Shown: positions 1 through 64,000 of the stretch, in pieces
How the letters are laid out: each line of letters opens with the position of its first letter
Numbering within the stretch: position 1 is the stretch's first letter
Translations under genes and position numbers: made by a program
Source: Helicostylum pulchrum
Lineage: Eukaryota > Mucoromycota > Mucoromycetes > Mucorales > Mucoraceae
DNA: 64,000 nt
Direction of reading: 5' to 3'
Assembly: GCA_025677825.1 (NCBI GenBank)
Contig: JAIXMO010000003.1
Coordinates: 434,001-498,000 of the forward strand
Notes under the pieces: model-generated
Database searches by the model: none
What the model was told of the DNA's origin: nothing
The model's input: the letters and a program-made list of their open reading frames with translations, nothing else

Positions 1-1988
1 AAAAGAGAATGTGAAACTATTAAAAATAGACAAAATTAATAGAATAAGCAAAAATCTATATTTCTATACAAGTAACACGGACTCTTTTTCTTAAAAGATA
101 GCGAGTGGATAAGAGAGCATTTTTTTTTATAAAAAATTGGAGAAATATACTTTGAGCCTTCAAATAGCATATAATCCCTTGTCAAAAAATGCATTAGCCT
201 TACTTGTCAGGGCACTACGTTTGAAAGGGTTATGCGTATCATATTTGAAGCACTGCCCGTAAAAAAAAAACTACATCTTATTACTTATATAACCGTTGTC
301 ATACGTCATGAGGGTGACTGAAGGAAGCAAACTCAAATATACTAGCCTAATGAGAAGTAAAAATATAACTGAAGCGAATGACCCAATTTTTTTTTTTAGC
401 ATTGAGCGCGAATAATTACTAAGAAGATGTAACTGTTTACTAAGCTTGATATTGTATATGGTGCTTAATGGGTATATTTATTATAGTGAAATTTCATACA
501 GTCGTATAATCTCAAATCGGCTTGACATCTTAAAATATTAGTACTTACATTTTATATAACAGTTATAAAATCGATAACGTAGCAGCTCTATTTAAGGGCG
601 CATTTCCCCAGGACTTCTCGGTCCCGCACAATTACTGTTATTAGATTTAAGGGTAGGATCCAATTTCAAAAAGCCACTAAATAGAGCCCATACTCTGTGA
701 TGAGATAACTATACATTCAGTAATAAAAATGCTGTAGTTACAAAAAAAATTTATGCCTATTCCAAGTGACGATATAATATGTAAAAAGAAAGTGATTAAA
801 AGAAAATAATTCGGGTATACTTTTAAGGTTATACTCTACTCTAACAAAGCCTCTAAACAGTATCGGTATATACATAGTTCGAGACCGTGTATTAATTTTC
901 CATGCTTAAAAATATAAAACCGCAATATCAAAGTGTTATCTTAATGCATTATATCGATATGTCTTAACTTTGTTTGAAAAGTACTCTGCGCCAAAAAAAA
1001 AGCAGTATTTTTAAAAACTATTTTAACAGTAATGACGGATACATGGGGTCGTTTCTATTCTTAAATTGAAGGTTTAAAGTATGTCAAAAATTAGTGGCTA
1101 TCACATCTTTTTCTTTAGACATGTGTTTTTTTTCAGGTACGAAATTACGTGATTCTCGATTGAACTATTCATTCAAGAGATACACAGGTGGCTACTGTAA
1201 AAACTGCCTCCACATCTCTTTATGATAAGATGTGTGTGAGTCAAAATTATAATGATTAGCAACACTATCTTTCTTTTTTTTTAAAAAAAAAAACTATGTA
1301 GATATGTTACTATTTTATTATCACTCTTTTCCTCCTTACATTCTTTTGTCCCTGATCAATGCAAAGTTGTTTTAACGATAAATCATGGGAGGTGTATTTA
1401 AAAGAGTAGGAGAATTTTATTTCTAAATTTAAAACTCGTATTCTTTTTAGTAAATTACCCCTATTTTTAAAAAAAAAAGAGAATCTAAAACTACATAAAC
1501 TACTACGTTATGGAACTTGTATTATTTAGTTGTGAAATCAAATGATGTTTTTGATAAATTTACTACTTTCAAACCGGAAAATATGTTTGTTTACATGATC
1601 CTACAAAGTCTAGATTTGCAGTATGTATAGCAATATTAATAATAGTACATTGAGGATGAAACTAACACAAAAGGTGCGTTTATATCTTGAAATACAACAA
1701 GCGTATAGAAACACTACTCTCTACCGAGACAAAAAAAAAACATATCACTGTTTAAATAGAGCAAGTTTTTTTTTACCGTTAAAAAAAGGAGTTACCATTA
1801 AAAAAAGAAGGGCGCAAACACTAGTTTCAGTAAACTATTTATTATTTGTATACAAATATTTATTTTAACCGAAAAAAAAAGAAACTAGAACATGGGTGTC
1901 CCGAATTTTTTTATTATCATAAAAAGAGATGGGCAAGTGGAAAATGAAGAGAAAAAATGCATAATAAAAGAATGAGAGGAGATAGATT
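1..1988. other. AT-rich region without a supported gene
   Basis: No open frame here has codon structure, splice sites or motifs that suggest a real gene. The DNA is very AT-rich with many poly-A and poly-T runs. It lies downstream of the malic enzyme gene, which ends at 1989 on the minus strand, so its right end probably holds that gene's 3' UTR. Confidence 0.6.
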
Positions 1989-4021
1989 TTAGTTACCGAT
2001 TTCAGAAGACCACATACGAGACTGTACATACTCATCAAAACTATCGCGATGAATTGATTTAATTTCACTGGTTGCAATATTATCTTGTACAGCTTGATCA
2101 CAGACGGCGGATGCAACTGTAGCAGACACTTGTCGAATACGACTTAATTCCGGGTACAATAATCCTTGGCTGCGTTCTTCATCCGTAAGCGAATCAGCTA
2201 AAGCCATGGAAGCACGCAGGATGATGCGATTGGTGATAGATGTAGGACGAGCAAGAATAGCACCAAAGCCAAGGCCTGGGAACATGTACATGTTATTACC
2301 TTGCCCTGGAGTACGTACTTGATCTGTTCCCGGGACGGTATACGCAGGGAACGCCGTACCTGATGCAAACACGACCTTGTTTTTCGTAGCCTTCATAGCG
2401 TCTTCAAAGGTACATTCTGCCTTGGTAAGTGGGTTGGAAAGAGGGAACACGATCGGTTGATTGTTGATTTGGCTCATACGAGTAAGTACGTCAGGGTTAA
2501 AAGCGTTTTTGGAAGACGAGAGACCGATCAAGGTAGTGGGTTTCACGTAATCAACAATATCTTCTAGTGACTTGAATTGAGAGCCGGCGTTGTCGTTTCT
2601 GGCGTAGTATACCTTGTGGTCAGCAAGGCGGTCGCCTCTATCAGCGGTAACCAAGCCCTTGGAATCACAAATGTAAAAGACTTTTTTAGCTTCGTCTTCA
2701 GTTAAGCCGTGCTCGATCTGCAAGTACTCTTGGATCTGTCTAGCGACACCGATAGCAGCGGACCCAGCGCCGTAAAACACAATACGATGATCACGTAAAT
2801 GCACATTTGACTCAGACTCTACCTTTCTAAAAGCGTTAATCAATCCTGATAAAATGACTGCGCCTGTACCTTGAATATCATCATTAAAACAAAGTATTTT
2901 ATCCTGATAGCTTTTTAAAAGACCAAAGGCATGCTCGCTAGAGAAATCTTCAAACTGTACCAGGATGTCGGGGAAGGCACGAGTCAGGGCTTTAAGAACT
3001 TTGTCTGCAGCAGCGTAGAATTCTTCGTCTGCAGGTCGCTTTTGACGCACGCCAAGATAAAATTCGTCTCTAAGGTAGTTCTCGTTGTTGGTGCCAAAGT
3101 CAAGCACGATGGGGAGTGTGCGGCGAGGGTCGATACCGGCACCAGCAACATACAGTTGAAGCTTACCCATGCTGATAGGCATACCGTTCATGCCAAGGTC
3201 ACCGAGGCCCAAGATACGCGATCCGTCGGTGATCACAGTAATGTCGGGAGTTTCACCTAGTCTTTGTTTATAGCCTTGGATAATGTCGTCCAAATAGGGA
3301 AGATCAGCAAGCGTGATATAAAGACCATCAGGGGTACCTTGAGCATTTTTTTTAGTACAGATAAAAAACTTTTTTTTTTTATATATTGAGATGTTTTATA
3401 TACCTGGTGAGTTCAAGAAAGGGTATATATCAGAATATTTTTGACAAGCCTCACCAACAGTTGGGGTGTAAATAATAGGAGCGAATTCCTGTTTTAGGTA
3501 ATTTTTAAGTTTTTTTTTTTTTTTTTTTTCTTTGGCATACACATTTAGCATAAATTACCTCGATATGATTATTAAGTAGATTATAAAACAATCTGGTGTT
3601 GTTGTTACGCAATTGAGCCATAAACATGTATTTCTCGAGGTTGGTAGGTTTTGCACGTATTAATTTAATGGCACGACGTGCTTGTTGTTCAATGGTTTCG
3701 ACAACAGCGGGTATTTGACCGTACACGTTTAACTTTTGACGGGTGGTGGAAGGTAATAAAGTTCCTGCAAAAGGGGTTTTAGTAAAAAAAAAAGAAAAAA
3801 AAGTTTTACGCGTTTAATCAGTGATACTTACCGGTGTTATAGTAGGGTGAGTAAGATGGATCAATGACCTTTGTCTTGTTGGATCGTGCAAAGTCTTCTT
3901 TTAAAGCATGAGCAACAGCAGTAGAAGAAGGGGTTTGGGTATGAAGTCTGGCTTTGGTCGTAGAACGACTGATTGAACCAAGTGACTTTGAAAATGTATT
4001 GACAGATTTCGAAAGATTCAT
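1989..4021 (-). CDS. MAE1: Malic enzyme (NAD-type, probably mitochondrial), 4 exons
   Basis: Oxidative decarboxylation of L-malate to pyruvate with reduction of NAD(P)+. Exons on the minus strand are 4021-3832, 3764-3559, 3488-3404 and 3337-1989, giving 609 aa with consistent phase and GT-AG introns of 66-70 nt. Visible family motifs are YTPTVGEAC in exon 3, LDFGTNN, the metal-binding EDF, the FNDDIQGTG segment, the dinucleotide fold YGAGSAAIG and the malic-enzyme region FPLSNPL. The first ~30 residues are rich in Ser, Lys and Arg with almost no acidic residues, which suggests mitochondrial import. Malic enzymes of oleaginous Mucorales are known as possible NADPH suppliers for lipid synthesis, but cofactor choice cannot be read here; the NAD label is inferred from the leader and overall similarity. 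Confidence 0.95.
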
Positions 4022-4339
4022 TTATCAAAGAAAAAAGTAATTACTAAAGAAGAGGAAGAAGAAGAAAGAAAAAACTTTATTTATACTCTTTTTTTTTTGG
4101 GGGGTGGGGTTAAAATTAAAAAAAGATATACTATGAGTTCTAACAAATAGGAAGCAAGTATGTATACAAACCGAGTCATATTCTTGGCTGGCATATATAT
4201 ATATATTTTTTTTGCGGGCCTGAGTTACAAACTAGAAAAAGAGCACACACGGTAATTCCCAACGCATTTTTTTCAATATGAAAATGACAAATCAATTCCG
4301 TTTTTTTTTTCTTTTTTTTTGCAAGTACCAGTTTAGTCT

Positions 4340-5005
4340 TTAATGATTTAAACCTTGCCTTAACCAATCCAGCGAAACACGAATACTATAAACCTGTAAA
4401 AACTTTTTGTTTAAACCTGACGGTGTGGATATGAACGCATGTTTGTTACACCTATTGTTACTTGAACAGAACGTACAATTATCTTCCGCGGATGCAGATA
4501 CCATTTTCGTACACTTGTAACCAATTACCAAATCGTCGTCTATTTGTTTGGTTTGATCGCCTTCGCGCCAAAGCAGCTTGATCTGACCACTTCGATCGTC
4601 TTCTTTAAACAAATTAAACCACTGTGCGCAGTATATCCGCATCTGTTGAAACTCAATCTCGTCATCCGTCATTTCAAAACATGATGTAGTGTCGTTTATC
4701 TCAAACCGCAAGTATTCGGATTTAGAGTTGTAGCCTACACATTGTAGTCTGGCAATGGGTCGTGCGGTCATTAGCATGTCTCGGTTACAGAGTATTGCAA
4801 AGTAGTTGGAAGGTGTATCAAGCACGATGTCCCATCCTTCGTGTTTGATACGGGCTAAGAGTACTTGTTTGACGTAAAAGTTCAATAGCAGTCGTGAGAG
4901 TTCCTCTGGTCGCGCTTGACTGGTCTTTTTCAGTAGGTGGCAAAGATCCGATAGTGGAAGGAACGAAAAGATGTGTAAGAGAACATCGGCTGGTAAAGTA
5001 AACAT
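4340..5005 (-). CDS. F-box protein, 221 aa
   Basis: The protein opens with an F-box: MFTLPADVLLHIFSFLPL, followed by DLCHLLKKTS, which fits the LPxDVLxxIFSFL consensus at residues 1-30. F-box proteins normally recruit substrates to SCF ubiquitin ligases through Skp1. The remaining ~190 residues have no repeats I recognise (no WD40 or LRR). A Cys-rich patch near the C-terminus (CTFCSSNNRC) might bind metal. The frame is open further upstream, but the ATG at 5005 puts the F-box exactly at the N-terminus, as is common in fungal family members. It is a single exon, 318 bp upstream of the malic enzyme gene on the same strand. Substrate unknown. Confidence 0.8.
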   Translation of the reverse strand: MFTLPADVLLHIFSFLPLSDLCHLLKKTSQARPEELSRLLLNFYVKQVLLARIKHEGWDIVLDTPSNYFAILCNRDMLMTARPIARLQCVGYNSKSEYLRFEINDTTSCFEMTDDEIEFQQMRIYCAQWFNLFKEDDRSGQIKLLWREGDQTKQIDDDLVIGYKCTKMVSASAEDNCTFCSSNNRCNKHAFISTPSGLNKKFLQVYSIRVSLDWLRQGLNH

Positions 5006-5061
5006 AAGAAACAAGAATGATTCACTTTTTTTGAAAGAAAAAAAAAAGATACAAGAAAAAT

Positions 5062-5100
5062 ACCCCCAGGGATTGATTAATTGAGGAGAGACGTGGGGGT
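5062..5100 (-). promoter_or_regulatory. Hairpin-forming repeat just upstream of the F-box gene
   Basis: ACCCCCA at 5062-5068 is complementary to TGGGGGT at 5094-5100 with a 25-nt loop. It lies 57-95 nt upstream of the F-box ATG, probably in the 5' UTR or core promoter. The structure is seen in the sequence; any regulatory role is inference. Confidence 0.35.
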
Positions 5101-5802
5101 TTTTTATCAAATAAGCACGTATGAAGAGAGAGAATTACTTTAGAAACCCTTGCTATGGAAGACTGCTAAATTAGTTTACATCAGCTTTTTGATCTGGAGC
5201 TTAGCTTTGCACGGTTTTAAAAGGTGTATTGCATTAAATTAGTCTGTTGATAATTAGCAGCAATAAATTGATATTACAGAAATAGAAACAGAAATTAAGA
5301 AGAAAAAGTATTATTGTTTGCATTAGAAAAAGCCCGTGGTTTTTTTTCTTTACAAAGGTAGATCACGGTTGAATATTTTTTTTTAAACAAGGTAGAAACT
5401 TATTATTGGGTGGTGGGTGGTGGCATGAACGGGATCCTGTCTCCTCCAGTGCCGAATAATTTGATTGTATATAAATACTTTTCTTTGCCCCCTTTTTAAG
5501 CAATTTGCACACAAAGAAATAAAGATTTTTATATTAAAAAATCGTGTCAAGACATCAAAGGAGAAAAAGAGGTTTTTTTTTGGGGGGGCTAAATAAGCGT
5601 TATATTTATATCTTTTTTTCAATAAGATATTAATGAATAATTCAAAATTAGATCAACAACAAGGTATTCATTATTTGAAATGATAGACATGTAATATATA
5701 AAGAGCAATTGTTTTCTTTCTCTTTTTTCATTATTCACCTTTCTTTCTCTTTTTTCATACTTTAACACCCCCCCCCATTCCTATCCTTTTTAAAATACCA
5801 TT

Positions 5803-6048
5803 ATGTCACCAATTTCCGCTTCTCGTATCTTTACATTATTCTCAAAAAAGGTCTTGCATAGACCTCATGGTGCATTATTGTCCGAAGAAGACGAAGAAGA
5901 TATTGAAAGTATCAGCACAGTTTCTACAAAGAGTGATGCGCTCTCCTGGTATTATTGTCAAGACTGTAAGATCGCATTTAATTCTCTGAACAGACACGAT
6001 TGGCATACCGATCTATGTAAAAATAAACAAGAAAAGCATTACCTTTAG
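5803..6048 (+). CDS. Small zinc-finger-like protein, 81 aa
   Basis: A short intronless gene with its start at 5803, preceded by a CT-rich leader. Residues 28-40 are acidic (EEDEEDIES). The C-terminal part has CQDC at 52-55, then His65, His68 and Cys72 (RHDWHTDLC), resembling a single C2H2 or C2HC finger. One finger is rarely enough for specific DNA binding, so a protein-interaction role is equally likely. Function unknown; the Cys/His spacing and the clean leader support a real gene. Confidence 0.6.
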   Translation: MSPISASRIFTLFSKKVLHRPHGALLSEEDEEDIESISTVSTKSDALSWYYCQDCKIAFNSLNRHDWHTDLCKNKQEKHYL

Positions 6049-6605
6049 AGAAAAAACCAATATATATCCCCCACTAGATAAAATTTCATTACATATCATT
6101 TTCTATGCTTCCAAATAAACAAAAACTTGCATTTACACTATAAAAAAAAAAGAGATTAGCGCAAAAAAAAAAGAGGGAAAAAAACAGGTTTTTTTTTTTT
6201 GGGTGTTTGTGTGTGTGTGTGTGTGTATTTTCCTTTTTTCCATCCCTGATTAAAACCCAATTTCACACTACCTCCTTAACATATTCAAGTAAAATCAAGT
6301 ATTTGTTAAAACGGGAGTGATTTAAAGTTGTTTATAACCGTAGACTGAAAGAAAGAAAAAAAAAAAAAAAAGAGTAACGTCAAATAAAATTTTGTTTGTA
6401 AAAAAAATAGAGAGAAAATGCTAGGTTGAATGCAATAATTTAAAAAGGGAAAAGAAAAAAAGGGATAATTTTTTTTTGAATGAGGTTGTATAAGTAAATA
6501 GTAGTAGTAGTAGTAGTAGTAGTAGTAATAAGTTTTTTTTTTTGTTGCAGTTGAAGGCGAGAAAGAAAGGGGGTATAAAAAGATAATGCACCTTTGTGTG
6601 TATGT
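6049..6605. other. Intergenic region between convergent genes, with simple repeats
   Basis: This gap separates the 3' ends of the zinc-finger gene (plus) and the Ecl1-type gene (minus). It holds poly-T tracts, a (GT)n run near 6206-6226 and a TAG trinucleotide array. I see no gene. Confidence 0.6.
6499..6527 (+). repeat. (TAG)n microsatellite
   Basis: About nine to ten consecutive TAG triplets in the likely 3' UTR of the Ecl1-type gene; on that gene's strand it reads CTA repeats. Confidence 0.9.
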
Positions 6606-6955
6606 CTAGTCGGATAAGCTGTAACGAGGCACACTAGAGGGACTCATGTAACCAAAGATATCAGGAGTTGTACGGGTTGACTTGCTGATAGTGATGGACG
6701 TACGTCGTTCATGATTGAATGATGAGAAGAAGGGGTCTAACAATGGAGATGCTGGTGGAGACCTTAAAGTCAAGGTCTTGTCGGATACAATAGCATGGTT
6801 GTGATTTACATCTTGAGTACGACATGATTCTGAGCAGTATAACTATTCAATATATATTGGTTAAGATCATTTTTTTTTACTGATATTTTTAAAAAAAAAC
6901 TTACGTTTTCTTCGATAGAATGACGATCGCAAATAATACACCAAGAAAGATCCAT
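6606..6955 (-). CDS. Ecl1-family (life-span regulatory factor) zinc-binding protein, 95 aa, 2 exons
   Basis: Exons are 6955-6905 and 6842-6606, split by a 62-nt intron with a GTAAGT donor. The N-terminus MDLSWCIICDRHSIEEN joins LYCSESCRTQD, giving CxxC at residues 6-9 and CSESC at 20-24. This matches the short Ecl1/2/3 signature (MDL-x-WCxxC...LYCSxxC). In fission yeast these proteins extend chronological life span and respond to sulfur and zinc starvation; transfer of that role here is by homology. The tail is Ser/Thr/Pro-rich (RSPPASPLLDPFF), typical of the family and possibly phosphorylated. The small size and exact motif make the assignment good, although the family is short and a distant relative is possible. 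Confidence 0.8.
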
Positions 6956-9415
6956 TGTATATATGTTTGTGTGTGTGTGTGTAGAGTGTCTAAAAAAAGT
7001 TGTTTTTTTCAAGTTAAAGAGAAAAAGAAAAAGTAGAATATTTCAAAGCTTATTTATACATTTAAAAAAAAGCATGAATTTTTTTTTTTAGATGGATAAA
7101 GATATGATGATTTTAGTCATAATTTTTTTTACTTCCGACAATGGTGTGTGTGAGTAATATCTGACTTTCTTCTTGTAAAATGATGTAAAAGAATATTACT
7201 TTCACCCAATCAAGTTCTACACGTTTTTTTTCACTTCCTCTTTTCTCTTTTATTAAAAAAAAAATTGTTTAGGCTATTTTTTTTTTGTTACCTTTCAAAA
7301 ACGTGAGGACCGTGCACGTTGGCAATGTTCTTAGTTTTGAGAGCTTTACAACATTTTTCTGATTAAAAAATAAATCTTTATCATACATATTTTAAAACCC
7401 AATTAATGAAAAAGCCTGGGATTATTTTTCGTTCCACACAAACGAATCATTTTTCTCACAGTGTGAGAAAGTGTCCAGGCCCTTTTTTAAGAGGCCCGTT
7501 TTCCCTTCCGTTTTTATTTTCGGATGAAACCCCCCCCTTTATTTTTTTTTAAAATGGTGGCAAGTGTTTATGATTGCATTGCTCTGGTTTTCAATCATAG
7601 CTAGGTAATCTTTAAATCATTTAAAACGATGACTCTTATTTTTAATATGGCGCCATCATTTTCATCGTTGGGAAAGCCGGGGTGGGATTTTTTTTCCATG
7701 TCCGAACCCATCCGCAGATCCAAGACGTTTAAAGAACAACTACTCGTGATTACGCTTGTCTAGAACTTTTTGAATTAAATCTCGTGCCTCTCTGAAGGGT
7801 AAAAGTATTATGTAACAGAATATTACCGCCTGGCATTACTATACAATTAAATTTATTAGAATAAAAAAAAGTTTTCTTCCCTTTTAGAAGAGTATCTTGG
7901 CTAAGCGATAGATGAATGGTAATTGTATGTGTTTCGTTCGTGTGGGGGATGTGGAACAGTGATAATTGAAACTGCTTATACCCTAAGAGGCGCTGTGTTA
8001 TGAACTTTTTTCTGCAAATAGTTTAAACTGGAATACTCGTATTCTATTGGCAAATTAGATGCAATATACCGAAAAAATCCCCTGTAGATCTCTTTTACCA
8101 AGAAAAGAAAGTCCCATGACGTTGTAAGTCTTGGATCGAAAGAGGGACATTGAAGTAGTAGTGTGAAGAGATTACCTCATTCCCTGCCAAGGAACACTCA
8201 AAACGTTTAATGCATTAATTAAACTTTAGTCCGACTTTTTAGTACCTGCTTATTAAATATGCTGAAAAGAGAGTTTTATATATTAAATGATGAGTAATCT
8301 GTTGATTCTTGCAAATGTCTCATTTATTTTATCTTGTTCTACTTGAGCCAACTCTAAAAAGAAAACTATTATTTTTGCTTCCAGTAAAACAAGCGAAGGT
8401 AGGCCAATGTAGACAGAGTTTTCAACGCCTTCTACGGAGCTGCCAATGAACATATCCACTTTGATCACGAGTATATTTGACTCGCACCAGTCAAGCTTTT
8501 AAACAATTGGCTTTTCGAGCTCTCTGGAATCTTAAGATTTATGACACTAATTTTTCTTTTTGCCGCCTCCACTAGTAACTTAGCATGGTGGGTTTGTTTA
8601 CTTTTACCATCTTTAGCTACCTCGCAGTTTACTATCGTCTAATTAAAGCTCACCAATCAAGATATTTCACATCAATGTCAACGCGATTATTATTCTTAAC
8701 TTCTGTTAAAATAACTGTCGAACCTTCAAAGATAATGTCAAGTATATATGACCTCGAATATGTCAGCTTCTCCATCTGTCAATATCCTTTTTTTTTTTTT
8801 TGTCTGAATGCATAAATTGATACACTATAGTAATATTTGTTAAATCATACAAGCATGTCTTTGATAATCTTACAGATAAATGAGAAAAGTTTTCATTATT
8901 TTCTGAGTACAATAAGTATACCAAATTACTTGTTGGTTCAGATTTCTATTGGGAAATCCCTGGTACATCTCTAGCGGAATTATTGTATCTGTTTGCATCG
9001 ACATCGCCATATCACAAGAGGGGAATATCTTTTTTGAAAAAAAACCTGCACACATTTAAATTATAAAAAAGGTATAAACTTGCTTTGCATACGAACTCAT
9101 TGTTAAAAAAAATGGAACAAAAGTCAAATTTAATCGTGACAAAAAAAGACAAGGTTCATTTTAACTATTGATACAACTCGGGAATAAATGTAGTAGTTAT
9201 AGATTTTGGAAAGGATAAAGCACAAGGTTAATAAAAGTTCAAGTTTAAAGTGAGCACCAGACTGTTTAGTAGTCAACTGAATTATGGAACTTATTTATTT
9301 AGATTACGCGAAGTGGTATTAGGACGTCTATAGTCTTCACAAAGGGGGTTATCAAGCAATGTTATTAAAACAAGGAGGAGAGAGGGTAATAAAGTAAATC
9401 GTATAAAGTAAAAGC
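6956..9415. other. Gene-poor region
   Basis: 2.46 kb with no intact gene. It contains one copy of a diverged repeat (7717-8236). Around 8870-9055 the minus strand reads a 61-codon frame with some coding look (MSMQTDTIIPLEMYQG), perhaps a fossil exon, but no splice context supports it. Confidence 0.5.
7717..8236 (-). repeat. Diverged dispersed repeat, copy 1
   Basis: Shares a collinear run of matching blocks with 10643-11177: AACGTTTAAAGAAC-like start, CTCGTGCCTCTCT, TTATGTAAC, CTAAGcgATA, GATTACCTCAT, CCTGCCAAG and TTTAATGCATTAATT. Similarity is moderate, with many indels. On the minus strand both copies read a short peptide resembling FREARDxxQ near the left edge. Confidence 0.75.
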
Positions 9416-10610
9416 TTAGATAAAAATAATAGCTTTTAGACCTTTTTGGATTGTATACATCAGCAGTGAATCTTTTAGAAAGGTGACTAGAAAATGTAAT
9501 TTAATAGAGATGGTAGTAGCCGAAAGCGATGAAAGATAAAATAAAGGGATATAGATAAAACCAAATAAGTGTAAGCACCAAGATATTTTAAGTCTAGGTA
9601 AGTTAAGTTTATTGAAAAGAAAAAGAGGACGGACCAATTCAAAAAGTCCAGGACCGAGAATGTCGCTCAACGCCCACCTCACCACTGAAAGGTTGTTTTG
9701 AGCCAAAGGATGAGCAACTGATGAAGAATCCCCCGGTAGATGGCCAAACTGGCAGCTGTGTTGGTAATCACACGCATTTTGGCAATGACCTCCTTCAAGT
9801 AGAACGAAGGCAGGAATTCTGCCGGGTTGTAGCTGATTGCCTGCTTGTAAAAGGTTAGTTTGTGAGGTGGTAATACTCACAAGTTGACAAAAGGGTAGGA
9901 AACAAACAAGGCAACCGACAAAACGTTTTACTGGTTCCCTGGAACGACAGAAACATGTAACAGGGGCAAGGCGCAACGTCTTCATCATCGCTGTCGTAAC
10001 TTGAATCGGATTCTCTTCTGTTGTTGTAGCGACTGTTGACGGGCCCGTGTACATGTTGAGGAGTGAAATGTGACATTTTAAAAGCCCGTTGAACTCCAGA
10101 GCACAGAACACGGTGTGGATTACGTCCTTTACATTGACGACTTGGACTTGGGTAGTCACCGTACCGTACTCAAGGAGGCGCAACCTTGGACTTGAATGTT
10201 GGAGCCAAGGTCATAACTTTACAGCGGCGGAGTCCATTGTGAACTGGCAATGTCTCAAGGTCGGAGACGATAAACTCATCGATGTCTTGCGTGCAGAAAA
10301 ACCCTCCTGGTTGGAGTTCTTGAGCGGAAGCAAAGGTTGGCTGCACTTCTGCAATATGTAATGTACTGACGCGGACATTGTCTAAAAAAACAAAAAGTTT
10401 AATCTGTTAGATATTTGTATAAAGACACGAAACAGTACTACTTACAAATGGGTATGTTCAAGAGCAGCGACGGGGACTGCGGGGGGTGGAGGCTCGGTAC
10501 CAATTTTCGAGACTTGCAAGAGCAAGATTATGTCGCGATTTCTTGGTAATTCGGAAACATGAATCTTGAAAGTAAGACATTTTTTCTATTACGGTGACAA
10601 AGTAATTTAG
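9416..10610 (-). pseudogene. Broken gene of unknown family, with frameshifts
   Basis: The minus strand has coding-like text in successive frames but no uninterrupted model. Around 10590-10446 it reads FKIHVSELPRNRDIILLL, then ILLLQVSKIGTEPPPPAV, ending at a perfect GTAAGT donor. From 10381 it continues as VSTLHIAEVQPTFASAQELQ and DEFIVSDLETLPVHNG, but the phase does not match the donor. After KSKVAPP the frame stops and text resumes one frame off (EYGTVTTQVQVVNVKDVIHT). From 10183 a 255-codon frame runs to 9416; a GTGAGT site near 9881 could start a further intron. I recognise no domain. Two phase breaks suggest a decayed gene; sequencing errors or non-consensus introns could also explain them. 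Confidence 0.45.
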
Positions 10611-10642
10611 ATTGACCGTGACTGTGAATTATCAATGCTTTC

Positions 10643-11177
10643 AGGTCCAAAACGTTTAAAGAACCTTCTCGTGATTTTGCCTGCAAGAAATCTCGTGCCT
10701 CTCTCGTTTTGAAGGGCGAAAGTTTTATGTAACGGCATAATTTTGTCACCTGCCATATCTTGAAACAATCAAATTTGGCATAAAGAAATATCTTTTTTTT
10801 TTTTTTTTTTTTTTTTCGCCTCCTTGGGCTAAGTAATATACTTGTCTAACTAAGAAAAGAAAAAAAAAGCCAAGAGAATAAATGGTGTGTTTTGTTCATG
10901 TGAGGGAACGAGTGATATATAATATTTTTTTTTTGAAGCCGCAGTTTGTTTTATACGGGAGTATAAAAAAGTTTTTCTGGTAAATGCTCCTTTTTTATTG
11001 GCAATAAGATGGGTCTACAATCCCCTTGCAGATCTCTTTTTCACCAAACAGAAAAATGTCTCACGAGGTTGTGCAATAAAGAGAATACTCCCCAAGAAGG
11101 CAGTAAGAGATTACCTCATATCCTGCCAAGCGCGACACACAAAAGTTTAATGCATTAATTTACTTTGTAGTCGGGAC
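10643..11177 (-). repeat. Diverged dispersed repeat, copy 2
   Basis: Second copy of the repeat at 7717-8236, in the same orientation about 2.9 kb apart. Matching blocks are in the same order, ending with TTTAATGCATTAATT. It lies directly upstream (minus strand) of the broken gene at 9416-10610, so the pair may be the 5' regions of an old tandem gene duplication. Confidence 0.75.
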
Positions 11178-12121
11178 TGGAAGTTGCCGTATCTTTTTAA
11201 ACAACGGTTTTTCGAGCGTATCACGCGGCATAATATTGCCTTATAGTATCCTTACTCGTTTAATTCCATGCTGTAAACTCGTTTTTTTATACGTAATTGA
11301 GGAATCGACTAGGTTTGATAAGATATTATACATATTTACATATACCATCTTCATCTGGTGTCAATGTATTTTATATTTCCGTGTACTCATGCCTTATTAC
11401 CTAGTAATCACTCGATCCATATCGCTCAAAGAGGTATTGAAGTAAATAGGTGATCTGGCATGAAACGAGCTGATATATATTGGCAGCAGCAGCACAGACG
11501 TTTTTGGCTATTTTTAGCACTCATATATTAGTTTTGGGGCCGACTGCATTCCTGAGGAGGAGGCTATAATATAAAATGAGAATGCTGAATTCTACAACAT
11601 AACTTTTGTGGGGGAGAGCTTAAGTTCTAGTAGCTGTATAGTTTCGCAGTGCGGCACTAAAGAAAAACCCCCCTTTCAGTCATACAAAAGTGATACAGAA
11701 AAAGTTGTGTGCACAAAAAAATCACGTTTGTCTAAATTGAATCGCTCACAGAAAAAATTAATTGCTTTTTTTTTAGGAGCGGAATTCTCTGTATCTCTCT
11801 TTCCCTATTTTTCTTCTCTTTTGAAAAAAAAAAGGGCTTGGCATCAAGTGGCAAAAGAGAATAAGAGGGACCAAAATGGCATGACCCTTATTTAAATACA
11901 TCTTTTTTTTTTTTTTTTCTTGGCTTTGTTCTTTGCTTGGCTTGGCTTATTTCCCAAAACATGACAAGGCGGTTTATGAAATCGGTCATTCAATGTTATT
12001 AGCGTCACAGTTTTTTTTTTTTTTTTTTCCCCTCTTATAAAACCAAGTGTTGGCGCGTAATTTTCTTTTTTTTTTTTCTTTTTTTTTTCTTCTTTATTAT
12101 ATCTTTTTTTATATTACAAAA
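11178..12121. other. Upstream region of actin, no gene seen
   Basis: No supported gene. A 69-codon frame at 11236-11445 and a 95-codon frame at 11608-11895 lack motifs and splice context. From 11900 on the DNA is CT-rich with long T tracts, as expected of a strong fungal promoter and leader. Confidence 0.55.
12036..12043 (+). promoter_or_regulatory. TATA box of the actin gene
   Basis: TATAAAAC lies 86 nt upstream of the actin ATG and is followed by CT-rich pyrimidine tracts that often mark the transcription start in fungal housekeeping genes. Position and sequence fit a TATA element; no transcript data are available. Confidence 0.55.
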
Positions 12122-13724
<1,603 letters not shown>

Positions 13725-13895
13725 ATTTTATCCCCATTTCTTCTCTATTATTCCTTTTTTTACTATCTTGTTAGTATCTCTTTTTTTTTCAAATATACTT
13801 TTTTAAAAAAATAATCGTGACTGTGGTCTTCTCCCCTATATAATGCATTATTTTTTCCAGGGTTATTTCTTTTTTCATTGTGAATTTAAAGAAAA

Positions 13896-14138
13896 ATGAA
13901 TTCAACAAAGAAAGAATCCTGTGACGCTAACCCGTTAAAGGAGTGTTTAGCCAAGAACAATAATGATAGGTCAAAATGTATGAAAGAATGGGATGAATTT
14001 CAACGTGCTTGTCGCGAAAAAAAGTAAAAAAAAAAAAAAAAAAGACTTTTAATTTGTTGTATATTGTATTATTAATTGTTTGTATAAAATAGACAGTTGA
14101 AGAATGACAAGTCAGAATGTGAAGCATGTCAGAAATAA
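13896..14138 (+). CDS. Small CHCH-like cysteine-motif protein, 57 aa, 2 exons
   Basis: Exons 13896-14023 and 14093-14138 join in phase (128 + 46 nt). Cysteines lie at 9, 17, 28, 39, 52 and 55: Cys17-x10-Cys28-x10-Cys39 after Cys9-x7-Cys17. Regularly spaced cysteines in an amphipathic, charged, leaderless small protein resemble the CHCH/twin-CX9C proteins of the mitochondrial intermembrane space, imported through Mia40. Spacing of ten rather than nine is a mismatch, so the family call is tentative. If the intron were not removed, the frame would stop at once after CREKK. The gene ends 1 bp before the convergent stress-protein gene. Confidence 0.55.
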
Positions 14139-14139
14139 A

Positions 14140-14819
14140 TTATTCCGAATGTCTTTTGAAAATATTTTTCATTTCATGTTTTCCCTCGGGATGTTCAGGA
14201 TGAGCCTTCACAACAATAACTGTGCAATGACAGTTATGACTACAATAATCACTGACACTACCTAATAAAGTTCTACATTTTTTGTGTGTACGTTAATTTT
14301 ACTTATAGCGGTAAGAGAAGGTGGAAACCCTTTTTTTTTTTTTACCTTTTAATTTTACCCAGTCCGCGAGAACCAATAATCAACACATCTGCCTTCAACT
14401 CTGTTGTCTTTCTTATAATTTCCGTCTTTGGTTCACCAGCTAAAGCAATTGCTCTTACTGCAATCTATATTTCTATTTTTAGTTTTTTATTTAAACGTGC
14501 CAAAATGAGAAAGACTTACACCAAATGGTTTTAATCTGTCAGCATATTCTCGAAGCAATAAATGACTCTTTATCTTTCGCTTATCATCAAACTCTTCAAT
14601 AAATCCAGTGGGGTTTATATAAGGAGCCATTGGCGCATCTACAATACGACAGTTAAGAAAGACAACAAGATCCGTTTGTGGGTTAATAAAGTTATTGACC
14701 GCCCAGTCATACACGTATTCTGCTGAGTCCGTGTCGATACTAATCGCTACAACACGCTTTAATTCTTTGTGGTGTGTGTCCGGATGAATAGATTCATCAA
14801 TTACCATAGAGTTTGGCAT
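14140..14819 (-). CDS. Universal stress protein (UspA) domain protein, 183 aa, 3 exons
   Basis: Exons 14819-14520, 14464-14346 and 14272-14140. The start VVAISIDTDSAEYVYDWAV is the usual first strand and helix of a Usp fold. ALAGEPKTEI and VLIIGSRGLGK follow, then the ATP-binding pattern G-x2-G-x9-G-S (GSRG...LLGSVS) and the final strand CTVIVVK. This marks the ATP-binding subclass of the Usp family, small cytosolic proteins linked to stress. The exon 1 to 2 junction has two in-phase options (GGT|gtaagt with an ATT GCA GTA start is preferred), changing only two residues. An extended C-terminus (HPEHPEGKHEMKN) follows the core fold. Confidence 0.88.
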
Positions 14820-15891
14820 TTTTAGTTTTTTTTTTTAGTTTAAGGAATAAAGAGTAGTGGGAAAATAAATAAATTCATGCCTTTTTTTTTATGCGTTTAT
14901 TTATTTTATTCCCGAGCTGTCTAATCTGGAAACTAGGTTTTATCTCATGCAATACATCTGAAAAAAAAAAACCCGCTCACATTGAAATAATCTTATTATG
15001 GCGACCTGAAGCCCTTTATTCAACGTACACGCAGTCAGAGCTATTTACACACATTATTTGTGCTATAATGTAAAAACATCTACTGATACAGTGCTCACCG
15101 TGCCAATTTGCAATATATTTTATATATATTGTGCATGAAACAAGTGTGTGAAAAAATGATTAAATAGACCACTCCTTTTTTTTTATAGAATAAATCTCTT
15201 TTTCTTTTACAGTGCGTAATACCAGTAAGTATTTTGTTTTCATTTGTGCATTTTGTCTCATTCTAAATTTAGAAACCAACCCGTAGGCATGGAATGGGGC
15301 CCAAATATATGACGGATATCATCGATGAGAACTCCCGGTTCATCATCTGTACGGTTCTATGGTAAGCTTCTCGCGGGCCTGGTACGCAATTGACTCAGTG
15401 TGAAATGCATAGGCCTTGTTCGTCCACTGAACACAGCGCTCTCCTTCTCCCGTCCCTCTTCAAGAATTAACCTTTGTTGATGATGACATGAAAGTTGACA
15501 AAGAAGGATTTGATTCTGTAAATATTATTGGAGATTCTTTATGTACCTGTCGCTCACCAATGCAAATACCTTCTAGTCGTATCTTGTCCTTGAACGTATC
15601 GGTAATGCGAGAAGAAAACTTAAATTATTTTATTATATAACCTCTTGACTTCATTCTTTTAAAGATAACTTGTTAAAAAAAAAGAAAGAACGACGATCTT
15701 TAATAGGCGTAACGGTTTATAGATCTTGAAGTTAGATCTCTCCAATAAGTACATAAACCGAAAATCTAATTCATGCCAGTTTTTCGGCTAAACATACCAC
15801 AAAAAAAAAAAAAAAAAAAGGTTTTATGTAATAAAAAAAAAATAATAAAAGTAAAATAATAAAAATATATATGTAATATGTATAATCCGCT
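14820..15891. other. Intergenic region with a possible fossil exon
   Basis: No intact gene. Around 15460-15640 the plus strand reads LTFVDDDMKVDKEGFDSVNI and then IIGDSLCTCRSPMQIPSS in one frame, which looks coding, but no start, donor or partner exon could be matched. It may be a decayed exon. Confidence 0.4.
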
Positions 15892-17344
15892 CTAAATAGC
15901 TGATGGAGATATTTTCATTTGATCGAGAGGAATAGGTTCAAAATTGTGAATATCAATACCTTGATTTAAAAGTTCTTGTTCGTAGTGAGGTGGAACTAAT
16001 CGTCTAATTAAGTCAGGTCGAATAGATAATTCTAAGAGGGAAAAAAGATTTTAGTTTTTTTTTACGGGCGTGTTGTTAATTTTTTTTTTTTTTCTTTTGC
16101 AAACTGAATTTTACCTTGTCGCGAAAAGTTTAAAACGGGTGGTAAAGGTCTACCATCGGGTAATCTTGTATTGGGATCACGGATAGGATCAAAGAAGGGA
16201 TGGCTTAATGCTTCGATGGCTGTGATACGGTGTTGAGGGTTATACTGCAACATACGAGATAATAAATCAACTGCTTCTGGATTAGCTGTATGAAAGATCT
16301 ACAGAAAAAAAAAAGGATGTTAACAACTTTTTTTTTTTTTTTTTTTTTTCTCTCATACAAATATATTTTACCTTGTGCAATGGGTGTGGTTTGATTTGAG
16401 GGAATCGATGTTCAACATAACTTGTATTCATAGCTGCGATTTCCTGTTTAGAAGGAGTTCCCAAGATCTTGATGATTTCAACCAACTGATCAATGCCACT
16501 ATCACCGGGAAAGAACGGTTGACCCAAGATCAACTCAGCCATGACACATCCAGTTGACCAAACATCGATGCTGAGCGTATAATTGGTGGCGCCAAAGATG
16601 AGTTCTGGAGCACGGTAGTAACGAGAACAGATGTAAGAGACGTTTGGCTCACCAGGTACAAGTATTTTAGCGCTGCCGAAATCACACATCTTACAGATAC
16701 CGCTTGCGGGATCAAGCAGGACGTTTTGAGGTTTAATGTCACGGTGGCAAATACCAAGTGCATGAATGTATCCTAAGGATCGAATTACTTGGTACATGTA
16801 CAGTTGGACAAGGAGCAGCGGCATAGGTTGTTTGCTTTTAGCGTAGTGTTTCGTTGCTCGGTATAAAGTGTCGGGTACATATTCCATTACAAGATTCAAG
16901 TATACTTCATCTTCCTTGTTTTCAACTTGATTGTAAAAATATGACTTCAATTGACATACATTGACATGATCAACTAGCCGCATAATTTGTAACTCACGGT
17001 TCTTTTTTCGTTTTTGGTTTTTAGTGGGTGGTGTTGAATATATACATGTAGTATTTTTTTTTTTGTTATTATTTTTTTTTACCTTGAATCGTCTATCCTG
17101 TAACACCTTCTTGATGGCAGCATCTTCATTCGTCTCAACAAGTCGCGTTTGATAAACTACACCAAACGAACCATTACCAGTGATTTTTTTGTTTATGTAT
17201 TCCAGTTTTATTTGCTTTCCTGTTTTAGCATCCTTTGCCACTACTTTGATCGTTTTCTCATGGAGACCTATAACATGGTTTTTTTTTTTTTACTCAGCAA
17301 AGTCCCCACCTTTCTTTTTCCTTCTTTTAAAACATACCTGTCAT
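15892..17344 (-). CDS. GSK-3/shaggy-type protein kinase, 381 aa, 5 exons
   Basis: Ser/Thr kinase of the glycogen synthase kinase 3 family. Exons 17344-17338 (7 nt), 17267-17083, 17001-16372, 16298-16115 and 16031-15892 give 381 aa in phase. Landmarks are the glycine loop GNGSFGVVY, the AIKKVL lysine, the catalytic loop [14 protein letters not shown], and the activation segment [18 protein letters not shown], whose tyrosine is autophosphorylated in GSK-3. The end of the kinase domain reads [13 protein letters not shown], with the usual family tail. Fungal relatives (Rim11, Mck1, Skp1) act in development, stress and cell-cycle control; the specific role here is unknown. The first coding exon carries only ATG ACA G, so its ATG depends on that splice junction. 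Confidence 0.94.
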
Positions 17345-17911
17345 TTTTTTTCTCGTTTAAAAAAAAGAAAAGGGAAAAGGAAAAAAAAAAAAAAAAGTAT
17401 ATAAAAAAAAGTTTTTTTTGGGTTTTAAAAAAAAAAAAAAAATCGTTTTAACTTCTTTCAAAAACAAGAGGTATGTTTTTACGTTACACAAATAGATTGA
17501 AACCATAGAAATGCACTCTATTTTATTTTAATGCTGTCACTCTAATTGATATTTGCATGTGTTGAGAACCGTAGGCTACCCTAATTCAAGTTTTTTTTAC
17601 TGGGTTTAAAATGGGAAAAAATGCCTTTAGCATCATAATGACGGAAAATATTTTTTTGCTTTTTTTGTCGCTCTTGTTTTTTGATGTGTGCTCTTTTTTT
17701 TTTTTTCCTTGTCGCACACACAAACACAAACTGCATCACTTTCCTGGATACTTTCAAGTTTTTTTTTCTTATTAACTGGTACTGTATTCGTGGTAAGTGG
17801 AACGGAGTCTTTAACTTTAAATACTCTTTTTAATGTCAAACACGAACCAATCATTGCATGATAAATGTTTTTTTTTGGGGGGAGGGGGGGTTAATTTTTA
17901 TTTTTTAATCT
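17345..17911. other. Intergenic, poly-A/T rich
   Basis: Between the GSK-3 start and the Msp1 3' end. Long A and T runs and short low-complexity frames only; no gene seen. Confidence 0.6.
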
Positions 17912-19290
17912 TTAGTCAAGGTTTTCTTGCTGAGGAGTTTCATCCGAAATATAACTATAAGATTTTTCATTTGTTTCTTCAAAAGAGTAGAAATCTGATA
18001 CAACCAATGGTCTGGTACTGATTTTCTATTTTTTTTTAAAAATTTTGTCAGTTAAAAAAGTATAAACAAATAAACAATTAAACAACTTACAGTGGTATCA
18101 ATATCAAGTAAATCTTGACTAGCATCTTCACTAGAATAAACAGGTTGGATGGATCGAACGTACTCACGAATAGGGATCATGGCAGCGTTACGACACAGTT
18201 CCTTTAAATCACTACCTGACAATCCAGCTGTTCTCTGTACCAACTCTGTCATATTGAAATCGGGAGCCAACTGAATATGCTTTAACAATAACTCCAAGAT
18301 GCTCTTACGTTGTGACTCGCTTGGTAATCTAACTGCGAAACGTTTAGGCATTCTACGAAGAATAGCTGAATCAATGTCGTTGGGTCGGTTGGTGGCGCCC
18401 AAAATAACAATACGGCTGTCTTCTCCTGTCGTTAACCCGTCCCAAAGACTCATGAATTCTGCCTTCATCATACCCGTCGTTTCGTGATCTGTGCTTCGAC
18501 GCTCACGCAAGAACGAATCAATCTCGTCAATGAATACAATGGAGGGTTGTAATTTCTTGGCTAAAGTAAAAACGGCAGACACAAGTTTGTTGGATTCGCC
18601 ATAGTATTTATCCGTAAGTGTTGAGACGTGGATGTTGATAAAAGTTGCGCCGCTCTCTTTGGCAAGGGCTTTGGCAAGCATGGTTTTACCACAGCCTGGT
18701 GGCCCGTATAATAAAACACCGCGGGGTGCGCCTAATAAGCCGGAGGCTGATGTGAACAGTTCCGGGTAGCAGAGGGGGTAAATCACACTCTCGCGAAGAT
18801 CTTGGATAATATGATCCAGTCCACCAATTTCTAATCTTTGTATGTTAGTCTCTTAATTGTTATTTTTTGGAGGGGGAAAGAGAACTCTTACGTTTGAAGT
18901 TGACACTGATTTCATCGGCATGAATAACTTCTGCTGCAATGATTTGTTCATATTCTGTTAATTTCAAATCCTTGGCCTAACAAAAAAAAAATTGTCAATT
19001 ATAAATCAAGGAACCAAAAAAAAAAAAAAAAACTTACACCAAGTTTACCAAGTACTTTATTACTTTTGGCTTTTGCTTCTTGACGCTTTGCTTTTGATGG
19101 ATCTAAAGAACCTACAATGAACTTGAATGCAAAATAAAATGCGACTTGTGAAAGTGCAAATACAGCAACTACAAAATAATGTTTAGTTTTTTTTTTGTTC
19201 ATTCGTTCGTTAAAAGGTGCTTCGATTTCAAAATGTACCATCCGCTGCATACTTCTTTGTTTCTGGACGTTGTAACCAAGACTTCATCAT
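17912..19290 (-). CDS. MSP1: Msp1/ATAD1-type AAA ATPase, 373 aa, 5 exons
   Basis: Outer-membrane AAA translocase that pulls mislocalised tail-anchored proteins out of mitochondria and peroxisomes. Exons 19290-19239, 19168-19038, 18976-18892, 18830-18091 and 18025-17912. The N-terminus has one membrane anchor ([20 protein letters not shown]); the ATPase has Walker A GPPGCGKT, Walker [20 protein letters not shown] and ATNRPNDID, all close to Msp1. The fourth exon begins at an AG that gives NFKQIGGLD, matching the family; the nearer AG at AAAG would break the frame. Without the first intron a different N-terminus (starting at 19250) could be read, but it lacks the conserved [16 protein letters not shown] lead-in. 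Confidence 0.94.
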
Positions 19291-19884
19291 TTTATAAAAT
19301 AGATGGAGAGAAAAAAAAAAAAGGTAAGCAACAAAAAAAAATATATATATATTTTACACTCTCTCTTCTTTTTTTTTCACGTGGATTGTTGGAACTGTGA
19401 CGTTTTTGGTTCCGATTTCGATGGTTCATTGGACAGAAATAAAAAATGTATCTAAAACAGGGCGTATTGATAACTGTCATCTTTTTTTTTTTTTGGTGCT
19501 ACGATACTTTTGAGTGTATCCCATTGGGTTATTTCCTCTTATTCAGCAACGCACTATTACAAATGGTGTGTGCGCATACGGAATCGTAGCTACTTTTTGA
19601 CATTCTATTGTTGTATCACAAGAGTATGCTTTTTTTTTATTGTTTAAAAAGATTTTTACGTCTCAATAGTAAAATCTATATGCTCTTTCTTCTAAATAAT
19701 AAAATGTAATCCTTTGGTAAGTCCTATTATGAACAATAAGGCCAGACAAAGAAGACGTACAAACTTAATTCAGTATTCTACTGTACAAACTTTATTAAAA
19801 TTTACTTTTTAAAAAATCGCCTTTAACAACTGGCTAAATAGGATTGGTAGAAAAATCTCGAACTCGAGCTGCAATAAAATATTC
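19291..19884. other. Intergenic region
   Basis: Contains the Msp1 5' flank and the 3' flank of the next minus-strand gene. No gene seen. Confidence 0.6.
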
Positions 19885-20510
19885 TTAAAAAAATCCATGA
19901 TAAATCCGTAAAATTGCTCTAAGCTGATACCAAGACAAAAAAAGAACCGCAATTCCAATAGGCCCAATGACAAGTGCCCAAAACATAAGCAACATCGTTA
20001 ACTCCAGGGCCTTGAGGTACAGTTCTGCTACTCTTTCTGCAACTCGAATGGATTCTTGCATCCAGACGTCTAGTTGTCCATAGTCTGCTCGGGCTTCAGG
20101 AGTACGTTCGCTACCATCGTCTTGTTGCCCTGGTTGCTCTGGCTGTCCTTCTTCGTCTTGCTGTGTTTCTTCCTCATGCTGTGTTTCTTCCTCGTGCTGT
20201 CCTAGTAGCTGTCTTTCTAGCTCTCGCATTGCGTTCTGTACGTGGTCGAGATTAATAAATACGACATCAGAGATATGAAATATCTGTTCCTCCTCTGGTT
20301 GTTCTTGTACTGCTGGTGGAATAGGAATACCAATACATCTTGTACCACGACTTAAATGTATGTTGAGACCTCGCGTGCCTATAAAATATCTTCCGCATCT
20401 GTCACATAAAGCTTGTACACACATAAACAATTAACCTTGATGAATAAAATAAATGTGAAAATTCCAAAAAAAAAAAAAAAAAAAAACTTACTATTTCTTC
20501 TAGTATCCAT
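19885..20510 (-). CDS. Zinc-finger membrane protein of unknown function, 181 aa, 2 exons
   Basis: Exon 1 (20510-20492, 19 nt) encodes MDTRRN; exon 2 is 20411-19885. The joined start reads LCDRCGRYFIGTRGLNIHLS, then RGTRC, which resembles a C2H2/C2HC finger (C-x2-C...H...C) at residues 8-32. An acidic, Gln-rich stretch follows with three repeats of the type HEEETQ (residues ~80-105). A hydrophobic segment near 143-166 (LLMFWALVIGPIGIAVLFLS) predicts one transmembrane helix close to the C-terminus, so the protein may be tail-anchored with the finger in the cytosol. I do not recognise the family. The neighbouring Msp1 acts on mislocalised tail-anchored proteins, but no link can be drawn from position alone. 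Confidence 0.65.
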
Positions 20511-20947
20511 TTAATATAATATTTTGATGTAAAAAAAAAAAGCAATATTCAAAAAGAAAAAGGGAAAAGAGAGGACATGGTTATATAGTGTTTATGGATC
20601 AATCAATCATAAAAATAAAACAAAGGGTGCATTATAAGATTGTCTTTATTGTATACCCTTCAAGTAGGCATTGTGGTTTGTAGTAAAGTCACTGAAATAA
20701 TGGTTTCTTTGCCACTTCCTAAATAAATAAGTTATGCAAGGAACCAAAATATTCGTAAACAGTCCCAGCAAAAAAAACAAAAAAAAAAGATTCGGAAGGG
20801 TGCTTTTCTCAAATCACATGCTTCCCGTCTCGAGAGAGAAAGTATAACCCTGTACTCCTTATTCCTCTCCCCTCCCCCCTTATCTAATCTTTTCTTCCCT
20901 TTTTTCTCTTTTTTTTTTCTCCACTTTTTTTTTTTTTTTTTACAAAA
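20511..20947. other. Divergent promoter region
   Basis: Shared upstream DNA of the minus-strand zinc-finger membrane protein and the plus-strand 220-aa protein. A CT-rich leader (20860-20940) precedes the latter's ATG. No gene seen. Confidence 0.55.
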
Positions 20948-21610
20948 ATGCAGCCTTGGGCAGATAAATCAAGCGGTAGTCATACAAACACATTACACTA
21001 TGATAAAACATTATCACATTTAAATAATAACGTACAGCAACAATCATCAAGTAGTAGTAGTAATGGGTTTCGTACTGCTCGTGATACGACGAGTACTGTA
21101 CCATCGTTCGAATTTGAAACACGAGAAAAGCAAGGGTCATCATCCAACAACTACAGTTTTTTTGAACCTGCACAACAACAAACGATGCCTTTAACGGACG
21201 GAGCGGAAGTGATGAGTTTTTTAAATTCTCAGAGTTACAGTGACCAAGTATATAGTGACGACCTGAGACCGGATTCAATGAGTTACATCAGTCACCGACA
21301 CCAAGTTGATACTCAACACGGGCTAGCTGAAAAGGAAAAATTGCGCCTTTTGTTTGGCACAGAGGATATTGTAGAGTATTTAAAGAACACGACGTATACA
21401 GAGGACGTGTACAACATACCGGTGTTGGGGCAACTCATCAAGCAGGCACAAGAAGAAATTAAGCAGCATAAGCATGTGGCGATCGATAGGTTGTCCATGA
21501 TTCGAAATCATTTGGTTCATAAAGCAAACGGCGATTTTGAATTGGCTGCAAAAAACGCTTTTGGAATGACACAAGATGATTGGTCCGATACTTTTCTTGA
21601 CTCATCATAG
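20948..21610 (+). CDS. Conserved-looking protein of unknown function, 220 aa
   Basis: Single exon, start at 20948 after a long CT-rich leader. Residues 1-120 are low in complexity (Ser/Gln runs, SSSSSSNG), with a motif SFLNSQSYSDQVYSDDL around 90-106. A related motif recurs as EYLKNTTYTEDVYNIPV around 143-159, so the protein contains two copies of a pattern 'xxxLxxxxYxxxVYxxx'. The C-terminal half is mostly helical and charged (QLIKQAQEEIKQHKHVAIDR). I know no family for it. The composition and position between two expressed genes support a real gene. Confidence 0.7.
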   Translation: MQPWADKSSGSHTNTLHYDKTLSHLNNNVQQQSSSSSSNGFRTARDTTSTVPSFEFETREKQGSSSNNYSFFEPAQQQTMPLTDGAEVMSFLNSQSYSDQVYSDDLRPDSMSYISHRHQVDTQHGLAEKEKLRLLFGTEDIVEYLKNTTYTEDVYNIPVLGQLIKQAQEEIKQHKHVAIDRLSMIRNHLVHKANGDFELAAKNAFGMTQDDWSDTFLDSS

Positions 21611-21722
21611 TTGTGGTGTGTAACTTTTTTTTGCTATAAAATTTTTTCTTTTTTTATATTTTCTCTTTTTTTCTTTTTCTCTTTTTTTTATACATAATAC
21701 AAACAAATAAAACAGTAATTGA

Positions 21723-23289
21723 ATGAATCACTTGGAAACAATCTCAATTTATTCTGTCTTGTCTAATACGCCTACAGAAACTACACCGTTAATTCGTAAC
21801 AGGTCGTTAGAGGATGAAAAGTATGTTGCATCATGGGCCGGTGAATTCAAGTGGTTAATCAAGAATGCTTTACCCATTGTGTTCACTTTTCTTATGCAGA
21901 ATTCCTTACAAATGGCTTCTATCTTTACATTAGGTCACTTGGTAAATTATAACAAAAAAAATTTAAGGTTTTTTTCCTTCTAATTCACTAAATATTTATT
22001 TATTTTAATAGGGACCTACTGAATTGGCCGCCGCAGCACTTGCTAGTATGTTCGCTAGTGTAACAGCATGGAGTATTGCATTTGGTACAGCTACAGCCCT
22101 TGATACACTGTGCTCTCAAGCCTGGACTGGCGCTAAAGACAAGACGCTAGTCGGTGTTCATTTACAAAGAGCGCTTTGTATTTTAGCCCTCATGTTTATC
22201 CCTATTGCCCTTGTCTGGTGGAATTGTACAGCACTTTTATTAAGCTTAAACCAAGACCCACAATTAGCATACCAAGCCGGTTTATTCTTGCGTTGTTTAC
22301 TGGTGGGAGCACCTGCCTTTATTGCGTTTGAAGCGATCAAAAAGTTCTTGCAGGCCCAAGGTATCATGCAAGCCTCCACTTACGTCTTGATGATTGTCTC
22401 TCCTCTCAACTTGGTATTGAATTATGCGTTGGTCTACTTGCCTCCATTTGAAATGGGATTTATGGGTGCTCCTTTAGCCACCAGTTTTAGTTACTGGTTA
22501 ATGTTGGTCATGTTGATTGCGTACATCAAGTTTATCAAGGGTAGTGAAGCCTGGGGTGGCTGGACCACTGAATGTTTGACGGGTTGGTGGCCATTTTTAA
22601 AGATTTCCATTCCTTCGCTTTTAATGATCACGGCAGAATGGTGGGCCTTTGAATTGTCTTCGTTAGCAGCCAGTTATCTTAGTACGCGTGATTTGGCCGC
22701 CCAGTCGATTTTGCTCACCTCCGCCTCTGCATTGTACACTATCCCGTTCGGTATTTCGGTAGCAGTGTCCAACCGTATTGGAAATGCGTTGGGTGAGGGT
22801 AATGCTACAAAGGCAAAGATCTCCTCTCATGTTGCGTTTATGTTTGCGGTGGTGTTTGGGGCTTTGAACTCGACCTTGTTTATGTGCGTGCGCGATAAGT
22901 TTGGGTATGTGTTTACGTCGGATGAAGATGTGGTTGCGTTAGTATCAAAGATTATTCCGTTGGCGGCTCTCTTTCAGATCACGGATGGATTAGCCGGTGT
23001 GTGCGGTGGTGTCGTCCGTGGTATGGGGCGTCAAGCGTTCGCGGCGTGGGTCAATTTGTTCTCGTATTATGCGGTTGCGATGCCCGTTGGTTACTACTTG
23101 ACGTTTGTCTTGGATTGGGATTTAACTGGTCTCTGGGTCGCTTTGTCGTTGGCCTTGCTCTTAGTGGCGTCTGCTCAGTTCTTGTATTTGGTGTGTGCTG
23201 ATTGGAACACAGAGGTCAGAAGAGCTCAGGATCGTGTTCATATGGATGAAGATAAAATTCATGAAACTCTTAGTCATTATGACGCTTAA
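21723..23289 (+). CDS. MATE-family efflux transporter, 498 aa, 2 exons
   Basis: Multidrug and toxic compound extrusion family, cation/drug antiporters with 12 helices. Exons 21723-21941 and 22012-23289. Signatures are LPIVFTFLMQNSLQMASIF in helix 1, GTATALDTLCSQAWTG (the eukaryotic MATE hallmark), FLQAQGIMQAS, PLNLVLNYALVY, and ISVAVSNRIGNALGEGN in the second repeat. The length fits yeast Erc1-like members. Substrate unknown; probably plasma or vacuolar membrane. It starts 112 bp after the unknown 220-aa gene, on the same strand. Confidence 0.94.
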
Positions 23290-24332
23290 GTGGAATCTTT
23301 CTCATCCTCTCCCTTTTTTTTTTTTTCACCCCCACCCACTTCAATGTATAAATTTTCACACCCCCAAACCCTCCCCTCCTTAGCATTTTAAAACCTCTTT
23401 TATTTTAATCTTTTTTTCTTTTCGAGTTATTTATGTAGACGCTATTTAGAATAAAGATTTCCTTTTTTTAAATCAAATTACTGTTTCTGTACTCTCTTTG
23501 TACTCTGAATGTCGCCATCTTAAACAATAGGCTTGTGCCATGTAACGCAAGAAAAAAAGAAAAAAATATATTTTCTTTGTTCTGCATAAAGTTTTTTTTT
23601 TTTTTTTTGCGGTTTTAAAAAAAAGTTGACTCATCTAAATCGATCTTAATCGTGAAATACGTTTTTCTCTTAAATGCACGAAGAGATGCATAAATTAAAA
23701 AAAAAAAAGGGTTGAAAAACAAAATGCTTCTTTTTTGGTTAATAAAAAAGAAAATCTAGACAAAAAAAATTCTGGGTTCAAAAAAAAAGAAGACACTTTT
23801 ACCCGAAATTTATTGAAAAATGCAAACTAAAAAAATAATTCGAATCGTCTCCTCTTCCCCTTTTTTGTTGTTTGGGCCGACGTTTTAAACATTCCCCCCT
23901 TTAATAAAAAACGTATACTACGAATAGTTTAAATGCTGTTAATTTGAGTAGATCGTTTTCCCTCGTGATGTATTACAAAGGGGGAACTGTCATAATTTAG
24001 TTTTGGTACCTGAGTCACTTTAGCGGTTGTGCAACAATTAGTAAGCGCGGATATTTGATCACATTACTTGACAACAATAGATTTGCACATATGATCATAC
24101 GCATTACCTTTTTGTCATCATTGGATCAAGATTTCCGTGGTAAAATTTACAAGCTCTTGCATTTCTGTGCAGAATCTAGATGCTAGGTCCTCTCTTCTTT
24201 TTTTTATAGCTGTATAAGGTGTACAACCCGTATATATTGCCTCTAGTCTTATTATAAAATGTAGCACAAAGCGTGAGTAAAGGTACTTTTAAAAAAGGGA
24301 CGCCCTTTTTGTGTAAAAAAGATAGACGAGTT
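23290..24332. other. Intergenic between convergent genes
   Basis: About 1 kb between the MATE and Rib7 3' ends with AT-rich runs; no gene seen. Confidence 0.6.
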
Positions 24333-25132
24333 TTATTGAGTAGCAGACATGATTATGTCTGTTCCTAACGTAGTATATGTTACCGCATTTAGTTTCTTAA
24401 TATCTTGACCGTTTGTGAGTGCCGGAACACCATCTTTGCCCATGAACATGGGTGCAATGGTTATGATCAATTGGTCAAATGAACCTGACGACAAACAAGA
24501 CTGAATGATTTTTGAACCTCCTTCAATCATAAGCGTTTCAATACCATGTGTCTTTAGTAATTTAAATACTTGAAGTAACGGTAAATGATCTGATAAAAAA
24601 AAAAAGAGTTTTTAGCATATGAAACTGTTATACACACACAAGTATATATTTTACCGTCGTTTGTTTCAACTACAAGAATCTTGACTCCTAAATGCTCTAG
24701 TAGTACCTTCTTTTCCTGATTGATATCACACCCTTTACGAGACGCAACCAACCATACCTGCTTACCCTTGCCCGATCGGTAATTCGTGATGAGTTTACAG
24801 GTATCTGGTAACTTTAGAAAGGGGTCCATGATAATCGGTTGAGGTTGTTCAAAAGTGAGTGTGGACGAGACGTACCTGGCGTTTAATTGAGGATCGTCGA
24901 CGAGTGCAGTGCCGATGCCTACCATAATACCTTGATGGAGTGTACGTAGTCGGTGCGTCATGGCTAAACTCTCCTTGCCGCTGATCAACACTTGCTGACC
25001 CCGTTTGGATATCATACCATCTAAACTTTGCGCAAACGTTAAAGTTATAAACGGCCGCGATACATTTTGGGGTACTGATTTATAGATTGGACTTAAAAAT
25101 GTTTCTACTTGCTCGTATACCGCTTGTTCCAT
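24333..25132 (-). CDS. RIB7: 2,5-diamino-6-ribosylamino-pyrimidinone 5'-phosphate reductase (riboflavin pathway), 244 aa, 2 exons
   Basis: NADPH-dependent reduction of the diaminopyrimidine side chain, an early step of fungal riboflavin synthesis. Exons 25132-24655 and 24589-24333 give 244 aa, the same length as yeast Rib7. Motifs are RPFITLTFAQSLDGMIS at the N-terminus, VGIGTALVDDPQLNAR in the middle and LMIEGGSKII in exon 2, characteristic of the RibD C-terminal reductase fold. Cytosolic enzyme with no targeting signal. Confidence 0.94.
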
Positions 25133-26262
25133 AGTTTTTTGAAAGAGGGTGGTTTAGGGAAAAAAGGTAAACAAAAAAAAAGTTTTTTTTTTTTTTTTTT
25201 CGCAAGCGCAGTTTAAGTTTGAAGAAAGATACATGCACCTCATTTTGCACACTGAAATGGTTTTTTTTTAAAAAAAAAAAGTAGGGCTGTATTATAGACT
25301 AAAAAATAAAGGAATACTACGAATTTAAGAAAACTGATAAACAAGCTTTGTCCGTAATGAAAGATGTCAATAAAACAAGCGACACTGAAAGAAAATCTTT
25401 ACACATGTAAGCATAATAATAAAAAAGAAAATAAATGTAATGCTTTTATTTATCACTACTCCAATTGTTATAAAAGAAAAAAAAATGTGATGATTGATAC
25501 TGAAACACATTTTGATCATATAAAAATAATAATAAAATAGCTACCAAGTGTTAAAAGCAGGCGGTTTTGATCATGCGGTGTTATTATTGTCATCTTTGGT
25601 CAGAGCAACCTCTGACACTTATTAAAATTGGAACGATACAACAGCTTCTCTCTCTATTCAAACATTTTGGAAGTAAGTGAGACGAGATTTTGTGTAAGCC
25701 TTGTTGTTTTTGGTACGGGAACTTTTATATGGATTCTTCTTGTATATGACGAATCATCAATTTTTACAATCAGCTTCAAAAAATATGAAACCGTCTATAA
25801 AGCATCATTAATATTTTGAAAAGAAAAACAGAATAAAAAAAAAAAAATGTCTCCATAATTTCCGAAAAATCGAATTATATACGACATGAGGAACACGATT
25901 ACTCATAGCAGTGGTATACATTCAATACATTTAATAGCTCCTGGAACAAAGTTTTTGATTGCCACCCTGTTCCTTCGTGTCGGCGTTGTTGTGATCCAGT
26001 CCGCCGGATAGCTCGATTAGCAAGGTAACTAGTTTGTTGTTTGCTTCGGCTATCCCCATTTTGTGTTTTCTGTCACATGGGCGGTGACCTCACAAACCTA
26101 AATGATTATATGTCAAACAATGTATTTGGAAAATACAACTAAAGACCTTACCTACTTGAACATGACTATATCATTGTCATCCAGTAACAAATTGTTTAGC
26201 AAGTATACAGTGGTATGCACAGTAGCTGCTCTTTCTAATTGCTTGTCGAGTAAAAGGTTAGT
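25133..26262. other. Gene-poor region left of the inverted repeat
   Basis: Holds a U6 snRNA fragment at 25598. On the minus strand near 26064-25930 a short frame reads MGIAEANNKLVTLLIELSGG, a possible exon relic with no matched partner. No intact gene. Confidence 0.45.
25598..25640 (+). pseudogene. U6 snRNA 5' fragment
   Basis: The 5' hairpin GGTCAGAG-caac-CTCTGAC is followed by ACTTATTAAAATTGGAACGATACA, which matches the highly conserved 5' part of U6 spliceosomal RNA. The conserved ACAGAGA box and the remaining ~60 nt (branch-binding region, 3' stem, Pol III T-run) do not follow; the text switches to unrelated sequence after GATACA. This looks like a truncated copy. A large intron exactly at this point, as in some fungal U6 genes, is possible, but no donor site begins here. 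Confidence 0.7.
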
Positions 26263-26757
26263 TAAGTAGATCTACATAGCCTTATATCCAGGGTGAACGT
26301 AATTATATTAGTTACTTTTAAAGCTTGCTTATTACAAGCCCGTGCTAAAGTTACGCAGACAATACTTACCTTCATCTCACTTTCGATACGACTACTTCTT
26401 GTCTCTCTTTCTATTTATTATTTAGCGGGGTCTGACTAGCACGACATCAGTTACCTCTAGTAACATATTAGTAAATAAAGTTTATCGTTAGCCTTTGTCT
26501 ACTACATATTACTAAATATAAGAGTGGATGTCGTATTTCGTAAATCATTAAATGATTCATATTTCTTTAGTTAAACAAAAAAAGGTTGAAGTTTATTTGT
26601 AGTAGCAAGAGAATTATTATAGTTGAGTATAGATAGTAAAGTGCCATAATATGGAAGCATAAAAAAATAAATTAAAAAGTGTATACATTTAAAGTATATT
26701 CCTAGTAGTTGCTTCAAGATTTGGTACGAGATTATTAACAAAACCAGTAACATAACT

Positions 26758-27138
26758 TTAGTTACCGCCAGGACCACGACCAAAATTATTATCATCACTA
26801 TTACCGCGGGCTTGACCAGGAGGACCATTACCATTAGGACCATTACCATTAGGACCATTGCCATAAGGACCTCTCTTACCAAAAGTGCCAGCTCCACTAG
26901 CAGGATCAGCCTCACTGCCAGCATCAGTACCAGCAGCAGGAGGTTCAGCGCCAACACCAGCACCATCACCACCATTAGCGCCAGCACCATCACCACCAAC
27001 ACCGCCATTAACACCAGTACCACCAACACCACCAGCAGGGTCGACAGAATTACCATCTACTCCATCGCCAGGATTTGCTGAAGCGAAAGTGACTAGGACA
27101 CCAACAAAGATCACAGAGAAGAGAGTATTGACACGCAT
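26758..27138 (-). CDS. Secreted glycine-rich protein, left-arm copy, 126 aa
   Basis: Identical protein to the copy at 32222-32602. Residues 1-21 (MRVNTLFSVIFVGVLVTFAS, then A) form a signal peptide with likely cleavage after ASA. The body is Gly/Asp/Ala-rich (GVGGTGVNGGVGGDGAGAN). A dibasic GKR at ~87-89 is a Kex2-type cleavage site, after which the tail is a short-repeat segment with GNGPN repeated. This is the pattern of fungal secreted Kex2-processed repeat peptides (structural or signalling). It has no cysteines. Function unknown. It reads outward from the spacer. Single exon. Confidence 0.75.
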   Translation of the reverse strand: MRVNTLFSVIFVGVLVTFASANPGDGVDGNSVDPAGGVGGTGVNGGVGGDGAGANGGDGAGVGAEPPAAGTDAGSEADPASGAGTFGKRGPYGNGPNGNGPNGNGPPGQARGNSDDNNFGRGPGGN

Positions 27139-27239
27139 TTTGTTTTGTTTTTTAAAATAAAAAGAAGATATTGAAAGAGAGTGTTTTTGATTTTACATAC
27201 ATGTATATATACAAAAAATAATGATACTAAAAATATGCA

Positions 27240-27410
27240 TTATTGTTTAGTGCTAGCGATTAGTAAGGAGTAGCCTAAAGAGTTGGAAATAGAGTTGGAA
27301 ATAGAGTTGGACATAGAGTTGGACATAGAGTGGTCTAAATAGTAGTCTAAAGAGTAGTCTAAAGAGTAGTCTAAAGAGTTGGACACAGCATTGCATACAG
27401 TGCTCCTCAT
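27240..27410 (-). CDS. Small minisatellite-encoded ORF, left-arm copy, 56 aa
   Basis: Translation from ATG at 27410 consists mostly of a four-residue repeat (SNSI, SNSM, SLDY) encoded by ten 12-bp units at 27264-27383. It lies about 100 bp upstream of the glycine-rich gene on the same strand and is copied exactly in the other arm. It may be a real peptide, a leader element, or just an array that happens to be open. Coding status is doubtful. Confidence 0.35.
   Translation of the reverse strand: MRSTVCNAVSNSLDYSLDYSLDYYLDHSMSNSMSNSISNSISNSLGYSLLIASTKQ
27264..27383 (-). repeat. 12-bp minisatellite, left arm
   Basis: Ten units of consensus (minus strand) TCCAACTCTTTA/GACTACTCTTTA/TCCAACTCTATG. 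Same array as 31977-32096. Confidence 0.9.
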
Positions 27411-27720
27411 TTTTCTAAATAAATTGTAGACAGTATATATTATAGAGACAAAAATATATATATATATATATATTTCTGGCAACTGTCTCTAAATAATAAT
27501 CAAATTGTGGATATGTATTTATATTGATAGCAGTTTTCATGCAACGATATGTCAATGCAACGATATGTTCAAATGATCGAACGTTACGCTATTTGTTGCT
27601 ACATATATAAAAAAATAGTTTCATAATGTAGACTAAAAAAAAAAAAGGAGAAATGTTGATGTATACTGTCGATCCCAAAAAAAAAAAAAAAAAAAGTGCG
27701 ACGCATTTACCTTACTGTGG

Positions 27721-27900
27721 TTATTCCAGTTTTAAGCGTTGTTTACCTGAGCTTATAACCTTCATAAGATACTCCACACCGTCTTTAATGGCTAAGGTTA
27801 TATTCTTGGTTTGATTTGATATCCTCTGAGTTTCATTATTACCTGGTGTAGATAAATCAACCATAGCATCCACTTCAAGAGCAGTATATTCAACAATAAC
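27721..27900 (-). pseudogene. Orphan last exon of a spliced gene, left-arm copy
   Basis: The 60-codon exon (VIVEYTALEVDAMVDLSTPG... to RLKLE stop) is an exact copy of 31461-31640. In the left arm, the exons that precede it on the right side (30560-30863) are absent because the arm ends at 28434. This copy is therefore a truncated gene end without a 5' part. Confidence 0.6.
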
Positions 27901-28345
27901 CTAATTTTCAAAAAGTGATACTTTTATACATGTAAAAAAAAAACACGCATTGTACGTAACGGAAAACTTACTCTGCGAGGAACCTCATGAGGACCACGTT
28001 TTTTTTTTTATATATATACATGTAACATTTCAGTTTCACTAGGGGTATCTTGAAATAATAATAAAAAGAACACTTGCTTCGACGAAGAAACTCCTTCCAT
28101 TTGCTCACGGCCTCATCTCCGACATCTAATGTTTGATAATCCCCAGGAGTCTTTCTCTCTTGGCTTATAACCCGTCATTTTAGGAGGTACAATATCATCG
28201 TCTTAATTATGATGTTCAGTTATTGTACATTTTGAATGTATATTTTTCTAAAAAAAAAAAAAATATGTAAAAAGAAAAAAAGAACCCGTAATGGTAAAAG
28301 TAAGCACAAAAATCATGTAAAAAATTACTTGGAAATATATTTCTC

Positions 28346-28830
28346 AAAATTTACCGCGTTTTCATTTGATTCCAACCATGCTATTTGTTACTATTATGGT
28401 TTACTGTTCTTTTTATTTTATGGCTTTTTAAAAGTTGGAGGGACTACAAGATGATTTTTTTTAAAATCGCTAGTAAAAGTACTAGTAAATAATAAAATAT
28501 TCATTTCAAAATGTAGCGCGTTTTTATTCGAGTATAACTATCTTATTTTTTTACTATGGTCAATTAAATAGCTCTTTTATCTTGTGCTTTTGTAAAAGTT
28601 TTTTTTTTTTGCATGATATTACTGTTATGGTAAAAATATATTTCGTTTCCCGAGATTAGGATTTATTTTAAATCGTTATTTCTTGTTAGTAAAACTACTT
28701 GTGAATAAAATAATATGCCCTTTAAAATGTAGCGCGGCTTATGTGATTCGAACCATGCTATTTTTTACTATAGTCGATTAGACAGTTTTTTTATATATTG
28801 ATTTTATATAAAAGTTGGGGTTTTTTTGTG
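28346..28830 (+). repeat. Three degenerate tandem units at the inner arm boundary
   Basis: Units begin with AAAATTTACCGCG (28346), AAAATGTAGCGCG (~28508) and AAAATGTAGCGCG (~28722). Each continues with GATTCnAACCATGCTATTT-like text, TTACTATnGT and ends with an AAAAGTTgGG-like stretch. The first unit is the inner end of the left arm; the others lie in the spacer. Confidence 0.7.
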
Positions 28831-28927
28831 TGTGACTTAACTTTCATACCCAACTTTCGAGCCAAACTTTCACATTTCGAAAAGTAATCTATAATGCCAC
28901 TTTCAGACAATTTTCTATGTCTGTGTT

Positions 28928-29493
28928 TCAGAAAAAAGATTCTGAGCAGTTTTATAGCCCCTTTTCTTCAAAGTACTTTCCTCAAAATAGACACGCTAAT
29001 GTTACCAGTGATCGAGGCAAGATTCTGCTGATGAATGCCTAATGGTTCAAAAGGCTCTCTGCGAACTAAAATACTCAAACGGCGGTCGTCTATTTCTTTT
29101 AGTACTTCTGGTCACTCAGAACGAGGGTTGACAGAAGGTTATATGATGGATCCAATGGTTGTCCTTAGGGATACCCAATTCTTTGCTAATGTTGGTATTA
29201 TTCCAGTTTGCATGCTGAGAAAGGCCGCAAATGATTCCACGGGTGAAATCTTAAAGGTCTTTTCCTCTTTTCATGACCTTGTCTGCTATGAGAAGAGAAT
29301 TGTCCGCACAAAACCATCTTTGTTTCTTCAGGCACGCTTAGTATTGAAGGGGGGTAATTATAAGCTTCAAAAGCTAATTGATTATAGCGACTTTAAGAAT
29401 CCATTTGTGGGTCGTAGTGCTCATAAAGTTGATAATGGTTTCTACGGTAAGGCATTGGCTTGCTCAAGATATTTGGGAGAATCGATGATTTGA
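28928..29493 (+). pseudogene. Disrupted ORF in the spacer of the inverted repeat
   Basis: Coding-like text runs through three frames: SSKYFPQNRHANVTSDRGKI to 29039, MVQKALCELKYSNGGRLFLL from 29042, then, in the frame that begins with the ATG at 29035, MMDPMVVLRDTQFFANVGII to the stop at 29493 (ends SRYLGESMI). The overlaps indicate frameshifts or missed introns. The product is not recognised; there are no transposase or reverse-transcriptase motifs that I can see. It may be part of the same locus as the exons from 30560. Confidence 0.45.
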
Positions 29494-30559
29494 AGGTGTT
29501 CACGTACGAACGTGAGTAATATAAAAAAGTTACCGTTTTTGATAACAAGCTAATTAGCAAAAAAATAAAATAGCGCTGGCATTGGGAGTTGTTTAATGAT
29601 TGTTCCCAAAACATTCATTCTTTGAGAATTGAGGGTCGCTATCAAGCTGACCAAATTAATGATGAGTTGACAACAAACATCAAAGAAAAAGCAATGTAAG
29701 CAAAACTATTTCTAAAATATATAAGACAAACACTAACATCTAATTTACGTTTTCAAAAGTTGGCGTATCATGAACAAATGCTATTTACAGCTGATACCTC
29801 CTATGTATACCTGTGTGTGAAAAAAAAAAGTGGTCTTGTATAATTTATGATAAAATAAATTTTTTTATCATTTATATTTTTTTTGGCAACTTTTCAAACG
29901 AAGCTTTTTTCCTGTGGTATGATGGTGCAAACAGATACGGTTCGCTTAAAACTGGCGAATAGCCACAGGAAAATAAAAGGTAAATGCATCATGCTTTTTT
30001 GATTGACCGCGTAAAATCGACCGTGTATAATAGGAATCGATCGTTGAAGCAATACAACAATATCACAAACATGCACTCTTTCGTTTAAAATGAGGAAACA
30101 AAAAAAAAGAAGTTGTTAATGACACACAACGGGTAGAAACGGCAGAGAATCTTAACCCGCGGTATGGTTATTTTTTCATACGCAGAGTATATCTCATAAA
30201 GTGAAATCGTAACAAATAGCTTACTCTCATGAAAACTTTGAATAAAACAGAAAAAGCAAAAGCGTTACATGTCACCAAAGCAATAAACCTGTTTGCGGTA
30301 AAATCCGAACTATCATAAAATATTGTTGAAGTCTTATTTATTCTTCTTTAGAAAAGGAACAATGCGAGTTTCGCCTTTAGTAAATAGTATCAGGAGTATT
30401 GGGAGGGTATAAACCGTGATCAACATCAGTACAAGCTGCGTAAAAGAACAAGGACTATCACTGACAACCTTTTGAATTCCGTAACCAGAATGGTATAGTA
30501 TCATTTGATTTTATTAGTATCCAAGTTGTTTCTTAACTAAACAACGTTCTTTTAATTAG

Positions 30560-31640
30560 ATTAAGCCTACAAGTACAGGTGAATTAGAAGATATAAACCC
30601 CATAAAAACAGCAGAAGAGCAATATGAGTTGTAAGTATAAAAGTGCTTACTTATTTAATATCTCGTTAAATAAGCTTTAATACTTGTTAAATAGGATAAG
30701 TGGATATCCGATCATAAATATTGATGATCAACGGGCGCAAGTGTTAGTTGGTGAAGATGTAACTGATCAAATCAAAGCGAAGACGACTATTCCTGCTTAT
30801 CAATTATCAAATTTCGCTCATAAGTTAATTAAAGATATTGAAGAAGGATGTGCTTGTGTTAAGGTATTAAGGGTATCGCTCAGAACCCACATTTCCACTG
30901 ATATTAAAATCGACATCAACCAAGAGCTTTTAAAAAACCATAAAATAAAAAGAACAGTAAACCATAATAGTAACAAATAGCATGGTTGGAATCAAATGAA
31001 AACGCGGTAAATTTTGAGAAATATATTTCCAAGTAATTTTTTACATGATTTTTGTGCTTACTTTTACCATTACGGGTTCTTTTTTTCTTTTTACATATTT
31101 TTTTTTTTTTTAGAAAAATATACATTCAAAATGTACAATAACTGAACATCATAATTAAGACGATGATATTGTACCTCCTAAAATGACGGGTTATAAGCCA
31201 AGAGAGAAAGACTCCTGGGGATTATCAAACATTAGATGTCGGAGATGAGGCCGTGAGCAAATGGAAGGAGTTTCTTCGTCGAAGCAAGTGTTCTTTTTAT
31301 TATTATTTCAAGATACCCCTAGTGAAACTGAAATGTTACATGTATATATATAAAAAAAAAAACGTGGTCCTCATGAGGTTCCTCGCAGAGTAAGTTTTCC
31401 GTTACGTACAATGCGTGTTTTTTTTTTACATGTATAAAAGTATCACTTTTTGAAAATTAGGTTATTGTTGAATATACTGCTCTTGAAGTGGATGCTATGG
31501 TTGATTTATCTACACCAGGTAATAATGAAACTCAGAGGATATCAAATCAAACCAAGAATATAACCTTAGCCATTAAAGACGGTGTGGAGTATCTTATGAA
31601 GGTTATAAGCTCAGGTAAACAACGCTTAAAACTGGAATAA
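30560..31640 (+). CDS. Partly resolved spliced gene crossing the inner edge of the right arm
   Basis: Exon 30560-30630 (IKPTSTGELEDINPIKTAEE, then QYE) joins 30695-30863 (LISGYPIINIDDQRAQVLVG ... GCACVK) in phase through a 64-nt intron with a GTAAGT donor. In the right arm a piece ending GPHEVPRR at 31389 (perfect GTAAGT) joins 31461-31640 (VIVEYTALEVDAMVDLSTPG ... RLKLE stop) in phase. Between them a frame QERKTPGDYQTLDVGDEAVS may be another exon, but its ends are unclear. Upstream, 29591-29696 (RIEGRYQADQINDELTTNIK) could be an earlier exon. I do not recognise the family. Whether the whole is functional is uncertain; the last exon also exists as an orphan in the left arm. Confidence 0.45.
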
Positions 31641-31949
31641 CCACAGTAAGGTAAATGCGTCGCACTTTTTTTTTTTTTTTTTTGGGATCGACAGTATACA
31701 TCAACATTTCTCCTTTTTTTTTTTTAGTCTACATTATGAAACTATTTTTTTATATATGTAGCAACAAATAGCGTAACGTTCGATCATTTGAACATATCGT
31801 TGCATTGACATATCGTTGCATGAAAACTGCTATCAATATAAATACATATCCACAATTTGATTATTATTTAGAGACAGTTGCCAGAAATATATATATATAT
31901 ATATATTTTTGTCTCTATAATATATACTGTCTACAATTTATTTAGAAAA

Positions 31950-32120
31950 ATGAGGAGCACTGTATGCAATGCTGTGTCCAACTCTTTAGACTACTCTTTA
32001 GACTACTCTTTAGACTACTATTTAGACCACTCTATGTCCAACTCTATGTCCAACTCTATTTCCAACTCTATTTCCAACTCTTTAGGCTACTCCTTACTAA
32101 TCGCTAGCACTAAACAATAA
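31950..32120 (+). CDS. Small minisatellite-encoded ORF, right-arm copy, 56 aa
   Basis: Identical to 27410-27240. Start ATG at 31950, repeat-encoded body, end LLIASTKQ. A long (TA)n run lies just upstream (31889-31910). Coding status is doubtful. Confidence 0.35.
   Translation: MRSTVCNAVSNSLDYSLDYSLDYYLDHSMSNSMSNSISNSISNSLGYSLLIASTKQ
31977..32096 (+). repeat. 12-bp minisatellite, right arm
   Basis: Ten 12-bp units, so the array keeps the reading frame; units differ in a pattern that suggests two sub-families (TCCAACTCTATN and GACTACTCTTTA). Confidence 0.9.
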
Positions 32121-32221
32121 TGCATATTTTTAGTATCATTATTTTTTGTATATATACATGTATGTAAAATCAAAAACACTCTCTTTCAATATCTTCTTTT
32201 TATTTTAAAAAACAAAACAAA

Positions 32222-32602
32222 ATGCGTGTCAATACTCTCTTCTCTGTGATCTTTGTTGGTGTCCTAGTCACTTTCGCTTCAGCAAATCCTGGCGATGGAG
32301 TAGATGGTAATTCTGTCGACCCTGCTGGTGGTGTTGGTGGTACTGGTGTTAATGGCGGTGTTGGTGGTGATGGTGCTGGCGCTAATGGTGGTGATGGTGC
32401 TGGTGTTGGCGCTGAACCTCCTGCTGCTGGTACTGATGCTGGCAGTGAGGCTGATCCTGCTAGTGGAGCTGGCACTTTTGGTAAGAGAGGTCCTTATGGC
32501 AATGGTCCTAATGGTAATGGTCCTAATGGTAATGGTCCTCCTGGTCAAGCCCGCGGTAATAGTGATGATAATAATTTTGGTCGTGGTCCTGGCGGTAACT
32601 AA
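32222..32602 (+). CDS. Secreted glycine-rich protein, right-arm copy, 126 aa
   Basis: Same protein as the left-arm gene. The ATG is preceded by a CT-rich and A-rich leader with TATATATACA about 70 nt upstream, so the promoter is inside the arm and also duplicated. Signal peptide at 1-21, Gly/Asp/Ala-rich body, Kex2-like KR at ~88-89, tail of GNGPN repeats, end GRGPGGN. Both copies read away from the spacer. Confidence 0.75.
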   Translation: MRVNTLFSVIFVGVLVTFASANPGDGVDGNSVDPAGGVGGTGVNGGVGGDGAGANGGDGAGVGAEPPAAGTDAGSEADPASGAGTFGKRGPYGNGPNGNGPNGNGPPGQARGNSDDNNFGRGPGGN

Positions 32603-33097
32603 AGTTATGTTACTGGTTTTGTTAATAATCTCGTACCAAATCTTGAAGCAACTACTAGGAATATACTTTAAATGTATACACTTTTTAATTTATTTTTTTA
32701 TGCTTCCATATTATGGCACTTTACTATCTATACTCAACTATAATAATTCTCTTGCTACTACAAATAAACTTCAACCTTTTTTTGTTTAACTAAAGAAATA
32801 TGAATCATTTAATGATTTACGAAATACGACATCCACTCTTATATTTAGTAATATGTAGTAGACAAAGGCTAACGATAAACTTTATTTACTAATATGTTAC
32901 TAGAGGTAACTGATGTCGTGCTAGTCAGACCCCGCTAAATAATAAATAGAAAGAGAGACAAGAAGTAGTCGTATCGAAAGTGAGATGAAGGTAAGTATTG
33001 TCTGCGTAACTTTAGCACGGGCTTGTAATAAGCAAGCTTTAAAAGTAACTAATATAATTACATTCACCCTGGATATAAGGCTATGTATATCTACTTA

Positions 33098-33974
33098 TAT
33101 ACATTGATATGTGTATAAGTTAGAATGCAAAACTCCTTAAAAAATGACAAGGCAAAATAAATAAAAATCGACAACTACTAATTTTTCCTCTTAATGTGTT
33201 TTATCTTAGTGGTAGATAAAGCGAGCTATCTACCTCTTGGAGTACTTATATCTCAAAGAGAAACACAAAAATATACCTTTGCAAAAAAAAAAAAAGTTTA
33301 CTTTTTACATTTATTTATAAAAACTTTTATAAATGAGATAGACATGTTTTCAAGAAAAGTAACTTTGGAAAAGTCTGAATTTCGAGAATGTAGCACAGTA
33401 AATAAAGAGACACTTAAAAAAAAACAAGTAAAGTCAAAACGATAGTTTTAAAGGTCAAAATTAATTAAATAGTTTGGGATGTTATTTAACTCATAGTTAC
33501 TTGGGAGGAGTAAATAGTCCTTTAGAAGCAAGAAAAAAGTAGGTTTATACCTAAAATTACAAAACAAGAAATTTCTAATTTTACGTAGAGTTGAATATTA
33601 TCGACATAGAAAGAACGAATGTACTTTTAATAAAAACGGATATCCTTTCTTTGTAAATAGCTGTTATAGAGTTTGTTTAAGCGTATTTTCTATTTATTTA
33701 TTTATCTCTTTTGTTATTAGGCTTGAAAAAAAAAATCGATACTACGCTTCATTATGTATAAACGCTTAGCAAGTAATAAAAATCAGAGACGATGAACGTT
33801 TTTTTTTAATAAATAGTAGGTATCTCATTTTTTTTTTAGCCACTTTTATTATTATTATGACTACGATGTATATGTATATACAAATTGAGAGATAAAAGAA
33901 GAAGAAAAAAAAATATATATATACTAGGTAAAAAATTGATTATGATAAAATATACAGGGCCAATAAAAAAAAGC
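33098..33974. other. Intergenic region right of the inverted repeat
   Basis: No gene supported. An 83-codon frame at 33194-33445 is Lys-rich and motif-free. Confidence 0.55.
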
Positions 33975-35199
33975 TCAAAGCAACGCATCAGCAGAACCAG
34001 CGTCTCTTCTTTCTTCATTCAAGTAACGTTGATACAAAGAACGAGTCATTGAACTACAACCTTGTAACGGACCCACGCCATTTGTTGTACTAAATCTCGG
34101 CATACGTTGATCTTCTAAATTGACAGCAATATTCGAGCCCGAAGCTAACTTATCGATCCATCCAAACACGGCGGCGTTTGTCTGTACTTGTATCAGTACC
34201 TGCGGCCCCTCAAATGTAATGATTCGAAACACATGATCTCGCTTTATGTAATCCGTAGCTAGTTCTGCCTTCATATGAGCCAACGATAAAGTAAACAATA
34301 ATTCGTATTTGACTGGCTGGTAAAATGGAGTCAATCGGTAACGGCCGACGGGCGGAGTATTTGGGACGATTTCATACAATTTTAATACGGTGCCTTGTAA
34401 TTCTAAATAGACGTCTTTCCAAGACCTGAATCGAGGTTTTAGACCGGGTGCTTTAAATTCTATTTTTGCTTTTGCTTTACCCATTTTTTGAACGGTGCAT
34501 GTGTAATTTGGGAGTTCTTCGTTTTGATGAGGGTAGGAGGAGTTGGATCTGACACATTTGCTGTTGTTGTCCTGCTGATGAGCTTCACGGTACGTTGGAG
34601 GTACTAAGCTAGACTCAGAATGACGACGATGGGTGTCTGCTGGTGTTGGCGGAGGAGGAGTCTTTTTGATGATTGAATTTGGCCATTTTTGTTGCTCAGC
34701 AGCAGTTGTCAACAAGGTATCGTATTTTCGTAAAGAAAGAAAAGATTTGAAACTGTTCTTTTTTAGCAAAATTGGTGGTGTATCACCAACATATATTGGG
34801 GAAGGTAACATGACCGGAGATTCTTCCGAAGCACTACTATCATCTGTGGAAGAAATAGAAGAGAATGATGTTCTACGGATAGACTGAGCACATTGCGATA
34901 ATCGTTGACAATCTCGCTCTTTACGAATACCGCAGTTTTTAAAATCGGTGTCGTTTGTCATTTGCATAAATTGGTTTAGATCGACGTCTTTCAAGTGTGA
35001 ACTGTAGCGGAGTAGTTGCAGTTGGTTTAGTATATCATCTAATAAAAAAATGGTTTATTTAAGCTCCCCTTTTTTTTGTGTGTGTGTGTATGTAAAATCA
35101 GTTTATAGTTAAAAACTTACTTGTAGTTGATATGTTGTTCCCATGCTGCGTGTCTTGTACAATAATAATAGGATATTGCTGGTTTTGTGATTTAAACAT
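33975..35199 (-). CDS. SAM-PH domain protein, 380 aa, 2 exons
   Basis: Exons 35199-35121 and 35038-33975. Residues ~25-85 form a SAM-like domain (ILNQLQLLRYSSHLKDVDLN, FMQMTNDTDFKNCGIRKERD). A Ser/Pro-rich linker follows (TPPPPTPADTHRRHSESS), then a PH domain at ~230-340 (KPRFRSWKDVYLELQGTVLK, LYEI ... WIDKLASGSNIAV). SAM plus PH recalls yeast Boi1/Boi2 polarity scaffolds, but no SH3 domain is present, so orthology is unproven. A membrane-lipid-binding adaptor is the safest description. Confidence 0.82.
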
Positions 35200-35479
35200 T
35201 TTTTTTTAAAATTAAAAAATTAATATAGAAAGAGAAAAGAAAAAAAAAAGAAACTTTTATCAGTTTTACTGCCCATTTTTAATTTTTTAATGCAGAATTG
35301 TAATACAACAGAAGATTCTATGAGAAGATGGAATTCTGCAATATTATTAATTTCTAACCCGGTAACTAAAAACCCGGACCGGACAACTTTTTTTTTAACC
35401 CTGTATTGGAACACTGACATTGTTTATCTTTTTCAAGTCTTTTTCATATACTTTTTTTTTTTTATATATATACAGTAAC

Positions 35480-37001
35480 ATGAGCAACTTTTCTTTCCGT
35501 GGAACTCTCGAAGGTACCTTGCAAAAAATAAAATAAAAAGGAGGATGCGCTCGGATGAGTCGATAATTAATACCCTTTTTATAAACTTTATCTAGGACAT
35601 AATGGATGGGGTACGATATTTTATATATAATACTTTACAGGCATAGCCTGGACCTGATTGTTGACTTTTTTTTGTTTTTTTTTCTTTAAAAAAAAAGTCA
35701 CTTCTATCGTCACTTCTTCTGAAGCACCTGATATGGTTATTTCTGCTTCTCGTGGTACGTTATTTTATTATTAGGCAGTTATAACCTCTTTACTAAGTAT
35801 TATATAAATAGACAAGTCCATTATTGTATGGACTATTACTAGGTTTGAATAAGAGAGGCATTTTTTATCTCCCCCCCTCCCCTCTTTTTTTATATACTAA
35901 CAAATCCTGTGCTTTTCAGGTAACTTTTTTTTTTTTTTTTTTTTTATGTGTAAAATAGAAGATCGCTTTTGCTTTGGGATGCGTGACGGAACTAAGGGGG
36001 AAAATTTTGGCTTAAAACCTTATTTTTTTTATTTTTTATTATGAAAGTATATAAAAAAAAGAAAAGTAGGGGGAAGGGAATGCATCTACTAAATAGTTAA
36101 AGTGAATGTCAATTTTATTTTATACAACTCTTTTGTTTAAAACCAAAAGAGTGACAAAAAGAAAAATTATACTCACGATTGCCCTTCTAGGGATGAAATT
36201 AACTATGGTGTTCCTCGTAAAGCCTTGATTGGCCATAACCATATTGTTTCTGATTTAGCAGTTTCGTCAGATGGACAATTTGCTTTATCTGCTTCATGGG
36301 ATCATACGTTACGTCTTTGGGATTTGACTACGGGTAAGACTACGCGCCGCTTTGTGGGTCACAGCAACGATGTTTTGTCTGTTGCTTTTTCTGCCGATAA
36401 TCGACAAATTGTTTCTGGTTCTCGTGATAAGACGATCAAGTTATGGAACACGCTCGGTGAATGCAAGTATGATATTACACAAGATAACCATTCTGAATGG
36501 GTTTCCTGTGTTCGATTCTCACCCAACCCTGCCAATCCTTTGATTGTCTCTGCCGGTTGGGACAAATTGGTCAAGGTCTGGGATTTAGCCAAGATGAAGT
36601 TGCGTACGAATTTTATTGGTCATAATGGTTACGTTAACACTGTCACTATCTCTCCTGATGGTTCTCTTTGTGCCTCTGGTGGCAAAGATGGTCAAGTCAT
36701 GTTGTGGGATTTAAATGAAGCCAAGCATCTTTACTCCCTTGATGCTGGCAAGGAAGTGCATGCCTTGACTTTCTCTCCTAACCGCTACTGGCTTTGTGCT
36801 GCTGTTGGTTCTTCTATTAAGATTTGGGATCTTGAAAACCAAACTCTTTTGGATGTGCTTACTCCTGATTTCTCTAGCTTGGGTGTTAAACAAGCTCAAC
36901 CTCAATGTCTTTCTCTTGCTTGGTCTGCTGATGGTTCTACTCTTTATTCTGGCCATTCTGACCATCTTATTCGTGTCTGGCAAGTTGTTCGTACTTTATA
37001 A
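35480..37001 (+). CDS. CPC2: RACK1/Cpc2/Asc1 ribosome-associated WD40 protein, 315 aa, 5 exons
   Basis: Seven-bladed WD40 scaffold on the 40S head, linking signalling to translation. Exons 35480-35513, 35596-35610 (15 nt), 35698-35754, 35812-35842 and 36191-37001. The joined text reads [20 protein letters not shown], matching RACK1, and passes through [47 protein letters not shown] and [19 protein letters not shown]. Codon use is biased as in ribosomal proteins. Intron 4 is long (348 nt) with an internal AG|GT site. Confidence 0.97.
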
Positions 37002-38219
37002 GAAATTAAATAAATATAAAGTTTTTTTTTTTTGAACAATGAAATTATTGTTTTGACAAGTTTGATACGAAGCTTCAATAGAACCGGAACTATGAAGCCG
37101 ATTATAATCTCGATGCATCCAACTCGTGTAACCGAACTCGGATGCTGAGGAAGAAAGGAGGGCTGATTTTTTTTAAGAGTAATACTCCCGTCATATTCAT
37201 CATTGGCTAATCTCTTTTGCTGTATACATATATATTTTTGTATGTGTATATGCACATGCATGTACACACTTTTGCTGCAAATTTGAAATACGCATTATTT
37301 GTATTGCTTAATGAAGCCTCTGGTATTATTCGAGATGTCACAAGTTGTATTGTTTACTGCAGAAATCGTATAAAACGCGTGTTTATTAATATACACATAA
37401 GAAGAGAGAAAGTTCATATATTGCGTTACAGAAACATTATGGAACCAGGTCCGATCAATACATAATTGCCTGGTTCGGTACATCCGAAAATACTTTCTTT
37501 CTTTCTTTCTTTTTACACACACTGGCTATCAGTAGTATCAACTTTTTTGTTACCTTTATTTGGTTTTGTAGTAAAACAAATGTATTTTTGATTCAATCCC
37601 GAGAACCTAAAGAATATTTCCTTTATTTTATATACTGTTCGCATTAATTGATCTATAATCCCTCAAGGGGGGCTCATATCATTCTTAAAAAAAAAAAACT
37701 GTAAAAAGTAACAAAAAGGTTTATTATTATCGACAACATAATGGACAACTTAATTAAGCAAAATTAAAATTGTTTGTTACCTTTTCACTTCGGAATAACC
37801 AAATGGAGTAAAAAAGAAACAGAAACAATCGGTACAAAAGAGTATAATTAAAAAAAAAACATCAAAATATTTCGTACATCAGTCTTCATGCTTTGATTGC
37901 GAGGGTTTCACCAATAAGTTACTCCATCAGGTTATTCCGAATGGCCTCTTTTTGTAACTACATGAAACATGTCAATGACTGGTTGAGACGATAATAAGGA
38001 GAATGTTGTCAATTTACTGGTCATGAAGAGGAGGAAAAAATAATATAAAAAATAGGAGACTAGAAGGGGGGCAAGATAGATAATAGACGGGGAGGGGCTG
38101 GATAGTGACACACACTCTTTTATTTATTTTTTTATATAAATAGGCTGCTTTTTCTGTTGCTATTTTTTCCCTTTTTCTCTCTTATTATACTATTTTACTT
38201 ACTTATATTTTTTACTGCT
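37002..38219. other. Intergenic region downstream of RACK1
   Basis: No protein gene supported. Two neighbouring hairpins at 37072-37145 and simple CTTT repeats near 37496. The part just before 38220 is CT-rich, probably the cyclin promoter. Confidence 0.5.
37072..37145 (+). other. Two adjacent hairpins after the RACK1 stop codon
   Basis: GCTTCAATAG (37072-37081) pairs with CTATGAAGC (37090-37098) with one bulged A; GCATCC (37115-37120) pairs with GGATGC (37140-37145). They start 70 nt after the stop. The two-hairpin shape resembles H/ACA RNAs, but no clear H box or ACA end is visible, so this could be a 3' UTR or terminator structure. Confidence 0.4.
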
Positions 38220-38838
38220 ATGATTCAACAACCATCTCCTTCATATAACTTTACTATTACTCGTTCTCATAATGTTTCATCTCCTACAACAACAACAAAA
38301 TTACAAACAAATACATTACCATCTATTTTAATAGGTAAAATAATAATTTATTGCTTACAGTGTAAAAAAAAAAAAACTAATAAATGACTTCACAATAGAT
38401 TTTACTGCCATGACATTATGTGACTTAATGCCAACTAGACCAGTGACACGCCGCCGCTCATTACCAGAATTAGTATTTTTCGTGCAAAAAATCACGCACT
38501 TGGCACAAATCAACGCACGCACCTTATTAGTAGCACTGATCTATTTACAACGTGCAAAATCCAATTTACCGAAACGAGCAGTCGGTGGAGACGATACCAA
38601 CCACCGTATGTTTCTTGGTGCACTATTATTAGCATCTAAATTCTTAAAAGACACTACTTGGACAACATCTACTTTATCAAATCGACGCATTTATGAAATC
38701 TGTGGTGGATTATTTTCTCCACAGGATATTTGCCAGTTGGAATTAGCTTTTCTCAAATTAATTCAATATAACTGTTGGGTCGATGATCAAACTTTAAATA
38801 ACTTTGTGGAATTACACCGAGCCGATTTCTCTTTATAG
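38220..38838 (+). CDS. Pho80/Pcl-type cyclin, 184 aa, 2 exons
   Basis: Exons 38220-38334 and 38399-38838. After a Ser/Thr-rich N-terminus, residues ~55-175 form a single cyclin box: LPELVFFVQKITHLAQINAR, LLVALIYLQRAKSNLPKRAV, the landmark NHRMFLGALLLASKFLKDTT, and LELAFLKLIQYNCWVDD. Such short cyclins partner Pho85-type kinases in phosphate, cell-cycle and morphogenesis control. The exact subfamily (Pcl1/2, Pcl7 or Pho80) is not resolved. Confidence 0.88.
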
Positions 38839-40787
38839 TTAAACAAAAGAGTTCAAAACAAACTATACCCCCTTCACAATGCATACCCCTCCTCACTCAT
38901 TTTTGTAAATAATCCCCCATATAACTATATGCCCTCATATTCTTTTATACATAATAAACATACCTATTTTTTTTTGTGCCTTCAAATATATTTCTGCTTT
39001 ATTTTAACAACAAAAAAAAGACCCAGATAGACCCGCTTTATCCAAATCACTGCATTTTCCCACACAGTGTGATATTTATTTCTTATTATTTATAATGATG
39101 ACATAAAGGTGTAACAGATTATTGCAGAGTCTAGTCTTTACAAACAGACGGTCTCATGTTAAACGTTATACTTTGTTATGTCTGATTGGTTTATTACGCT
39201 GCAAGTTTTTTTTTTTTTTTTTTTTTTTTTCGCTTGAACGTTGATAGCGTCGCAGAGTCTAGCCTTTTCCCATACTTTCTTGTGAAAGATTATGCAAAAT
39301 GTGAAAACATTAATTATTTTATTTTTTTACTTGCAATGGTTTTTAAAATGTTTTTGATTGAAATAATTGTATAGTTAATCGGTCTCTATTATACGTTAAA
39401 TAGCGTACGTCGTTAAAGTAGTAATATCTCGATTACAAGTTTGGATTAGAATGAATAAAGTGTAATGAATAAGTCATTATTTCAAACAATCTGTAGTCTA
39501 GGATTCTTATCCGATAGAATACGATTTGTGGTGTGAATTTATTCTCTTTTCTAAAAATGTGAGACCAGATGGTAGACATAAATAGTTAAAATAGAAAAAT
39601 ATAGTTGACCGACAGTACTAATCACACCTAAAAAAAAGTCATTATAACATCACCATTTTGCTTTTTAGGTATTCCGTGTAAATACTCAAAAATTGCCGAA
39701 TAGGTCAGTTTGGCCGATAAAAGATTGAGGGTTTTTTATTTTTCGCGCGGTAAAAAATGGCACCCTCCACGGGTGTATGATACGCTTCCACTTTTATTTT
39801 TTTTATTTTCTCGGTCAGTTCAAATAATTTGCTATCAGTAAAACCGCTTTTCACCAGACATGATTAGAAACCTTTTTCGGCAAGGTTTTTTATCATTCTT
39901 TTTCTAGTTTCATTTTTTGTCGCTTGAGCCCAAATGTGTATTTTTTCCTCATGCTAAACAATTCATCTGTAACCCAAATGTTTTTGTTTTTTTTTCAATA
40001 TTTAGCTCTTCTGACTTGCATCGTTTATTATAGTCATCTTGGCATGATTGAGTATCATGACACTTTGCCATGCTCTCAAGTTTTTATCTGCATGATACAT
40101 TTACCATATGAAATTTCAGTTCTGGAATTTTGACGGATTGTATACCGAGGCGCGCGTAGCAAAATGTTTTAATGATCGACAAGCACTGCACGAATCAAAA
40201 CTCGGTTACACCTATCAGCACAATGATAAAGGTCCAAGTTGTTTATTTACAACCCAAAAAAAAAAAAAAAAAGGAGAGAAAACAAATGGTTTGGAAATAA
40301 TAAAGGGACAGGTTGTAAACAAAAAAAAAATCGTGTAGTATGTAACAAGATATATTACATTCGTTTTACATATAAGCTTTTTTTATTATTACCAAAACAA
40401 GCTTGTTACAAGCGAATTACTTTTTTGAATTAAAAGCAAGAACGTGTATTCTTTTTTTTTAAAATTTTATTTTTGCAACAATTTAATTTAAAACGTAATT
40501 CAATTGCATTTTTCTGTACTACGAATAGTACCAATTTTCCTTTGATAGCTTAGATTCATCAAGTGATCAAAATATACTTCAGTTCCAAGGAGAGTAAAAT
40601 GAATAATGTGATTCATACAAAACAACAAACAATGCAGCGCAGCAGCGTATTTAAAGTGAATTATTACTTATATTATTAAATAACCAGAAAAGCAAAAGTC
40701 AAGAACTTTTTGAAATATATTAAATCAAGTATATGTATAGTATATTAGAAGCAAATAAAAAGTAACTTTTAAACAGGCTTTTTTTTG

Positions 40788-40823
<36 letters not shown>

Positions 40824-43114
40824 AATGTTGGCTTAGAATTCATGCGTGAATGAAAAACAATTATCACAAGCTTCAGATTATGATATACGGAAGTGTAAAG
40901 TGGAAAAGCCGATAAGGAGTCTAATCTTTTTTTTTTTTTTTTTTTTTTGCTTGTTGGACGACAAAAAAAGGAGGCACTTTAATAAAGTGATACATATGCT
41001 AAACCAAGGTTGACAACTGTTCAAGAGATCTTCTTAATTAACTACAAAAAAAAGAGGGAGCACAGATCTTGGAAAAGGTTGAACGAATCAAGTATATTTT
41101 AGTTTTAGTAATAGTGTATTCAGAAGGTAAAAATGACTCTCTAACGTTACCAAATAAGAATATTTTGGAGCTTGTGATAATAATATTGTTTTTTTTCTCA
41201 TTGAAAAAAAGATCCTTTTATTGACAATAAGCCATCACCTCGATGAATTCTAAATTTCTTTTTTTTTAAAAAATATTATGCGCAATTATATAAGATGTAA
41301 TACACCCAAATATTAGGTTTTTTTTTTGTGAAGCACATGTACCTTTACTCCTTTTTTAATCGTACAAGAATAAGTCTGGTTTTACAGTAGGGTATTATGT
41401 CATCTATTTTTATGTTTTCTGCAGGAGGAGGAGTTTTTGGTTACAAGTGGTTTGCGCGTGTTTTTTTTTTATGATTATTTTTTTGGACAAATTATAATTT
41501 AACTACATTAATGCAAGTAAGCTTTTGAAAAAAACTCTATCAAAGTAAATATGTGTGTATACAGGTAAATATATACACGTCGATTTTCAGGTCTTCCAAA
41601 TCAATTGGGAAATATGCAGCATCATCCTTGTTCCAAAGTATGCTCCCAGTTTTTACAGTGTATGTATCATTGGAAAAGTTTTGTATAGCAGTAAGGCCAG
41701 TTATATTGCAAGAACTACACACTCTTGAAGTTTTGAATTCGTCTTTACTAACAACAGCGATTTAAAAATCGTTTTGACCTACTACATCTGAGCTCGGTAT
41801 CGCTGTTGTTCCCAAGACTAGGACCTTCTATTCTATTAGTGTCAGAATTCTTCATCTTGTCTTTTTCTTTTTTTCAGATAAAGACAAAAGTTTAAGTTGT
41901 TTCTTATTTTTTTCAGTGTATTTTTCGTTTTAACTATGCCTTCTAGTTCTGTTACTTTTTTTTTCTCTCCGTCGAGTGCGTCGGCCATTTCAGAGTTTGA
42001 TCTCTGTCTACCTTGGTAGTAAAACTAAAACTAGGGGTAGCCATCGTGGCAGGTGGTAGGTGGGGGGAGTTAATACCCCCCAGAACCTGCTACACCTAGT
42101 TTCGCAAGTAGCCGCAGAGGGGAAGCATGTTTCGATACTTTACGTTTCTTGCTTTCAGCTTTTCAACGTGGTTGACTCTTCTTTGAGAACCTTTGTTTCT
42201 TTTTTTCGTGATAATAAAACACTGTAATTATGAGAATTCTTGGTACACGTTCAGGCAAAAAAAAAAAAAAAAAAAAAAGCGGGGTATCGCTTTTTACTTA
42301 CTTTTATAAAGTGCAACAAAAAAAAAGTAGTTTAATATCTATCAAAGTCGGGTGAAACTACATTTGAACGCTTGTAATAAGTGATCTTTTGCTCGGCGGT
42401 TGCTTTAAGAAGAATAGTAAATCCTTTTGTACGGACATAAAAGAAAGAAAAATCGATTTATTTTTTTAAAAAGAGATAAGTACTTCTAGATTGATAAAAT
42501 GGCGGGACTATTTAATCACTTTTTAAAAACGCACGTCTAAAAACTTGCTGTTACAAGTTAATTCAACAAACCAAACATGTCTCATGCGCCACACATTTTT
42601 TTTTTATCCGTGCGTGTAAATAGAACGTGTAACAAGGAACCTCAATTTACACTGAAATAAAACAAGATATATTGGAACTAGACGAAAAACAAAAGGCAAT
42701 GGGTACATTATATAGCTAAAGCAGTAAAAAAATATGCACGTAAGGTTTGTTTTATCATTTAATGTTGACTTTACTTGTCAAATTTTTTATTTAGCGCGCT
42801 TTTGTCGGAACTTTGGCGCTAAAATAATAAGTTTTCCAGTGCATCTATTTTCATGACGACGTAAGAAAAGGCACTCAATTGACCTAAATCTCTTTCAACA
42901 GAGAAGTATCTCTCACGCCTTATTTCCCCAAATCCCTTCTCTCAAAAGTAACCCAGTTACGTAACTTACCAAAAATATAAATAAACGCCAAATATTTCTT
43001 TCCTATTACGTCAGCGTTGATCTTTTTTTTTTTACCACATCTTTATTACGAGGAAAAAAGAAAAAGGGTCGGAACAGTGAACCGAAGTAAACTAATTAAA
43101 GAGATATATCTTTT
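38839..43114. other. 4.3-kb gene-free region
   Basis: Nothing I would call a protein gene: short frames without motifs and many homopolymer tracts. Around 40130-40255 the plus strand reads NFDGLYTEARVAKCFNDRQA, perhaps a relic. A strongly folding segment lies at 42028-42103, and a poly-A-signal-like AATAAAA at about 42216. Confidence 0.5.
42028..42103 (+). ncRNA. Candidate structured RNA or element with nested stems
   Basis: Three nested stems can be read: AAACTAGG-g-GTAG with CTAC-a-CCTAGTTT (outer), GCAGGT with ACCTGC (middle) and GGGGGG with CCCCCC (inner, loop AGTTAATA). It is a GC-rich island in AT-rich gene-free DNA. Downstream CTAC and GTAG offer an alternative pairing (42091-42094 with 42110-42113), so the fold may switch. 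No known RNA family fits. It could also be a small foldback element. Confidence 0.4.
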
Positions 43115-43411
43115 TTATGATTGGTTCTTTTGAGATTCTTTTACTGCCGCTTGAGAAGCAATAGAGGCAGCGTCATCAGACTCTTGCTTTTCTTTTTGTG
43201 TAGCTGTCTTTTTAGGTGGCTCAGGCTGAGCTTGTTTTTTATCATCCTCTTCGTCGTCATCGTCGACGTTGGCATTGTTTCCAGTAGCGGGTCCTTGATC
43301 ATAATCGCCAATTTGGTCCCAAGAGTTCTTTGGTTCTGGTACACCGTCAAATGATCTTGATTTTTGTGCTTTATCAGTGTTGCTGTAAATAGGGTAGTTT
43401 CCAATATCCAT
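43115..43411 (-). CDS. Small acidic, probably disordered protein, 98 aa
   Basis: Intronless. The N-terminus MDIGNYPIYSNTDKAQKSRS is followed by NSWDQIGDYDQGPA, an acidic run (DDDDEEDDKK) and a Gln/Lys/Ala-rich tail that looks like coiled coil or disorder. No known domain. The composition and isolated single frame make it plausible but not certain. Confidence 0.5.
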   Translation of the reverse strand: MDIGNYPIYSNTDKAQKSRSFDGVPEPKNSWDQIGDYDQGPATGNNANVDDDDEEDDKKQAQPEPPKKTATQKEKQESDDAASIASQAAVKESQKNQS

Positions 43412-43561
43412 TTTTTTATTATATAATTTAAGAGAGAAAGAAAAAAGTTTTGTTACTGAATAAAAAAAAAAGTAAAAAGGAAAAAAGAGGAAAAAAAAGT
43501 AAAAAAAAAAAAAATGGTTTGGGGTTGTTTTATTTATGTTTGTATATTTCGGACAATCAAC

Positions 43562-46525
43562 TTATACTTTATAATTAATACCAGTGGTCCCTCTTCTTCT
43601 GTGAAAGTCGTTCTTCAAAGATACTTCTTCTCCCTTTGTATCACAATGAATACAGACAAACGATTGAAACCTAAAATAGGGTTAGAACAAAAAAAAAAGA
43701 TTTATAATAAGAAACTTACTTTTGAGGGTATTTTTTAATGGGTGGGTTAGGACAACCACAGTGAACTTTCAAGTGACACTCTGCACATTGAATAAATACG
43801 CGTGGATCCCAGAAATTTCCAGTACCTGTATGTCCTACTTTTCTCTGATGACTTGTTGCCTTCAAGTGTTCTACATAGTCTTCTGTAAAGGCAAAAGAAT
43901 CCCAAGTTGCTTTTGGGAATTCGTGTTGTCCACAAATGAAACAAATCAAGTCTGGTGATGGTACAACGATAGGTTGTTCTTCGGACCGTTTGAGCTTTGG
44001 AGAAGCAGTTGTTGGTTGTTGTTGTTGTTGTTGTGAATTCGCAGTAAGTTTTGGATCATTGGATGTTTTCTTATTATTAGTACTGACAGTAAAAGAAGAC
44101 CTTGGAGGATTAGCATATAAAGTTAGTTTTGGGGTTGCTTCACTCCCAGAAGACTTCTCGGCCTTCTTTTTTAAAGGCTCAGTATCTTCACATATACTAA
44201 ACGCGCCCTTTGGTGGAACGTATCTGTATACTGGACTATGATAAAAGTTCTTTTTAAGAAATAAACCATTGACCTTTAATATATAGGAGGACGAATAGCT
44301 GCGACAGAATTCGTTTAATAAAAAATCTACAAACTCCATATACTTTTTCTTGGCATGATCCACTGTATGACATTTGATTCGATCGAAAAAGAGTTTAAAA
44401 GATTGGTCCATTAAATCATTTTCGGGTATAAAAGGTGATTTCTTAACGGCTCTTTTCCATGTTTCAATTTGAATACCTGTGTGCGTAATATTAAATTGAT
44501 CCAATAGGTGTACATCTCGTTTCGAAATCCATTTCTCAAACGCTAGTGCTAAACGTCTGGGTGATGACTTGGTAGACGTTACAATGGCATGCTCAGCACA
44601 TGCCAAGACTGCATCCTTATTAAAACACCAATAACCGTTCTTTCCTGCACACGTGACATGAAACAATTGAGGACAAAATCGACACTTCAATTTAGCTCCA
44701 AACTGCGCAAACATGGGGTCGGTACAGTACATGCATGCATCTAGAAATCGTTGTATAGGGATATGATTACGAATTGACATACGGTAGTCGTGTGTCTTTG
44801 GCTGATACGTAAAACCACTAGGCCCCGTTAAATTTTTAGCGCAAATCATATGAACCCATTCAATGCCGTAAAACGATTCTGATAATTTACAAAATGCACC
44901 TGTAACATTGGGGCACAATACGCATGTCTGTTAAAAAAAAAGTTAAAAACTGTCAAAAAAAAAAAAATTTAATATATAACATACCACATTTCTATAAACA
45001 GATACACCATTAGAAGGTCGACATCGGTCACAATACCAATGTTCACTATTTGCAATGTTGCTTTTAATTTTATAACAGTTTTTATGTACAATTACTTCAC
45101 ACAAGGCATTATCACAATAAACCAATGGGTTACTCTGCGTGGTAACGTCTTCAAAACACACGCAACAGACTTCTGCATCTTTTTGTGTCCACAGTTTAGT
45201 AAATTTTCCTAATTGTCGAAGTTCCTCAATGGCTTCCGTTTTAGTTGGTATATCAGAGCTTATCTTTCTCTTTTTTATTATCTCTGGCGAAGGTGAATGC
45301 ACAGCAATTTTTCTTTTGGGTGTAGATCCTGCACTCTCGGGTTGTTTCCCTTTATTACGGTTTGTTGTGATATTTGCCGATACATCGCTGTCATCTTCGC
45401 TTGTACTTTCGCTGCTGATAGATACTGGTTTATGCCATTTACGTGCGGGCGGTAATGAAGGTTCTTCGTACGGCATAAAATCAGATGATGATTCGGTGAG
45501 TGATGATTCTTGACGAGAGGTTTCATATGGTATTGAGTCAAACGCAGAGGGGCTAGAGTACGTAAATCGGGTAGATGTGGAGGGTTGTGGATCCGGACGA
45601 CGAGTAGTGGAGTCGGAGCGATTTAATAATATAGATCGTGTCGATATAGGTCGGTATGCGTTTCGATATACGGGCCGATGCAAAGGCTGATTTAGGTGAT
45701 TATATCGATTTGAATCAAGATTTGATTTCGTTGTCGTTGATTCCGAATGAGTAGTACTTTTTTCCTTTTCATGTGAATCCACTATAATGTTTTTTTTTAA
45801 AAAAAGTTGTTAAAAACATGTGGGGTTACTATTATTTTTTTTTACTACTTACAACTATTAGAAGGTTGGGATAGGTTATAAGCATGTCTAAAGTTTACTG
45901 GATCATCAGCGCTATAATCCGAATAAGTCTCAAAATAAGATCCATCTTGTAAAGCAGCTCGAAAGTAGTGTTGAATATGAGGTGTGGCGTAATACCTAGA
46001 AGGTGTATCGTCTTTATAGGTTGGTACAAAGTATGACTGTCGAAAGGCAGCTATTGGTTTAATGGAATATTTTTCAGGTAAAAAATGTGGGCCTGAAAAC
46101 ACAGACATGTTATTCTCTTCGGTTGGATTGGTAGGCTCGAGGTTATGGGTGAGGGTAGTAGTTTCGTGTATTGCAGGAATAAGGGGTGACCGCTTAATAC
46201 TGGATGGTATGACACCTACACGAGAAGGCATAGGTGGTTGGTAACGTATCAGTGGAGGTATGGATTGTAAAATTAGGTATTGATATTCGCGTTCAAAGTG
46301 GTCGGTTTGTTGCATATCGTCGTGTAGAGGTCCAAACGACACGACATTAGATGGTGGTAAGCTTGTACATCTACTTTTTTAGTCTATTTAGTTTTTTTTT
46401 TCTTATAATTTTGCTTCATGGACTAGGGGTTAGGGCCTTTTTCTTTTTTACCTGATGTCATTGTCGATTGTAGGTAGTACTTCTTTAGGAAGTCGTATAT
46501 TGTTATTTGGTAACGGACTAATCAT
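43562..46525 (-). CDS. PHD-finger chromatin protein, 901 aa, 5 exons
   Basis: Exons 46525-46452, 46370-45853, 45781-44985, 44927-43720 and 43670-43562, all in phase. The centre has a PHD finger (VCCVCFEDVTTQSNPLVYCD ... WYCDRC) followed directly by an extended PHD (TCVLCPNVTGAFCKL ... WVHMICA ... CRFCPQLFHVTCA). This PHD-zinc knuckle-ePHD unit is typical of histone readers of the BRPF/Jade/Nto1/AF10 group in acetyltransferase complexes. The Ser/Pro-rich N-terminus (~380 aa) shows no clear EPL1 domain. A further Cys-rich module near the C-terminus (CFICGQHEF ... CAECHLKVHCGCPN ... CIHCDTK) is split by the last intron. Orthology to a named protein is not certain. Confidence 0.88.
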
Positions 46526-47800
46526 GCCAAGCACTTTTTTTTTCTGTTACTTTTTTTTTGTAACAAGATTTCAAAAGATCAAGAGTAACAAAAAAAAAAG
46601 GAGGGAAAAAAGTCAACAGAAGTTTCACACTGAAAAATAGACACGGATGTTGAAAATCCTCTTTTTTTTGTTACTGGTAACCCTCATCCTTATTAGGGCT
46701 TTTTTTGTTGTTATCATTATGATAGTTGCTGCTAGATGTGTGTTTATAATTTAGTTGTTTTGCAAAGGTAACGCATGTTTACATTCTATTATAAAGGGAA
46801 TTAGTATGGTATGTTGGGATCATGTTTTACTCTCTCTTTCCCTTTTTTTTTTTTTGGGTTCGCATTCGCGACTTGTGGAAAAAACTCAACCTGGGTTTTA
46901 ATTCGCGTCTCGATGTCGTGTTCAAATTGCGTGTAGTATAGAATTATTGTATATGCGTGTATTAATAACAGGCGGGTCATGTACTATTAACCAGCTCTTG
47001 ATTCACCATCTACATTAATAATACTTTAAATTTGAGCGTGACCAAAAGAAAAAAAAAGTCTATATACCTTTGTTATTCTGAGAGCTCTACTTTTTTTATT
47101 ATTGCTTTTTGGGTAGTAAATGGGTAAATATTTTTCCCAAGTTTAAAGCCTCGTGTTACAAAAAAAATACGCGAACTTTTGCTTTTTCCATCCGAAACAA
47201 AAAAAAAAATCACCGACAAATGCTAAGTAATCTTTAAAGTTAACATATTTGCAATCTTTAACTCTCATTCTTTAAAAGTATATCTAAAATCAATAAGCTT
47301 TTAGATAAACTCTGGATATGTAATTAATACTTTTATAGTAAGCACGCGCTTTTTAACGTTCAATGAAGTTTTTTTTTTCTGCAAAAAAAAAGGTACATAT
47401 AAATAAACAAACTGTCAAGATAGCACATTCTTTCATAGCGTTAGATGCGATTGCAGTTGTTGAGTCAGTATTGAGTACCCGCATTTTTTTTTAAAAAAGG
47501 GTATCATTTGGATACACAAAAAGTGCTTTTTGATTTTTAGAAAGAATCGATTATATATTATTAAATACAGAAAGAAAAGAAAGGAAAGTATGTGTGTGAC
47601 TATACATATAATGGGGGGAGCATAACAAAGAGGGAGATATAGAGATAGAGAGATAAATATAACGTGTGCGTTTGTGTTTGTGTGCGTGTGTGTTTTTTTT
47701 AAAAAAAAAATGGGAGAGAAGCCATAAAAGATATTCATAGAAAAAAAGATATAGAGAAAAAAAAAAAGGTGTGTGGGGGCATAATTTTGTTACTGGCTAC
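46526..47800. other. Intergenic, AT-rich
   Basis: Upstream of the PHD gene and downstream of the CSL gene. No gene seen; contains GT- and A/T-rich simple repeats (47660-47710). Confidence 0.6.
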
Positions 47801-50800
47801 TTACAAGGGATAAAATTTGTTTGTTTTACATATGGTACCATCCCCTCTGACCAGCAAAATAGGGATTTGATTGTACAAGTTTTTAGTTTCCAATAAATCA
47901 TGTCTTGACGGTACTTTACAAACTAATAATTCGCGACTGCGATATTCAGTCTGTAAAGCCTTTTGATCACCGAACCAAACCTGAAGGTCGCGTGAAAAGT
48001 TCTCACCATGTAACGATAACATAAAGTCTTCGTCTTTACTAGGCTTTGTAGTAAAACTGGTCAAGGATGGAAACGGATGATGAAGTGTATGTGAATCTTC
48101 TGATTGAGCAGTCGATGAGAATGTATAAGTAGCACAATCGGTACCTACGATTGTCCACACTGCTGCATCAGATACGTCTTCGCTCCAGTAAGCGCCTAAT
48201 GATTGCGTGTTACTAACGGAAGATCGACGACCGCCACTACCAGTGCTGCTGACACTAGATTTACGTGAGTTCTCAAATTTTTGTGAAAGGATGGGAGTGA
48301 CGGGCATGGCTTGAGGATAAAACTCGTCATTAGGATTGTATCTTTGTTGCATCATCATCATGTTTTGATCAGACATGGTAGAGGTACCGGACACACGTCG
48401 TTTACGAATGACTTTTTCATCTTGTGCGGTAATATCAAACATATCGAGCATATCCCATTGCATGGCGGATGTGGATGTGGTGGCGGTGGGAACAGGAGGA
48501 GGAGGGTGTATGGGTTTACGAGGATCTGTGGTTTTATGCATACCGACCATATCATTGAGACAGGCTAAATAAGTGACAGGCTGTGAAGATCGAGGCATCA
48601 TGGTAGTGGCAGGTGGTGAAGGACGAGAGTAATAATCTTGTTGACGGTGATTGACATTAGCAGGATCCTGTACAATCTGAAGAGCTACTTTATGTAACTG
48701 AGAGACTGGGTCACCTAAAACTTCATCACCATATTCACCTCCACCTACTAAATTTAAATCGTCGGTACTTTGCGCTCCGCCAACAACAGTAGAGGCTTTA
48801 TCGACTTTACGAATAATCATGACTGGACTCACAAGACCAGTGGTCAGACATTGTAACACAACATGTTGGTTATAATGGATAGGAATCAGTTGACCTGTTT
48901 TGTTTTTTAATGCAATGGCAGGTGGCGGAGGGTATGGAACGTTTCGAGTGAAGGATGAATTTCGTCCGATAAAATCTTCGGGTGTATCGGTTTCTTTAGC
49001 GTCACAAGGGGATCGTGTTGTATCTACTACCCAAATAACAAAGGGATCCCAGCATGTGGTACGCGCAACAAAGCAAGTACCTTCTCCCGTAGGTACATGT
49101 TCTTTCTTGACTTGGCCTGGAAATGCAAAACTTGCTCCTGCAGTAGAAACTCCCAAGTATTTGGTGGAAACTGTTTGAGAACGAATACGATTGAATAAAG
49201 ATACTGTTGTACCATGATGAATGCATACTAAAAAGAAAAAGAAAAATTAATAAAAATACCACTAAAAAAAAAGCATGATCAAACTTACACTCCATATTTT
49301 TTACACTTTGCCTTTTCTTTGATGGTTTACTAATAACTTTAATTCCTTTCGAAGCTAAAGTACCTAATTGAATGCCATTGGCCATTTGAATCTTGATCAG
49401 ACATTCAACGCGTTTTCTTTTTTCATCGGCATCGTTAATATATAAGTGCTTGGAAACACATTTACCGGCGGATAAAGTTTCTTGCTGATGGTTATGATAC
49501 CAATCCACGCTATTGCTACGTGATTCGGAACTACTACGAAAACGACTGGGATGTTCAGATTGTTGTAACGCATTTTGAGCAGGTTGCTGTTGTGACTTTA
49601 TGTGTCCAGTTTGTCCAACGGTAACACCAGACACAGTATACCATTCGATTTGGCCTGATTGAGGTGTAGATGTTTCACCAGAAATATTCACTGTTAATTT
49701 AGGTGGGTTTAATTCTTCTTGACCTCTCTTTAATATTTCGTTTGAGTTTTCGTTATTTTGACCGCCTGTCCACCAACTAGAACCAACAAGAATAGCTGTA
49801 GGAGGAGGGCATAAAAATCTATACGTATTTTTTTTTTTTTAGTTTCGATGAAATACAAAAACGTTTGTGTGTGTGTGTGTAATATTTTTTGGTTTTACCT
49901 TTTTTCGGTACCGTAACTCTTTTGAGCAACTTTACTAGTGAGAATAACAACAGTTTTCTCTTCGCCACCGCCCAACAAGTAGTGCCTTATCAAGGGTTTC
50001 ATTTTGGCAGCATTTACTGCATGCTGTAATAAACGGGCATTTATAACGCCGGCTTGTAAAGTACGACGATGATCAAGAAGTGAAACATCATCCAAATGCT
50101 TCAATGGAGGGGGAGAACTTGAAGAAGAAGAAGAAGGGATAGGTGATGAGGGACCTGAATGAAATAATGCAAGAGGAATCTCACTTGTTTGTGAAACCAG
50201 AGTTCTTTCTGGTGTCTATATATACATCATTATTATTATTTTATTGTACACACATACACACACACCGAAAAAAAAATATGTACCCATCTCCCACCTACCA
50301 TAATTGTCTCATGCTCCATGGATGGCTTTGCATGACTTTCATCTAGACTCCAGTTCCTTGTAGGTGGTGGTACATGAAAAGGAAAACTTTCAGGGGACTC
50401 GTTTTCATCTTCTTGCAAAGACTCCAAAAATCCCGGCGTAAAAAAACCGGGAGAGCTGGGATTATTGTTGGCATTATTATTATACTGAGGTTGTTGTGGA
50501 GACCAAGCTTGATGTATTAATCTTGAATTTCCCAAATCATTTAAATGCAATGTACGCGTATTATCTTTTGTGGTATCGACAAATTGAAAAGGTGAAGGTT
50601 GATCAAGATTTAATATTTGATGAATTTCGGTATTTTCTCCCACGCCGCCATTACTCTTTTGAGATGGATTGTTCATAAAGGACTCTGCTATAAACTGTTC
50701 TTGTGTGTTGGTAGAGCCATGCCATGAATGGTTCATCAATTCACTGGATTTCATATCATCCTGTTGATGATAAGTAGCGGTAGTATTAGAAGAAGAAGAG

Positions 50801-51030
50801 GTGATAGGCACAATAAAATCTTGTTGGTTTTGCTGTTGGCTGTTATTGCTCCAGGTCTGGTACAAGCCATCTAAACCATTGACGTTTTGCTGGTATGTAA
50901 ACTCTTGCTGTTGCTTTCGTTTTCTGTGGTTAAATGTTGGTGATTCAGGTGAAGAATAAACATTATTATAGAATACATTATTTGTGGGTGAATAATTTGA
51001 TTGGTCATTGTGAGTTGCCATCATAGGCAT
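47801..51030 (-). CDS. CSL-family (CBF1/Su(H)/Lag-1) transcription factor, 1001 aa, 4 exons
   Basis: Exons 51030-50299, 50215-49899, 49818-49289 and 49227-47801. The N-terminal ~240 residues are Asn/Gln/Ser-rich and disordered. The Rel-like domain includes KVAQKSYGTEKRFLCPPPTA (joined across an intron) and ILVGSSWW; the beta-trefoil domain contains LCIHHGTTVSLFNRIRSQTV and STKYLGV, the hallmark DNA-contact region, and CWDPFVIWVV; the C-terminal IPT/TIG domain ends VRGDGTICKTNKFYPL. CSL proteins bind TGGGAA-like sites; in animals they mediate Notch output, while in fungi, which lack Notch, Cbf11/Cbf12 regulate adhesion, cell cycle and lipid genes. Long insertions (about 950-1000 aa total) fit fungal members. 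The stop codon sits within CTTGTAAGTAG, which could also be read as a splice donor, so a longer C-terminus is possible. Confidence 0.92.
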
Positions 51031-54000
51031 ATTACTTTGTATCAATTTTTTTTATTATAATGTTATGAACAATAACAATAAAAAATATGCAGAAAAAAGA
51101 ATGAAAAAGATCGTATAAAGAGAATAAAAGAAAGGGAAAAAAAAAAAAAAAAAACTAAATTGCGGGGTAAATCAAGATGAGTCGGTTATTTAATAAAAAA
51201 AGAGATGACTTTTAAAAGTATTTGATATCCCATGAGTATTGCAAAAAGTTTATAAAGGAAAGCATAGGATCAATTGTTACATTTTGTGTAATAAATAAAT
51301 TATTTTTCCAAAGTATACATGTATAATTTGTTTGTATCATACAACTCAATTTCTAGTGGTGGGGGATTAAAAAACCACCCCCAAACTCTCTGACCAAAAA
51401 TGGGTTTTTGTTGTGGGAGAAGGTCATATGTCGCTTTATTTTGTACGCATATAACAATAACAATTATTCTTTTCCCTCTCTTCTTCTCTTAGTATTGCAT
51501 ACAGCATAAATAATAAGGCTAGCGTTTATATTTACATTTAAATAACAATGATGAGTTCTGAGTACATTCTACCATTTTTTTTTTATTCTTTTTTTTTTTC
51601 CTTTTATTGATGGTGATACAATAAACTTAGTGTTTGACTGGTCCTACCCATTATATAAAAAATAACTGTGTTTAATGCAAAAAAAAGCTTTTTTACTCTT
51701 GTAAAAAAAAAGAAACCTTGAATCGCCATGTTGGGGGATGGAACAAGATGAGCTCACTTCTCTTTTTTTTCCCCCCCTCTTCCTCTCTATTCTCTAACAA
51801 ATAAATAAAAGAAACCACTTGGCTTTTTTTTTTTTTTGACAAGCATAAGAAATGATTGGTTTAACAAAAGTCTACATGATCTCTGCCAATACAACTCACC
51901 TGAGTGCAGGCGGCTTTGGGTATTTACTACCGACCTTTGTACACCCTTTATTTCTGTCTTTCCTCAAATCACTTGACAAGTACTATTTAAACACCCACGC
52001 ACAAGCGTATCCTTATTTTATTTTTCTTTTTTGCCCCAGCGAAAAAAAAAACAAGGTTAAAATAATAATATTTAAAGGTTACGTCGATAAAAAAGATCAA
52101 CTATTTTACTACGTAATGTGACCAATAGGTACAGGCATCTTTCCTTCTAACTTCCTAGTAGAAAAAGAAGGCAAGAAAAAGAGTACAATTCATGACGCCC
52201 TGACGTATGCCGGTGCCACAATAGTACTTTTTTTTTTTTTTTTGCTATTCCGGGTACCTTATTCCACTGTAGTTTAGACATGAGAACGCAAAATAAGGAA
52301 ATAAAATGCTTTGTTAAAAGCCAGCGAAAAAAAAAAGTGTCAATTGATCAAAAATAAATGAGGTCAGATATAGGAATCTTTTGTATTCCCATCTATACAG
52401 TTACAAGAATAACCAAGACACTTTTTTTTCTTTCTTCGCCAATCCTTAAATAAGAAGTGGCTTTACTCAAATTCCATTTGCTTTTTTTTTTTTTTTTTTT
52501 TTTTTTGAAAGATTATATTACTTTATTTATCGTTCAAAGTTCCATATCCGTCTTAAAGCGCGTTAATGAAATCGAAATCGGACCGGCCATTCGTGACAGT
52601 AGTGGGTTTCAAATGTGGCGAATCGTGTTCAGTTACTGAGGGTAGGTAACAATGTTCTTTTTTTTCGGTAGAATTAGTTGTAGATCCGTAGAACAAGTGG
52701 ACACATAAACTATACAAACCTGGTATATTGCTTAGCCATGACCAAGTAGTACGAGTACTTATGAAGATATATCCTAGTATAAAGAACTGACAGAAAGAGA
52801 ACGTAAGAGGATTGCAAATATAATATTAGTAGCCAAAATGAATTTGACACTGGAGAAGCTTACATGATACATCGGTTTTTTTTCCCGCGAATGTATTTAT
52901 AGTAAACACTCACTTGTTATTTATTGTCGTATTCCAACTTGTTGATGTGTATTTACCTATATCTAATCTGTAATGCATTGTTCTGTTGATTCTATCCAGC
53001 ATGATGCTTAGATCTTATCTTATTTGCTAAAGCTGTCTTACGTAATATACATGGTACAGAAGACATAAATCCCTTTTAAAGCTAGTTTTAAACAAATGCC
53101 CAGTAACTATAAAGAAAAAAAAGTGTTTTATAGCTTATATTCCAAGAGAAAAATAAACCACACTACACATTTTTCCAGTAAGAAAAAAAACTCGCAGTTA
53201 TGCTTCATCAGGCTCAAGTTAATCTACATTGTCTACTATTTATTAAAGGGAAAGATCTTTTTAGACAAGCTTATAGTCAATAGCGAAAAAGGTGTGGAGG
53301 TTAAAAAGTGTCTGTCGAGTCCTAGACCTGAGAGAGTTGTCAATAGTTCTTTTAAATGACAACTTTTTTGCAACTCATTAGATTAACGCAAAGCTTAAAC
53401 AAGATGTCTGTACATATTTTAGTCATTGACTACAGCTAATCTGCATTCGTTTTTTCTTTTCTTTTTTTTTTTTTTACATTCTGTTAGAACTTTTACGCGT
53501 AAATAGGAGTTTGTTGTTTGTAAGACAAAATTTTTAAGGGACAACTTTATCTTTTTTTTTTTTTGTGCACACATAATAGCAAATAACACTAACGTCCGTA
53601 GAATGTCAAGATAGGTTATTTACCGAAGATCTTATACTTTAGAATGCATAACAAATATACTTTTTCTTTTTAAATTTTTCGCAGTCGCTGTCAAAAGAAA
53701 CCACGCCCAAACTCAATAAACTTGGATCTATCCCGTTCTATATGTCTAAACTCACAAGATACCAAAGGGATTCTGAGAGCTCAAAATATTATTAAATCGT
53801 ATTCCGAGGAGCTAAGGCAAAAAAAAAAAGTCATTTTCTAGACCTCTCACCTTTTATCCTCTCTATTTTCCAAGTCCCGTCCTTCACATTCCTCAAAGTA
53901 TTCTAAGTTTCATTCACTTCGAGCTAGCTTTCTCTCTGCTCCGTGCTCTTGTTGTGAAACCGAAAATAATTTTATTCTTGTTCTCGTCTAGAAACTGTTT

Positions 54001-54875
54001 GATTCAATTTGGGGTACGATACCCCATCTTAAATTCCTGTATTCGTTCTACTCTGAGTATTTTCGGGCCAATCAATCAGTGAGCAAGTTCCCTGTTTGCG
54101 ATTCCATTATTTAATCAGGGCGGTTTAATAAAGTTTTGCAGTAAAAAGTACAACATTAATATATTATATACTAGCCGTCCTACCTCGCTTCGCTCGAGGG
54201 AGTCGTCGCCCTGCGGGTTTAGAGTCAATATTTTACAAATATGATATTCATTTTTTTTTTACAAATATTTAGCCGAAAAGTAATTGTCATTACTTGTTCA
54301 TTTCACATGATTTATTTACACGTTCAATTTTGTTTTATCCGCATAAAAAAGAAACTTGCGTGAATCACGTTGGAACAACAAGTACACATTTGTACGATAA
54401 AAATGATTAACTAACGTATAAGTATGTAAATACGAGTATTATGAAGCTAATGGTAGTATAATTACGCCATGATTAGTAAATAGATCACATGAGTAAATAA
54501 AAGTGACTCCTCTCTATTTATCATCACTTTTTTTAAAAAGCTTTCATTTTTTTTTTTTTTCGTGTTAATAAAAACTGATACGGTCTTTCTTAGAGCAATG
54601 GTAATCCATAAAGGTAAGCGAAAAGAAACAGGATATTTTAATCGACCGTGCAAATTGAACCGTGCATCTTTTTTTATTTTTGAGCGTAGACGGAATTCTG
54701 AAACGAAGATCGCGTACCAGCAAGAATAATGACGGGTTAGCTACTCAACAGATACGGGTGTCATACACTAAAGTCTTTGAAAAGTGACATTTTCAGCTAG
54801 ACATTTTTCAAGTACCAAGAAGTATAAACTGAAAAGCGTCCCGCTTTTCAGTATTAAAACGTCCAAAAAAGATGT
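51031..54875. other. Gene-poor region
   Basis: 3.8 kb upstream of the CSL gene without a supported gene. Short frames at 51852, 52457 and 53096 lack motifs. GC-rich palindrome at 54183. The first kilobase may hold a long CSL promoter or 5' UTR. Confidence 0.5.
54183..54216. repeat. GC-rich palindrome fragment
   Basis: CCTCG-CTTCGCT-CGAGG forms a short hairpin (54183-54199), followed by a second GC-rich part, GTCGTCGCCCTGCGGG. It stands out from AT-rich surroundings and resembles short palindromic signatures found at ends of dispersed repeats. Identity unknown. Confidence 0.4.
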
Positions 54876-56328
54876 ATGTCCTCCAATACCGCAGCGGTAG
54901 CGGCAGTGGCAAAAAAAAACAGTCCTACCTCGTCCATTAATGATACTAAAGATAAGGAGAAAGTCGCGGAAGATCTCGAGGATCGCACCTTTGACGAGTA
55001 AGTTTATTTGAACATGGTTTCGTTTCTATTTATTTACCGTATTGTTATTTGGTATGTATGCAGACTACATGAAAATTTTATCTTTTTAGACACAGATAGC
55101 ACCACAGACAATGAGACTACAGCTTTGTTAGATGACCTGACCCGGCTTTCTAATAAACCTGTAACTGTTGTTTGCGGGTCTTTGATCCGTAAATTAGTCA
55201 ACTGCCCACCAAGTACAAAAAGCATGAGAAATTTGACCCGAACTCATGCTACTTCTGAAATGGATGAATCTTTGGAAATTGAACAACGACAACAAAAATA
55301 ACCACGGTAGCAAAGGTCTTGCTGGAGAAAAACGGAAATTAGGCGGAAATATTGTGCCATTTTCCAAGGATAGATTACTACACATAATGAAGTCGATAGC
55401 AACTAGCGATGATCCATCCAACATTGAATGTTACAATTATGAATTTATCACAGCTGAAACCCAATACCAACTGATGGAAGAATTCTTCTCGAATCTTCAA
55501 CAATACTGTACGATAGACCGACTACAATACTGGGTTGGTCAATCAAATATTTGGGGACCATGTAAAAGAAAGACAACGAATGGTCAAACGAAATACGGTC
55601 GACATTTGTGGATTGTACGCAAGGAGATGAGAGAATTCTTGGTCGAATCGACAGATTCAATTTCGGCATATTGGGACCATCTCAAGAACGAGGGTAGACG
55701 AGCAACCCTCTTTGGTTTTGGATCAAATTATGGATAGCCTTACCAATCAGTTCACTGATCTCAGTATACTCAAAACGGGTTTATATAATTTTGTTATTGA
55801 TAAATGTCGAATCACTCTCAAGCGAGCTCATTTTCATTCTGTCGATAGAAGTAGTCCTGTTAGATTTTATCACTATTGGTTATGCCAGAAAATCTCCAAC
55901 CAAAGAAAATAATGCATCTAGAACGCGACTTCTGTAACTCATAGTTGACAAGCTGTATTATCGAATGAGGTGTGAGGATGTGTATGTCAGCACGTGCTGC
56001 TTCGCCGGTGAACCGATTTTGGAACGTGATTCCCCTGTATCAGATCACTTGCTTTCAGTCATCAAAGGTTGCAATGGAGGCATTACAGATTTGACGAAGC
56101 GCATCCATTACACACAAAAACATATACGTCCGGCTATTATTGACTATGCTGGCCTTTCCACATCTCCGAACGACATTCGAAAATTTCTCGACACATACCC
56201 CCAATATCAAAGAAATTGCCATTGACCATGGTAAACCAATTGAAATCCTGACTCAACACCTACTATTGGAGAGAAACGATGCTGAAAAATTCAATTGTCG
56301 CCTTAGTCTTGTTCAACGATCAAAATAA
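54876..56328 (+). pseudogene. Decayed protein-coding locus (possibly transposon-derived)
   Basis: Coding-like text changes frame several times. From ATG 54876 it reads MSSNTAAVAAVAKKNSPTSS; an extra A near 54960 shifts to VAEDLEDRTFDE, which then splices in phase (GTAAGT at 54999, AG at 55063) to LHENFIFLDTDSTTDNETTA. After EIEQRQQK (stop at 55300) text resumes in another frame as GLAGEKRKLGGNIVPFSKDR and runs to 55737. Then come TDLSILKTGLYNFVIDKCRI with TLKRAHFHSVD (55712-55912), GEPILERDSPVSDHLLSVIK (from 55965) and HGKPIEILTQHLLLERNDAE to 56328. At least four frame changes mark it as dead. The 55.7-55.9 kb part recalls transposase-associated domains, but this is weak. Confidence 0.5.
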
Positions 56329-58110
56329 AAAATACATTTGTTTGGCAGTCTTCATCTTTCAATACCACGCATAATTTTTTAGTCCATGCTTTAACAAAAG
56401 GAGGAAGGGCATATGTGATATTCAGAGCGTAAGCGATGAGTATAATTTAAAATAAAAAAAAAATATAAAAAACAAAAACTATGAAGACAATTATGTAATC
56501 AGACTTGCTGACGGTTAAAGATCTTTCAAATTTGAAACTATTGTTTTTATTGAGACAAGGGCTATTTATATTTATATTTCGACGGCCAATCTTTATCGAA
56601 TGAATGACCTGATATTTATAATGATGAATCGACACCAATAAAATGTTCTACTCTAACATTTTATATTTATATACTAATTATACAATCATTATGGGTCTGT
56701 ATATGACATTAACCCATATAGATTAGAGCTTCACGATATAATAAAAGACTAAAGGAATATTCGAATAAAACATAAAAACTTCAAAAAAGGTTGAAAAGAG
56801 TGAACAAGATTGAACAAATCTGTTGTATATAGACCTTTAGTAGAGACATACGCTTTAAAACGAATTAATAATCACGGTTAAAGTATAATCGTTATTAGCA
56901 TGTTAGGAAAGATTATCTTAATATGTATGATGTTTAAAGAATCAGCTAATAGATTGATTATTAAAGATAAAAGTCATTAAATATGATCTATTGGACATAA
57001 GTGTATCCAATTACATTATGCCTCACTAATTAACTCAGGTATCAAGAAACTATATAAACTCTTTACAATTTTATTTTTAAATAAAAATAATTCAACGAAG
57101 TTCATGACACGTGAGCACGACTTTATTTTTGGATCAATCGACATCATTGTTGAAGGCACAATTTTTTTGCACGACATTGAACTCAAAATCAGCGACTTTA
57201 CTGTATATGAGACGAAAATAGAGTAATAATGGTTTTCTCTCCTTTTTTACACGTGCAATTTTTTTTTTTTTACTTCTTTTGTAATTGAGATATACAATGA
57301 ATATGATGGATCACGGCCCTTTTAAAGAGGGGTTTTTTTTAAGGGGAATCCTGTAATGTATAACACCAGGTCAATGCCCGTACTCAGCCATTAAATATCT
57401 TTTTTTTTTTGACAGAACAAAAAAGACGAGAATATGTATATCGTTGTACAACATTTAATTGATAAGAACCTATCAAAATTTATCTTCTGGATCAATTTTT
57501 TTTTTTTAATTTTAAGTTTTTTTTTTTTGTAATATTTTCTTTCAAAAACATCTTTACATACAGTAATCGCTTTTTTTTGTATAAAAATCCTATCAAGTTA
57601 AAGGGAGCTCTTTTTTTTTAAAGGACTAACTAACCTCAAGAAAAAAGTATATATATATTGGCTTCTTTTACACACACACAAATTTTCTATTTAAGAATAA
57701 TGCACAATGCACTGCAAGAAGGAGATACATATTGGAATAAAGAAAGTGTGTTGTATACTCGGGAAACTTTTTTTTTTTTTTTTGGCGGACCCTACTTGGA
57801 AGATCAATTTTTTTTTAGAAAGACTTTTTTGAGTAGTCCTAATACCAATAAGAAAAACTAATTTTAACATTGCAGTGTTTTTTTTTTGTTACCGCTTGAT
57901 GCATATATCACTTGGTTCGTACACTTATCAAGGACTCTGTACAAAAAATTATCTGAGTTCACAACTTCCCAGTCTTTAAATTGCCTAAACTGTAGAATAA
58001 AGGGAACACGGTTTTAGCTAATATGCTACGAGACCCGATAGAACGGAACAAGCTTCAACATTAAACTATAAGCATGGTTATATATATAAAAGTAAACATT
58101 TTGGAAATAA

Positions 58111-58147
<37 letters not shown>

Positions 58148-59151
58148 ACGCGATCAATCATCACAGTAATTGTAACTGACAAACAAACAAACAAAAACCA
58201 CCAAGAAGATAAAATCAAAAATAGAATAGATCAAATTAATATATATATTTTAGTTTGCAAAAAAAAAAAAAGATATACAAATCAAGAAAAGTCTAGAAAG
58301 AATGAAAAAAGCATGTTTTTTTAATATTATTACAGAATTTACAACCACGTTGAAATCAGTAGGTAAAACTAATTTCTTGTACCACATTTTCTATCAACAC
58401 ATCTAAACATAACTTGTGTGTGTCTAGAATACATCAGTGATCTCCGCAAATAGTCGGTTAAACTAAGAAACTAAAGCCAGCTTTTTTTAAATTCGTGTTC
58501 ACTGCTGCTTTAAAATACTGAATACCTGGTTCAATCGATATAATATCTAAAAAAAGAAAACGTCTGAAGTTGAAAAACCCACGAAAAAAGAAAAAAACGT
58601 CTGATATTTTTCAACATACAATAAAAAACGAGTTTTTGTTAAATAAAGCCTTTTTTGTTTGAAAATCAGAAAGAAATGATTTTAATTGTTCATAACAGAT
58701 TATGCAATGTGTGAATGATACAATACATATAGCGATCTTGACTACACACGTCTCTCTCTCTCTCTCTGTTCTTAATTGTGGCAAAAACGATACTTACTCA
58801 AAAAAGAAGGATTAAGAAGGTAATTGAAAAATGATCAAGTATAGGGTTGACAGCTCACCTCAATAGGAAATCTGACTCAAGAGTTTGTGTACAATTTAAT
58901 AGGTTTTTAATAAACAAGTTTTTTTTTTCTTAATGTATAAATGAAGCTATGCATTTTGTTGTACTAATGTTACTAGTTGTGTAACATCTCCCCTAATTTT
59001 TTTACTCCTTTTTAAAACCCCATCTTTTTATACTGCACACCTCGTGTTGGATCAAAGAAAATAAATATAAATACCTGTTTAGTTTCTTTTTTCTTTTTTT
59101 TCCTTCTTTTTCTCTTCTAAATAATCCTTGAATTTCTTTTTTTGAAAAATA
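56329..59151. other. Gene-poor region
   Basis: 2.8 kb of AT-rich DNA with long poly-T tracts (for example 58112-58146) and a CT microsatellite at 58750-58768. No gene seen. Confidence 0.6.
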
Positions 59152-60419
59152 ATGTCTACCACTACTGAACCTACTATTGATCCCGTCGCCGTCGTCGCCT
59201 CTCCCGCCGTTGTTGAGACACCCGCCGTCGTCGCTACTGAAACAACACAAGAAGCTCCTGCCGTAGTAGTTGAGGAAGCTGCTGCTGCTGTCGAATCCAC
59301 TGAAGCCACTGCTGAAGCCACTACTGCTGAAGCTACTAATGCTGCTGAAGAAACTGCTGTTGCTGAGGAAGTTGTTGCCAAGCCTACTGTCACCAAGCGT
59401 CGTACAATCTTCAATCCCTTTGGTAAGAATGCCAAAAAGGAGGATGCTAAAAAGGAAGAAGCTAAAAAGGAAGAAGCTAAAAAGGAAGAAGCTAAAAAGG
59501 AAGAAGTAAAGGAAGAGACTGCTCCCACTGAAGAAGCTGCTCCTGCCGATGCTCCTGCTGCTACTGAAGAAAAGGTCGAAAAGACTGAAAAGGTCGAAAA
59601 GGCTGAAAAGGCTAAAAAGACTTCCAAGGGATTTGGTTTCTTTTCCAGATCAAAGGTAATAAATACACTAAATTTTTAAATGTTTTTTTAAGCTAATAAT
59701 TTATTTTTAAATAGTCTTCTCCTAAAGTAAACGAAGAAGAAACCACAGAGACTGAAGTAGCTACCACTGAATTACCTCAAATCGAACAACTTCAACCCAT
59801 TGAGACCGAAAACATTACCGGTACTGAGGAAGCCACACCACCTACAGTCACTGAAGCTGTCACCGAAGCAGCAGAGAAAGTCGAACAAAAGGTTTCCGAA
59901 GTAGCACAAGAGGCTGAACAATCTGCCGCCAACTTATCTGCCGCTGTTACCAATAAACGTCAATCATTTATCAGTAAATTGTTTGGTAACAAATCCAAGA
60001 AGCAAGAAAGAGAAGTCAATGCTGAAGAGGATGTAGTAGCTACTGAACCAGCTGCTGCTGCTGTCGCTGCAGAAGCTACTACTACTACAGAAGAAGTTGT
60101 TGAACAACAACAACAACAACAACAAACAGAAGGTAACAAAAAAAGTAATGCATATATTAAAAAAATATATATACTAAAAAAAAAAAAATTTATAGAAGTT
60201 GAAGCACCAGGACAACAACGTCCTTCTTCTCCTCTTGGTCGTTTAACTGAATTATTTACATCGAAAAAGAATAACAAAAAGGCTGCTGCTGCTGCACCTG
60301 CTAAAGAAGAAGAAACCCCTGCTGTTGTAGTTACAGAAGTAGAAAAAGATGTTGCTGAAACTAACATCGAAGAAAACGCTAATGTAACAGCTACTCCTGT
60401 AGTCACTGCATCTGCATAA
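59152..60419 (+). CDS. Ala/Glu/Lys-rich repeat protein, 381 aa, 3 exons
   Basis: Exons 59152-59655, 59715-60132 and 60196-60419. Low-complexity acidic stretches alternate with a short basic-aromatic motif seen four times: KRRTIFNPFGKNAKK, KGFGFFSRSKSS, KRQSFISKLFGNKSKK and GRLTELFTSKKNNKK. Between motifs 1 and 2 lies a KKEEA repeat (about five copies). Codon bias is strong (many GCT, GAA, AAG), which suggests high expression. Intron 2 (63 nt) has no stop and keeps frame, so its retention would add 21 residues. No known domain; the repeated basic-aromatic motif might bind membranes or a partner protein. Confidence 0.78.
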
Positions 60420-60695
60420 AAAAAATCTTTTTTTAGACTAAAATGTCTATTATATCAACTTTTTGCATTTTTTCTCTATCTTCTCCTCTTTTTAGCTGTA
60501 CCATTCACACAAACCAAACTCTTTCCCCCATTTTAATTAAAGTCAACTAATATAATAATAACAATAAAAATGACGTATATATTTTTTTTTTTTTACCTCT
60601 GACAGTTTCGTTTTACCCCTTTATTTATTTATTCCCGCTCGTTTTATTTTTACCCCTTTTTTTTTCTCTCTCTTTCTTTCTTTTATACAAATTTT
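60420..60695. other. Short intergenic region, V-ATPase H promoter
   Basis: 3' flank of the Ala/Glu/Lys-rich gene and CT-rich leader of the next gene (60605-60690). Confidence 0.5.
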
Positions 60696-60707
60696 ATGGC
60701 ATGTTGA
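60696..60707 (+). promoter_or_regulatory. Three-codon uORF overlapping the VMA13 start codon
   Basis: ATG GCA TGT TGA lies 5 nt upstream of the main ATG (60701) and its codons span that ATG in another frame, the uORF stop ending at 60707. Ribosomes that use the first ATG would finish just past the main start. Confidence 0.5.
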
Positions 60708-62591
60708 GTAATAACACTTTAAAAAAGGAAGGAGAATCAGACGCAGTATTGTTTGCTAGAAATGATCTTGTACACGATGTAAAAGTGACGATTATCTCAC
60801 ATCCATATTTGGACGATATGTTGGACAAAATAAGAACAAAGGATATACCTTGGGAGGTACTAGTTAATAGACGCGTTATACATGTTTTTGTTTTCTTACT
60901 TACAAATGTTGGTAGGAGTACAGACATGCTGGCTTAATCACAGAAGATGAAGTAGCCATGATAAAGCATGTAGAGAGTAAATCAATGGCTGATTTAACTC
61001 CTATTATGGCCGAGGTAATAATGAGAGACTATATTATAATTTTATGACAAAGTTTTTAAATATTGTATAGCATGGATTATATTATGCTGCCTTATATCTC
61101 GAGCTAATGCAAAAGTTGGCAAGGGTAGACGCTCTTCAAAAAGTCTTGGTATTGATTCATGATATGCTGGACGGTAAAATGTTAACCTTTTTTTTTTTTT
61201 TTGGTGTTTCAGAATTTGCCCCCGTGTTTACGTTTCTCTTTTTTTTTTGTTAGATCACGAAGAAAGAATTTCACTGTTTCATGATGCTGGAAAAAAAGTT
61301 ACTGATTTTCCATTTGGGCCATTTCACAAGTAAATAATCCTCCCCTCTTTTTTTCTTTGCCCTGTAGCAATGTCATTAATATATATATATATATATATTT
61401 AGAGCTTTACGTATTAGTGATGAATTTATTGGTATTCAATCCAGTAAAATACTTACACTTTTAATCTGGCAAGTATAACGTGCATGACTGAAGAAACAAA
61501 TAAACTAACGTTTTTTGTTTTAGCTCTACTCCCAAACGTGATATCGATATTAACGAGTTTTTTCGATGGATGACATTTCAGTTACAAAGCCCTTTACAAC
61601 ACGTAGTTGATCTCAATATTCAAATCCTGGATGCGCTATTTCATATTCCCGAGTACCGTCGCGCCTTTTGGGAAACCACACATGCTACCGATTCCTTAGT
61701 AAATATCCTCAAGAAATCAAGCGCTCCACAGAAAGTTTACGAGTTGACGTTTGCTGTTTGGTTATTGTCGTTTGATATTGAGGTGGCAAAGAACTTGGAT
61801 CGTCGGTGCCAGGTGATTCCTACCTTGATCGAGTTGGCAAAGTCCGCAGTCAAGGAAAAAGTGATTCGAGTGATTATTGCTACATTCAGAGTAAAAAGTC
61901 TTTTTTTTTTTGCTAGTTTAAATATTGTTTTCTTTATTTACTTGTTTGTCGTATAGAACTTTATCGAAAGAGCTCCTGCTGAAAATATGTCGGCTATGTT
62001 GGTGGCTAAATTGCTACCCCTTTGTGAACACTTGTCTACAAGAAAATGGGCCGACCCCGAGATCGCTGATGATATCGCATTTACTCAAAGTGAATTGCAA
62101 CGAAGCTTTCAAAGTCTTTCGTAAAGTAAAAGAATCTCTTCTTGTATATATATAAAAAAAGGGTTCTAATCGAGTTGTTTTGTAGTACGTTTGAGGTTTA
62201 CGTCTCGGAACTTGAAACAGGTATGTTACAGTGGAGCCCATCTCATTTATCAGAGAACTTTTGGAAACAAAATGCTACTCGTTTAAACGAAAATAACCAA
62301 AAGTTATTAAGGTAAAAAAAAAAAGATGATGCATTATTACTTTTTTTGTCCTCATTTTTTTATATTAGACAATTGGCTCGTATATTAAGTGCATCTCCAA
62401 ACCCAGTTGTATTAGCTGTAGCTTGTCATGATGTAGGTCAGTATGTAAAGTACAATGCAAAGGACGGTAGAAAGAACTTAGAGATTATCGGCGCCAAACA
62501 ACGTGTTATGGAATTGATGACACATCAAGACTCGGATGTTAGATATCACGCTTTATCTGCTACTCAAAAATATTTCGCCATGACCTCATAA
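60701..62591 (+). CDS. VMA13: V-type H+-ATPase subunit H, 459 aa, 9 exons
   Basis: Regulatory subunit of the V1 sector that activates proton pumping and prevents futile ATP hydrolysis by free V1. Exons 60701-60856, 60916-61014, 61071-61173, 61254-61329, 61403-61468, 61524-61890, 61957-62120, 62186-62311 and 62369-62591 are in phase. Recognisable family text includes RTKDIPWEEYRHAGLI, QLQSPLQHVVDLNIQIL, YELTFAVWLLSFD, KVIRVIIATFRNFIERA and the C-terminal VACHDVGQYVKYNAKDGR with LMTHQDSDVRYHALSATQKY. Length is near yeast Vma13 (478). One intron (61469-61523) appears to use a GC donor. Confidence 0.95.
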
Positions 62592-62649
62592 ATAAAAAAT
62601 CATATTCTCTCTCTCTCTTTCTTTCTTTTTCTTTCTTTTAGCTTGTGAT

Positions 62650-63327
62650 ATGGATAGTAAAGAAAATATGAACGATATCGTTCTTATACAGTGTAAAAGA
62701 AACGAACAAACTATTAAACGATACTGTAAATCAATACAGCATCAGAGTATGATCATAGAAAAACTAAAGCACCGCAAACAAGTTTATATGTAAGTTTTAT
62801 GATTATTTTTTAACAGCAAAGAGTTTTAACGGTTTCAGAGAGAATAGCGAAGTTTATGAACAAGCGGTAGAGTATCAGTTAAAGTTAACTTGTTTACTTC
62901 AAAAGACAGCTGTAAAAGTCGTCAGCAATTATACGTCTAATGTTACAAAAGATGATCAAAAAGGTAAAACTAAAGTCATTACACAGAAAACACAAAAAAA
63001 TTACACAGATATATTAAATGAGTACAAAAAAAAGACTTTTTTTCTCAACCTACAGAAACGCTAAAAGTTACAACCAAATCTTTACAAGAGCTTATGAAAA
63101 GCATTGACCAGTTCCAATACCACCCCTCTCAAAACGCCACACACGTCTCCTTCGAACCTTCCACCAACATCCAACTCGGTAATCAACACCAAGTAATGGA
63201 AAAGTACATGAAACTGCAAGTACTGGAACAAAAACTTGAAGAAACAAAAGATCCTAGTGGTGGTAGCCATAAAAAAGACATGGATGCGCTCGAAACTCAA
63301 CAAATCGCAGAAAAATTCTTTATTTAA
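62650..63327 (+). CDS. Small predicted coiled-coil protein, 178 aa, 3 exons
   Basis: Exons 62650-62789, 62839-62963 and 63056-63327. The sequence is helical and charged (IVLIQCKRNEQTIKRYCKSI, VYEQAVEYQLKLTCLLQKTA), and a second helix near the C-terminus contains MEKYMKLQVLEQKLEETKD. It ends EKFFI. No domain recognised; the size and coiled coils would suit a subunit of a kinetochore, Mediator or tethering complex, but this is a guess. Its stop lies within the end of the convergent aminotransferase gene. Confidence 0.65.
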
Positions 63328-64000
63328 TTAAACATTTTTTCAATTCTTTAATAAATCGGTTTAACCCAATTTCTAACACGGACCAAGGTAAGGCGAAGGT
63401 GAGGCGAAGGTATCCCGGCTCGGGTGTATGGAACCCAGAGCCTTGCGCGAAATACACACCAGCGTCTAAAAGGCGGCGCCACAGTAACGTGTCCGCTTCA
63501 AATGTAGGTTCAATGTATTTACGGAGATCAAGGAGCATAAATGGACCTGCTTCTGCTTCTATGTAGTCAACATCATGTGTCTTTAAAAATTGCGTCGTTT
63601 TCTTATAAGATTCGGCTAATGCTTGTCTATTTTCCAATAAATATCTACATAATATACCATATTAGTATTAATCTCTCTCCTTATAAACTTTTTATTAAAA
63701 CGTAACTCGTCGATCCATTTTTCGTCTGAAAACATGTTGAAAAGTAAACGATCCATGATTGTTGAAGTATAACTAAACCCTCTATATAAAAAAATAAAAA
63801 TAAATTTTTTTTTTTACTCAGTATAATATACACATATACTCAAAAACTTACGCGCTACGATACAATGCAGATTTCAAAGGCTTGTTAAATTGATCAATAA
63901 TAAACCCAACACGGAACCCATTGATAGCGAAATCTTTTGATAACCCATACACGACATGCACAAGCGCAGGATCAATAAAATCCTTATACGGCAAACTTAA
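63320..64000 (-). CDS. PLP-dependent aminotransferase class I/II (ACC-synthase-like), C-terminal part, gene runs off the window
   Basis: Exons seen are 64000-63852, 63781-63689 and 63644-63320 (stop at 63322-63320). The text contains VHVVYGLSKDFAINGFRVGF, in which the Lys of SKDF is the Schiff-base lysine for pyridoxal phosphate and GFRVG holds the phosphate-binding Arg. It continues ALYRSAGFSYTSTIMDRLLF, WIDELRFNKKYLLENRQALA and FAQGSGFHTPEPGYLRLTFA, whose Arg binds the substrate carboxylate. Most similar in type to 1-aminocyclopropane-1-carboxylate synthase-like and related fungal aminotransferases; substrate unknown. The N-terminal half lies beyond 64000. The 44-nt intron at 63645-63688 uses a GTTTAT donor. 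Confidence 0.9.

Follow-up and report, generated by a model that had tools for sequence, protein, structure and literature searches.

A probable short inversion in the mould Helicostylum pulchrum that looks like a staggered-break inversion of the kind described in fruit flies

The window analyzed here is a stretch of 64,000 nucleotides of Helicostylum pulchrum (contig JAIXMO010000003.1), and all coordinates below refer to it. It carries a giant inverted repeat whose left arm (26263..28434, plus strand, 2,172 bp) pairs in a self-BLAST with the right arm (33097 to 30927, minus strand, 2,171 bp), its reverse complement, over 2,172 columns at 99.8% identity, with 3 mismatches and 1 gap. The two arms enclose a spacer of 2.49 kb (28435..30926). 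The initial annotation, made from the letters alone, had placed the arms and recognized their reverse complementarity correctly to within one base, and the three long frames it had found alike in both arms indeed have identical translations. Its remark on Mucorales was right as well, the assembly being that of Helicostylum pulchrum. The alignment of the arms that it had proposed gave three substitutions and a single homopolymer indel. In left-arm orientation, the substitutions are 26272 C/A, 26298 C/T, and 28424 C/T, corresponding to 33088, 33062, and 30937 in the right arm. The homopolymer difference of 19 versus 18 was as described, while its position was one base off: 19 A lie at 27677-27695 (not 27676-27694), facing 18 T at 31666-31683.

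As had been noticed from the sequence, the middle of the arms is identical and the differences lie near the edges. Measured to the nearest edge, the three substitutions are at distances of 9, 35, and 10 bp, and the run of 2,125 bp separating the inner one from those at the outer edge is free of substitutions. With random placement, the chance that all three fall within 36 bp of an edge is 3.6e-5, a post hoc value. We also looked for inverted pairs in 22 other loci of the same genome (190,566 bases), picked because they hold relatives. The longest pair found there was 202 bp at 76%, so that the arm pair exceeds what chance would produce.

Each arm contains an open frame of 126 aa that is glycine rich and has a signal-like start (26761..27138, minus strand, in the left arm; an identical copy at 32222..32599, plus strand, in the right arm), for which no homologue was found. 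No Pfam family was above cut-off for the arm and spacer frames; matches to DUF7242, Herpes_UL92, and E6 (E 0.08-0.1) were below cut-off and taken as chance. No RNA family reached the gathering threshold in 25500-34000, and a bacterial-code tRNA finder detected no tRNA in the window. The search of the arm against the rest of the genome, also suggested by the initial annotation, covered the 168 contigs of the assembly (32,194,346 bases) and, with 40 of 47 candidates scored, returned at least 68 matches. Among the matches listed, only the two arms were near-identical to each other, the remainder being partial (67-93%), so no further near-identical copy came to light.

These partial relatives allowed us to read the age of each junction. 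We aligned positions 25000-34500 to 20 loci holding them, leaving out as mirror images the alignment rows wholly inside 30900-33110. At the inner edge of the left arm (28434..28435), 7 of the 20 loci (L020, L024, L026, L030, L031, L032, and L034) give single alignments that extend 80 bp or more to either side, for example L024 over 27778-28788 at 74% and L026 over 27975-28788 at 78%. This edge lies in tandem units of about 215 bp, and the shorter crossing alignments may be shifted by one unit; those of L024, L026, and L032 are long enough to be independent of such a shift. The sequence beyond the edge (28435..28857, plus strand) is a degenerate, dispersed repeat extending out of the left arm. 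The outer edge of the right arm (33097..33098) is crossed in 2 of the 20 loci, by L027 over 32934-33505 at 72% and by L036 over 32963-33165 at 80%. The flank concerned (33098..33505) is matched together with the outer part of the arm on contig C94, and a genome search with the right flank led to the same two places.

On the contrary, the matches of L027 and L036 to the left arm end precisely at 26263, and none of the alignments listed for the 20 loci crosses 26262/26263, where the left flank meets the left arm, or 30926/30927, where the spacer meets the right arm. Because single alignments of relatives cross only the left inner and the right outer junctions, these two are old and the other two are new. 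At neither new junction are there end bases in common with the old flank of the arm. In addition, the left flank (25100-26280) has only three other matches in the genome, all short (33, 33, and 47 bp). Together with the lack of common end bases, this argues against matching repeats having been present at both breakpoints before the event.

Both new junctions cut one gene, which appears from its relatives to belong to a Mucorales family. Its 5' half occupies the right end of the spacer (30250..30926, plus strand), with exons near 30250-30495, 30560-30631, and 30696-30926 as mapped with the proteins P0001 and P0008; P0001 (EDC94DRAFT_580294) is a Helicostylum pulchrum protein partly encoded in the window. 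The 3' half, which is degenerate, lies in the left flank on the other strand (25639..26262, minus). P0008, from Rhizopus stolonifer, illustrates the split: its residues 27-105 map to 30681-30917 on the plus strand and its residues 136-298 to 26241-25639 on the minus strand. When the spacer is turned back, base 30926 comes to lie next to 26262 read in reverse complement, with the frame continuing in phase. For searches, the degenerate pieces were joined by skipping frame changes and one stop. Apart from the window's own pieces, the joined protein found two paralogues in the genome, one on contig C83 (49% over residues 124-162) and one on C114 (50% over 127-162). In both, the stretch matching the spacer is found a short way 5' of the one matching the left flank, on the same strand, and the left flank holds two further gene pieces in the same order as in the paralogues.

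A profile of the three sequences (window and two paralogues) recovered at least 19 proteins from the 7,993 scored candidates, those with the most words in common. They came from Parasitella, Backusella, Rhizopus, Pilaira, Helicostylum, Thamnidium, Mucor, and Apophysomyces, and from unnamed samples; Pfam gave no family above cut-off for this gene. The joined query aligned with at least 40 residues on both sides of the join in 9 of 20 proteins (P0003, P0004, P0005, P0006, P0008, P0013, P0016, P0018, and P0020). As the profile itself held the joined query, separate matching by each half is the cleaner test, and here each half alone matched 5 of the 20 proteins in the correct order: P0003 of Parasitella parasitica, P0005 and P0008 of Rhizopus stolonifer, P0006 of Rhizopus delemar, and P0013 of Mucor saturninus. 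At the join, the window is without about 20 codons that are present in 7 of 7 aligned relatives, so that either sequence was lost at the break or the gene had been damaged beforehand. The C83 gene has stops at the place corresponding to the missing codons, where there is probably an intron. Turning the piece back therefore restores the broken locus minus these codons, and the in-phase join is partly luck; an earlier reading from phase, that the join before the inversion was lossless, was withdrawn.

Considering these results, it is very likely that a piece of about 4.7 kb was inverted and that one of its edges was duplicated in inverted orientation, by whichever route. The older order would have been the left flank (up to 26262), the reversed spacer (30926 to 28435), one arm in the right arm's orientation, and the right flank (from 33098). 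As to the route, a single step through one staggered break is probable. A first break would have fallen within the Mucorales gene, at the place where the 20 or so codons are missing, and a second, staggered by about 2.17 kb, at the other end. Filling in of both overhangs would have made two arms out of one; the middle piece would then have turned and its ends been joined without common bases, giving the present order of left flank, arm, spacer, arm, and right flank. The lack of any common end base at the new junctions is as end joining would leave it. Staggered breakage followed by end joining is what we infer as the route. Inverted duplicates are present at both ends of the turned piece, and each of them has one old and one new junction in the alignments listed (7 of 20 and 2 of 20 loci). 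The structure thus appears to have the defining features of a staggered-break inversion that were tested, as judged from an older order reconstructed through relatives of its parts. The hairpin-generated segmental duplication proposed earlier holds as far as the duplication goes; the hairpin is unneeded, and the duplication is part of an inversion splitting a gene, which had gone unnoticed.

The same final order would result from two steps, the broken gene being patched by copying the nearby 2.17 kb into it in inverted orientation and the spacer being flipped later when the arms recombined. Recombination is feasible between inverted arms of this length and near-identity, and their identical middle and differing edges suggest that it takes place. 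Bearing on this point is P0002, a 98-residue protein encoded on a 1,061-bp contig in a separate assembly. It equals the spacer frame identically up to 30926/30927 and continues for 17 residues into the arm, where it has Ser and the window Asn; the difference corresponds to the left arm's inner-edge base standing beside spacer base 30926, as in a flipped molecule. This base is nevertheless also likely to be the ancestral one, as three of three relatives in the same repeat unit (L026, L030, and L032) carry it, and a flip is therefore unnecessary to account for it. As two events are required as well, we regard the patch followed by a flip as rather unlikely.

Template switching often uses short homology, and the lack of a common base at either new junction counts against a single replication error, in the form of template switching between forks or strands, that made the inversion and its duplicated edge with no staggered breaks. 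Its product would be the same, repair-only origins are discussed for the Drosophila inversion O7 in the part of PMC7584159 available to us, and work in yeast deals with inverted duplications that follow double-strand breaks, according to the available part of PMC10622511; we consider this route improbable.

That the assembler placed the arm twice or turned the spacer, as the initial annotation had allowed, is very improbable. In favour of it, the middle 2,125 bp of the arms are without substitution and assembly is difficult across long inverted repeats. On the other side, the arm copies differ at four places, the new junctions have no common sequence able to mislead an assembler, and the split gene, together with P0002 crossing the junction between spacer and right arm, makes an artefact unlikely; this crossing is an independent check of that junction and not of the left outer one. 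P0011, a protein from a source of the same kind as that of P0002, matches the C83 paralogue almost identically but with two residues differing (compared by eye); at least one such source, which may or may not be that of P0002, is thus not the window's strain.

Galileo is a foldback-type transposon, and the structure resembles such elements in having long inverted arms with a spacer between them, within a repeat-rich stretch. That the arms are terminal inverted repeats of a foldback element, a new class of which had been suggested, is very improbable and was rejected: since relatives cross the left inner and right outer edges, these are not element ends, the whole structure and either arm lack exact flanking direct repeats of 4-10 bp, the two ends of one arm form no exact inverted repeat of 6-20 bp, Pfam found no transposase in 5 proteins tested, and no second copy of the whole structure is among the genome matches listed. 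The initial annotation had itself reported neither a target-site duplication nor a transposase, in agreement with these results.

Coming back to the inversion with its duplicated edge, we also looked at which arm had changed since. At 26298, both relatives carry the left-arm base; at 26272, L027 carries it and L036 has a third base. At 28424, the three relatives of the same repeat unit have the left-arm base and four further ones (L017, L018, L023, and L024) the right-arm base, the latter being set aside because their cut stretches match the next repeat unit (28505 on). As relatives mostly carry the left-arm bases, the right arm seems to be where the three substitutions arose, and two of the three would sit at its old edge. 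Mutation linked to the break at the newly made edges was also considered; that the changes appear derived in the right arm, with two at the old edge, counts against it, and it is left unsupported.

Differences confined to the edges are the pattern that conversion between the arms would leave. Three changes are a small number to judge by; gene conversion may have kept the middle identical, and the ongoing conversion suggested earlier is still a fair reading. As conversion could have reset the identity of the arms, dating the event by it was dropped. Since the arms can recombine, the orientation of the spacer today may also differ from the original one. It is conceivable, if doubtful, that the 2.49-kb spacer of H. 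pulchrum is still being flipped by arm recombination as a living switch, with conversion keeping the arms alike. If so, the chimeric gene start (EDC94DRAFT_580294) would move between two contexts, and P0002 would represent the opposite orientation. The left-arm base beside 30926 in P0002 is explained alike by a flip, an ancestral base, or conversion.

Staggered-break inversions of Drosophila were reportedly described by Ranz et al. in 2007. In the part of PMC5080602 available to us, O8 of Drosophila subobscura and five other inversions carry a duplicate from one breakpoint only. The available part of PMC7584159 describes two models of staggering that the resulting pattern cannot separate, mentions single-stranded stretches of up to 3 kb at stalled forks, and allows a repair-only origin of such duplications. 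As far as these partial sources go, our case resembles the Drosophila inversions (O8, PMC5080602) in having an inverted duplication at both ends of the turned piece, derived from one breakpoint, in the gene cut at a break, and in not needing a repeat at both breakpoints. It differs in being from a mould, in its turned piece of only about 4.7 kb, in a duplicate as long as the spacer, and in an older order inferred from relatives of the parts rather than from a chromosome. The yeast inverted duplications in the available part of PMC10622511 are likewise made by a double-strand break; unlike those, which involve foldback priming, ours has a 2.49-kb spacer between the arms and a gene split by the turn. 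A literature search of limited coverage and few terms found no staggered or inverted-duplication inversion in fungi, yeast, or Mucorales.

The event looks like a real one, a new instance of a kind already described in fruit flies, and it offers an example from a mould, easy to read, of an inversion duplicating its own breakpoint. In its signature, each arm has an old junction and a new one, and a gene is split between the new junctions. Because this can be read in a single genome through diverged relatives of the repeats, such events should be findable without a second genome. In addition, the event doubled a gene without known relative, the 126-aa frame of the arms.

The public gene model EDC94DRAFT_580294 (29919-31805), whose protein product is P0001, fuses exons of the right arm to exons from the 5' half of the split gene; this model is chimeric and is a product of the inversion. 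The split gene itself, which lies in 2 pieces (25639-26262 and 30250-30926), is a member of a Mucorales-wide family, for which no Pfam model was found.

Both arms also carry a glycine-rich open frame of 126 aa with a signal-like start, located at 26761-27138 (minus strand) in the left arm and at 32222-32599 (plus strand) in the right arm. Within the H. pulchrum genome, this frame was found in the 2 arms only, and none of 2,200 scored candidates was a homologue. Its first 24 residues have a degenerate relative on another contig of the same assembly (C94, locus L027).

The spacer contains a dispersed repeat (29892-30072), for which no fewer than 14 further genomic matches were seen, with 71-89% identity. 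A 40-bp piece of the spacer (28869-28909) is reversed in several other loci, where it adjoins a longer piece (28908-29290) at the 29290 end. The longer piece therefore seems to be turned in the window, perhaps by a small inversion of older date, or perhaps because a transposon ends here.

Relatives of the inner repeat, the degenerate dispersed repeat that crosses the inner edge of the left arm, carry at 7 loci (L017, L018, L024, L025, L026, L028, and L029) units that alternate in orientation, each about 90-150 bp long, an arrangement able to form hairpins. Near the outer edge of the right arm, 33083-33104 comprises a stem of 8 bp that closes a 6-bp loop.
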